This document shows, piece by piece, positions 1 to 39,468 of a DNA stretch of 39,468 bases. Position 1 is the stretch's first letter, and every line of letters starts with the position of its first letter. This DNA is from Okeania hirsuta. Its GTDB lineage: Bacteria > Cyanobacteriota > Cyanobacteriia > Cyanobacteriales > Microcoleaceae. Below the pieces are notes generated by a model. That model saw nothing but the letters and a program-made list of their open reading frames with translations. It searched no databases and was not told the DNA's origin. The stretch is from contig NZ_RCBY01000052.1 of NCBI RefSeq assembly GCF_003838195.1, forward strand, positions 1 to 39,468, given 5' to 3'. Position numbers and translations under genes: made by a program.

Positions 1-154
1 AATGATGAAATCCGAAAGTAGATATTTTTGGATAATTCTTTCCTCAATATATGTACAGTTTAAAATCTATTATCATTCTTGAATGTGCAACCCCATTCGT
101 CAAGTTGTTTCTATCCAGTAGTTAAATATGGCTGGTTTTCCGCTTACCGAATTT

Positions 155-1252
155 TTACGATGATTTTATTTGAGTTTTAAGTAGAACACTACCAGTAATT
201 GCCAATAGCATTCCCAAAATAGGTGATGGCTCTGGAATATCCTTAGTAGGCTTTTCTACTGGGTCCCAACCAATGACATCAAAGGCTAAAAGATCTAGAC
301 GAGTAACTATTCCCAACTCTCCAGGAGCAAGTGTTGGGTCTAGAATGCCTAGTCCTAAATTATCTTCCTAGTGACTCGCTTGACGACCATCACCAGAAAA
401 CCGACCAGTTGAAAAAGTACCCTCGCTAGTAACACCACCATCAATTGAGAAATACTTTTCCCTGGTATCTGCTGTCCAATCTAGCGCACCCTGGGCAAAG
501 CTTTCATCCGAATAGCGGTATAAATCTAGAGGACTGACAAATGTGAAGGCATTTCCAGGAAACAACATATCTCCAGCAGGCGGACTGTTAATATCCAAGA
601 TATCAACACCACTGATAAAGCCTAGTGCATGACCTATCTCATGAATAGCAATAGCCTCGAAATCAAATGTCTCTAAAGTAATTCCATCAGTGTTATCGAA
701 GTCGTATTCAAAATTACTGCTGAAAGTAATTTCTGCATCAAAATCACCAAATGTTTCTGGAGGTACAAAGAAACCTAAAGCTTTAGCATTTGCTGTGGTC
801 ATCCGAATTATAGAATTATTCTCACTCCCATCATTATCAAGATAAGGTGTCTCAAAATCAGGAGGGAAATTAGGATTATCAGAAGTCCGATTAATTAATA
901 AGTCAAAGGCTGGAATTGGCGGAAGGTTACTGACAGCTATAGTATCATAAGGTGAGGTAATGTCATTCAAAAGTGTATTCCAAACACTTGTATAATTAGT
1001 AAAAGCCATTGTAGAGAGAGCTCCGCCTAAAATATTTTCACCAAGGTCTTCAAAACCTGCATTGATGTTGACAGTGATATCATCTGTAAATTGACTCTCC
1101 CAAAAATCAGCAGCTTTCCGAAAACCAATATCTGCTTGCGTATTGTAAGTCGAAGTCAAATTGATAGTTAAAGCTCGTACCTCAGGCACTTTAACATATA
1201 GTGATACAACCGAACTTAGAACTGTTAGAGCTAGTAATCTACTATGTTTCAT
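155..1252 (-). pseudogene. Secreted PEP-CTERM metalloprotease, interrupted by in-frame TAG
   Basis: The first 294 codons encode a signal peptide (residues about 1-27) and a metzincin-like zinc site, HEIGHALGF, at residues 204-212. The frame meets TAG at 368-370 but continues open for 71 more codons to a TAA at 155-157. The read-through part reads LGLGILDPTLAPGELG and then DLLAFDVIGWD, the usual end of this cyanobacterial metalloprotease type, followed by a PEP-CTERM-like tail (IPEPSPILGMLLAI, then a basic end). The codon before TAG is His in a QASH context where Trp (TGG) is typical, so a single TGG to TAG change is the simplest explanation. As it stands the product would keep the catalytic motif but lose the conserved C-terminus and sorting tail. 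Sequencing error or read-through is possible. Family assignment is from recognised motifs. Confidence 0.8.
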
Positions 1253-1634
1253 ATTTAGAATTTTGGAGTTCTGAAATTATGAGCATCCAGTAAATGTAAA
1301 TGCACAAATTTAATTTTTTGCAGCATTTCTTTACTTATTGATGGATAAAATAGCAAACATTTTCCAGTCAGTGCAAGTGTTTTTACAGAGCTTCATCAAA
1401 ACAACATATTTCTCCCATCCATATATTTGCGGTTAAAAGTCTTACAGAATAAACATTCAAGTATAATTTAACTAAAAAAAATATTTAAAGATTTAATGAA
1501 GTTTGACTTAATTGCAGGGTTTAATCTTGACTTCTACTACCCTAAAATGTTACTTATGTAAGATTATTTATTGACGTTTGTACCCGATAGCTAATTGCTA
1601 CATCTCCAGAAATTGTTTGAGTCCCACTCAAATA
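1253..1634. other. Intergenic, no gene seen
   Basis: AT-rich spacer upstream of the metalloprotease gene. I see no convincing reading frame, RNA or long repeat. It presumably holds that gene's minus-strand promoter, which I cannot place. Confidence 0.4.
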
Positions 1635-1811
1635 CTTATAGAACCCATTTAAGTTCTCCTTACCTAATATCAGCCTTACATTTTCTTGGTTTAATCATGA
1701 TTGGCATAAATAGTTCTCACTCAACCACTATCTAGCCAGAAATTGCTCGATATACTAGCTACTTCAGAAGCTAATTTAGCTTGAATAAAAATGCCAAATA
1801 GGTTCTATAAG
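1635..1811. repeat. MITE-like element, TIR CTTATAGAACCCATTT
   Basis: A 177-bp stretch bounded by near-perfect terminal inverted repeats: CTTATAGAACCCATTT at the left and AAATAGGTTCTATAAG at the right (one mismatch over 16). No coding capacity. A second element with the same ends lies at 39115-39264. A short A/T-loop hairpin (GATAG/CTATC, 1826-1843) lies between this element and the end of map and may help terminate map. Confidence 0.65.
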
Positions 1812-1860
1812 TTCTAATTATTAAGATAGAAAAAAAACTATCACATCTATCACATGATAC

Positions 1861-2706
1861 CTAACAGCTAACTTGGGAGCGATCTGTTAAAATTTCATAA
1901 CCAGTATTTGTTACCAATACTGTATGCTCAAACTGAGCTGAAAGAGAATTATCAACAGTAACAGCAGTCCATTTATCGGATAAAATTCGTGTAAATCTAG
2001 AACCAGCATTCAGAATTGGTTCAATAGCTAAAGTCATACCTGCTCTGAGTTTCACATTTGGCAAACTTTTAGTTCGAGAGTTAAAAACAGAAGGTTCTTC
2101 GTGTAAATTTCTTCCCACACCGTGACCTGTAAATTCTTCGACTACACGAAAACCATTTGCTTCTACATGATCTTGAATAGCTCCTGCAAGATCGAGTAGA
2201 TAAGCACCAGCTTTGACTTGTTCGATACCTTTATACATTGCTTCTTCTGCTACACGAATTAGTTTGGCTGCTTCAGGAGCAACTTCAACTACGCCAATGG
2301 TAATACAAGAGTCTCCATGAAATTCTTGATAGTAAGCTCCTGTATCTACTTTTAAAACATCACCAACTCGAATAACTTTTTTCTTATTGGGAATGCCATG
2401 GACAACTTCGTTATTTATGCAAGCACAAATAGAGCCAGGAAAACCATGATAACCTTTAAAACTTGGCGTTGCCCCCATTTCTCGAATGCGTTTTTCTGCA
2501 TATGTATCTAGGTCAGCAGTTGTCATTCCTGGTTTAACAATCTGAGAAATTTCTTTGAGTACTGTTGCGACTATTTTACAGGATTGTCGCATAATTTCTA
2601 TTTCTCGTTGAGATTTAATTTCTATTCCTCGACGTTGTTTTTTCTTAACAGTAGGACGTGGCTTAGGTTTTGCGGGAGTTGCGAGTATATTACTAAAAAT
2701 GTTCAT
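1861..2706 (-). CDS. map: Methionine aminopeptidase, type I
   Basis: Removes the initiator methionine from nascent proteins in the cytoplasm, using two metal ions. The full pita-bread peptidase domain is present. Counting from the ATG at 2706, the expected ligands are D121 and D132 (in [14 protein letters not shown]), H195 (in GHGVGR), E229 (in AIEPIL) and E260 (in FEHTV); H103 lies in NNEVVHGIP. About 35 basic, proline-rich residues precede the domain, an N-terminal extension seen in some cyanobacterial MetAPs. The frame also opens at a TTG at 2718, four codons upstream. I prefer the ATG, but neither has a strong Shine-Dalgarno sequence. It stands alone, flanked by repeats. The family call is firm. 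Confidence 0.95.
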
Positions 2707-3006
2707 GTTTTCTGACAAGTTGTTAACTAGCTATCAGCATTTTCTGTACCGAAACGCTTTTTAAATATTATCTATGACATCTTAAAGTCTAGGTAGAACT
2801 AAAGTCAAATGTCAAATTGATGCCTTGACTGAGACAAGATAAATTGAGAATATTTAAACTCTACTTGGAATTGGTAGATTGAGACTTTTTTTTGACTAAA
2901 ATATTATGAAATTATTGGTTTACTAGTGCAGGATGGCGGAAATAACTAACCAGTTAAAAAAGGTTCAAAAGCTTGTACAATAACCTTTCTTCCCTTCTGC
3001 CTTCTG

Positions 3007-3063
3007 CTATCCTAGATAACTAAAGCTATCCTAGATAACTAAAGCTATTCTAGATAACTAAAG
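3007..3063. repeat. Three tandem copies of a 19-bp unit
   Basis: The unit CTATCCTAGATAACTAAAG occurs three times head to tail, with one C-to-T change in the third copy. It sits in the map upstream spacer (2719-3501), which otherwise holds only repeats. Confidence 0.85.
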
Positions 3064-3105
3064 CCTTCTGCCTTTTTGCACTAGCTTTTTTTGATGATAT
3101 CTACA

Positions 3106-3234
3106 AGACTTACGCATAACCACCACATATACTAGGGGCGTTAACGATAGTTATGCGCCAGCTTTCGGCCGTTTGCTTCGCATACTTCGTAACGCCCCTA
3201 CAGATGGTGTATAATTTCTATTTTGCGTAAGTCC
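3106..3234. repeat. MITE-like element, TIR (A/G)GACTTACGCA, copy 1
   Basis: A 129-bp element with 11-bp terminal inverted repeats, AGACTTACGCA and TGCGTAAGTCC. Its core contains an inverted GGGGCGTTA...TAACGCCCC segment. Related copies lie at 14904-15016 and 20799-20931. Non-coding, presumably mobilised in trans. Confidence 0.75.
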
Positions 3235-3254
3235 CGATCTACTCAGAATTTTTA

Positions 3255-3500
3255 ATACTGCAAATTTCAGGATCGTGAGGTACAGTTTAAGACTAATCTA
3301 TAATTTTTATTCATTTGTTTGTTGTTCCCTATTCCCTATTCCCTCACAAGAGTGCACATTCCCTCTCTTGGTCAGCATTCCCTTATGTCTGACGCCGACG
3401 TGGGATCTGACAGCTTGCGTCTGTCGCCGACGCGGGGTCGCACCGCTGTTCCCTAAAAGCATAAAACTTTGTACCTTATTAACTCGAAAACTGCTGTAAT
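3255..3500. repeat. Inverted-repeat element ending in ACTGC...GAGGTAC, with embedded modular repeat
   Basis: The left end (ACTGC, then GTGAGGTACAG) and right end (GTACCTTATTAACTCG, then ACTGCTGTAAT) are imperfect inverted repeats, the same ends as the elements at 4057-4177 and 24010-24159. The core holds TTCCCTA heptamers and the GC-rich module at 3346-3447. The open plus-strand frame here is a translation of these repeats, not a gene. Confidence 0.55.
3346..3447. repeat. GC-rich modular repeat (2 x 19 + 2 x 32 nt)
   Basis: Two 19-nt units ending TTCCCT (the second is CTCTTGGTCAGCATTCCCT) are followed by two 32-nt GC-rich units ending in an ACAGCT/ACCGCT-type motif. ATTCCCT heptamers lie before the second 19-nt unit and GTTCCCT follows the module. 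Other copies are at 4902-5003 and 9613-9663. Each 32-nt unit can form a 5-bp stem (ATGTC/GACGT in the first, GCGTC/GACGC in the second). Confidence 0.75.
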
Positions 3501-3501
3501 T

Positions 3502-3816
3502 CTATGATTCTACTGTAGTTGTATTTGATTCTGTATTTTGCTTGGGTTTCTTTTTATTAAATAAGCCACTCATAATAATACCTGTTACTAACATCCAGAT
3601 CAATCCGATACCATTTAGGAGTACATAAAAAGGTTTAATGTCTTCTCCAAGATATTCGGCTTCGTGAATTACCATTAAAATATGTGCCTGGTCTCTGGAT
3701 AAACCAAACCAATTTCTACCAAGTCGGTAAGCTACTCCTGTAATGACAGTGACAAATAATGGTAGAAAAACTATTGGGGCTACTATTCTATGTAATTTAC
3801 GGAATGTTTGTTTCAT
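3502..3816 (-). CDS. Small membrane protein, PepSY-associated TM type
   Basis: A 104-residue protein with two predicted membrane helices. The first, at about residues 11-31, follows the basic start MKQTFRKLHR and reads IVAPIVFLPLFVTVITG. The second, at about 63-85, is in the segment YVLLNGIGLIWMLVTGIIMSG. The helices flank a short loop containing HEAEYLGEDIKP, and a charged Thr/Ser-rich tail ends the protein. The KLHR...P...TG pattern resembles PepSY-associated transmembrane proteins common in cyanobacteria; the function is unknown. AAGGAA upstream of the ATG is a good ribosome-binding site. The gene is isolated between repeat elements. Confidence 0.75.
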   Translation of the reverse strand: MKQTFRKLHRIVAPIVFLPLFVTVITGVAYRLGRNWFGLSRDQAHILMVIHEAEYLGEDIKPFYVLLNGIGLIWMLVTGIIMSGLFNKKKPKQNTESNTTTVES

Positions 3817-3916
3817 AATTTCCTTTAAAGTTTAAAGTTACCAGTAATGAAGTAAAGTGGAATATTTAACGGTTTGCTTGATTGTATTTTTTTCTAGAAG
3901 CAAGGCTATCACATAC

Positions 3917-4038
3917 TACTGGACTGACACAGCTAATTTTGTGCATTAGAAAATGGGGGGATGGGGTGATGGGGAGATGGGGTGATGGGGTGATTATGAA
4001 AAAAGCTAATGCACCATTTAAGCTGTGTCGGTCCACTA
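3917..4038. repeat. MITE-like element with 33-bp TIRs and GATGGGGT core
   Basis: Long imperfect terminal inverted repeats start TACTGGACTGACACAGCT and end AGCTGTGTCGGTCCACTA; both arms continue inward with GTGCATTAG/CTAATGCAC. The core (about 3953-3994) is an 8-bp GATGGGGT array, a departure from the 7-bp period seen elsewhere. The open frames on both strands here are shadows of the repeat. Confidence 0.75.
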
Positions 4039-4056
4039 CAATAATTGAATGCTGCA

Positions 4057-4177
4057 TTTTTACAGCACTTTTTAGGGAGCGTGAGGTATAGTTTTAAGAT
4101 TAATCTTTTTTTCCCTACTCCCTACTCCCTAAAGTCCTAAAATTTTGTACCTCATCAACTCCAAAACTGCTGTAAAA
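4057..4177. repeat. Inverted-repeat element TTTTACAGCA...TGCTGTAAAA
   Basis: A 121-bp element with ends TTTTACAGCACTTTTTAGGG and CCAAAACTGCTGTAAAA and subterminal GTGAGGTA/GTACCTCAT. The core carries a CTACTCC heptamer array. Same family as 3255-3500 and 24010-24159. It lies 18 bp from the preceding element, so 3817-4202 is almost wholly repeat DNA. Confidence 0.75.
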
Positions 4178-4202
4178 TCTTCAAAGCATTGTCCAATTTA
4201 CT

Positions 4203-4640
4203 CTAAGGATTTAACTTTCTAATAAATTCTAGAGGTAAACCATCACAGTCAGCAATAAAAGCAACTTCATAAACATTATTTCCAATCATTTGTTGAGTAG
4301 GCTCTAAAAGAATTTTCAATGGTTGAAACATTTCTGGTTGTGCTGCTGCTATAGCATCAAATTGTTGTTTTAAATCATTTAACCAACTAGGTAAATCTGT
4401 AGTATTTTGAGTCAAATCAAATGATAAATGATAATATCCAACATAATGCTCATCCCCAAAAGCATCAGGTGCAGGTTTTGGCTGAGGAATTTCAATCAGT
4501 TCAATTCTGCCATTTAATCCCTCCATCCAACAAGCTAAAGTATAGCCTGTAGTAAAGCGTTCGCAGACCGTAAAACCTAGTTTTTCATAGAAAGCGATCG
4601 CTCGATGAATATTGGCTGTCCGAATCGAGGCATGGTGCAT
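4203..4640 (-). CDS. VOC (glyoxalase/dioxygenase superfamily) protein
   Basis: A 145-residue single-domain protein of the vicinal oxygen chelate fold. It begins MHHASIRTANIHRAIAFYEK, the usual first beta-alpha unit with an N-terminal His, and ends with GNNVYEVAFIADCDGLPLEFI, the usual last strand with an acidic metal-ligand position. Length is typical for lactoylglutathione-lyase-like proteins. The substrate cannot be read from sequence: glyoxalase I activity is possible, but many VOC proteins do other things. Isolated gene. A HIP1 octamer lies inside the coding region near 4594. Confidence 0.85.
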   Translation of the reverse strand: MHHASIRTANIHRAIAFYEKLGFTVCERFTTGYTLACWMEGLNGRIELIEIPQPKPAPDAFGDEHYVGYYHLSFDLTQNTTDLPSWLNDLKQQFDAIAAAQPEMFQPLKILLEPTQQMIGNNVYEVAFIADCDGLPLEFIRKLNP

Positions 4641-4901
4641 TCTAGTTTAATATTTTTAACCTGATTTTCAGTATTAATTTTACAGTAAATAGAACTCAGC
4701 TAAGACTAATTTATTTTGGCAATAAATAAGGATAACTTTTCAAGAGAAAAGGGAAAGACTTTTCAGCTATCAACCCTATTCAATCAATCAATATTTATAA
4801 ATCATTTATAAATGCTAGACCTCTTGCAAAAGTTTTAATTAAATCAATTCAAGATATTAAATCAACAATTTCACCTCCCTATTCCCTATTCCCTATTCTC
4901 T

Positions 4902-5003
4902 CTCTTGGTGCGCGTTCCCTCTCTTGGTCAGCATTCCCTTGCGACTGGCGTCGTCGCGGGGTCTGACCGCTTGCGTCTGTCGCCGACGCGGGGTCGCACC
5001 GCT
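4902..5003. repeat. GC-rich modular repeat (2 x 19 + 2 x 32 nt)
   Basis: The units CTCTTGGTGCGCGTTCCCT and CTCTTGGTCAGCATTCCCT are followed by two 32-nt units, the first with stem GCGAC/GTCGC and the second with GCGTC/GACGC, both ending ACCGCT. It is embedded in an ATTCCCT heptamer array (4876-4897 and 5004-5010). It is the main content of the 4641-5045 spacer. Confidence 0.8.
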
Positions 5004-5045
5004 ATTCCCTATTGCCTGACTTCCGCAAGAAGTCTGCGGAATAGT

Positions 5046-5570
5046 TTATTCAAACAATCGAAAATAGGGATATCGAACGGGTACTCCTGCTTCTTTGTCC
5101 AACTGAAAATTGATTACTTCCCAGCAAGGCTCATCCTTGGGGTCGGGACTAAATTCTACAGGTAAACCATAAAGTTTGGGCTTACAGGAAGAGTCAGAGT
5201 TAGAACGCCAAGGGGTACTACGTTCCAAATAGGTACTAACCAACTCCTGATATCTTTGAGCAATAATCAAACGAGTGGCTCTATATCCTTCAGTATAAAG
5301 TCGATCCAGCGCTTCATGGATTTCAAACCTAATACCATCGGGATGAGTATGTTGCCGATACCACTCATCGTTCCATAGACGCCAGTGACGGCCAGACTGA
5401 AGATGACACAACTTACCAGTATTTGGGTCAACCTCAAAAGCTCCGTGACGAGGACATAAATACGTATCTGTCAAGGTGAGAGCTGGTATGGTCTGGCGAC
5501 AGTGAGGACACTGAATTTCAGGGCCAAACATTGGGTATTGGAGGGCAGAATTGATAGAGGATTGGGTCAT
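5046..5570 (-). CDS. TIGR02652-type cyanobacterial zinc-ribbon protein
   Basis: A 174-residue soluble protein. Residues about 18-44 contain CPHCRQTIPAL and CPRHGAFEVDP, a four-ligand Cys/His zinc-ribbon-like motif. The rest (HWRLWNDEWYRQHTHPDG, then a helical middle, then PRYPYFRLFE-like ending) matches my memory of TIGR02652, a conserved cyanobacterial family of unknown function. Length is normal. The ATG at 5570 follows a spacer with no strong ribosome-binding site. It faces the gamma-carbonic-anhydrase-like gene divergently, with about 316 bp between them. Confidence 0.8.
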   Translation of the reverse strand: MTQSSINSALQYPMFGPEIQCPHCRQTIPALTLTDTYLCPRHGAFEVDPNTGKLCHLQSGRHWRLWNDEWYRQHTHPDGIRFEIHEALDRLYTEGYRATRLIIAQRYQELVSTYLERSTPWRSNSDSSCKPKLYGLPVEFSPDPKDEPCWEVINFQLDKEAGVPVRYPYFRLFE

Positions 5571-5886
5571 AGTTTCTAGAGAGCTGTGGTGACTTAATTA
5601 TAGTTAGCTTGGTTAAAGAATCTGAGCTAAATAGCTACAGGATAGTTACTAAAGTACTACATCAAACTCTTAACCTACATTATGGGGTAGAGAATTTGTG
5701 ATGTTTCAACCAGGAGTCAGGAGTTAAATATTTTTTAGCCTATGGCAAGGAACGGGTTGATTAGGATATGGACTAATGATGAATCTTAGATTAGGTAATG
5801 TTTTTCCCACTGTTTCCTCTTGCCTGTTGCCTGTTGCCTGCTATAAAATTCCGATTAAGCAAACATCACTAATATTAACGAAGATC
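5571..5886. other. Divergent intergenic region with heptamer array
   Basis: A 316-bp spacer between two divergent genes. A GCCTGTT heptamer array lies at about 5820-5840, in the stretch that could be read as an N-terminal extension of the downstream gene. Promoters for both genes should be here; I cannot fix them. Confidence 0.4.
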
Positions 5887-6414
5887 ATGTCAAATCAGCC
5901 CTCTTTTTGGCCTCCTCCAGATTTATCCCAAGCTGCTTTTGTGGCAGATAACGCTGTAGTTATGGGTGTTGTGGAAGTAGGAGTGGGAGCTAGTATTTGG
6001 TATGGGACTGTTGTCCGAGGGGATGTAGAACGGATCGTGATTGGGAACCATAGTAATGTCCAAGATGGGGCAGTGCTTCATGGAGACCCTGGTTTAGTAA
6101 CTGTTTTGGAAGATCATGTGACAATTGGACATCGAGCTGTGATTCACTCAGCTCATATAGAAAAAGGTTGTTTGATTGGTATTGGAGCTGTAATTTTGGA
6201 TGGTGTACGGGTAGGGGCAGGTAGTATTGTGGGAGCTGGGTCTATTGTCACTAAGGATATACCGCCATTGTCTCTGGTGGTAGGAGTACCGGCGAAAAAA
6301 GTTAGGGATATTTCAGAGTCAGAGGCTGCTAATTTAATTGAACACGCTCAACGTTATGAAAAGTTAGCTTTAGTCCACGCTGGCAAGGGAACTGATGTTG
6401 GATTTACCAAGTGA
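5887..6414 (+). CDS. Gamma-carbonic anhydrase-like left-handed beta-helix protein
   Basis: A 175-residue hexapeptide-repeat protein of the gamma-carbonic anhydrase/YrdA group, normally a trimer with zinc at subunit interfaces. Three His positions match the metal ligands: VLHGDPG, then GHRAVIHS, which supplies two. Repeats of the type (I/V)GxGxxV continue through VGAGSIVGAGSIV, and the C-terminus is a helix. Whether it hydrates CO2 or has another role is not decidable here. I place the start at the internal ATG (5887) because the upstream 37 codons, which open at 5776, run through a GCCTGTT heptamer array and look non-homologous, while MSNQPSFWPPPDLSQAAFV is a family-like start. Confidence 0.85.
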   Translation: MSNQPSFWPPPDLSQAAFVADNAVVMGVVEVGVGASIWYGTVVRGDVERIVIGNHSNVQDGAVLHGDPGLVTVLEDHVTIGHRAVIHSAHIEKGCLIGIGAVILDGVRVGAGSIVGAGSIVTKDIPPLSLVVGVPAKKVRDISESEAANLIEHAQRYEKLALVHAGKGTDVGFTK

Positions 6415-6432
6415 AGTCAAAAGTGTATTTGA

Positions 6433-6697
6433 AGTCAAAAGTCAAAAGTCAAAAGTCAAAAGTGAATTGAAGCTGATAAGTAGTCAAGCAAAATTAATTG
6501 TATATTTGATGGTCAGGTTAAATAGGTAAGAAAAATTATTTTTAGATCGACTGCTCAAGGACACAAATGTATTTTATCAAAATAATTTGGTCGTGCAACC
6601 CTGGCTTTTAAGGGGAAATATTTTTGGAGCTTTGCTAAAATTCCCGTTACAAAAATCACTTTTAACTTCTGACTTCTGACTTTTGACTTCTGACTTC
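6433..6697. repeat. Inverted pair of heptamer arrays
   Basis: GTCAAAA repeats at 6433-6463 face ACTTCTG/ACTTTTG repeats at 6665-6697, which are complementary in inverted orientation, so the stretch could fold into a long stem. It fills most of the 384-bp spacer before psbY. The psbY promoter probably lies in 6700-6785. Confidence 0.65.
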
Positions 6698-6798
6698 GTT
6701 AATCCCTATTCCCTATTCAAATTTTGCTCAAAAAACTTAATTTTAGATTAAGATTATAAGAAATGATAAATCTTTAAAAATCTTTAGGAGGGGAGTAA

Positions 6799-6924
6799 AT
6801 GGAATTTGACTTTCGTTTGTTAATTGTTCTATTACCTATAATTGCTGCTGGTGGTTGGGCAGTTTACAATATTGGGGCTGTAGCCATTCAACAAATCCAA
6901 AAGTTCTTAAACAAAGAAGCTTAG
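6799..6924 (+). CDS. psbY: Photosystem II protein PsbY
   Basis: A 41-residue single-span thylakoid membrane protein at the edge of photosystem II, near cytochrome b559. The sequence [19 protein letters not shown] followed by [15 protein letters not shown] is a recognisable PsbY: an acidic lumenal start, one helix (about residues 7-25) and an amphipathic, Gln-rich end. Length is normal for cyanobacterial PsbY. AGGAGGGGAG at 6786-6795 is a very strong ribosome-binding site. A perfect hairpin follows the stop codon. It is a monocistronic gene. Confidence 0.95.
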
Positions 6925-6950
6925 ATTCAACCTCAGCTCTTTGCTAAAAA

Positions 6951-6984
6951 ACCGACTGTTTCTTACACTCAGACAACAGTCGGT
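6951..6984 (+). terminator. psbY terminator hairpin
   Basis: A perfect 10-bp stem, ACCGACTGTT at 6951-6960 and AACAGTCGGT at 6975-6984, with a 14-nt loop, starting 26 nt after the psbY stop. The downstream tract ATTTCTATTTATT is T-rich and the upstream arm is preceded by A residues, consistent with intrinsic termination. Confidence 0.8.
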
Positions 6985-6996
6985 ATTTCTATTTAT

Positions 6997-7101
6997 TAGA
7001 CATCTCCTTCAAAAGAGGGAGTAAGGAGTAGGGAGTAGGGGGAAAGAATTGAGAATTTATGTGGGGTAATTGATTTTATTTTTTATTATTGGAGATGTCT
7101 A
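6997..7101. repeat. MITE-like element, TIR TAGACATCTCC
   Basis: 105 bp bounded by perfect 11-bp inverted repeats TAGACATCTCC and GGAGATGTCTA. The core includes GGAGTAGG-type arrays. Related ends occur at 9540-9688 (a complete element), near 7253 and 26758 (single ends), and at 39438, where a copy runs off the window. Confidence 0.7.
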
Positions 7102-7285
7102 TTAGACATAGGCGTGAAAAAGATATAGACTTTTTGTAAAAGTAGGGAATAGAAAATAGGGAACGGCGGATATGGAAAGATTTTTTTAGGAAAAAAACAC
7201 GGAAAATGATTTTTTGAGTTATTACACTCTAGTTTATAGCAAATAAAGGGCAAGTTTATTTTCTGGAGATATCTATTAATTTGTA

Positions 7286-7497
7286 AGCATTTCCTCCGGA
7301 ATGCTGTGCAAACAGCCGTCAGCTATCAGCTATTACTTTTAGTTTACGATCAAAGCTTTATTAATTGTCTTACTACAAAAGTTGGCTCCCTTGCTCTTAA
7401 AGTCTATATTAATTTAAACACTGTCCTTAAGGAGAGAGTCTTGTTGCTGATAGCTGACAGCTAATAGCTGTTTGCGCAGCATGACCTAGGAAATGCT
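7286..7497. repeat. MITE-like element with about 45-bp TIRs
   Basis: A 212-bp element. The left arm AGCATTTCCTCCGGAATGCT continues with GTGCAAACAGC and CAGCTATCAG; the right arm is its imperfect complement (CTGATAGCTGACAGCTAATA, then GCGCAGCATGACCTAGGAAATGCT). The core stretch GCTATTACTTTTAGTTTACG is repeated in diverged form near 25366. It ends 35 bp before the antiporter start, so the antiporter promoter lies inside or beside it. Confidence 0.75.
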
Positions 7498-7531
7498 GAC
7501 ATTAATTTTATGCAAAATTTAGGGGTAATAT

Positions 7532-9109
7532 ATGGCTTTAGAAACTGCCGTAAATGAAACAGTTATTGAGCAAAATATAGAACAATTTCTGTTAGTTCTT
7601 TCTGTCTCTCTGAGTGTGGCTACTTTCTCACGAGTTTTTAGTTGGTTCCGTAGAATTCCCTTTACTTTATTATTAGTAATTTTTGGATTAATTCTAGCAT
7701 TCATTGATGTGAGATTAGTCAGTTTATCTCCTGAATTAATCCTCGAAATTTTCTTGCCTCCTTTATTATTTGAGGCTGCTTGGAATTTGAATTGGCGAGA
7801 CTTAAAACGAGATTTAGTTCCAGTGGGATTTTTTGCCATTATTGGTGTAATTATTTCTGTAGTTGGTATTGCTTATGGTTTGAATTTTTTCACCGGAATT
7901 CCCTTAGCGATCGCCTTTCTCGTCGGAGCTAGTTTATCCGCAACAGACCCTATTTCTGTAGTAGCTTTATTAAAAGAATTAGGAGCAAGTAAACGCCTAC
8001 GCACCTTAATGGAAGGAGAAAGTTTATTTAATGATGGGGTGGCGGTTGTTGCCTTTACTTTGCTAGTTGGAATTCCATTAGGAACAGTAGATAAATTTTC
8101 TATTTCGGACTCTCTATTCACTTTTCTTAGTTTTGTTGGCATCGGTGTCGGTATCGGTTGCTTAATTGGTTTTGGCATTTCTTACCTCACCCAACGTTTT
8201 GATTTACCTTTGGTGGAACAGTCACTAACTTTAGTTTCTGCTTATGGTACTTATGTAATAGTAGAAAAATTAGGCGGTTCGGGAGTTATTGGGGTTGTCA
8301 CTGTTGGTTTAATTTTAGGTAACTTCGGTTCCCGCATTGGGATGAACCCCCGCACTCGGTTAATAGTTAGTGAGTTTTGGGAGTTTGTGGCATTTTTTGT
8401 CAACTCCATAGTGTTTCTGTTAATAGGCGATCAAATTCGATATTCAAATCTGGCAGATAATATAGTATTAATAGCAGTTGCTATTGGAGCAGTTCTTGTC
8501 ACGCGAGCAATTTCGGTTTATAGTTTGAGTGCTTTGAGTAATTTGGTAGTCAAGTCAAATATTGGTTTAAAAGAACAAACGTTACTTTGGTGGGGAGGTT
8601 TACGGGGTTCGGTTTCTATTGCTCTGGTGTTGAGTGTACCTGTAGTTTTGCCTGGGCGAGATGAAATTACGGCAGTTGTATTTGGGGTGGTATTGTTTAC
8701 ATTGTTGGTGCAAGGTTTAACAACTCAGTCAATGTTGAAAGTATTGGGTTTAATAGGCGACCAACCGTTGCGTCAGGAATATATGGAAACGACCGCTCGC
8801 CGTGTAGCTTTAAAACGGGTGCTTAATTATGTGTCTGAGTTGGTCAGGTTGCAAGAAATTGACCCAGAATATTATCGCTATCAGGCAGAATTTTTGCAAA
8901 AGGAATTGAAGCAGTTGCAGGAGAAAATTGATAAAATGCAAGCAGAACACTCTCAGTTAGTGGCGCTGGATATGAAGTTATTGCGGGAAGAGTTGGTGGA
9001 TATCGAAGCGGAAACTTATGCTGAGTTTATTCGAGCAGGTAAGTTGAATAGTAATATTTCTCCTCTTTTGGCAGAAGTATTTGAGGAGAAAGAAGAGCAA
9101 GAATCATAA
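7532..9109 (+). CDS. Na+/H+ antiporter, CPA1 family
   Basis: A 525-residue membrane transporter exchanging Na+ (or K+) for protons across the plasma or thylakoid membrane. The Na_H_Exchanger domain covers about residues 20-405 with roughly 12 helices. It shows FLVGASLSATDPISVVALL (the ATDP ion-site motif) and then EGESLFNDGVAVVAF (the ND motif), both diagnostic of CPA1, and an Arg-containing WWGGLRGSVSIAL near the end of the domain. The cytosolic tail includes a coiled coil at about residues 445-485 (QAEFLQKELKQLQEKIDK). Length resembles cyanobacterial NhaS/NhaP proteins, but the paralogue is not assigned. AGGGG precedes the ATG at good spacing. Confidence 0.93.
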   Translation: MALETAVNETVIEQNIEQFLLVLSVSLSVATFSRVFSWFRRIPFTLLLVIFGLILAFIDVRLVSLSPELILEIFLPPLLFEAAWNLNWRDLKRDLVPVGFFAIIGVIISVVGIAYGLNFFTGIPLAIAFLVGASLSATDPISVVALLKELGASKRLRTLMEGESLFNDGVAVVAFTLLVGIPLGTVDKFSISDSLFTFLSFVGIGVGIGCLIGFGISYLTQRFDLPLVEQSLTLVSAYGTYVIVEKLGGSGVIGVVTVGLILGNFGSRIGMNPRTRLIVSEFWEFVAFFVNSIVFLLIGDQIRYSNLADNIVLIAVAIGAVLVTRAISVYSLSALSNLVVKSNIGLKEQTLLWWGGLRGSVSIALVLSVPVVLPGRDEITAVVFGVVLFTLLVQGLTTQSMLKVLGLIGDQPLRQEYMETTARRVALKRVLNYVSELVRLQEIDPEYYRYQAEFLQKELKQLQEKIDKMQAEHSQLVALDMKLLREELVDIEAETYAEFIRAGKLNSNISPLLAEVFEEKEEQES

Positions 9110-9200
9110 ATAGGAATGGAGTAGAAGCAATTCATGTTTGTGCAGCATTCCACAGGAAATTTTCCCTATGGTTTCTTGATTTTTAAATGCTAAGGGTATA

Positions 9201-9216
9201 AAGAGCGATCGCTCTT
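9201..9216. other. Extended HIP1 palindrome
   Basis: AAGAGCGATCGCTCTT is a perfect 16-bp palindrome around a HIP1 octamer, 92 bp after the antiporter stop. HIP1 is typical of cyanobacterial genomes. It might act as a weak bidirectional terminator, but it has no loop. Confidence 0.6.
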
Positions 9217-9281
9217 GTTGTAATTATAGCACTTCCTGCTGCCCGTGAGGTACATATCGTGAGGTACATATTTTGCAGGTA

Positions 9282-9432
9282 ATATCAAATCCGGTTAAAC
9301 AGCCATAGAATGGTTAAGTTAGGAGTCCTCAGGAGTCAGGAGTCAGGAGTCAGGAGGAGAAAGAATTACAAAGATAAACGTAGTTATGGCGATTGAAGAT
9401 TTTTTTTATGTCCAATTAAACGGATTTGATAT
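9282..9432. repeat. MITE-like element, TIR ATATCAAATCCG
   Basis: 151 bp bounded by ATATCAAATCCGGTTAAAC and AATTAAACGGATTTGATAT. The core contains a CAGGAGT heptamer array (9329-9356). A relative with the same ends is at 14677-14819. Confidence 0.7.
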
Positions 9433-9433
9433 A

Positions 9434-9734
9434 ATATCATGTCCGCTTAAATACTTATGCTTTGGTGCAAGGAAGGCAGAGGGCAGCTATGCTGCTATGC
9501 TGTTTGCGTAGCATTCCGTAGGAAAGAGTTTCTTTCAATTAGACATCTGGTAAAAATCAAAAATAAAATCAATTCTTATCCATAAATTATCAATTATTTC
9601 TCCCTGTTGCCTCTCTTGGTCAGCATTCCCTTGCGACTAGCGTCGTCGCGGGGTCTGACCGCTGTTGCCTCTTTTCTGGAGATGTCTATTGAAACTTAGT
9701 TCTATACACGCTCCGATGCTACCGGACATGATAT
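9434..9734. repeat. Nested MITE composite, outer TIR ATATCATGTCCG
   Basis: The outer element starts ATATCATGTCCG and ends CGGACATGATAT. Inside it lies a complete TAGACATCTSS-type element (9540-9688), and inside that a 51-bp GC-rich module (9613-9663: 19-nt unit plus one 32-nt unit) flanked by exact GTTGCCT heptamers at 9606-9612 and 9664-9670. Other ATATCATGTCC ends are at 29743-30159, 35322 and 36706. This composite directly abuts the preceding element. Confidence 0.7.
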
Positions 9735-9783
9735 AAGTCCCCACACAGCAAGAGTTTGACTATTCATGCCTTGTACATCATTA

Positions 9784-10230
9784 CTATTTATTCGCATTCT
9801 GCTTATTTCTATGACTAGCAATACGAGCTGCTCCACTATCCACAGGACCACCAGCAATAGGAATCACCTGATATTTGCGCTCTTGTTCTAAATTTTTTAG
9901 TTTAGTATAATCAACCCAGTGAATACAATTTACAGGACAAGTGTCGATCGCTTCTTGGATTAATTCTTCAGAGTCCCCATCTTGCTGAAAAACCCGCGCT
10001 CGCCCATGATCTGGTTCAAGATAAAAAGTATTATGGGCAACATGAGCGCAGTGTTTACAACCGATACAGGTAATTTCATCAACGTAAACTCCTTTTTGTC
10101 GCAACATTCCACCAAGTTCGGGTTCAAAACCTGAACGTTCGGGAGTATTCCGTAACACTCCACCAAGTTCGGGTTCAAAACCTGAACGTTCTGTGTTAGA
10201 CTCAGGAGATGATGAAGAAAAATCTAGCAT
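9784..10230 (-). CDS. 4Fe-4S ferredoxin-family protein with duplicated N-terminal motif
   Basis: A 148-residue electron carrier-like protein. The ferredoxin core has C55, C58 and C61 (CIGCKHC) plus C98 and C102 (CPVNC), enough for one 4Fe-4S cluster. The N-terminus repeats ERSGFEPELGG twice (residues about 14-24 and 31-41), a feature I recall from cyanobacterial homologues. The tail is basic and disordered. In other cyanobacteria this gene follows DUF2997 and ycf35 genes; here iscB lies between ycf35 and it. Only 23 bp separate the iscB stop from its ATG, with GAGG as ribosome-binding site, so it probably depends on transcription passing through iscB. Electron partner unknown. Confidence 0.88.
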   Translation of the reverse strand: MLDFSSSSPESNTERSGFEPELGGVLRNTPERSGFEPELGGMLRQKGVYVDEITCIGCKHCAHVAHNTFYLEPDHGRARVFQQDGDSEELIQEAIDTCPVNCIHWVDYTKLKNLEQERKYQVIPIAGGPVDSGAARIASHRNKQNANK

Positions 10231-10253
10231 TAGACCTCTTAGAAAAAATATAC

Positions 10254-11534
10254 TTAAAACGAGTAATTGTATCCATCTCGTCTATGGACAGGTTGGATAT
10301 GGTTTCGAGATACAGACAAGATTTTATCCCCCTGTCGGATATCAAAATTGCCTTTGCTTCTGACAGTTTTAATCCTGACTCCTTTTAAACCAGCATTTTT
10401 GCCTTTGACCACATTGATAATATCCCCTGTTTTCCAGCCTGGTACAGGTTTTTTTGCTTTGTAACCAATTCTTGGAAAACCGTATTTATCCATTTGAACC
10501 ATTTGTCGGCAACCATGTCCCATTGCTGTGACGACTAGGGGTTGATTCGTAAGTATTGTTAACTTTTCAACTTCACCAATACAAGCAGCATCTATCCAGT
10601 GTTCTTTTGGTAAATTCAACCGACGACGGTTATATTTAGTACCAGCACCACTACCAGTAATCACAGGCAGACCTGTTGCTGTTAAAGTTTCAAAGATTTG
10701 AGTGCGAGTTGAGTTAACCGCAGCAGCATCTTTTAATGGGGTTTTGGCAACCTTTAGAACATGAGCTAGTATAGATGGTTTATTTTCCAGAAATTCCCGA
10801 ATATCCATCGCGCCCTTATTTTGGTTGCATTGATGACAAGCTATAGCTAAATTAGATACCCTATTACTACCACCCTTTGACCGTGGAACTATATGTTCAA
10901 TTTCTAAAGGCGTATCTGTTGCTCCACAATAAGCACACGATCGACCCCATTTCTCTAATAGATACTCCCGGACATCATAACCAAATAGTTCCCCTTTTTG
11001 ATATTCAACTCCTGAAATTTCTGGGTTCTGTATTTTCTGGGTGTCAAACTTGACCAATTCTATAGCTAAACTACTTACCGGGCTTAGTTTACACAGTCTA
11101 TTCACCCAAGTTTCTACAGTCAAAACCCGATGCCTTAAACTTGGTGGCAGCCATCCTTTTTTTCGTTTGCGGTTGAAAAATCTGCACTTACGGTAGCGAG
11201 TTTTTCGGTAACGACGACCTCGGCGAAGAGTTCGTCGTCGCTCTAAAGCATTTTTGATTTGCTGGCCACGATGGACTAAAACCATTGCAAAGATAACTTC
11301 TTCACTTTGAGTTACTAAAGCAAAGCCTGTTTGTTTGGAACCAGGGTCAATTTTTAATTGCAAGCCTTGAAAATCAAGAGCTACCAATTTCTTCAGAATT
11401 ATTGTGAAAGGGTAGCGCTTAAAAACTTTGGCTTTGCCTGCTTTTAACAATGACCTCGCCATGGCTGGTTTGCATGGTGCTAAGGGTTTTTTCTTGGCGT
11501 CAAGTACGAACACATAATTGGTTGAATTGGACAT
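10254..11534 (-). CDS. iscB: IscB RNA-guided HNH/RuvC nuclease
   Basis: A 426-residue transposon-associated nuclease of the family ancestral to Cas9, which uses an omegaRNA to cut DNA. Domain order from the chosen ATG: PLMP domain (about 1-55, here PLAPCKPAMAR rather than PLMP), RuvC-I (KIDPGSKQTG, D63), Arg-rich bridge helix (about 97-128), RuvC-II (AIELVKFD, E159), HNH (C200/C203, H214 in EIEHIVPRSKGG, C233/C236), RuvC-III (H312, D315 in EHWIDAACIG) and a C-terminal target-adjacent-motif-interacting region. All catalytic residues are present, so it looks functional. The frame is open to 11603, but those 23 codons lie in the omegaRNA. AGGAGG about 10 nt before the ATG at 11534, and the family start MSN..YVFVLD, fix the start. 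No TnpA is nearby. Confidence 0.95.
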   Translation of the reverse strand: MSNSTNYVFVLDAKKKPLAPCKPAMARSLLKAGKAKVFKRYPFTIILKKLVALDFQGLQLKIDPGSKQTGFALVTQSEEVIFAMVLVHRGQQIKNALERRRTLRRGRRYRKTRYRKCRFFNRKRKKGWLPPSLRHRVLTVETWVNRLCKLSPVSSLAIELVKFDTQKIQNPEISGVEYQKGELFGYDVREYLLEKWGRSCAYCGATDTPLEIEHIVPRSKGGSNRVSNLAIACHQCNQNKGAMDIREFLENKPSILAHVLKVAKTPLKDAAAVNSTRTQIFETLTATGLPVITGSGAGTKYNRRRLNLPKEHWIDAACIGEVEKLTILTNQPLVVTAMGHGCRQMVQMDKYGFPRIGYKAKKPVPGWKTGDIINVVKGKNAGLKGVRIKTVRSKGNFDIRQGDKILSVSRNHIQPVHRRDGYNYSF

Positions 11535-11700
11535 TGTTGCGTCCCTCCTACTCTCGTGTAAAGTTGGCCTCGCCCGGTTATTGAAGCTTTTTACGTTCGG
11601 CACACTAGCTTTTCAAATCTCTTTGCCTGTTTAATGCCGAACAATAGAGGTCGGAACTGGCGGAGCATTCCGACGTATTGTGACTAAAATAACGTTTACT
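11535..11700 (-). ncRNA. omegaRNA (HEARO RNA) of IscB
   Basis: The DNA immediately upstream of iscB has the structure expected of HEARO/omegaRNA, read on the minus strand. Hairpin 1: an ACAATA/TATTGT outer helix (11641-11646 with 11676-11681) and a GTCGGAA/TTCCGAC inner helix (11650-11656 with 11668-11674) closing a TGCTCCGCCAG loop. Hairpin 2: an 8-bp perfect stem GTTCGGCA/TGCCGAAC (11595-11602 with 11635-11642); the two outer helices share 2 nt. A conserved-looking 3' part follows, with GGGCGAGGCCAACTTTACAC and ending GGGACGCAACA directly before the ATG. The guide should be at the 5' end, near or beyond 11700. The exact 5' end is not determined. Confidence 0.85.
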
Positions 11701-11715
11701 TGAAGAAAGTGGGCT

Positions 11716-11770
11716 GGACTAACCATTTAAACACAAAATTTGCGTTTTGATTAGATTTGTGGTTAAGTCC
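11716..11770 (-). other. Hairpin overlapping the ycf35 stop, possible guide/boundary region
   Basis: On the minus strand GGACTTAACCA (11760-11770, containing the ycf35 TAA) pairs with TGGTTAGTCC (11716-11725) apart from one bulged base; the loop is A/T-rich. It may be the original ycf35 3' hairpin, the left end of the iscB element, or both. No U-tract follows, so it is not a standard terminator. The omegaRNA guide would be expected around here. Confidence 0.5.
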
Positions 11771-12146
11771 AACGTTGAACAACTAGACGAATAGAGCCAT
11801 CTTTGTTTTTTTGCTGTTCGGTAACTTGAAATCCTTGTTTAGTAGTTTCATTAACTACAGTGCTGTAAGCATAACTCTGAGTCACCATACTTATAAACCG
11901 ATCGACAGACCATGCTTGTTGCCAAAATTGTAGATCCGCTACCAATTCATATTCATTGCCATTCCAAGCAAACCCCAGGTCATACCCATTATTCTGTTCT
12001 ACAACTACTTCAGCAGTGCTAGTTTGTCCACGATAACCACGGACTTCTGTAGGACCAGATTTCCAGTCAATACCTAAATCTGTGAGAGCGGACTGCAAAG
12101 ACTTCAAGTTACGAATTTGAGTTTTGATTTGACTAAAGTGTGACAT
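11763..12146 (-). CDS. ycf35: Ycf35 (DUF1257) protein
   Basis: A 127-residue protein of the DUF1257 family, conserved in cyanobacteria and red-lineage plastids, of unknown function. Diagnostic segments are MSHFSQIKTQIRNLKSLQSA at the start, VRGYRGQTSTAEVVV in the middle and the WSVDRFISMVTQSYAY region near the C-terminus. Length is normal. It is in the same direction as DUF2997 (47 bp upstream) and the ferredoxin gene, the usual cyanobacterial neighbours, which suggests one functional unit, perhaps redox-related. The stop codon is part of the hairpin next to the iscB element. Confidence 0.92.
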   Translation of the reverse strand: MSHFSQIKTQIRNLKSLQSALTDLGIDWKSGPTEVRGYRGQTSTAEVVVEQNNGYDLGFAWNGNEYELVADLQFWQQAWSVDRFISMVTQSYAYSTVVNETTKQGFQVTEQQKNKDGSIRLVVQRWT

Positions 12147-12193
12147 AGTTTTTTTAAAAGAAATAAATGGAACTCAACAAAAAAAAAAGAATT

Positions 12194-12412
12194 TTACCAG
12201 TTGCAAAAAGAAGAAACTTGCGTTGTAGCAGTCTCAGACTGATGCTGCTGTTGAGCAAAGTATTCAGAAGTTGATTCTTGAGTGAGAATAATTCCTAATT
12301 CTTCTTCTATTGCCTTAGTTACTTCTGTACAGGATGTACCGACAATGCCAGTAACTTTTTCCTGTACTCGACCATCTGGATAAATGATGAACTCTAAAGT
12401 TTCCATGTTCAT
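12194..12412 (-). CDS. DUF2997 protein
   Basis: A 72-residue protein beginning with a beta-hairpin-like METLEFIIYPDGRVQEKVTG, then C/T-rich CTEVTKAIEEELG, the pattern of DUF2997. It has a glutamine- and threonine-rich tail ending in CNW. Normally encoded beside ycf35 and a ferredoxin in cyanobacteria, as here; function unknown. It is probably the first gene of the operon, whose promoter would be in 12413-12600. A second in-frame ATG lies two codons downstream of the first. Confidence 0.85.
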   Translation of the reverse strand: MNMETLEFIIYPDGRVQEKVTGIVGTSCTEVTKAIEEELGIILTQESTSEYFAQQQHQSETATTQVSSFCNW

Positions 12413-13574
12413 AGCTAAATATTATGAACAACAGTTGTAGGACTATATGCTGACACCAATTGTTTGAAAGTGATGTCTGCTGATATTGCTTCTGAGTTAA
12501 ATGACTTTTTTTTAATCTAAATCAATTTTTACTAATTGATAGATTACGAGTCATTCCTTAACAAAAGTTAATATAATCTGAAGCAATAAATCAGTTATTT
12601 GTTAAGTTTGACGTATATTCCTCAAACCGTCAACATATTGGACCAAGTTATAGAAGTGACCTTGGTAGATAAGTAGTTGATAGGTAGTTATATAGAATTT
12701 AAACTTTTAAATTATTTTAATATTTAAGCTCAAGGTTATTGACAAATATCACCTAAGCTGTTATGTCTAGACATTCGATCCCTACTATCTTTACTGTTCT
12801 AATCAATATTTTTAGATTTGTGGGTCAATTATTGCTTTTCAAGTTGAAGAAGGAAGAAGAAAGAAGAAAGAAGAAAGAAGAAAGAAGAAAGGAAGAAAAA
12901 GGAAAAAATGGATGGGGAATCAAGCCACAACAAGTTTGTAAACACCGTATAGACGGTAGGGTATTAAACCCAAAATCAAAAGATAATTGGATAAATGTTC
13001 AAAATTATTGTGATGGTAAACTTAAGAATTTAAAGGCACAAAATAGAAGGAAAGAAGTTTTTTTGTGTTTTCTTAGTTGAGATAAATAGTTAAAATAAAA
13101 TACAGATTATCATGTAGATTTAACTGACATAAATTACTGCATAAAAATTAATAATCAATCGTCATGAATTTCAAAATCAACTCTGTAATATATGGAATAG
13201 TTTTGATTTATTATCGCCTTGAGTCAAACTATTAATTATTTACTTTCATTCAATTATCAATAATTACCCTATTTTTTATATATTTTTTCACCAATAATCA
13301 AATTAAAAATATTATATATTAATATCTTTGGTTATAATTTTTCCCATTATTATAGTTAAACTAATTTGTCTCTTTTTTAATAGAGCGTTTCTCAAGTTAT
13401 TGAGGTACAACTGTTTTTCTTCTTTTCCATTCCCTGTTTCCCGTAAGTAGGGGCGAACGGCCGTTTGCTTCGCATAACTATCGTTAACGCCCCTACTCCG
13501 TACTCCCTAAAACAGTTTTCCACAGTGATGCCCCATAACCGATAATAAAAGTCTGTCCAATTAAATTAAACGCT
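12413..13574. other. Long intergenic region with GAAGAAA array and palindromic repeat
   Basis: 1.16 kb without a convincing gene. It holds the putative promoter region of the DUF2997 operon, a GAAGAAA heptamer array (about 12852-12892), an AT-rich stretch (13200-13380), a TGAGGTACAACTG element end near 13401, and an inverted GTAGGGGCGAACGG...AACGCCCCTAC segment (about 13447-13496). The 105-codon plus-strand frame at 12763 is mostly a translation of the heptamer array and I do not call it. Confidence 0.6.
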
Positions 13575-14588
13575 ATGAACATAATGCAAAATACAAATTC
13601 AAAAAATCAAATTCATGTAGGTGTTTTAGGTTTCGGTGGCCTGGGTCAAGCTGCAGCTAGGGTACTTGCTCCCAAACAAGAAATGCTCTGGGTTGCTGCT
13701 GCTGACCAAAAAGGTTATGCCTACAATACTCAAGGATTAAATCCCGACCAATGTATGACCATGTACAATACTCAGGGGTCTTTAGGCCATTTAGAATCTG
13801 GTGGCGTTTTAAGTAATCAAAGTATTGAAGAACTAATCAAAGTTGCTGATACTGTAGATGGTTATTTTCTGGCCTTACCAAACTTGCCTAATACTTTTAT
13901 GGCAAATGTTGCTAAACAATTTATTGCTGCTGGTTGGCAGGGAGTATTAGTAGATGCCATTAAGCGTACCAGTGCCGTCGAACAATTATTGGCCCTTCAA
14001 GATGAGCTACAAGCTGCGGGTATTACTTATATGACTGGTTGTGGCGCAACTCCTGGTTTATTAACCGCAGCAGCAACTATAGCAGCTCAGAGTTATGCAG
14101 AAATTCATAGCGTGACAATTACTTTTGGAGTAGGTATTGCTAATTGGGAAGCTTACCGCGCCACAATTCGTGAAGATATTGGCCATTTACCGGGATATGA
14201 TGTGGAAAAAGCTAAGGCCATGACTGATGCTGAGGTGGCAGCTTTGTTGGAAGAGACAAATGGTCTGTTGAAGTTGGAGAATATGGAACACGCTGACGAT
14301 ATTATGTTGGAGTTGGCGGGAATTTGCGATCGCGATCGAGTTACAGTAGGAGGTATTGTTGATACTCGCAACCCGAAAAAACCTTTAAGTACAAATGTTC
14401 AGGTTACAGGCCGGACTTTTGAAGGTAAAATCTCTACTCATACTTTTACATTGGGGGATGAAACTAGCATGGCGGCTAATGTTTGCGGTCCGGCATTTGG
14501 TTATTTGAAGGCAGGAGTAGATTTATATCGCAGAGGTATTTATGGTTTATTTACTGCTGCTGAAGTTATGCCAAAGTTTGTCCGGTAG
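13575..14588 (+). CDS. Saccharopine dehydrogenase-like oxidoreductase
   Basis: A 337-residue NAD(P)-binding protein. The Rossmann motif is [18 protein letters not shown] at about residues 15-32. Later segments include [18 protein letters not shown], typical of the saccharopine dehydrogenase-like proteins found in cyanobacteria and plants. The physiological substrate is unknown; lysine metabolism should not be assumed. The ATG at 13575 is used, but an ATG four codons downstream (13584 region) is equally possible because neither has a clear Shine-Dalgarno. A doubled GCGATCGCGATCG overlap of HIP1-like sites lies near 14326. Isolated gene. Confidence 0.82.
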
Positions 14589-14676
14589 TGGTTTGTTTGT
14601 TGAATGGGGATAGTGTGAGCGTCTCGTTCACGCACGAGACTCACGAGAGCGTCTCATTCACCCACGAGAACGTCTG

Positions 14677-14819
14677 ATATCAAATCCGTTGACTTCGGAG
14701 TACAATAATAATTCCGTCAATCGTCATAAAATGGGTAGGGGCGAATGGCCATTCGCCCCTACAATATGAATTTTTATCTTTGAAATGCTGAATAACACTG
14801 ATGCTACCGGATTTAATAT
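14677..14819. repeat. MITE-like element with 28-bp perfect palindrome core
   Basis: Ends are ATATCAAATCCG and CGGATTTAATAT. At 14735-14762 lies a perfect 28-bp palindrome whose half is GTAGGGGCGAATGG. The GTAGGGGCGAA half-site recurs at many intergenic places (for example 3134, 13447, 20830, 22353, 22604, 22815). Just before the element, 14617-14672 carries a degenerate GAGCGTCTC.TTCAC.CACGAG repeat. Confidence 0.7.
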
Positions 14820-14903
14820 TACTTACCCCCGATAGCATTTCATTCACCCACGGGAGCATCCTGTTCCCACTGCTAGGGAAAATTCCCCCATCCTAATTTA
14901 CTT

Positions 14904-15016
14904 AGGACTTACGCATGAACGCTATTGGTAGGGTGTGTTTCCGCGCTTGAGCGGACATGAAAAGCGCGCTTAGTAACGCACCAAGACTCTATATATAGTG
15001 CCTTTGCGTAAGTCCT
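14904..15016. repeat. MITE-like element, TIR AGGACTTACGCA, copy 2
   Basis: 113 bp with perfect 12-bp inverted ends AGGACTTACGCA and TGCGTAAGTCCT. The core differs from copies 1 and 3 and includes GGTAGGGTGTGTTTCCGCGC. Confidence 0.8.
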
Positions 15017-15081
15017 GTTACTGTTAATCAACCTTGTGCATTGCTTACTGATTTATAACTAATATTCAATCAAAACTAAAA

Positions 15082-17313
15082 CTATGGGTTGACAGTTACA
15101 GTGAAAGGAGGTAAGCTAATAGTTTCTTTTCCATCACTCACACGAATAACAATATTAGGTGTTGTACTAATATCATCCTCTGTAGGAGTACCAGAAAGTT
15201 TCCCTGTTGTTTCATTAAAATCTAGCCACTTAGGTGGGTTCTCAATACTAAATTCTAAAGTGTCACCATTTGGGTCTTCAGCTATAGGGGTGAAAATGTA
15301 GGGAGTACCTACAGTGACTATAGTAGGAGGTGCACCACTAATTGTTGGTCTAGTCTCAGGATTAACAGTTATGCTAAAGTTATCTAGAATATCTGTTTTG
15401 TTACCATCACTGACACTAATCACAATATTAGGTGCTGTACCAATATCATTGTTGTTAGGAGTACCAGAGAGTTTCCCTGTTCCTTGATTAAAAGTTAGCC
15501 ACTTAGGTTGGTTCTCAATGCTAAATTCTAAAGTGTCACCATCTTTATCCTCAGCTATAGGGGTGAAAATGTAGGGAGTACCTACAGTGACTATAGTAGG
15601 AGGTGCACCACTAATTACAGGTGTGGTCTTAACAGCTATACTAAAGCTATCTAGACTATCTGTTTTGTTACCATCACTGACACTAATAATAATATTAGGT
15701 GTTGTACCAATATCATCCTCTGTAGGAGTACCAGATAGTTTCCCTGTTTTTTTATCAAAATTTAGCCACTTAGGTGGGTTCTCAATACTAAATTCTAAAG
15801 TGTCACCATTTGGGTATTCAGCTATAGGGGTAAAAATGTAGGGAGTACCTACAGTGACTATAGTAGGAGGTGCGCCACTAATTGTTGGTCTAGTCTCAGG
15901 ATTAACAGTTATGCTAAAGTTATCTAGAATATCTGTTTTGTTACCATCACTGACACTAATCACAATATTAGGTGCTGTACCAATATCATTGTTGTTAGGA
16001 GTACCAGAGAGTTTCCCTGTTCCTTGATTAAAAGTTAGCCACTTAGGTTGGTTCTCAATGCTAAATTCTAAAGTGTCACCATCTTTATCCTCAGCTATAG
16101 GGGTGAAAATGTAGGGAGTACCTACAGTGACTATAGTAGGAGGTGCACCATTAATTACAGGTGTGGTCTTAACAGCTATACTAAAGCTGTCTAGACTATC
16201 TTTTTTTTTACCATCACTGACAGTAATCACAATATTAGGTGTTGTAACAATATCATCCTCTGTAGGAGTACCAGAGAGTTTCCCTGTTTTTTCATCAAAA
16301 CTTAGCCAATTAGGTTGGTTCTCAATACTAAATTCTAAAGTGTCACCATCTTTATCCTCAGCTATTGGGATAAAATTGTAGGCAGTGTTTACTGCAACTG
16401 TATTAGGAGGAATACCACTAATATTTGGTGAACTATTTTCTAAGATTCGGCTAAGAATTATTATTGCCGCGATCCCCAAAACACTTATTAATAATATTAT
16501 TTCGAGTCTCGATGTGTTGAGAAGCTGTATTTTTAAGGTCTTGCCCAATTTTTTTTTTAAGCTTGATGCAATCTCAATCCAATCCTCACTCTTGACAAGT
16601 TTTGATACACCTTTCCAAACCGAAGCTTCTTCCAACTCTGGTTGAACCTCAATCCAATCCTCACTGTTGACAAGTTTTGATACACCTCTCCAAACTGAAG
16701 CTTCTTCCAATGCTGATTGTGCTTTATTTCCTGTGACAACTACTAATGCACCATTATGTTGTGGAAGCTTGTGTTCTTTTAGCTCGTTTATTAGTTCATT
16801 AATTCGTTTATCACCTATCTTAGCTATTTTTCTTTTAGCTATTTCTGAAGGCAAGCTTGATTCAGATTTAACTTGAATTTCTTGAGCTAAATTGTTAACT
16901 TCAAGACCATTTATTTCTATTGTAAAACCTTTTTCTCGATCGGACTTAACTGCATTGTTAATCTCCTCTTGAAATGAATAATCCTCCCCTAGAAGACTTT
17001 GTAACCCTCGAACTGCTAAAGCTCTCAATATTTGTTCATCTTGTTCTTCTCCAATCCAAGCCACAGAATTACGGATTATTCGACTCATATAATCCCTTCG
17101 CTGACTTGGTATGTCTGCAACTAGCAAAAGTAGTTTATTCTCACACCTTGCTAAGAGTAGTGAAGGAGTTCTAGAGTCAAGCAAATCTTTAAAATTTTTA
17201 ACCAATGGAGGATAGTCCACAGTTTTCTGTTTTTGAGTGTTATTATCAAAATTAGTTTCATTCCACTGGTAGTCTTGTGAAATTCCTCTGCTTTGAACAT
17301 AAATCCTTGTCAT
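15082..17313 (-). CDS. Single-span membrane protein with five Ig-like (He_PIG) repeats, GTPase operon
   Basis: A 743-residue protein, last of a three-gene operon. Residues 1-265 form a cytosolic part I cannot assign (RRDYMSRIIRNSVAWIGEE is its most distinctive stretch). It contains a 26-residue tandem duplication, EEASVW(R/K)GVSKLV, at about 203-249. One strongly hydrophobic helix lies at about 270-290. About 450 residues follow as five 90-residue repeats of the putative Ig type (motifs GDTLEFSIENQPKWL, TGKLSGTP, IVISVSDG), presumably outside the membrane or in the periplasm. No signal peptide. AGGAG overlaps the stop of the upstream GTPase gene, 9 bp from this ATG, so the two are translationally close. 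Function unknown; it could tether or signal for the two GTPases. Confidence 0.85.
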   Translation of the reverse strand: MTRIYVQSRGISQDYQWNETNFDNNTQKQKTVDYPPLVKNFKDLLDSRTPSLLLARCENKLLLLVADIPSQRRDYMSRIIRNSVAWIGEEQDEQILRALAVRGLQSLLGEDYSFQEEINNAVKSDREKGFTIEINGLEVNNLAQEIQVKSESSLPSEIAKRKIAKIGDKRINELINELKEHKLPQHNGALVVVTGNKAQSALEEASVWRGVSKLVNSEDWIEVQPELEEASVWKGVSKLVKSEDWIEIASSLKKKLGKTLKIQLLNTSRLEIILLISVLGIAAIIILSRILENSSPNISGIPPNTVAVNTAYNFIPIAEDKDGDTLEFSIENQPNWLSFDEKTGKLSGTPTEDDIVTTPNIVITVSDGKKKDSLDSFSIAVKTTPVINGAPPTIVTVGTPYIFTPIAEDKDGDTLEFSIENQPKWLTFNQGTGKLSGTPNNNDIGTAPNIVISVSDGNKTDILDNFSITVNPETRPTISGAPPTIVTVGTPYIFTPIAEYPNGDTLEFSIENPPKWLNFDKKTGKLSGTPTEDDIGTTPNIIISVSDGNKTDSLDSFSIAVKTTPVISGAPPTIVTVGTPYIFTPIAEDKDGDTLEFSIENQPKWLTFNQGTGKLSGTPNNNDIGTAPNIVISVSDGNKTDILDNFSITVNPETRPTISGAPPTIVTVGTPYIFTPIAEDPNGDTLEFSIENPPKWLDFNETTGKLSGTPTEDDISTTPNIVIRVSDGKETISLPPFTVTVNP
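15301..16380 (-). repeat. Two 540-bp near-identical copies encoding two-domain units
   Basis: 15301-15840 and 15841-16380 align without gaps; by eye there are only three differences in the first 360 bp and more in the remainder. Each unit encodes two 90-residue Ig-like domains, so a 270-bp period is nested in a 540-bp period. This suggests recent duplication or gene conversion. Confidence 0.9.
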
Positions 17314-17322
17314 CGTTTACTC

Positions 17323-18294
17323 CTATTGAATATCTAACCAATTGTGTCCTTGTAATATAGTAAAACCACTATCAGTTTTACATTTTTGAGAAGACTGAAG
17401 AATTGCTGACTTAAGATGCTCATTCATTTGCAACCACTCTCGTAACAAACCAACTAAACCAAACAATTCTGAGTTTTTTTGAGCCAGATGTAGCTTCAAA
17501 ACAAACCTTAAAAGATATCGCAAAGGTTGATCGCTATCTTGAGGTTCATATTCAGCTTCGTTACTAATTTTACGAAAAAGAAAACGTGGTTGCTCCTCTT
17601 CCACATCAATTCTAGAAAAAACAACCGTCCCCACAGTCTGAACGGGAGTAACGACACTTGTTACCCAAGGATTTAGCTTTGGTGCGCCAAAAAGAGCAAG
17701 TAGATCGGCATATCCCTCTTTGAGACTTTTGAGTAGACGGGTAGCATCTGTTGCTTTCTTCATATACTTTTCACATCTGACTGGTGCAAATATTACTAGA
17801 CGTGGCGATCTCATTTTTTGATAAACACCTGCAAACAAGTTCTTGATTTGTGTAGGTCGATTTTGAAGTTCATGCCACCTTCCTTTTGCTTCCATTAGTG
17901 CTGGAGTATCAACCGCGATCAAAATTGCTACAGAATTTTTGAAAAGTTCCTTAACAAACTGTCTTTGAGCTGGAGTTGCATCACCGGAAAGCCAAGTACC
18001 AGGAAAGTCTTGAAAGTTTAATCTCAAAGATGGTTTTTCTCCCTTCTTTCCTAGATCAAAAATATAAGACTTAGATTCGTTATTGCCCCCTAATCCTGCT
18101 GTTGCTTCAAAATCATCCAGTAATCCCTTCAACTCCCCTAGACGATCTTGTAAATCAGCATTACTTTCTTCATCAGGTGTAAGTTGCAAGTCAGTCAGAC
18201 CAATAGTTTTGTCAAACTGCTCATACATAGCTGTCAAAAGGCTAGTTTTACCTACCCCACTAGCTCCCATCATAGCAATTTTCAGTTCTTGCAT
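17323..18294 (-). CDS. P-loop GTPase of unknown function
   Basis: A 323-residue cytosolic GTPase-like protein. The Walker A/G1 motif is GASGVGKTS at residues 10-18, directly after MQELKIAMM. The G3-like motif is DFPG at 96-99 in NFQDFPGTW. Where NKxD would be expected there is FAPVRCEKY at about 169-177, so base specificity is uncertain. The C-terminal third is helical and Leu-rich. It resembles the stand-alone or paired GTPases described in prokaryotic conflict systems, but I do not assign it to a named family with confidence. It lies 18 bp after the dynamin-like gene and 9 bp before the membrane-protein gene. AAGGAG gives good initiation. Confidence 0.85.
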   Translation of the reverse strand: MQELKIAMMGASGVGKTSLLTAMYEQFDKTIGLTDLQLTPDEESNADLQDRLGELKGLLDDFEATAGLGGNNESKSYIFDLGKKGEKPSLRLNFQDFPGTWLSGDATPAQRQFVKELFKNSVAILIAVDTPALMEAKGRWHELQNRPTQIKNLFAGVYQKMRSPRLVIFAPVRCEKYMKKATDATRLLKSLKEGYADLLALFGAPKLNPWVTSVVTPVQTVGTVVFSRIDVEEEQPRFLFRKISNEAEYEPQDSDQPLRYLLRFVLKLHLAQKNSELFGLVGLLREWLQMNEHLKSAILQSSQKCKTDSGFTILQGHNWLDIQ

Positions 18295-18312
18295 TTTAAT
18301 CTCCTTACTTTA

Positions 18313-20526
18313 TTAACTAATAAACTGCATTGAGTCCAATTGATTAGCTTGATTTACAGACTCCACTGCTGCTAACCAATCTTGCCTTAACTTAGTACGT
18401 TCTCCCAGTAATTCAAACTCTTCTGGCCACACCGCAGAACGCTCTTGATTTAGAAAGATACGCCATTCAATCTTTACCCCTTTTGCTCTAAGTACGCGAT
18501 CGAGAAATTCTTCAACAATTGCAAAACCAGCTTGAGAAGGTTCAGAAAGTAAATCTTCCAAGACATTTTGGCACTGATAAACAGCTTCACTTTGCAAGGT
18601 TTTTAGGCTATTCATTATCTGCATCTGCTTTTCTTGATCTGATGCAGACTTAGATATCTTAAGTGTAGTTTTGTCTGGAGTGAGACCATCCAGACACTTA
18701 CGAATCCGGTGTTGCACAAATCCGCGATAAGATAGCTCAAACTCAGCTAGAATTTTAAAGCCATATTTCAGTTTACTGGGTTCCCCTTCCATGAGTTGCT
18801 CTGGGATCAAGGTAGCGATCGCTTCAATAAACTCTGCTCCTCTTGATTCTGCCAAGTTTCCCAAACACCCTTTTTCAACCAGCACCTCTGTTACCTTAGA
18901 TTTTACGCGATCTAAAGAACGCTTTAAACCCTCATCTAAAGACAGGAATTTTTGTGACAAGTAAGCGCGAATTTCATTGAGATAAATATTGTAGGCATTT
19001 TCATAAGCTTTCTCCTGATCTCGCTTTTTCTGTATCTCTTCTAGGGATGATGGAACTCCTGTATCATCTCTACACTCCTGGAGAGCCATATTTACCGACT
19101 CCTCAAAGTCGCGGTCATTTTCATCTACTTCTTTACTTAAATCCCTTAACAATCCTTCAAGACCACTGGTAAGTTCTTCCCAAATCTTCTCAAACAAAAC
19201 TTCAAACTGTGCTGTGTCTGCTGGTTGCCTTACCTGTCCCAAAGCATTTTTCGCTTTCTCTACCTCTGCATCTACTGTACTTTGAATCTGTTGCAAACGC
19301 TCTTGACAAGAAGAAGCATACTCCCGATCAAGAGAAGTAATATTTGCTGCTAAATAACTCAGGACTCGATCCAAAATCTTTTCATTGGCTTCATCTGGGT
19401 CTGCACAGTCAGCAATAACCGACTCAGAAACATTAATATGCTTATTTCCTAGGTCTGCTGCTAACTGTTCACATAGAAAAGAGTTATCACCTAAGCGAGA
19501 ATTACCATCTGTTCTATTAAAAACCATAAAAGACCATTTTTCTAAGGGTAGGTCTACCAAAGCAGAACGAGCAATATCATAAAGACTTACATCTACATCA
19601 CCTAAAAAGTCACGACCAACATTTGGTCTTCGGACAAAAAGAACTAAATCAATATCCTGACTTAGTGTATTAATTAGTCTTTCTTCATCTCCAATTCCTG
19701 TATCGCCTAGTCCTGGAAGATCGACTAAAGCAATTTTCCCGACTTCAGTATTGGGGAAATTACAAGTAATTTTAACTTCTTTAACTGCCAAGTAATTATG
19801 GTATATTCGTTGTCCTGCAAGATTATCTTGAGCTACATATTCCCGAATTTCATCTCTAGTAATTCGACGGGGTGAAGATTCCTGCAACAGGTTTCGATAT
19901 TGATCGAGATGAGTATGATATTTTCGTAAGTGTTCATATTTAGCCTCAACTACTGCACCTTTTTGGTTTTCAGGTAGTTTTGGTAAAGCATTACTAGCAA
20001 ATTCGTTTAAGGTAATTGGTTTTCCTCCCAATTGTAATTGATTGTAGTAAGGCATTATCACCTCATCCAAAAACGAGCGCTCGGTATAAAACCAAACTTC
20101 ACCAGAAGTTTCAAATTCTGCATTATGATGAATTGTACTGCGGACTCCCGTGCAATGCTGGCCACTGCCATCGGGAATTTCTGCTGCCGTTAGTCCAGTC
20201 AAACTTTGCAATAACCTACTTTTACCTTGTCCTGCTCGTCCAACTACAGCAATATTGAGAGTATCACGAGAGAAGCGAGTTTTGAGTTTGTAAAGAGTAC
20301 CTAACTCGCTAGAAATATTACGTTGAATGGGAGATGTATTAATTTCCTTAAGTTGTCCAATTACTTTTGGATCGTCTACTTTATCAACTAACTCATCCCG
20401 ATAATTTTCAAGTTTGTTAAGTGCTGAAGAAAGCAATTCTAGATTTTTCTTAACACCTTCAATTTTGTTTGCTAGAGGCTGACGCTGTTCTATGATAGCA
20501 GTAATTTGTTGGACTCTTGTACTCAT
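18313..20526 (-). CDS. Dynamin-like GTPase
   Basis: A 737-residue large GTPase. Residues 1-90 are helical. The G domain shows G1 GRAGQGKS (96-103), a G2 threonine in CTGVRST (about 124-130), G3 DLPG (269-272, in LVDLPGLGDTG) and G4 NRTD (337-340). Long coiled-coil/helical stalk-like regions follow from about 400 to 737 (for example LQQIQSTVDAEVEKAKNALG). The layout is that of bacterial dynamin-like proteins, which bind and remodel membranes; no transmembrane segment is evident. It is the first gene of the three-gene operon. The promoter should be in 20527-20700, which I cannot resolve. Exact dynamin subfamily (for example LeoA-like) not decided. Confidence 0.87.
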   Translation of the reverse strand: MSTRVQQITAIIEQRQPLANKIEGVKKNLELLSSALNKLENYRDELVDKVDDPKVIGQLKEINTSPIQRNISSELGTLYKLKTRFSRDTLNIAVVGRAGQGKSRLLQSLTGLTAAEIPDGSGQHCTGVRSTIHHNAEFETSGEVWFYTERSFLDEVIMPYYNQLQLGGKPITLNEFASNALPKLPENQKGAVVEAKYEHLRKYHTHLDQYRNLLQESSPRRITRDEIREYVAQDNLAGQRIYHNYLAVKEVKITCNFPNTEVGKIALVDLPGLGDTGIGDEERLINTLSQDIDLVLFVRRPNVGRDFLGDVDVSLYDIARSALVDLPLEKWSFMVFNRTDGNSRLGDNSFLCEQLAADLGNKHINVSESVIADCADPDEANEKILDRVLSYLAANITSLDREYASSCQERLQQIQSTVDAEVEKAKNALGQVRQPADTAQFEVLFEKIWEELTSGLEGLLRDLSKEVDENDRDFEESVNMALQECRDDTGVPSSLEEIQKKRDQEKAYENAYNIYLNEIRAYLSQKFLSLDEGLKRSLDRVKSKVTEVLVEKGCLGNLAESRGAEFIEAIATLIPEQLMEGEPSKLKYGFKILAEFELSYRGFVQHRIRKCLDGLTPDKTTLKISKSASDQEKQMQIMNSLKTLQSEAVYQCQNVLEDLLSEPSQAGFAIVEEFLDRVLRAKGVKIEWRIFLNQERSAVWPEEFELLGERTKLRQDWLAAVESVNQANQLDSMQFIS

Positions 20527-21478
20527 AATTTTTTTGATAATCTAGTTAGCAATACCCACAGGCGAATCAAGAAACCTGGTTTTTTCCTAGATGTCTATTG
20601 TTAAAATCAACGATTTCTCCTAGAAACCGAGTTTCTTTACATTTTTTGATATAATATAGTAGAATTCTAACTTTTGAAATTATCATCAGCAATAGTAGTA
20701 TTTACCTAATCAAACTGATTTTTTATTGCGGTCGAATATGAAATTACATTAAGCAATATCAAATCAGATTAAGTTCGTTTAATTAATAATTAAAAGATCA
20801 GGACTTACGCAGCAAGCGCCATATCTAGTAGGGGCGAATGGCATTTGCTAACGCAAAGCTCCGCTTTATATGTTGCGGAGCAAAACGCCCTCTACAGATA
20901 GCGTATTGCCTAAGAATTTGCGTAAGTCCTGAAGATGTTTCTACAATAGTATTCTGCACCAATCACGCGATCGCACTCACAAGAATACTTTTTTTCAATC
21001 AAAATTAATCTTATTGAGAGGCTTTATTAATTAGTTAGAGTTTATATAAAAGCTCAATATAATCTTTAGAACTAGAATTTGTGGAGTATATATATTTCTA
21101 TTATAAACTAAATCAAAAAAATTATCAACTACAATTGATACAGATTTCCATTAATTTACCCGATATATTCAGAATATAGATAGGGTTGATACAAAAATTC
21201 CTTTCTATTCCGGGGTTATTTGAAGAGTAGTCTCTAATTATTAATAAGGCGAATGGTATTCGCCCCTAGAGTTAAAGAAATAATTGCTTACTTTATTGCA
21301 ACTACTTCTTATTTAGCTGAAAACGAGACTAATCTATATTAGGAATTTTAAGCAAGAAAATTCTACAAATAACTTGTATTAATTACCGAAAACCCTCAAA
21401 AATCTGGGTCGAGCTAGTGAAATTTTTTGACTCACCAGATTTTATGAATTTTACCAAAACTAATCAGGAGTGTTGATT
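20527..21478. other. Divergent intergenic region with repeats
   Basis: 0.95 kb between the divergent GTPase operon and flavodoxin gene. It contains a TAGATGTCTATTG end near 20588, a CAATATCAAATCAGATTAAG end near 20757, the TIR element at 20799-20931, and GGCGAATGGTATTCGCCCC (about 21248-21266), an inverted repeat. The flavodoxin promoter should be in the last 200 bp; I did not find an unambiguous Fur box. Confidence 0.5.
20799..20931. repeat. MITE-like element, TIR CAGGACTTACGCA, copy 3
   Basis: 133 bp with perfect 13-bp inverted ends CAGGACTTACGCA and TGCGTAAGTCCTG. The core holds GTAGGGGCGAATGGC, as in copy 1. Confidence 0.8.
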
Positions 21479-22027
21479 ATGGCAAAAATTGGTATCTTTT
21501 ATGGTAGCACATCTGGCGTAACTGAAGAAATCGCTGAAGCATTGCGCGACAAATTCGGCGAAGAAATTTGCGATCTTTATAGTATGGAAGAAGATTATGA
21601 CGAATATAGTCAACTTCTTGATTATGATTATTTATTATTGGGTTGTTCAACTTGGGGTGCTGGGGAAGTACAGAATGACTGGCGCGAACCACTTTTTGAT
21701 ATGGATATTGAAAAGCCTGATTTTACTGGAAAAACTATTGCCTTGTTTGGTGCAGCAGATCAAGTCGGTCATGGAAAGCACTTTGCTGGCGCACTGCAGC
21801 TTATGTGTGACCACTTCGAGAAGCTTGGTGCAACTATAGTGGGAGAGTTTCCTCTTGAAGGTTACAGTTTTGAACATTCTTCAGCAGTGCGTAATGGTAA
21901 ATTCGTGGGTTTGCCAATTGATGAGGTTAACCAAAGTGAGTTAACTGAGGAAAGAATTACTCAGTGGGTTGAAGCATTACGCCCCATTTTTGTAGGCACG
22001 GAAAGTGCTGTTTTGATACCTGCTTAG
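21479..22027 (+). CDS. isiB: Flavodoxin
   Basis: A 182-residue FMN-binding electron carrier that replaces ferredoxin when iron is scarce. The phosphate loop is GSTSGVTEE (residues 9-17). The FMN-stacking Trp is in STWGAGEVQNDW. The second loop reads GAADQVGHGKHF, with His where the usual FMN-stacking Tyr (DQxGY) sits. The C-terminal block GYSFEHSSAVRNGKFVGLPI and NQSELTEERI are typical long-chain flavodoxin features. The tail is about 10 residues longer than usual. The start is the ATG at 21479, preceded by AGGAG at 21466-21470; a GTG three codons upstream overlaps that ribosome-binding site and is rejected. isiB is the usual name, but this divergent copy may be a paralogue. Confidence 0.93.
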   Translation: MAKIGIFYGSTSGVTEEIAEALRDKFGEEICDLYSMEEDYDEYSQLLDYDYLLLGCSTWGAGEVQNDWREPLFDMDIEKPDFTGKTIALFGAADQVGHGKHFAGALQLMCDHFEKLGATIVGEFPLEGYSFEHSSAVRNGKFVGLPIDEVNQSELTEERITQWVEALRPIFVGTESAVLIPA

Positions 22028-22279
22028 ATATTGAAATTTGAAGGTTGATATTAAATCTGGCTAACCATCTACGCTAAAGTTGTTACGAGTTGTTTAGAAT
22101 AAATTCCTAAATTTGAGTATTTTTCGACTTCAGTAATAGCAACTTTTTAGCCGGAAATAGTAATATCTATCGCATCGTATGAAAATTTGTTTTGTTCGCA
22201 TCTAAGTTCATCGTTCATCTCCTTTGGAGTTGGGGAATATTCCTCAACTTTTTTTTTGAATATTGATGTTTGCATTAAA

Positions 22280-22975
22280 GTGGATAATTTTCTCTTTAAT
22301 GATGGATGCTCAGGAGAAAGTATGATTTTTTTAGTTGAATAAAAAGTCATGCTTAGGGGCGAACGACTCCTAATATATAAATTATCTCACAACTTTTTGG
22401 AAGATGCAAGGCAAAAAAAACTTTGCGCCTATTGAGCTTCACAAAATGATGATTTGGAGGCTGAAACGATTATTTTCTGTATTTCTGGGGTGAGCCTAGC
22501 ATTCTATAGAAACCCTGTTTGTCTTTTTGTCAAAGTGGATAGTTTTCTATTGTTGATGGTCTGGAGAAAGCCCGGTTTTTTGCGTTGAATAAAAAGTCAT
22601 GTGTAGGGGCGAACAACTCCCAATATATAAATTATCTCACAATTTTTTGGGGGATGCAAGACAAAAAACTTTGCGCCTATTGAGCTTCACAAAATGACAA
22701 TTTGGAGCCTACAGCAATAATTTTCTCTTTAGTCTTTTTGTCAAAGTGGATAGTTTTCTATTGTTGATAGTCAGGGGAAAGTATGGTTTTTTGAGTTGAA
22801 TAAAAAGTCATGCGTAGGGGCGAATAACGCCCAATATATAAATTGTCTCACAACTTTTTGGAAGATGCAAGACAAAAAAAACTTGCGTCGCCGTTCTAGA
22901 GCTTCACAAAATGATGACTGGAGGCTGAGGCGATTATTTTCTCTATTTCTGGGGTGAATTTTGTGAGATTTCTAT
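22280..22975. repeat. Three degenerate tandem copies of a 210-255 bp unit
   Basis: Copies start at 22280, 22535 and 22746 with GTGGATA(A/G)TTTTCT. Shared blocks are GTTGAATAAAAAGTCATG, TAGGGGCGAA, AATATATAAATT(A/G)TCTCACAA, GATGCAAG(G/A)CAAAAA and GAGCTTCACAAAATGA. On the minus strand each copy begins a frame MTFYST(K/Q)K..LSP; copies 2 and 3 stop after 17 codons and copy 1 runs to 67 codons (22147-22350). They may be remnants of a duplicated gene start or tandem small-RNA or regulatory units. No family recognised. Confidence 0.8.
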
Positions 22976-23025
22976 AGAGAGAGGTTGAAAAATCAAGTGA
23001 GACCATGAAAAATTCAGTAGTTATA

Positions 23026-23955
23026 TCAAGCAATAGCAGTTTGATTAGACGATAGGAGCCATGTTTGTAGTTTATTAATCAGAGCTTGAGTGTGATGATA
23101 AGCTACCATATCTCCTCCATCGCAGAAACATTTTGCTGCAGCTTGCCAATCTTGAATTGCTGCTTGATAAAGTCCCTGGTGGTGGTGTAATAGTCCTCGG
23201 TTTAAATAAGCTTGAGCTTCATGGGGATTAAGTTGTAGAGTTTTGCTAAAATCTTCCATTGCTCCTTCTATATTTCCCATCTTGCTACAGACACAACCTC
23301 GGTTTAAATAAGCTCTGGAATTATTAGCATCAATATTAATAGCATAAGAAAAATCTGCCATTGCCTTGTGCATTTTTTTTGACATTAAATATGCTAGACC
23401 TCGCTCATTATAGATATCTGCTCGATCAAAATTATTGTCTTGCTTGGTCTTTGCTAAAACTAGGTTATAGTCCAATACAGCTTTCTGATAATTTTTCAGT
23501 TCAAAATTAGCTAAACCTCGATTATATAAAGCACGAAAATCGTTATGATTTTGATTAAGGACTTTGGTATATTCTGCAATGGCCTGTTGGTAATTACCAA
23601 TTTTGTAGTAAGCTAAACCGAGATTAAGATTTGCTTCAATATTATCTGGATTAATTTTTACTGCTTGGATACAGTCAGCGATCGCTTGCTGGTACTTTTC
23701 CCACTGAAGATAAACTAAGCATCTATTACTATAAGCACTGGCAAAGTTAGAATTAAGTTCTATTGCTTTGGTGAAATTATTAACTGCTTGTTCATAGTTT
23801 TTATCTTGAGTATTAGCTATACCTTCGGTGAAAAATTTTTGATAAATTCCGCTTTCTGAGCTAGCAGTTGCAGTTTTCATTGGTGGGGAGAATGAAGAAA
23901 AGATTACTGCAAAAACTATGCCAATACTTAGTATAAATCGATAAAAGTTGTTCAT
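23026..23955 (-). CDS. Secreted TPR protein
   Basis: A 309-residue protein with an N-terminal signal peptide (basic start, hydrophobic residues about 8-24, cleavage probably near TATASS at about 33). Seven consecutive 34-residue TPR motifs follow, recognisable by repeated YxNRGLxxxxxxxYxxAIxDxxxAIxxNPxxxxA. It probably acts in the periplasm or thylakoid lumen as a protein-binding scaffold; partner unknown. It sits between flavodoxin and cytochrome c6 on the opposite strand to flavodoxin. No evidence links it to the copper genes beyond proximity. Confidence 0.85.
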   Translation of the reverse strand: MNNFYRFILSIGIVFAVIFSSFSPPMKTATASSESGIYQKFFTEGIANTQDKNYEQAVNNFTKAIELNSNFASAYSNRCLVYLQWEKYQQAIADCIQAVKINPDNIEANLNLGLAYYKIGNYQQAIAEYTKVLNQNHNDFRALYNRGLANFELKNYQKAVLDYNLVLAKTKQDNNFDRADIYNERGLAYLMSKKMHKAMADFSYAINIDANNSRAYLNRGCVCSKMGNIEGAMEDFSKTLQLNPHEAQAYLNRGLLHHHQGLYQAAIQDWQAAAKCFCDGGDMVAYHHTQALINKLQTWLLSSNQTAIA

Positions 23956-24009
23956 AATATCTGTGAAGATTGATAATAGTTATTGGCGATAATAAGCTAT
24001 GGCTTTAAC

Positions 24010-24159
24010 ATTACAACAGTTTTCTGGTTGATGAGGTACAAAGTTTTATTGCTCTAGGCAACAGGCAACAGGCAACAGGCAACAGGCAACAGGCAACAGG
24101 GAATATAGGAATAAATAGTCTTATAGCTGTACCTCACTATCCTAAAAAGTGCTGTAAAT
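24010..24159. repeat. Inverted-repeat element with CAACAGG x6 core
   Basis: Ends ATTACAACAGTTTTCTGG and AGTGCTGTAAAT, with subterminal GATGAGGTACA and TGTACCTCAC. The core is six exact CAACAGG heptamers (24059-24100). Same family as 3255-3500 and 4057-4177. The remaining spacer to 24770 holds nothing I recognise. Confidence 0.75.
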
Positions 24160-24770
24160 GCTAATTATCCTCCAATAGTTTTTATTACAACTGATTATTC
24201 GATATCTATCTAAATTTATTATATTTATTTCAATATTAGGCGTTAGTGAATTTAGCTATGATTTTAGTACTGAGGGAATAGGGAATAGGTAGATACTTTA
24301 AATACAAAGTCCCTACAGATTATTTCGTTTACGGGTTGCTCGGGAGTAAGTAATGAAAGGAGTATTCATAATTCTTATGTTGATTACGGTTATTCCAAAT
24401 ATCTTAATTCTTATGTTGATTCACCAACGCCCAATATTAATATTGGGGTGAACATCTAGAGCAAACTCAGCAGTTTCTTTCGCTCTAAATTTTCACCCCA
24501 ACTAACTATTTAAAGAAAAATTTATTAGGACGAGAAAATTTTCAATTGTGAAGTAGAAAATTATTCTCGCTAATACTTTAATGACTTACATACACAGAAA
24601 GCGGGTGCGTATGTGTAGACTTTTGATACTTTTTGAAGACAGTCAGAACTTTCTGAGAAACAGAAGCAATTTTTGATTAAACAATAACTACTTTGTTTTT
24701 ATGACTGTTGATAGTCACCGAACAAGTCCACTCGAACTTATTTCAAGATGAAGCTAATTTTTTATCTAAA

Positions 24771-25115
24771 TTATTTCCATTTGTCAGCTTGATCTACAAC
24801 ATAAGCGACAACATCTTCAATATCATTAGGTTTTAGACGACCTTTGAAAGCTGGCATTGCTCCCTTACCATTTGTGACTTGATAGGTTACTGCTGCTACA
24901 CTATCTTCTTTAAAACCTTTGAGATATTTTGTTAGGGCATCGGTTTTTAGAGTTTTCGGAGCCATGATTGTATTGCGACCACCCAAATGGCAAGCGTTAC
25001 AATTACCTTGAAATATCTGCTTTCCATGAGCTAAGTCTGCAGCTAAAGCGGGGGGTTGTACAGCAACAACAAAAAAAGTTATGGCCAATACCACAATTGA
25101 TAGTAATTTCTTCAA
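24771..25115 (-). CDS. petJ: Cytochrome c6 precursor
   Basis: A 114-residue lumenal haem protein that carries electrons from cytochrome b6f to photosystem I (and to oxidase) when copper is low. The signal peptide (residues 1-25, ending PPALA) is followed by mature ADLAHGKQIF. The haem site is C39-N-A-C42-H43 and the axial Met is M87 in GKGAMPAF. The C-terminal YVVDQADKWK is a typical cytochrome c6 end. The start codon is TTG at 25113-25115, preceded by AGGAG with 7-nt spacing; no in-frame ATG or GTG is nearby upstream. A candidate PetR operator lies 87 bp upstream. The 1.2 kb to petE is filled with repeats. Confidence 0.95.
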   Translation of the reverse strand: MKKLLSIVVLAITFFVVAVQPPALAADLAHGKQIFQGNCNACHLGGRNTIMAPKTLKTDALTKYLKGFKEDSVAAVTYQVTNGKGAMPAFKGRLKPNDIEDVVAYVVDQADKWK

Positions 25116-25201
25116 TTTTGTTCTCCTCTCTCAATACAAATACAGAAAATTATTAAATCTGCGTTTTTGATTGTAAATTACGCCTCTATATTAAGTCAAA
25201 C

Positions 25202-25212
25202 GACAAGCTGTC
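25202..25212. promoter_or_regulatory. Candidate PetR operator upstream of petJ
   Basis: GACAAGCTGTC within AAACGACAAGCTGTCAAACA. It matches the site at 26836-26846 as AAACGACAnnnTGTCA. It is located 87 bp before the petJ start codon. Assignment to PetR is inference from gene context and the dyad shape typical of BlaI/MecI-type operators. Confidence 0.55.
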
Positions 25213-26303
25213 AAACATAAAAATCAAATTAATCACGATCAAATAGTTTTGAATGCTACATTTTTAATTTGTGCTGATACTTTAAAGTGCTTTATAGTAG
25301 AAAGAACTAAGGAAGAATAAAGAAGGAAAGTAAGCATTCAGCCATCAGCATTCAGCCATCAGCTATTGCTTTTAGTTTGATATAAAAGCTTTACCGAAGA
25401 ATTAATAATTAAATAATTAAATAATTAAATAATTCGCGCCTTGAAGCCTCCTCTTTCAAGGGGAAACAAGAAAAAATTTTCTTTTTATCAGGAAAGGCAG
25501 AGGGCAGGAGGCAGAAGGCAGAAGGGAATTATCATTTTCTTTGTGGGTTTAATACCCCACCGTCAACGGGGGTGTTCACGCATTACTTGGGGGAGCGAAT
25601 CCCCATGTAATTTTCCTCCTGTCTCCTGTCTCCTGTCTCCTTCTTCAATCAATCAATTCCGTTTTAGGGAGAGGTAATTATCAATTATCAATTATCAATT
25701 ATCCATTATCCATTATTGAATAATTTATCATAATTAAGGTATGAAAGTAGGTTTATAGGGAATAGAAAATACCGAAGTTGGAAATAGGGAAAAGTTAATA
25801 TTAACAAGTAGTTCAAACAATCCAAAATACAAAATACAAAATTATTAAATCATACCCACCCATCAGCAACGCCCAGAATTTATACTTACTATAAAAGCTG
25901 GCTGAAACAGCCTATATTCATTAAAAATCTGTTATCAGAGCTGAGAGCAGACAGCGAGCTAGCTGAATGCTTACGAAGGAAAATTCTTACGTTGTCTGAG
26001 CTTTAAAGTTTTTAACTGTCCTAAGCTTTTTTTTCGACTGCTATTTTAATAATAAAAATAATTATTCTCCCCCTAAAATATCTAAATCACAAGAATTAAT
26101 TGTTGAAGTTATTAACACTTGTGGTAGATAAATTTTTAGAGGGAGAAATATTTAAGAGTTATCAATTATAACTCTAATTTTTGATTAGTATTATGAGTTC
26201 TAAACTATTTAGTAATTTGCACAAGAACAAGTATTCTTGTAATTACTTTAATCAACTACAGTAAACCAATTTTAAAGTAGTTTCTGATGCTTAAGTTCTG
26301 CTG
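25213..26303. other. Repeat-filled spacer between petJ and petE
   Basis: Contains AGCATTCAGCCATC repeats and a GCTATTGCTTTTAGTTTGAT stretch (about 25335-25385) related to the 7286-7497 element; an 8-bp AATTAAAT array (25405-25434); TCTCCTG heptamers (about 25616-25641) and TATCAAT heptamers (25676-25714). The 78-codon frame at 25441 is a translation of these and is not called. 25900-26300 is AT-rich and shows nothing definite. petE transcripts would need to end here; no clear terminator was seen. Confidence 0.5.
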
Positions 26304-26705
26304 TTATTCTACAACCAGATGGCCAACCATTCCTGCGCCACGGTGAGGAGTACAGAAAAATTCGTAATCACCAGACTCAGCATCTGCTGGGATATTTACA
26401 TCAAAGCTCTCTCCAGCTCTATAGGCCAAGTTTTTGTGGGAAAGTGATTTGGACAGTTCTGAATCAGGTGATTTAGCAGGATTGAAAATTACATTATGAG
26501 GTGCGAGCATACCATTTTTAAATGTAACTGTATCACCAGGCTTAACAGCTATTTTCCTGGGACTAAATTGTAGTCCACCAGCACCCATTGTTACCTCATA
26601 GTTAGCTGCTTCTGCTGGATTAGAAAATACTAGACTACCAATAACTAACATTGCTACGGAAGCTAATAGTGCTAAAGACTTGGAAAATGAAGAAATAAAA
26701 CGCAT
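26304..26705 (-). CDS. petE: Plastocyanin precursor
   Basis: A 133-residue lumenal copper protein that replaces cytochrome c6 as photosystem I donor when copper is available. The signal peptide is residues 1-34 (ends NPAEA), and mature NYEVTMGAGGLQFSP follows. Copper ligands are all present: H70 (APHN), C118, H121 and M126 (FFCTPHRGAGM). Length is normal. AGGAG lies 5 nt before the ATG. The 219-bp region to divergent petR contains the proposed PetR operator, 131 bp from this start, and a lone ATAGATATCTCC end of the TAGACATCTCC MITE family (near 26758), so part of the petE 5' region may be repeat-derived. Confidence 0.96.
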   Translation of the reverse strand: MRFISSFSKSLALLASVAMLVIGSLVFSNPAEAANYEVTMGAGGLQFSPRKIAVKPGDTVTFKNGMLAPHNVIFNPAKSPDSELSKSLSHKNLAYRAGESFDVNIPADAESGDYEFFCTPHRGAGMVGHLVVE

Positions 26706-26835
26706 CTTTACTCCTGTTCTTTTAAAATTATTATGTATCCAGAGGTAATTCTACAATAGATATCTCCAAAAAAATCTGAAATCGTTATCCTGTTTAGATT
26801 AAAATATAATTTATGGAGATTTTAAATTGTAAAAC

Positions 26836-26846
26836 GACAGACTGTC
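26836..26846. promoter_or_regulatory. Candidate PetR operator between petE and petR
   Basis: GACAGACTGTC within AAAACGACAGACTGTCATAC, a dyad with 5-bp arms around one base. It is 79 bp before the petR start and 131 bp before petE on the other strand, so one site could serve both divergent promoters. The same core occurs upstream of petJ. Confidence 0.6.
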
Positions 26847-26924
26847 ATACTTAAATAATTTACCATAACAAAGGATAAATTTTCACTACGGTGTTGTCAA
26901 AATCTAAGAAATAAAAAATAAATA

Positions 26925-27347
26925 ATGAGTCCTTTACCAGATCACCGTCCACAACAAATGTCTTTAGGCCCTCTAGAAACAGAGATTTTGAATATTGTTT
27001 GGACATTAGATTGTGTCACGGTCAAACAGGTACATGAATATATTCTGACCGACCCTGACCGAGAACTAGCTTATACTTCAGTAACTACAGTGCTACGTCG
27101 CCTGACTCAAAAGGGTTGGTTAGTTTGTGATGAAAGTGAGCGTGCTTTTGTGTGGCGACCTTTAATTTCTCGTCGAGAAGCTCAAATGTTGAGAGCGCAT
27201 CAACAATTAAATAAATTTCTGGAAGTAGGAAACCCAGATTTGGTGGCCTCTTTTGCCGATAGTTTAGATTCTGCTAGTATCGAGCAAATAGAAGCGATCG
27301 CCGAAAAGCTAAAAGCTATACGCAAAGTTAGGGAGGACAAAGAATAA
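26925..27347 (+). CDS. petR: BlaI/MecI-family repressor PetR
   Basis: A 140-residue winged-helix DNA-binding protein. The N-terminal domain has LGPLETEILNIVWTLDCVTV, VKQVHEYIL and YTSVTTVLRRLTQKGWL, the classical BlaI wing-helix features. The C-terminal part (about 90-140) forms dimerisation helices. In Synechocystis the BlaI-like PetR represses petE and activates petJ without copper, and is removed by the protease PetP when copper is present. The position next to petE, and the TAATG 1-nt overlap with the following M56 protease gene, support the same identity here. A second in-frame ATG, 11 codons in, is a possible start; no strong ribosome-binding site precedes the first. Confidence 0.9.
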   Translation: MSPLPDHRPQQMSLGPLETEILNIVWTLDCVTVKQVHEYILTDPDRELAYTSVTTVLRRLTQKGWLVCDESERAFVWRPLISRREAQMLRAHQQLNKFLEVGNPDLVASFADSLDSASIEQIEAIAEKLKAIRKVREDKE

Positions 27348-28192
27348 TGCACCTGATCATCATTTTGGGAGCTGTTGGGTTATCTTATGGCCTCAGAAAA
27401 GCTTACTTTTTTACTCCGCGTAATTGGGGCCAACGTTGGGAGCGATCGCTGCTGTTATTTATTTCTTCTCCCATAATTTTAATTACGACGGCCATTGCAG
27501 TTATTTGTATGGGTCCTCAAGGAGAAATGCTTGGACTATCGACTGGATGGTTGAGTTATTTATTGGCCTGGGTTTTTTGTGGATGGACAGCTATTTTAGG
27601 TTTGATTTTAGGTTATGAAGGTTGGCGGTCTGTACAAAAGGTGAATAATTATCCTCAAATAATTATTGAGGGTAAATCAGTACGTTTACTGGATACTCCT
27701 ATTTTATTTAGTGCCCAAATAGGCTTTTGGAATTCTCAGTTAGTAGTTAGTAAAGGACTTATAGAAAGATTAAATTCCGAGCAACTTTATGCAGTTTTAA
27801 ATCACGAACAAGCGCATTATTATTATCGAGATAATTTTTGGTTTTTTTGGTTCGGTTGGTTAGGAAAAATTGCGCCTTTTTTACCTAATACTGAAATGTT
27901 GTGGCATGAACTTTTAACTCTTCGAGAAGTGCGTGCAGATCAGTGGGCAAAAAAACAAGTTGATGGGTTATTATTGGCGGAAACTTTGTTATTAATGGTG
28001 AGCGATCGTTTAACTCAGCCAGCTAATTTTGCTGCTGCATTTAGTTGTACAACTCCCCCTAACCGTTTGACTGAAAGAATTGATGCGTTGTTAGCAGAAC
28101 CAGATTTTTCTATACAGCAAAATAATTACTGGTTTTGTAGTTGTATATTGTTAAATTTTTTCCCTTTAATAACTATGTTATTTCATCAGTGA
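27347..28192 (+). CDS. petP: BlaR/M56-family membrane protease PetP
   Basis: A 281-residue integral membrane zinc peptidase. It has about three or four hydrophobic segments (residues 2-15, 33-55, 63-90 and a last one at about 262-280). The catalytic HEQAH is at 153-157 in LNHEQAHYYYRDN, with a downstream REVRADQWA that probably supplies the third ligand. It lacks a penicillin-binding sensor domain, as expected for PetP rather than BlaR1. The ATG overlaps the petR stop by one base, and GGGAGG inside petR serves as ribosome-binding site, so the pair is co-translated. Known role in Synechocystis: copper-dependent degradation of PetR. The stop codon is directly followed by a GAAGGAA heptamer array. 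Confidence 0.9.
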   Translation: MHLIIILGAVGLSYGLRKAYFFTPRNWGQRWERSLLLFISSPIILITTAIAVICMGPQGEMLGLSTGWLSYLLAWVFCGWTAILGLILGYEGWRSVQKVNNYPQIIIEGKSVRLLDTPILFSAQIGFWNSQLVVSKGLIERLNSEQLYAVLNHEQAHYYYRDNFWFFWFGWLGKIAPFLPNTEMLWHELLTLREVRADQWAKKQVDGLLLAETLLLMVSDRLTQPANFAAAFSCTTPPNRLTERIDALLAEPDFSIQQNNYWFCSCILLNFFPLITMLFHQ

Positions 28193-28231
28193 AGGAAGAA
28201 GGAAGAAGGAAGAAGGAAGGAAGAAGGAAGA
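28191..28231. repeat. GAAGGAA heptamer array at the petP stop codon
   Basis: About five tandem GAAGGAA-type heptamers starting in the petP TGA codon. Array slippage could alter the petP 3' end only beyond the stop. Confidence 0.85.
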
Positions 28232-28995
28232 GGATAATTTTTTTTATCGCGCTATTCTCAAGGCATGATATACATCGTATTTCAGATTAGTGAGGTACAC
28301 CAGTTGCGGGCAAGATGCCCGCACTACAAATATTTTACTATTTATATTTGTACCTCATCTATCTGCAACCTGCTTTCAACAATTAATAATTAATAATTAA
28401 TAATTACCTCTCTTTGAAAAGAAGAGGATTGACTAAAAGGATAATTTTTTATTTTTTCTCGTTTAAAGGAGAGGCTTTAAACCTTAATTATTCGGTAAAT
28501 TTTGATTCGATCATTTTTAGCAAAAAAAAAATGCTTTATACCATTTCGCTGTAACAATGCGCTTAATCATTGTTGCTCAGACCTGATTACGCTGACTATT
28601 ATCATCTTTATATTAAGTGCAACTTCATAGATAAATGGTATTAGAGTAACTAAATTAACATCAGAAAAGAAAATAAAGAATCTCAATCTCAATAAAGACA
28701 TGAAGTGCCAGAATCTAGAGGGTCATTTCAGTTATCAGTTATCAGTACCTCTAGTTAAAGTCAAAGGCTTGAAATATTGAACTTTATTTTTTTTTATCCC
28801 CTTGAAAGGGGAGACTTCAGACCTTATTTTTTGCTCATTAAAAACCCCCTAAATTTCTTGATATATTTTCATCTTTTGCCTTTTTTAACCCAGAGATATA
28901 TAGCACTACACAATTGGGTTAAGACAATACTAAATGCTGAAAGTAAGTCAGAGATTACTTTTGAATTTTGAATTTTGAATTTTGAATTTTGATAT
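28232..28995. other. Repeat-rich intergenic region
   Basis: Holds a GTGAGGTACAC...TTGTACCTCAT inverted element (28290-28357) with inner hairpin GCGGGC/GCCCGC (28306-28322); a TTAATAA heptamer array (28381-28405); an element with ends ATACCATTT and AAATGGTAT (28536-28643); and a GAATTTT heptamer array (28961-28992). No gene seen. Confidence 0.6.
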
Positions 28996-29547
28996 CTAAG
29001 CTGCTGACAAGAAATATTGTTGTCTTTTCTGATGCTGTAAATGATACATATGTTCAAACAATTTCCAACAATATTCTTCAGAAAGTCCGCAAGTTATAGC
29101 TCCTCTAAGTACAACATTAAAATACCAATCGTTAGGAGCTAATTCCTGGGGTAATTTATCTATAACAATATAGGTACAAACCCCACTATATAATTTCCCT
29201 TGACTATACACCTCAACTATTTCTGGTCGATAACCACCGCAGTGAATTTGTTTAATAAAATCGAATTTTACAGTTTCTCTTTCATCTAGGCGAGGGCGTA
29301 ACCTCAAAGGTAAATTATAAAGCACTCCTTCTACATTAGAATTCGGGTCTTTTACTACATCTAACGCTCCACAATTACGCTTTTCTGAATAACGATAAAA
29401 TCCAATTCTATATCCTTTAAGTTTAGCAGGACCTATAACATAGTGATGAGTATTTTCTCCCAAGGTTCGTTTTAAGTCTACAGGACACATACAAGATCCA
29501 TAGGCAAAGTAGTAAAACTTTTTCTCTGTAGAAGTCAGCTTGTTCAT
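28996..29547 (-). CDS. Gamma-glutamylcyclotransferase-like (GGCT/AIG2 fold) protein
   Basis: A 183-residue cytosolic protein. The diagnostic loop FYYFAYGSCM is at residues 11-20, and GPAKLKGYRIGFYRYSEKRN and VEGVLYNLP follow, as in the GGCT fold. The second half includes GAITCGLSEEYCWKLFEHM, seen in cyanobacterial members of this group. The catalytic Glu is probably in LDERETV. Substrate unknown: some relatives act on gamma-glutamyl peptides, many are uncharacterised. Isolated; the stop lies next to a GAATTTT heptamer array. Confidence 0.85.
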   Translation of the reverse strand: MNKLTSTEKKFYYFAYGSCMCPVDLKRTLGENTHHYVIGPAKLKGYRIGFYRYSEKRNCGALDVVKDPNSNVEGVLYNLPLRLRPRLDERETVKFDFIKQIHCGGYRPEIVEVYSQGKLYSGVCTYIVIDKLPQELAPNDWYFNVVLRGAITCGLSEEYCWKLFEHMYHLQHQKRQQYFLSAA

Positions 29548-30538
<991 letters not shown>

Positions 30539-31654
30539 TTATTCCCATAACCGACGACCAGAGGAACCCTTAAGTTTTTCATGTGTATCTTTCAACAAAG
30601 TCGGTATATCTAAGTTTTCTGGACACCTGGGTAAACACTCACCACATTCAGTACATCGACTTCCTTTGTTACCTGGAAACCAATGACCTGCATTTTCAAA
30701 CATCCCATATCGATACTTACCGAACTCTGTCATATCATAGGCTACAGTCAAATTTCTTAATCTCAAAACTTCTGGAATATGAATACTTTCTGGACATGGC
30801 AAACAAGCATAACATTGGCTACATTTTTCTGTGCCTAACCTTGTTAAAGCCTGATTTTCCAAACGCTGAAATATCTCTGCTTCTTGAGGAGTGAGGGGTT
30901 GCGTGCAACTGCTGATACTCAGAGGCCATTCTAATTCTTGTGGCCTAGCAGCACCCACACTTAAGGTTGTTATTCTCGGGTCACTTAACAAAAATCGATA
31001 ATTTAATTCCAATGGAGAAAAAGGTTGACACAGTTCCTGAAGAGTAGGAGATGGTGTATATAATTGCCCACCTTTATCTGCGGGAGAAATAATAAAAATG
31101 CCCATATCTTTTTGTTTGGCTAACTCTATTGCAGGGGCATTATGTTGGAAAAAGTAGTAATAATGTAAGTTAATAAATTGAAAAAAGTCAGTATTAATAG
31201 TCGCTAAAATTACATCTAAAGGGCCATGGGTAGAAAAACCAATGTGTCTAACTCGCCCATCATCGATCATTTTATGTATTGCTTTAATTCCATGATGGGT
31301 AATTTCTAAATGTTCCCAAGTATTAATGCCATGAATAGCCAAAAAGTCTAAATAATCTGTATTTAGGTTTTCTAGAGATTCATTTATATATCGCTCTATC
31401 AAACTGACATCTCTTGTAGGTGTAATTTTTGTTGTGATATAAAGTTGGGTACGCTGCAGCTCACAGACCAACGCCGCACCCAGATATTTTTCACTTTTAC
31501 CATAACCTCTAGCTGTTTCTATGTGGTTAATTCCCATATTTACAGCTTGCTTGATTGTTTCTACAGCATTTTCCTGAGATACCAAGTATCGCATAGTTCC
31601 CAAAGAAAAAACTGAGAGGTTTAAGTTCGTTTTGCCAAACCTGCGGTAGTGCAC
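30539..31654 (-). CDS. Aldo/keto reductase with C-terminal ferredoxin-like domain
   Basis: A 371-residue NADPH-dependent oxidoreductase fused to an Fe-S module. The AKR barrel covers about residues 1-265. The tetrad positions read E46 (in IETARGYG; Asp in classical AKRs), Y51, K76 and H108. The C-terminal part carries two cysteine clusters: C278, C281, C284, C287 (CSQCYACLPCP) and C334, C337, C340, C344 (CTECGECLPRCP), suited to two 4Fe-4S clusters. This fusion is known in cyanobacteria; the substrate is not. The start is GTG at 31652-31654; an in-frame TAG immediately precedes it, so no upstream start is possible. Confidence 0.9.
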   Translation of the reverse strand: MHYRRFGKTNLNLSVFSLGTMRYLVSQENAVETIKQAVNMGINHIETARGYGKSEKYLGAALVCELQRTQLYITTKITPTRDVSLIERYINESLENLNTDYLDFLAIHGINTWEHLEITHHGIKAIHKMIDDGRVRHIGFSTHGPLDVILATINTDFFQFINLHYYYFFQHNAPAIELAKQKDMGIFIISPADKGGQLYTPSPTLQELCQPFSPLELNYRFLLSDPRITTLSVGAARPQELEWPLSISSCTQPLTPQEAEIFQRLENQALTRLGTEKCSQCYACLPCPESIHIPEVLRLRNLTVAYDMTEFGKYRYGMFENAGHWFPGNKGSRCTECGECLPRCPENLDIPTLLKDTHEKLKGSSGRRLWE

Positions 31655-32169
31655 CTATATATTCTAGTTTTTAGTTTTTAGTTTTGCTATTGAGCGATCG
31701 CTTCTTTCTACCTATCTTTTTATACTCTCAGGGTTAAATCTCGCGATTATAACAGGAGATTCTTGCCAGTAAATAGATTCTTAACTAGATAACAAATCAA
31801 ATAAACTGAGTTGCACCCTTGTCAGACCATCCACACAAGTCTTCTTGCTCTGTCTTTAAACTCAGGAAACCTCAGGGCAGGCGGTGCGCTTTTATTTAAC
31901 CGTGTGCCCCACGGCTATTGATAAAATTATAACACTAAAAATGCGCGCGTATTGCTCAATTATTTTTCTGCTTGAAATTCATCTCACCGTTCAATAAATG
32001 CGATGATCAAGGGAGTCCTCTTTCAACATTTATGATAGAATCTGGCATAGGCAATACCTGAGTCCTAACTACTATTGACCGTTTGGCCAAGGTTCAAATA
32101 AACTTGAAAAAGTTTTCAGCTAAATAAATCTTCTTTGACTTTTGCATTTTTAATTCTATTAAAATAGTA
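31655..32169. other. Intergenic, nothing definite
   Basis: 515 bp between two minus-strand genes. It contains a HIP1 octamer (31694-31701) and no convincing frame, RNA or repeat element. The aldo/keto reductase promoter probably lies in its first 150 bp. Confidence 0.4.
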
Positions 32170-32676
32170 CTAGGATAATTCACCAGTGCTAGAACCACCA
32201 CGTTTGATTAAATCTTCAGGGCGAAGTTTTGATATAAAGTCCCTAAAGGCTTGCCTTTCTGCTTCATCTGCATCTTGGTCTACTGGAATAGAGGCATCTG
32301 CTACGACTTCTTCCATTACCCAGATGGGACTATTGGTACGTAGGGCAATAGCGATCGCATCACTGGGCCTGGCATCAATTTCTTTTTTAGTTTCTCCTTG
32401 CTTAATAATTAGCACTGCATAGAAGGTGTTATCTTGCAATGAATGAATTACCACCTTTTCCAACACCCCACTTAGTGATTCTAAAATACTAACCGTGAGG
32501 TCGTGAGTCAATGGACGTGGTGGCTGATGGTTTTCCAGAGCGCTGATAATTGCCTTGGCCTGGTCTTGACCTATATAGATGGGCAAAGCACGTCGCTCGG
32601 TACCATCTCTTAACAATACGATTGGATTCCGTGTTGATGCATCCAATGCTATTCCTGCAACTTTCATTTCAATCAT
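32170..32676 (-). CDS. Bifunctional nuclease (BFN, DUF151) family protein
   Basis: A 168-residue protein of the BFN/DUF151 family. The core runs from VAGIALDASTRNPIVLLRDG through RALPIYIGQDQAKAI, HDLTVSILESL and IDARPSDAIAIALRTNSPIW, all typical blocks; the C-terminal 45 residues are a helical UVR-like extension (DEAERQAFRDFISKLRPEDL). Some plant members have nuclease activity; the bacterial role is unclear. GAGG precedes the ATG at 32676; another ATG is three codons downstream. It is divergent from ribE. Confidence 0.9.
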   Translation of the reverse strand: MIEMKVAGIALDASTRNPIVLLRDGTERRALPIYIGQDQAKAIISALENHQPPRPLTHDLTVSILESLSGVLEKVVIHSLQDNTFYAVLIIKQGETKKEIDARPSDAIAIALRTNSPIWVMEEVVADASIPVDQDADEAERQAFRDFISKLRPEDLIKRGGSSTGELS

Positions 32677-33102
32677 TGGCTCGGCCTCATTTTATAATAA
32701 TTTTTGTCAAGATATATAGAATGTAAGTCAGTATAGATAAGGATCGAGTAATTTTTAGTATGACTTGATATTTACCTATTTACCTATATGAGTCATTTTT
32801 ACATTTATTTATTATCTTCGATTTTTGAGAGTATGGTGTCTACCTTGACTAATGGCTCACCATGATATAACAACCGTGTAATTTCAAGACTATAGCGCTT
32901 CGCCCAGGCAACAGGCAATAGGCAACAGGCAATAGGGGAAATAAAAAGCTTATAATATAAGACTTTTAGCTATTGGGGAGTTCCTGCAATTTGTAAATAT
33001 ACGCCTAGCGCGCTGCTATAGCGTTGCTGTTAACGGAATATTAATAGAGTTTGCGTTCATAAAATTTAACTAATCTTTAATTAATTAATCAGAGGAAAAA
33101 CA
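32677..33102. other. Divergent intergenic region upstream of ribE
   Basis: 426 bp. A mixed CAACAGG/CAATAGG heptamer array lies at about 32908-32937. I looked for an FMN riboswitch before ribE and found no recognisable one. Confidence 0.5.
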
Positions 33103-33816
33103 GTGTTTACAGGATTGATTCAAGCTTTAGGAAAAATTAAGCTTTTAGAAGAAAGCCAAATTTTAGTTTCTCTGGGATCATCTAGTGGCAGTAAAATTAT
33201 TTTGGAAGATTTGGCCATTGGCGATAGTGTAGCTGTAGATGGTGTTTGTCTAACAGTAATAGACATTTTAGCTCAAGGATTTGTGGCGATCGTATCACCT
33301 GAAACCTTACAACGTAGTACATTAGGCCAAATATCGGATAGGTATGTGAATCTTGAGACTTCATTGCGAGCAGGTAGTAAGTTAGGAGGCCATTTTGTTA
33401 CTGGTCATATTGACGGGGTTGGACGCTTGCAAACTTCTGTGGAAACGATTAATGCTTGGGAAATGAGATTTACAGCTTCACAAACAGTAGATGAAAGGTG
33501 GCAACGTCAGATAGCTCCCTATATTGTGTCTAAAGGAAGTATTGCAGTAAATGGTATTAGTTTAACTGTTGCTGATTGTGATGTGGATGGCAATTGGTTT
33601 GAGGTAGCGGTTATTCCTCACAGTTTCAATGAAACAAACTTGTGTCATTTAAAAGCAAGTAGTTTAGTGAATATTGAGGTAGATATTCTTGGTAAATATG
33701 TGGCTAAGTTTCTACGTCATGGTTCTAATAACCATTCAGTTTTGGCAGGAAATTCTCATGTTAATAGTTTCAAAGATATTACACCAGAATTTTTGAGTGA
33801 AAACGGTTTTATTTAA
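33103..33816 (+). CDS. ribE: Riboflavin synthase, alpha chain
   Basis: A 237-residue enzyme that dismutates two molecules of 6,7-dimethyl-8-ribityllumazine to riboflavin. It has two lumazine-binding domains: the first begins (V/M)FTGLIQALG and has GDSVAVDGVCLTV; the second has GGHFVTGHIDGVG and GSIAVNGISLTV. The start codon is GTG, with AGAGGAAA upstream, and gives the invariant FTGLIQ start. About 25 residues extend beyond the usual end (after KYVAKFL). It supplies flavin, so it is indirectly related to the flavodoxin in this window. Isolated, not in a rib operon. Confidence 0.95.
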   Translation: MFTGLIQALGKIKLLEESQILVSLGSSSGSKIILEDLAIGDSVAVDGVCLTVIDILAQGFVAIVSPETLQRSTLGQISDRYVNLETSLRAGSKLGGHFVTGHIDGVGRLQTSVETINAWEMRFTASQTVDERWQRQIAPYIVSKGSIAVNGISLTVADCDVDGNWFEVAVIPHSFNETNLCHLKASSLVNIEVDILGKYVAKFLRHGSNNHSVLAGNSHVNSFKDITPEFLSENGFI

Positions 33817-33888
33817 AATGAGGGAACATTTTTCCTAGTGGCAAAGTCTAAGTTTAAGGAAAAAAATTTTATTTAACTGAAAAAAAGT

Positions 33889-35124
33889 ATGGCATTTTTT
33901 GAAAGTGAATACTTGCTGGAAAACTCTGATGTGGCAGCAGCAGTAAATAGCGGTGTGATGAGTTCTGGTTTTGAACACTATCTCCTGTTTGGGTTGTTTG
34001 AACAACGATCTGCTGCTTTTACTGGTACAACTGGCAATGACTTTCTCCCATAATTTTCCGTGGGTGTATCAGGAACAGAAATAGACTTGATCGGAGTACC
34101 TGTCACTTTAAATGCTGAAGGCGATCGTATTTATCAAACGGTTGTTGCAGGTGATGGAGGTGGTGGTTTTGATACTTTAGTTGGAGGCAACGCTACTGAT
34201 ATATTTGTCTTAGGTGAGTCTGGTCAAGATTTTTACAATGGTATAGATAGTAATGTTCGGATTAGCAATTTTGACCCCAGTGTTGACATTATCCAGTTGG
34301 GCAAAGAAAATAATTCATTTACTAGAAACTACTCCATTGGTTTTGCACCAGGAGAAACTGACGCTACCATTATTGCCCGTAGCACTACAGGAATAGGGTT
34401 AGCAGTGGTGGAGAATGTTGTCGATCCTTTTACTGGTGAGTTGCTTTTGGATGACAGTAACTTCCGCTTTGGTTCTCAAAACCCCCCGAATGACGAACCT
34501 TTACCTCTAGAAATATCTTTTGTAGAAGGCGAATATTTAGCAAATAATCCTGGCGTTGCTGAAGCTGTCAATAATGGGTTCATTGGTTCTGGTTTAGAAC
34601 ATTATCTCAACTTTGGTATTAATGAAAATCGAGCTGCTCTTTTTGGTGGTACCAGTGGTAGTGATCTTGTTAGACCTGTGGGAGAAGAAAATAATTTTCT
34701 GGAAGTAACTGGAGTTGCAGTAGATTACTTTTTTGAAAGAGATTACCTTAGTGATGGTCTCGGCGAGTTCGATCGCCTCATTGGCACTCCTGGAGTAAAT
34801 GAGTTTATCCTGGGAACTACAACTGTTATTACTCCTGTCATAATACCAGTAGCTGTACCTTTCTACTTAGGTGAAGGTGAGGCAACAATAGTAGATTTTA
34901 ACCAATTTGAGGGAGATTCTATTGAGCTATTTAAGCAGTCAATAGATAATATTCAGCTTTTTCCAGTGGGTAATGATTTAGTTATTGAGTACCAATCTTT
35001 AGAGAATAATGTTATTGAGGTAGATACTGTTGCTGTAATTGAGGGTGGTGCTAACTTAAACCTAACTCAAAATATTGAAACAATTGACGATTTTTTCGGA
35101 ATTGATAGAGTTATTTTGTTCTAA
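33889..35124 (+). pseudogene. Cyanobacterial NPDV-repeat surface-type protein, interrupted by in-frame TAA
   Basis: One reading frame of 411 codons contains a TAA at 34051-34053. Before it is MAFFESEYLLENSDVAAAVN with SGFEHYLLFGLFEQRSAAFTG. After it, FSVGVSGTEIDLIGV leads into GGGGFDTLVGGNATDIFVLG. A second copy of the same pair occurs later (EGEYLANNPGVAEAVNNGF, SGLEHYLNFG, FDRLIGTPGVNEFILG), so the protein is two repeats of an NPDV/HYLxFG unit plus an RTX-like beta segment, and the first repeat is the broken one. A shorter frame could start at GTG 34060 but has no ribosome-binding site and would cut a domain. Probably secreted or surface-associated; function unknown. Confidence 0.75.
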
Positions 35125-35640
35125 TATTTATGTAGGGTTGATATAGTTATAATAAAATTTGGCGTTGGTGATTTTGGCTATGATTTTTTTAAATGGCGAT
35201 CGCCTAAATATTAATTAAAAAGCATTTTATACTTGATAAATTTAGCTTTCATATCTTGATTCTCCAACGGCTAAAATTTTTGTTTGTAGTTGGACTTTAG
35301 TCCTTCAAATACTTGTCTTATATCATGTCTCTTTAAATACCCACAAATAACACTGATGAGGGAGCAGGGAGTAGGGGGAAATTTGATAGATTCTCAATTA
35401 TCTTGGGAATATCATTTTTACCCTTGTCTAATTAATGAGACTTGATAGTTGGGCTTTAGCCCAACTACAAGCCAACTACAAGCATAATTATAACTGTTCT
35501 ACCGAACAGGATATAATTCATAATTTAAGACCTATCAGTAAAAGTTTTAGTTAATATAAAAAATGGGAATTTAAGAGATTTTATTTTTAGAGATAAAAAC
35601 GTTTTTCTTATAATTAATTAATGAAACTTGAACTCAAATA
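35125..35640. other. Intergenic with hairpins
   Basis: Contains a HIP1 octamer near 35197, a lone ATATCATGTCTCTTTAAATA element end (about 35322), a TAGTTGGACTTTAGTCC repeat (about 35288) and a hairpin GTTGGGC-TTTA-GCCCAAC (35448-35465), a repeat type common in cyanobacterial spacers. Confidence 0.55.
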
Positions 35641-36237
35641 ATGAAGATTTTTCTAGAGACAGAAAGATTAGTTTTACGACAGTTTACTGAAGCTGATACA
35701 GAATTATTATTTGAGTTAGATAGTGACCCAGAAGTAACTCGATATACAAAATTAGGCGATCGCTCCGGAAAACCTACGACTTACGATGAGATTAAAAATA
35801 AATTTTTGCCTAAAGTTTTCAGGTATTACCAACAATATCAGAGTTATGGTTTTTGGGCAGCTATTGAAAAGTTAAGTAATAAATTTGTTGGTTGGTTTCA
35901 TTTTCGACCAGGTTTAGATAGTTATATGGGGGCAGCATTGTATCAAGAAAATGATATTGAACTTGGTTATCGGTTACAAAGAAAAGTTTGGGGAAAAGGA
36001 TATGCAACTGAAGGATCAAAAGCTTTAATTCGCAAAGGTTTTTTAGAGTGGGAAATACAGCAAGTAGCAGCAAGTGCATTGTTAGAAAATAAAGCATCTA
36101 TTCGAGTCATGGAAAAAGTGGGATTAAAATTTGAGCGAAATTTTGTTTATTCAGAATCTCAGCAAAAAGGTATTAAATATAGTTTGAGTCAAGATAATTT
36201 TTACTTGCTGGAAAAACCAAGAGTAAAAAAGGAATAA
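35641..36237 (+). CDS. GNAT-family N-acetyltransferase (RimJ/RimL type)
   Basis: A 198-residue acetyltransferase using acetyl-CoA. It begins METERLVLRQF-like (IFLETERLVLRQFTEAD). The acetyl-CoA loop is YRLQRKVWGKGYATEGSKAL, with the QxxGxG/A-type signature near residues 115-125, and the C-terminal ASALLENKASIRVMEKVGL is the usual late helix (N-x-x-S-x-R-V-M-E-K-x-G). Target unknown: small amines, antibiotics or protein N-termini are all possible. The 3' third is duplicated directly downstream. Confidence 0.9.
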   Translation: MKIFLETERLVLRQFTEADTELLFELDSDPEVTRYTKLGDRSGKPTTYDEIKNKFLPKVFRYYQQYQSYGFWAAIEKLSNKFVGWFHFRPGLDSYMGAALYQENDIELGYRLQRKVWGKGYATEGSKALIRKGFLEWEIQQVAASALLENKASIRVMEKVGLKFERNFVYSESQQKGIKYSLSQDNFYLLEKPRVKKE

Positions 36238-36253
36238 GGTTGATTAATTTTCA

Positions 36254-36800
36254 GTAGCAGCAAGTGCATTGTTAGAAAATAAAGCATCTATTCAAGTTAT
36301 GGAGAAAATGGGATTAAAATTTGAACGAAATTTTGTTTATTCAGAGTCTTAGCAACAAGTTGTTATACCAATTCGAAAAAAGAATGTTACGAATAATAAG
36401 TGCGATAAAAAGACAAATGCAGGATATGTATTTTGACAAAAAGAATGATTTCCGACCTAAAAAATGGTATTAAAGCTATTCATTCTGACTCCTGACTTCC
36501 CCTCCTGGGAGGGGCTAGGGGTGGGTTAACTCCTCAGAAATATCCTAGCTATTTGTAGCAAATATTTATTGATTTGGTATTATACCATCTCCAGATGATT
36601 AAGTATCATAAAAATCTTCGACTGAAGCCATCTGGAAGGAATATCCCAAATTTATGCTTCGTTTCCAGTGTTCCCTCTTGAATTTACATCTACATTATCA
36701 TTAATTAAACGGACATGATATTCAATATAGTTTGAGTCAAGATGATTTTTATTTGTTGAAAAAACGAAGATAAAAAAATGAATAAGGTTGATTAATTTTT
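36254..36800 (+). pseudogene. Decayed tandem copy of GNAT 3' end, split by an insertion
   Basis: 36254-36363 repeats 36064-36173 of the intact gene with few changes, including one that creates TAG in the Ser-Gln stretch. 36724-36800 repeats 36175-36253, including the gene's stop region and the trailing AAGGTTGATTAATTTT. About 360 bp between the two halves is an insertion starting near TATACCAATTCG and ending TTAAACGGACATGATATT, ends seen in other MITE-like repeats here. It carries a CCCCTCCTGGGAGGGG segment. Confidence 0.8.
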
Positions 36801-36972
36801 TTAATTTCCGTTGACTTATAATCAAAAAATTAAATCATTATGTAATAATCTATGGCAGCAATAAATAATCTAGTAAATTAATGAAAGTGTGAATCCACTC
36901 AGATAATTGAGAACAAATATAGCATTTTTAATGCCGATAAAGTAAAATATAATACTTTTTTTATCCTGTTGT

Positions 36973-37692
36973 ATGTTCTCTAAAGTCAAAAAAATTGTAC
37001 TTCACCCTAGCAATAAAAATTATATGAGTAATACTAATTCTACAAATTTACCCCTATGGGTGCAAGATAGAGAAAAAGTAATTTCTAATGATATAGATGT
37101 GGAATGGCGAGGCGGAAAACGACCAGATTATTCTCACAATGATCGAGTTTTTCAACAAGAGAGTAAATATGATCATCCAGAAGGGTCTTTAGAAGCGATC
37201 GCTCATAACCTAGTCAGGACTTTTGAGATGGAAGCATCTAATAAAATTAATCCTGAACAGTGGTTATCTGTTGTTGCCGATCAATTTCGCATGAGTAGTA
37301 ATGGAGGAAAAGAATATACTGCTCAGGAAGCAGGAAAACACGGGACATATAATCTTTTTATTAGTAAAAATAAACATTATGACCCTGACAAAGAAACTTT
37401 TGAATCATCCTTTGAAACCTTTAATAAAGCTTTTCCAAAAGGGTTTCTCTGGGAAGTAATAGAAGTACTTTCCGGACCGCCAAATGTTACTTTTAAATGG
37501 CGACATTGGGGGACTTTTCAAGGTAATTTTAAAGACTATCAACCTACTGGCGAAACAATCGAAATTATTGGTATGAGTATTGCTAGAGTAACTGAAGATT
37601 TAAAAATTTTGTCTGTAGAACATTATTTTGATAATAGTAAATTTATCAAAGATTTAACGGCTGGTGGTTGCCCATTTCATAGTCAAAAATAA
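36973..37692 (+). CDS. SnoaL-like / pathogen-related family protein
   Basis: A 239-residue soluble protein. Segments such as PLWVQDREKVISNDIDVEWRGG, a His- and Tyr-rich middle and FKWRHWGTFQGNFKDYQPTGETIEIIGM fit an NTF2-like alpha+beta barrel related to SnoaL-type polyketide cyclases and plant pathogen-related proteins. Catalytic role not determined. A start at ATG 37024 (MSNTNSTNLPLW) is plausible and would remove 17 basic residues; neither start has a clear ribosome-binding site. The C-terminus ends GGCPFHSQK. Isolated. Confidence 0.75.
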   Translation: MFSKVKKIVLHPSNKNYMSNTNSTNLPLWVQDREKVISNDIDVEWRGGKRPDYSHNDRVFQQESKYDHPEGSLEAIAHNLVRTFEMEASNKINPEQWLSVVADQFRMSSNGGKEYTAQEAGKHGTYNLFISKNKHYDPDKETFESSFETFNKAFPKGFLWEVIEVLSGPPNVTFKWRHWGTFQGNFKDYQPTGETIEIIGMSIARVTEDLKILSVEHYFDNSKFIKDLTAGGCPFHSQK

Positions 37693-38025
37693 GAGAATCA
37701 TTTTACAATACTTCGGCGATAATTAAATACAGAAAATATAGTAGTGGTCTGCCAAAATTTCATTATTAATAAGTAGTGGGAGCATATTGCTCCCATCTTG
37801 ATTAAAGATACCTCACGCTTATTCGAACAATTAGGAGAATATCTGCGCTAGCAAAGATAGTGGGTCAACAATTCCATATAATATAACTAATTAAATCTAA
37901 TTTGCTACGGAATAATCAGATTTCTTTTCTTATTTTAAAAATAACTTCTATTCTAGTCGCATTAAACAGCATCTCAAATCTATTTCTGAGAAATGCGACA
38001 TTGAACTCCGAGCAAAAAAGTAGAA
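37693..38025. other. Convergent intergenic region with hairpin
   Basis: 333 bp between converging genes. GGGAGCA-TAT-TGCTCCC (37778-37794) is a perfect 7-bp hairpin that may act as a bidirectional terminator, although the following T-tract is short. Confidence 0.5.
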
Positions 38026-38724
38026 CTAACAAGCACCTGACTTATTAAATACTACCCAAATTGTTTTCCATATTAACTTGAGATCGTATGCAATAGACCA
38101 TTTTTGCTGATAGTCAATATCCATGCGTACTATTTCTTCAAAGTCTTTCACACTAGAGCGACCATTAACCTGCCATTCTCCAGTCATACCAGGTTTGATA
38201 TCCAGTCTGTGCCAGTGATGAGCTTCATAATTTTTGACTTCATCAAAAGTAGGAGGGCGAGTTCCCACTAAACTCATATCTCCTTTGAGAACATTCCAGA
38301 ATTGAGGTAGTTCGTCTAAGCTAGTCCGACGCAGAAAGCGACCTATACGAGTTATTCTAGGATCTTTCTCATTTTTAAAAATGTTACCTTTTGCTTCGTT
38401 TTTGACAAGGTGCTTCAGTTTTTCTGCATCAACAACCATTGAACGAAACTTCCTGATCCAAAAAGTTTTTCCCCTAAAACCACAGCGAACCTGACTGAAA
38501 AATAGCGGACCGGGACTATCAAATTGCATGAATATAAATACAGGAATTGCAAATACTCCTGTGATCGCTAATCCGACTAAGGCGCCTAAAATATCAATCA
38601 GACGCTTGCTTGGACTATTGACAGACGGATGAGCTACTTGTTTGTATAAGTTAGTTGAGTATTTGTGTTCTAGAACTGCTAGAGAATTCATATTTGAAGA
38701 GACTGATAAGTTAGATGTATTCAT
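38026..38724 (-). CDS. Undecaprenyl-phosphate sugar transferase (RfbP/WcaJ type)
   Basis: A 232-residue monotopic membrane enzyme that transfers a sugar-1-phosphate to a polyprenyl phosphate carrier, the first step of exopolysaccharide or O-antigen synthesis. Order: variable 35 residues, SPSKRLIDILG (about 37-47), one membrane segment (about 46-67), KFRSM (92-96), DELPQ (137-141), GTRPP (154-158), KPGMTG (177-182). It is the short form, lacking the multi-helix N-terminus of full-length WcaJ. Sugar specificity unknown. No polysaccharide neighbours in the window. It is the last clear gene before the window end. Confidence 0.93.
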   Translation of the reverse strand: MNTSNLSVSSNMNSLAVLEHKYSTNLYKQVAHPSVNSPSKRLIDILGALVGLAITGVFAIPVFIFMQFDSPGPLFFSQVRCGFRGKTFWIRKFRSMVVDAEKLKHLVKNEAKGNIFKNEKDPRITRIGRFLRRTSLDELPQFWNVLKGDMSLVGTRPPTFDEVKNYEAHHWHRLDIKPGMTGEWQVNGRSSVKDFEEIVRMDIDYQQKWSIAYDLKLIWKTIWVVFNKSGAC

Positions 38725-39468
38725 AAAATTTGCACTGTGACATTCTGTTTTATATTTATGGAAAATTTTTATACTTACATCTTAGAAGAGCTAGATTTAA
38801 GGTGGTAGGGTAAAATACCTAACTTTACTGAATCTTCACAAATATCAGCCGTTTTTTAAAGTTTATGTGTTGTTTTGGTAATCCATCATCAAATCTTCCG
38901 GAAAGAGAAAAAATATTATGTATAATTAAATATTTTGCTTTTTTATGTTTTCTGGTGTTTGTAGATCGAATTAAGTATTATGTAATTAAAATCACAAAAA
39001 TTGTATATTCTAATACAATTATTTGTAACGAGAAACCCTTAGGTGTTTTTTTTTAACAATATGTTAATGGGACTTTAGATAAATATTTGCTGCTCCATAT
39101 TCCGTTATCTGTCCTATAGAACCCATTTGGTATCTTAGTCCGCGACCCGCGTTTTTTTACAAGAGTCAGGAAGACCGAGTCAGGAGATGAAGGGAAGGCA
39201 TAAGGGAAGCAGGTTAAAAAATACTCCCCATCTGTTTTTAAATAGATATCAAATAGGTTCTATAAACAAAATATTGTAATATTTTTGTATTAAGCTTATA
39301 ATGCAAACTATTTTTGACCAGGAAAACTTGTAGAGCAAGCGATCGCTAAATTACATTTTCGGCGTTGCTGAGTGGTAATGATTTTGAGATTAACTTTGGG
39401 CGCAAAACATCAGTTTTTCAATTTTACCTTCAGCTAATAGACATCTCCAAGAATCAAAAATCAATATC
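38725..39468. other. Intergenic region to window end
   Basis: Contains the MITE at 39115-39264, a HIP1 octamer near 39339 and, at 39438, the TAGACATCTCC end of another element running off the window. The 63-codon frame at 38865 is AT-rich, lacks a ribosome-binding site and is not called. Confidence 0.5.
39115..39264. repeat. MITE-like element, TIR TATAGAACC(C/T)ATTTGRTATC
   Basis: 150 bp with 20-bp inverted ends (TATAGAACCCATTTGGTATC against GATATCAAATAGGTTCTATA, 18 of 20 matching). The core has an AGTCAGGA-type segment. Second member of the family at 1635-1811. Confidence 0.75.

What the first reader, a model, noticed from the sequence alone, without database searches (positions are those of the whole stretch)
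10254..11700. Intact IscB nuclease with its omegaRNA inserted inside the DUF2997-ycf35-ferredoxin operon
The sequence shows all RuvC and HNH catalytic residues (D63, E159, H214, H312/D315), the Arg-rich bridge helix, and a structured RNA directly 5' of the gene. IscB is established as an omegaRNA-guided nuclease of IS200/IS605-like elements and relative of the Cas9 ancestor. The element has entered a conserved cyanobacterial gene set in the same orientation, so host transcription probably drives nuclease and omegaRNA, and the ferredoxin is now downstream of the nuclease gene (23 bp). No TnpA is nearby, so it would be mobilised in trans or is domesticated.
Basis: partly seen in the sequence, partly recalled or inferred. 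Interest (0 to 1): 0.9.

Follow-up and report, generated by a model that had tools for sequence, protein, structure and literature searches.

The report
Mobile IscB nuclease inserted in ycf35
A small selfish genetic element that carries an RNA-guided DNA-cutting enzyme, a relative of the ancestor of Cas9, has jumped into the end of a conserved gene of a marine cyanobacterium; it is a well-resolved example of a known kind of mobile element rather than a new kind.

Summary
The finding is real. Window 10254-11534 (-) encodes an intact 426-aa IscB, and Rfam's HEARO (omegaRNA) model hits 11558-11769 (-) at 95 bits (cut-off 83). In 32 of 32 related ycf35-ferredoxin loci examined the site is empty, so this is an insertion. 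Sister copies and empty sites of three of them fix the element at 10237-11767 (1531 bp). It lies 3' of an RGA motif and 5' of a G, with no target duplication, as IS200/IS605-like elements do, and has no transposase of its own. It entered the second-last codon of ycf35. A base absent from this end of the other copies gives ycf35 a new stop codon, and the roughly 100-600 bp that separate ycf35 and ferredoxin in close kin are gone. The presumed guide is the ycf35 3' end. It matches the empty allele exactly in 6 of 29 kin loci, and its last 17 bases occur nowhere else in its own genome. Most likely the nuclease cuts empty alleles and so preserves or drives the element. The protein is under purifying selection across copies. 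The genome also holds copies with a good omegaRNA but no working IscB, so supply in trans is plausible. This is a new member of a known kind; domestication is not supported.

The parts
10237..11767 (-). whole IscB element, 1531 bp, from C(T)TAACC to TTTTTTCTAAGA
   Evidence: ends shared with sister copies at other sites; boundaries fixed by empty sites of three other copies
10254..11534 (-). iscB, 426 aa, RuvC D63/E159/H312/D315 and HNH H214 present
   Evidence: Foldseek's eight best hits are IscB chains
11558..11769 (-). omegaRNA (HEARO); its first two model positions (GA) are host sequence
   Evidence: Rfam RF02033, 95 bits; covariation on 12 copies
11768..11787 (-). presumed guide: last 20 host bases before the element, within the end of ycf35 (exact guide/scaffold border not determined)
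   Evidence: exact match to the empty ycf35 end in 6 of 29 kin loci; no other site in own genome within 2 mismatches of its last 17 bases
11763..11765 (-). ycf35 stop codon TAA, lying inside the element and created by a T absent from the same element end in the 27 other sites counted
10237..10265 (-). right end: short hairpin TACT..AGTA, T run, terminal AAGA
   Evidence: shared by sister copies; hairpin read from the sequence
11763..12146 (-). ycf35 (DUF1257), end changed from QRW-SA-stop of close kin to QRW-T-stop
   Evidence: Pfam PF06868; kin ends
9784..10230 (-). ferredoxin (Fer4_13), start codon 6 bp from the element end
12194..12412 (-). DUF2997 gene upstream of ycf35
   Evidence: Pfam PF11211

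Best explanation
It is a transposase-less, IS200/IS605-like IscB (OMEGA) element of an Okeania-type cyanobacterium. A TnpA acting in trans (inferred) placed it 3' of TGGA in the second-last codon of ycf35, in this lineage only as far as examined. The omegaRNA made across the left junction carries the ycf35 3' end as its guide. IscB loaded with it (inferred) cuts chromosomes or sister alleles whose ycf35 is still empty, and repair from a copy with the element restores or spreads it. On its own copy the target is split, so it is spared. Shown: protein, RNA, empty sites, exact ends, insertion motif, guide-target identity, purifying selection. Inferred: transcription across the junction, cleavage, copying, trans mobilisation.
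For: guided_IscB 461 bits; catalytic residues invariant in 16 aligned IscBs; HEARO 95 bits with 14 of 58 pairs compensated on 12 copies. Empty ycf35-ferredoxin site in 32 of 32 kin loci: no blastn match to the element and no tblastn match to IscB at E <= 1e-3. The same element at unrelated sites in other Okeania genomes, 91-95% identical. Empty counterparts of three other copies show clean insertion. Left flank RGA in 23 of 28 sites (background 0.030 per position in the window) and right flank G in 18 of 19. dN/dS 0.114, 0.125 and 0.134 to the three nearest intact copies. Guide identical in 6 of 29 kin ends.
Against: No transposase could be tied to these ends: a search of the 19 TnpA loci gave only two weak matches that do not reach the tips, and the commonest TnpA element of the genome has other ends. 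Transcription and cleavage are untested. The right flank of this copy is not the expected continuation of ycf35, so this copy has been rearranged. The dN/dS reflects the family; it is not a test of this copy alone. No clear TAM beyond G at +1 emerged.
Confidence: 0.72

Rival explanations
1. The IscB has been domesticated here: kept by the host as a nuclease or regulator co-transcribed with ycf35 and ferredoxin, and no longer mobile.
For: Same strand as its neighbours, no TnpA on the contig, open frame in a family under purifying selection, and the only full-length copy found in the genome.
Against: Absent from 32 of 32 kin loci examined. Purifying selection is equally seen between copies at different sites. 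Sister copies sit at many sites, and shortened and broken copies abound.
Confidence: 0.1
2. The present structure is a hybrid or deletion product: two elements, one at ycf35 TGGA^G and one at a ferredoxin-leader AAGA^GG, recombined and lost the spacer; or a one-ended transposase reaction or short-repeat deletion did the same.
For: The left junction is a TGGA^G site. The right junction reads AAGA^GGTCTAATG, and kin locus L037 has AAGAGGTCTCATG at that place. The spacer of 98-604 bp in nine kin is cut to 6 bp. This concerns how the site arose and is compatible with the main reading.
Against: No allele with two elements was found. Same-genus kin L030, L033 and L034 have ACAAAATG, not AAGAGGTCTA, before the ferredoxin start, so the ancestral leader is uncertain.
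Confidence: 0.5
3. A dead or dying copy: IscB open by chance, the RNA impaired by the extra T in its first stem, no remaining transposase.
For: The extra T puts a bulge in the GACTAACCA/TGGTTAGTC stem that most other copies form; the other IscB copies found in this genome are broken.
Against: HEARO still scores 95.0 bits, above the cut-off and in the range of three intact sister copies (94.7, 95.7, 99.1); the frame is open over 426 codons with dN/dS 0.11-0.13 to the nearest copies.
Confidence: 0.18

Closest known systems
IscB/omegaRNA (OMEGA) elements; HEARO, Rfam RF02033; NCBIfam NF040563
   Same: protein family, domain order, catalytic residues, HEARO RNA directly 5' of the gene, sparse association with TnpA (PMC9755519, section 9 read)
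   Different: nothing fundamental; exact site, guide and insertion motif are new data
IS200/IS605 insertion sequences (peel-and-paste; features recalled)
   Same: sequence-specific insertion 3' of a short motif, no target duplication, terminal motif AAGA like the flank, hairpins near the ends
   Different: no TnpA in the element; the mobilising enzyme is not identified
TnpB gene drive of IS200/IS605 elements (PMC11870625, passages read)
   Same: proposed logic: the guide records the insertion site and empty copies are cut
   Different: TnpB, likely ancestor of Cas12; tested there on plasmids, not tested here
Stand-alone omegaRNAs working with IscB (Altae-Tran 2021 as cited in PMC9581776, passage read; original not held)
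   Same: HEARO RNAs without a neighbouring IscB
   Different: here some sit in compact dispersed elements that keep both transposon ends

Membership tests
IscB (OMEGA nuclease) | match to the curated IscB model | tested here: met
   NF040563 461.4 bits, cut-off 175, positions 1-314 of 314
IscB (OMEGA nuclease) | RuvC and HNH catalytic residues | tested here: met
   D63, E159, H214, H312, D315, invariant in 16 rows; the RuvC-I, -II, -III and HNH motifs align with PDB IscB chains in the printed alignments
IscB (OMEGA nuclease) | IscB fold, including C-terminal TAM-interacting region | tested here: inconclusive
   Foldseek hits 1-8 are all IscB chains (best E 1.2e-23), but the model is mediocre (pLDDT 72, TMq 0.44-0.52); the C-terminal region was not assessed separately
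IscB (OMEGA nuclease) | HEARO/omegaRNA 5' of the gene | tested here: met
   95.0 bits at 11558-11769 (-), 23 bp from the start codon
IscB (OMEGA nuclease) | RNA-guided double-strand cleavage next to a TAM | not testable with these tools
   needs biochemistry; right flanks give G at +1 in 18 of 19 sites
IS200/IS605-like element | insertion at a fixed motif without target duplication | tested here: met
   left flank RGA in 23 of 28 sites while the element's own right end is AAGA in nearly all; empty counterparts of three copies, one of them (L060) in a repeat array
IS200/IS605-like element | subterminal hairpins at both ends | tested here: inconclusive
   left: stem CTAACCA/TGGTTAG, extended by host GA with TC; right: only a 4-5 bp hairpin, seen by eye
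IS200/IS605-like element | own HUH transposase TnpA | tested here: not met
   none on the contig; 19 Y1_Tnp matches elsewhere in the genome
domesticated nuclease gene | conserved position across lineages | tested here: not met
   0 of 32 kin loci examined carry it

The most novel reading that the evidence does not exclude
One intact IscB gene serves a set of IscB-less omegaRNA mini-elements scattered through the same genome. Each mini-element carries its own guide for its own insertion site, so a single nuclease protects and drives many non-autonomous elements in trans. Here the window copy would serve the C686 element (HEARO 100.5 bits, only the last 102 residues of IscB left) and the C323 element (iscB broken, HEARO 89.2 bits). 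In the related single-contig genome G013, 31 of 40 listed HEARO copies have no listed IscB match within 1.5 kb, and the 20 of these that were fetched are dispersed copies of one family, about 376-412 bp long in all but one of those measured.
Probability: 0.3. Interest if true: 0.62.

Novelty: new member of a known kind. Interest (0 to 1): 0.38.

Why it matters
IscB elements seldom carry TnpA (PMC9755519), and how they move and persist is poorly documented. This family gives exact ends, an insertion motif (RGA^G), empty counterparts for this site and three others, and a guide whose target is known in relatives: a ready test of whether IscB drives its element as TnpB does. The mini-elements that keep a full omegaRNA but no nuclease suggest selection on the RNA apart from the protein.

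Tried and rejected
A target-site duplication was considered, because AAGA can stand on both sides. It was rejected: left flanks vary (TAGA, AGGA, TGGA, CAGA, TTGA, GGTA) while the right end is AAGA in nearly all copies, and the L060 empty counterpart has AGGA where the right end reads AAGA. One copy, L169, has AAAA on both sides, which taken alone would look like a duplication.

The TAM NWRRNA of OgeuIscB (recalled, not looked up) does not fit the right flanks by eye; no consensus beyond G at +1 was clear.

Ends of the element against 19 TnpA loci gave only two weak matches (E 0.015 and 0.003), neither reaching the tip of the end. The five-copy 1.98-kb element with TnpA and a TnpB-like ORF (likeness recalled) was examined and has other ends.

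A tblastn of ORFs from the TnpA loci against the IscB loci found no TnpA beside an IscB copy. The ORFs were picked by a crude motif filter that took in some other ORFs and missed some loci, so this is a weak negative.

Promoter scan at chance level; 4 terminator-like sites against 2.1 expected, all on the + strand, so none belongs to this gene set.

Papers: PMC9755519 section 9 read; passages of PMC9755519, PMC9581776, PMC13180657 and PMC11870625 read; other papers were seen as search listings only. Listings for IscB with non-autonomous or omega RNA (12 of 14 shown) held no title on IscB-less omegaRNA mini-elements, and IscB with MITE and transposon gave no paper; open-licence library only.

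Rows dropped: 7 of 35 left ends (L179 and L181, same site as L180; L193, same as L062; L200, looks like the L182 site; L196, L198, L199, ends too diverged) and 2 of 21 right ends (L192 degraded, L193 duplicate) before the counts. In one search, dS could not be computed in 3 of 28 pairs. Of the 57 other genomes with a ycf35 match, 29 loci were examined there; three more (L098, L099, L100) came.

Full report
What is there. The minus strand of 10254-11534 encodes a 426-aa protein (ORF; start ATG 11534 shared with sister copies). It matches NCBIfam guided_IscB at 461 bits against a cut-off of 175, Pfam RRXRR and HNH and IscB chains of the PDB by sequence. A structure model from those 16 rows is mediocre (pLDDT 72), yet its eight best Foldseek hits are all IscB chains, best E 1.2e-23. 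Immediately 5', Rfam's HEARO model matches 11558-11769 (-) at 95.0 bits, gathering score 83; it is the only hit over a gathering score in the window. On 12 copies of this RNA 14 of 58 predicted pairs keep pairing through changes on both sides in at least one copy.

Where it lies. The neighbours are DUF2997, ycf35 (DUF1257) and a ferredoxin, all on the same strand. The genome is held as G000, 8.79 Mb. Its same-genus genomes G002, G001 and G004 match the Okeania records behind L059, L060 and L067 in size and ycf35 position, so the host is taken to be an Okeania-type cyanobacterium; this is an inference. ycf35 was found in 58 of 59 genomes searched, this one included. In 29 kin loci fetched there (L030-L058) blastn finds the ferredoxin near ycf35 in all 29. 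In these and in three more (L098, L099 and L100, the last from same-genus genome G001) neither the element by blastn nor IscB by tblastn matches at E 1e-3: 0 of 32. The insertion is therefore confined to this lineage among the loci examined.

Exact ends. Copies 91-95% identical sit at unrelated sites in Okeania SIO2B3, SIO3B5 and SIO3I5. Empty counterparts of three copies (L001, L060, L061) were found in relatives and aligned across the junction; for L060 these are repeats of an array, so strict orthology is uncertain. They show a clean insertion of CTAACC...TCTAAGA between RGA and G. Over independent sites the left flank ends in RGA in 23 of 28 and in GA in 24 of 28, against a background of 0.030 and 0.056 per position; the right flank starts with G in 18 of 19 (dropped rows are listed under Tried and rejected). 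Because the left motif varies and the right AAGA hardly does, this is not a target duplication: the left motif is host and the right one is element. That is how IS200/IS605 transposases insert (recalled). In the window the element is 11767 to 10237, 1531 bp, after TGGA in ycf35.

What it did to the host genes. In the 20 kin loci whose ycf35 end was printed, the protein ends QRW-SA, QRW-CA or, once, QRW-SS. Here it ends QRW-T and the stop TAA lies inside the element. That stop exists because the element starts CTTAACC, with one T more than the CTAACC-type start of the other copies; without that T the frame would run on for 22 more residues into the RNA gene. Whether this was selected or is chance cannot be told. 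On the other side only GGTCTA remains between element and ferredoxin start, whereas nine close kin have 98-604 bp between TGGA and that start. The right junction AAGA^GG itself looks like a target site, and kin locus L037 carries AAGAGGTCTCATG at that place. A deletion by recombination between two copies, by transposase, or between short repeats would all fit.

Guide and target. In IsrB the scaffold is omegaRNA residues 21-282, so the 20-nt guide is the 5' end (PMC9581776, passages read); for IscB the same is recalled. Effective IscB guides are about 13 nt, with an optimum of 16 nt reported for OgeuIscB (PMC13180657, passages read). Here the bases 5' of the scaffold are the ycf35 3' end, TCTAGTTGTTCAACGTTGGA. 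They match 20 of 20 in 6 of 29 kin loci, each followed by GTGCTTAAAT or GTGCTTGAAT. In its own genome the last 17 bases occur once, with no other place within two mismatches. So the predicted target is the empty ycf35 allele. Cyanobacteria of this group are polyploid (recalled), so cutting empty chromosome copies could fix an insertion; this step is inference.

Activity and family. Codon comparison with the three nearest intact copies gives dN/dS 0.114, 0.125 and 0.134, so the protein has been kept functional through the family's spread. In G000 there are 5 HEARO matches, 3 over the cut-off, but only one full-length IscB was found: C323 is in pieces with a stop inside, and C686 keeps only the last 102 residues. 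None of the 19 Y1 transposase matches lies on this contig, and none could be tied to these ends.

Wider pattern. Four elements of about 350 bp in two relatives (L173, L174, L176, L177) keep both ends but no detectable IscB; 3 of the 4 exceed the HEARO cut-off (99.6, 96.5, 94.5 bits). In the single-contig genome G013, 9 of the 40 HEARO matches listed have a listed IscB match within 1.5 kb. Both lists are cut and not every first-look candidate was scored (45 of 75 for HEARO, 43 of 75 for IscB), so these are not full counts. Twenty of the other 31 were fetched. All twenty belong to one dispersed family: against copy L240, 18 of the other 19 align over 376-412 bp and one over 316 bp, with different bases on either side. 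One of the 20 (L244) keeps a weak IscB C-terminal remnant; the other 19 show none at E 1e-3. Its ends differ from the window family's. Stand-alone omegaRNAs that work with IscB are already reported (PMC9581776, citing Altae-Tran 2021), so the principle is known; dense families of such mini-elements I did not see in the listings.

Verdict. It is a mobile element, not a domesticated gene, as far as the comparison goes. It is a new, unusually well resolved member of a known kind. Interest is moderate, mostly for the empty/filled site pairs, the insertion motif, and the hint that one nuclease could serve several RNA-only elements.

Noticed in passing
window 9784-10230 (-), repeats around 10090-10200: The ferredoxin N-terminus holds a tandem in-frame repeat (ERSGFEPELGG...) coded by a near-palindromic DNA repeat (one search lists one copy as terminator-like); a like repeat is in distant relative L056, so it is probably old.
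   Followed up: partly
L236-L255 (genome G013): Dispersed family of HEARO-bearing elements without a working IscB; against copy L240, 18 of the other 19 fetched align over 376-412 bp.
   Followed up: partly
G006: 41 HEARO matches, while its best IscB match covers only model positions 66-314 of 314: many omegaRNA copies and no full-length IscB seen.
   Followed up: no
L067 3217-4359: In Okeania SIO1I7 an IscB copy is interrupted after DTQKIQ by about 1.1 kb that carries a 203-aa HNH ORF resembling a group II intron maturase end (resemblance recalled, not searched).
   Followed up: no
L171 296-373: A group II intron end (Rfam RF00029) lies about 95 bp 5' of a HEARO element in genome G001.
   Followed up: no
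L179, L180, L181: A short HEARO remnant with much the same flank in three genomes (G002, G000, G004), so some insertions of this family probably predate species splits.
   Followed up: partly
L001 1245-1360: The left flank of the C686 element contains a roughly 110-bp repeat found in many places in Okeania genomes.
   Followed up: no
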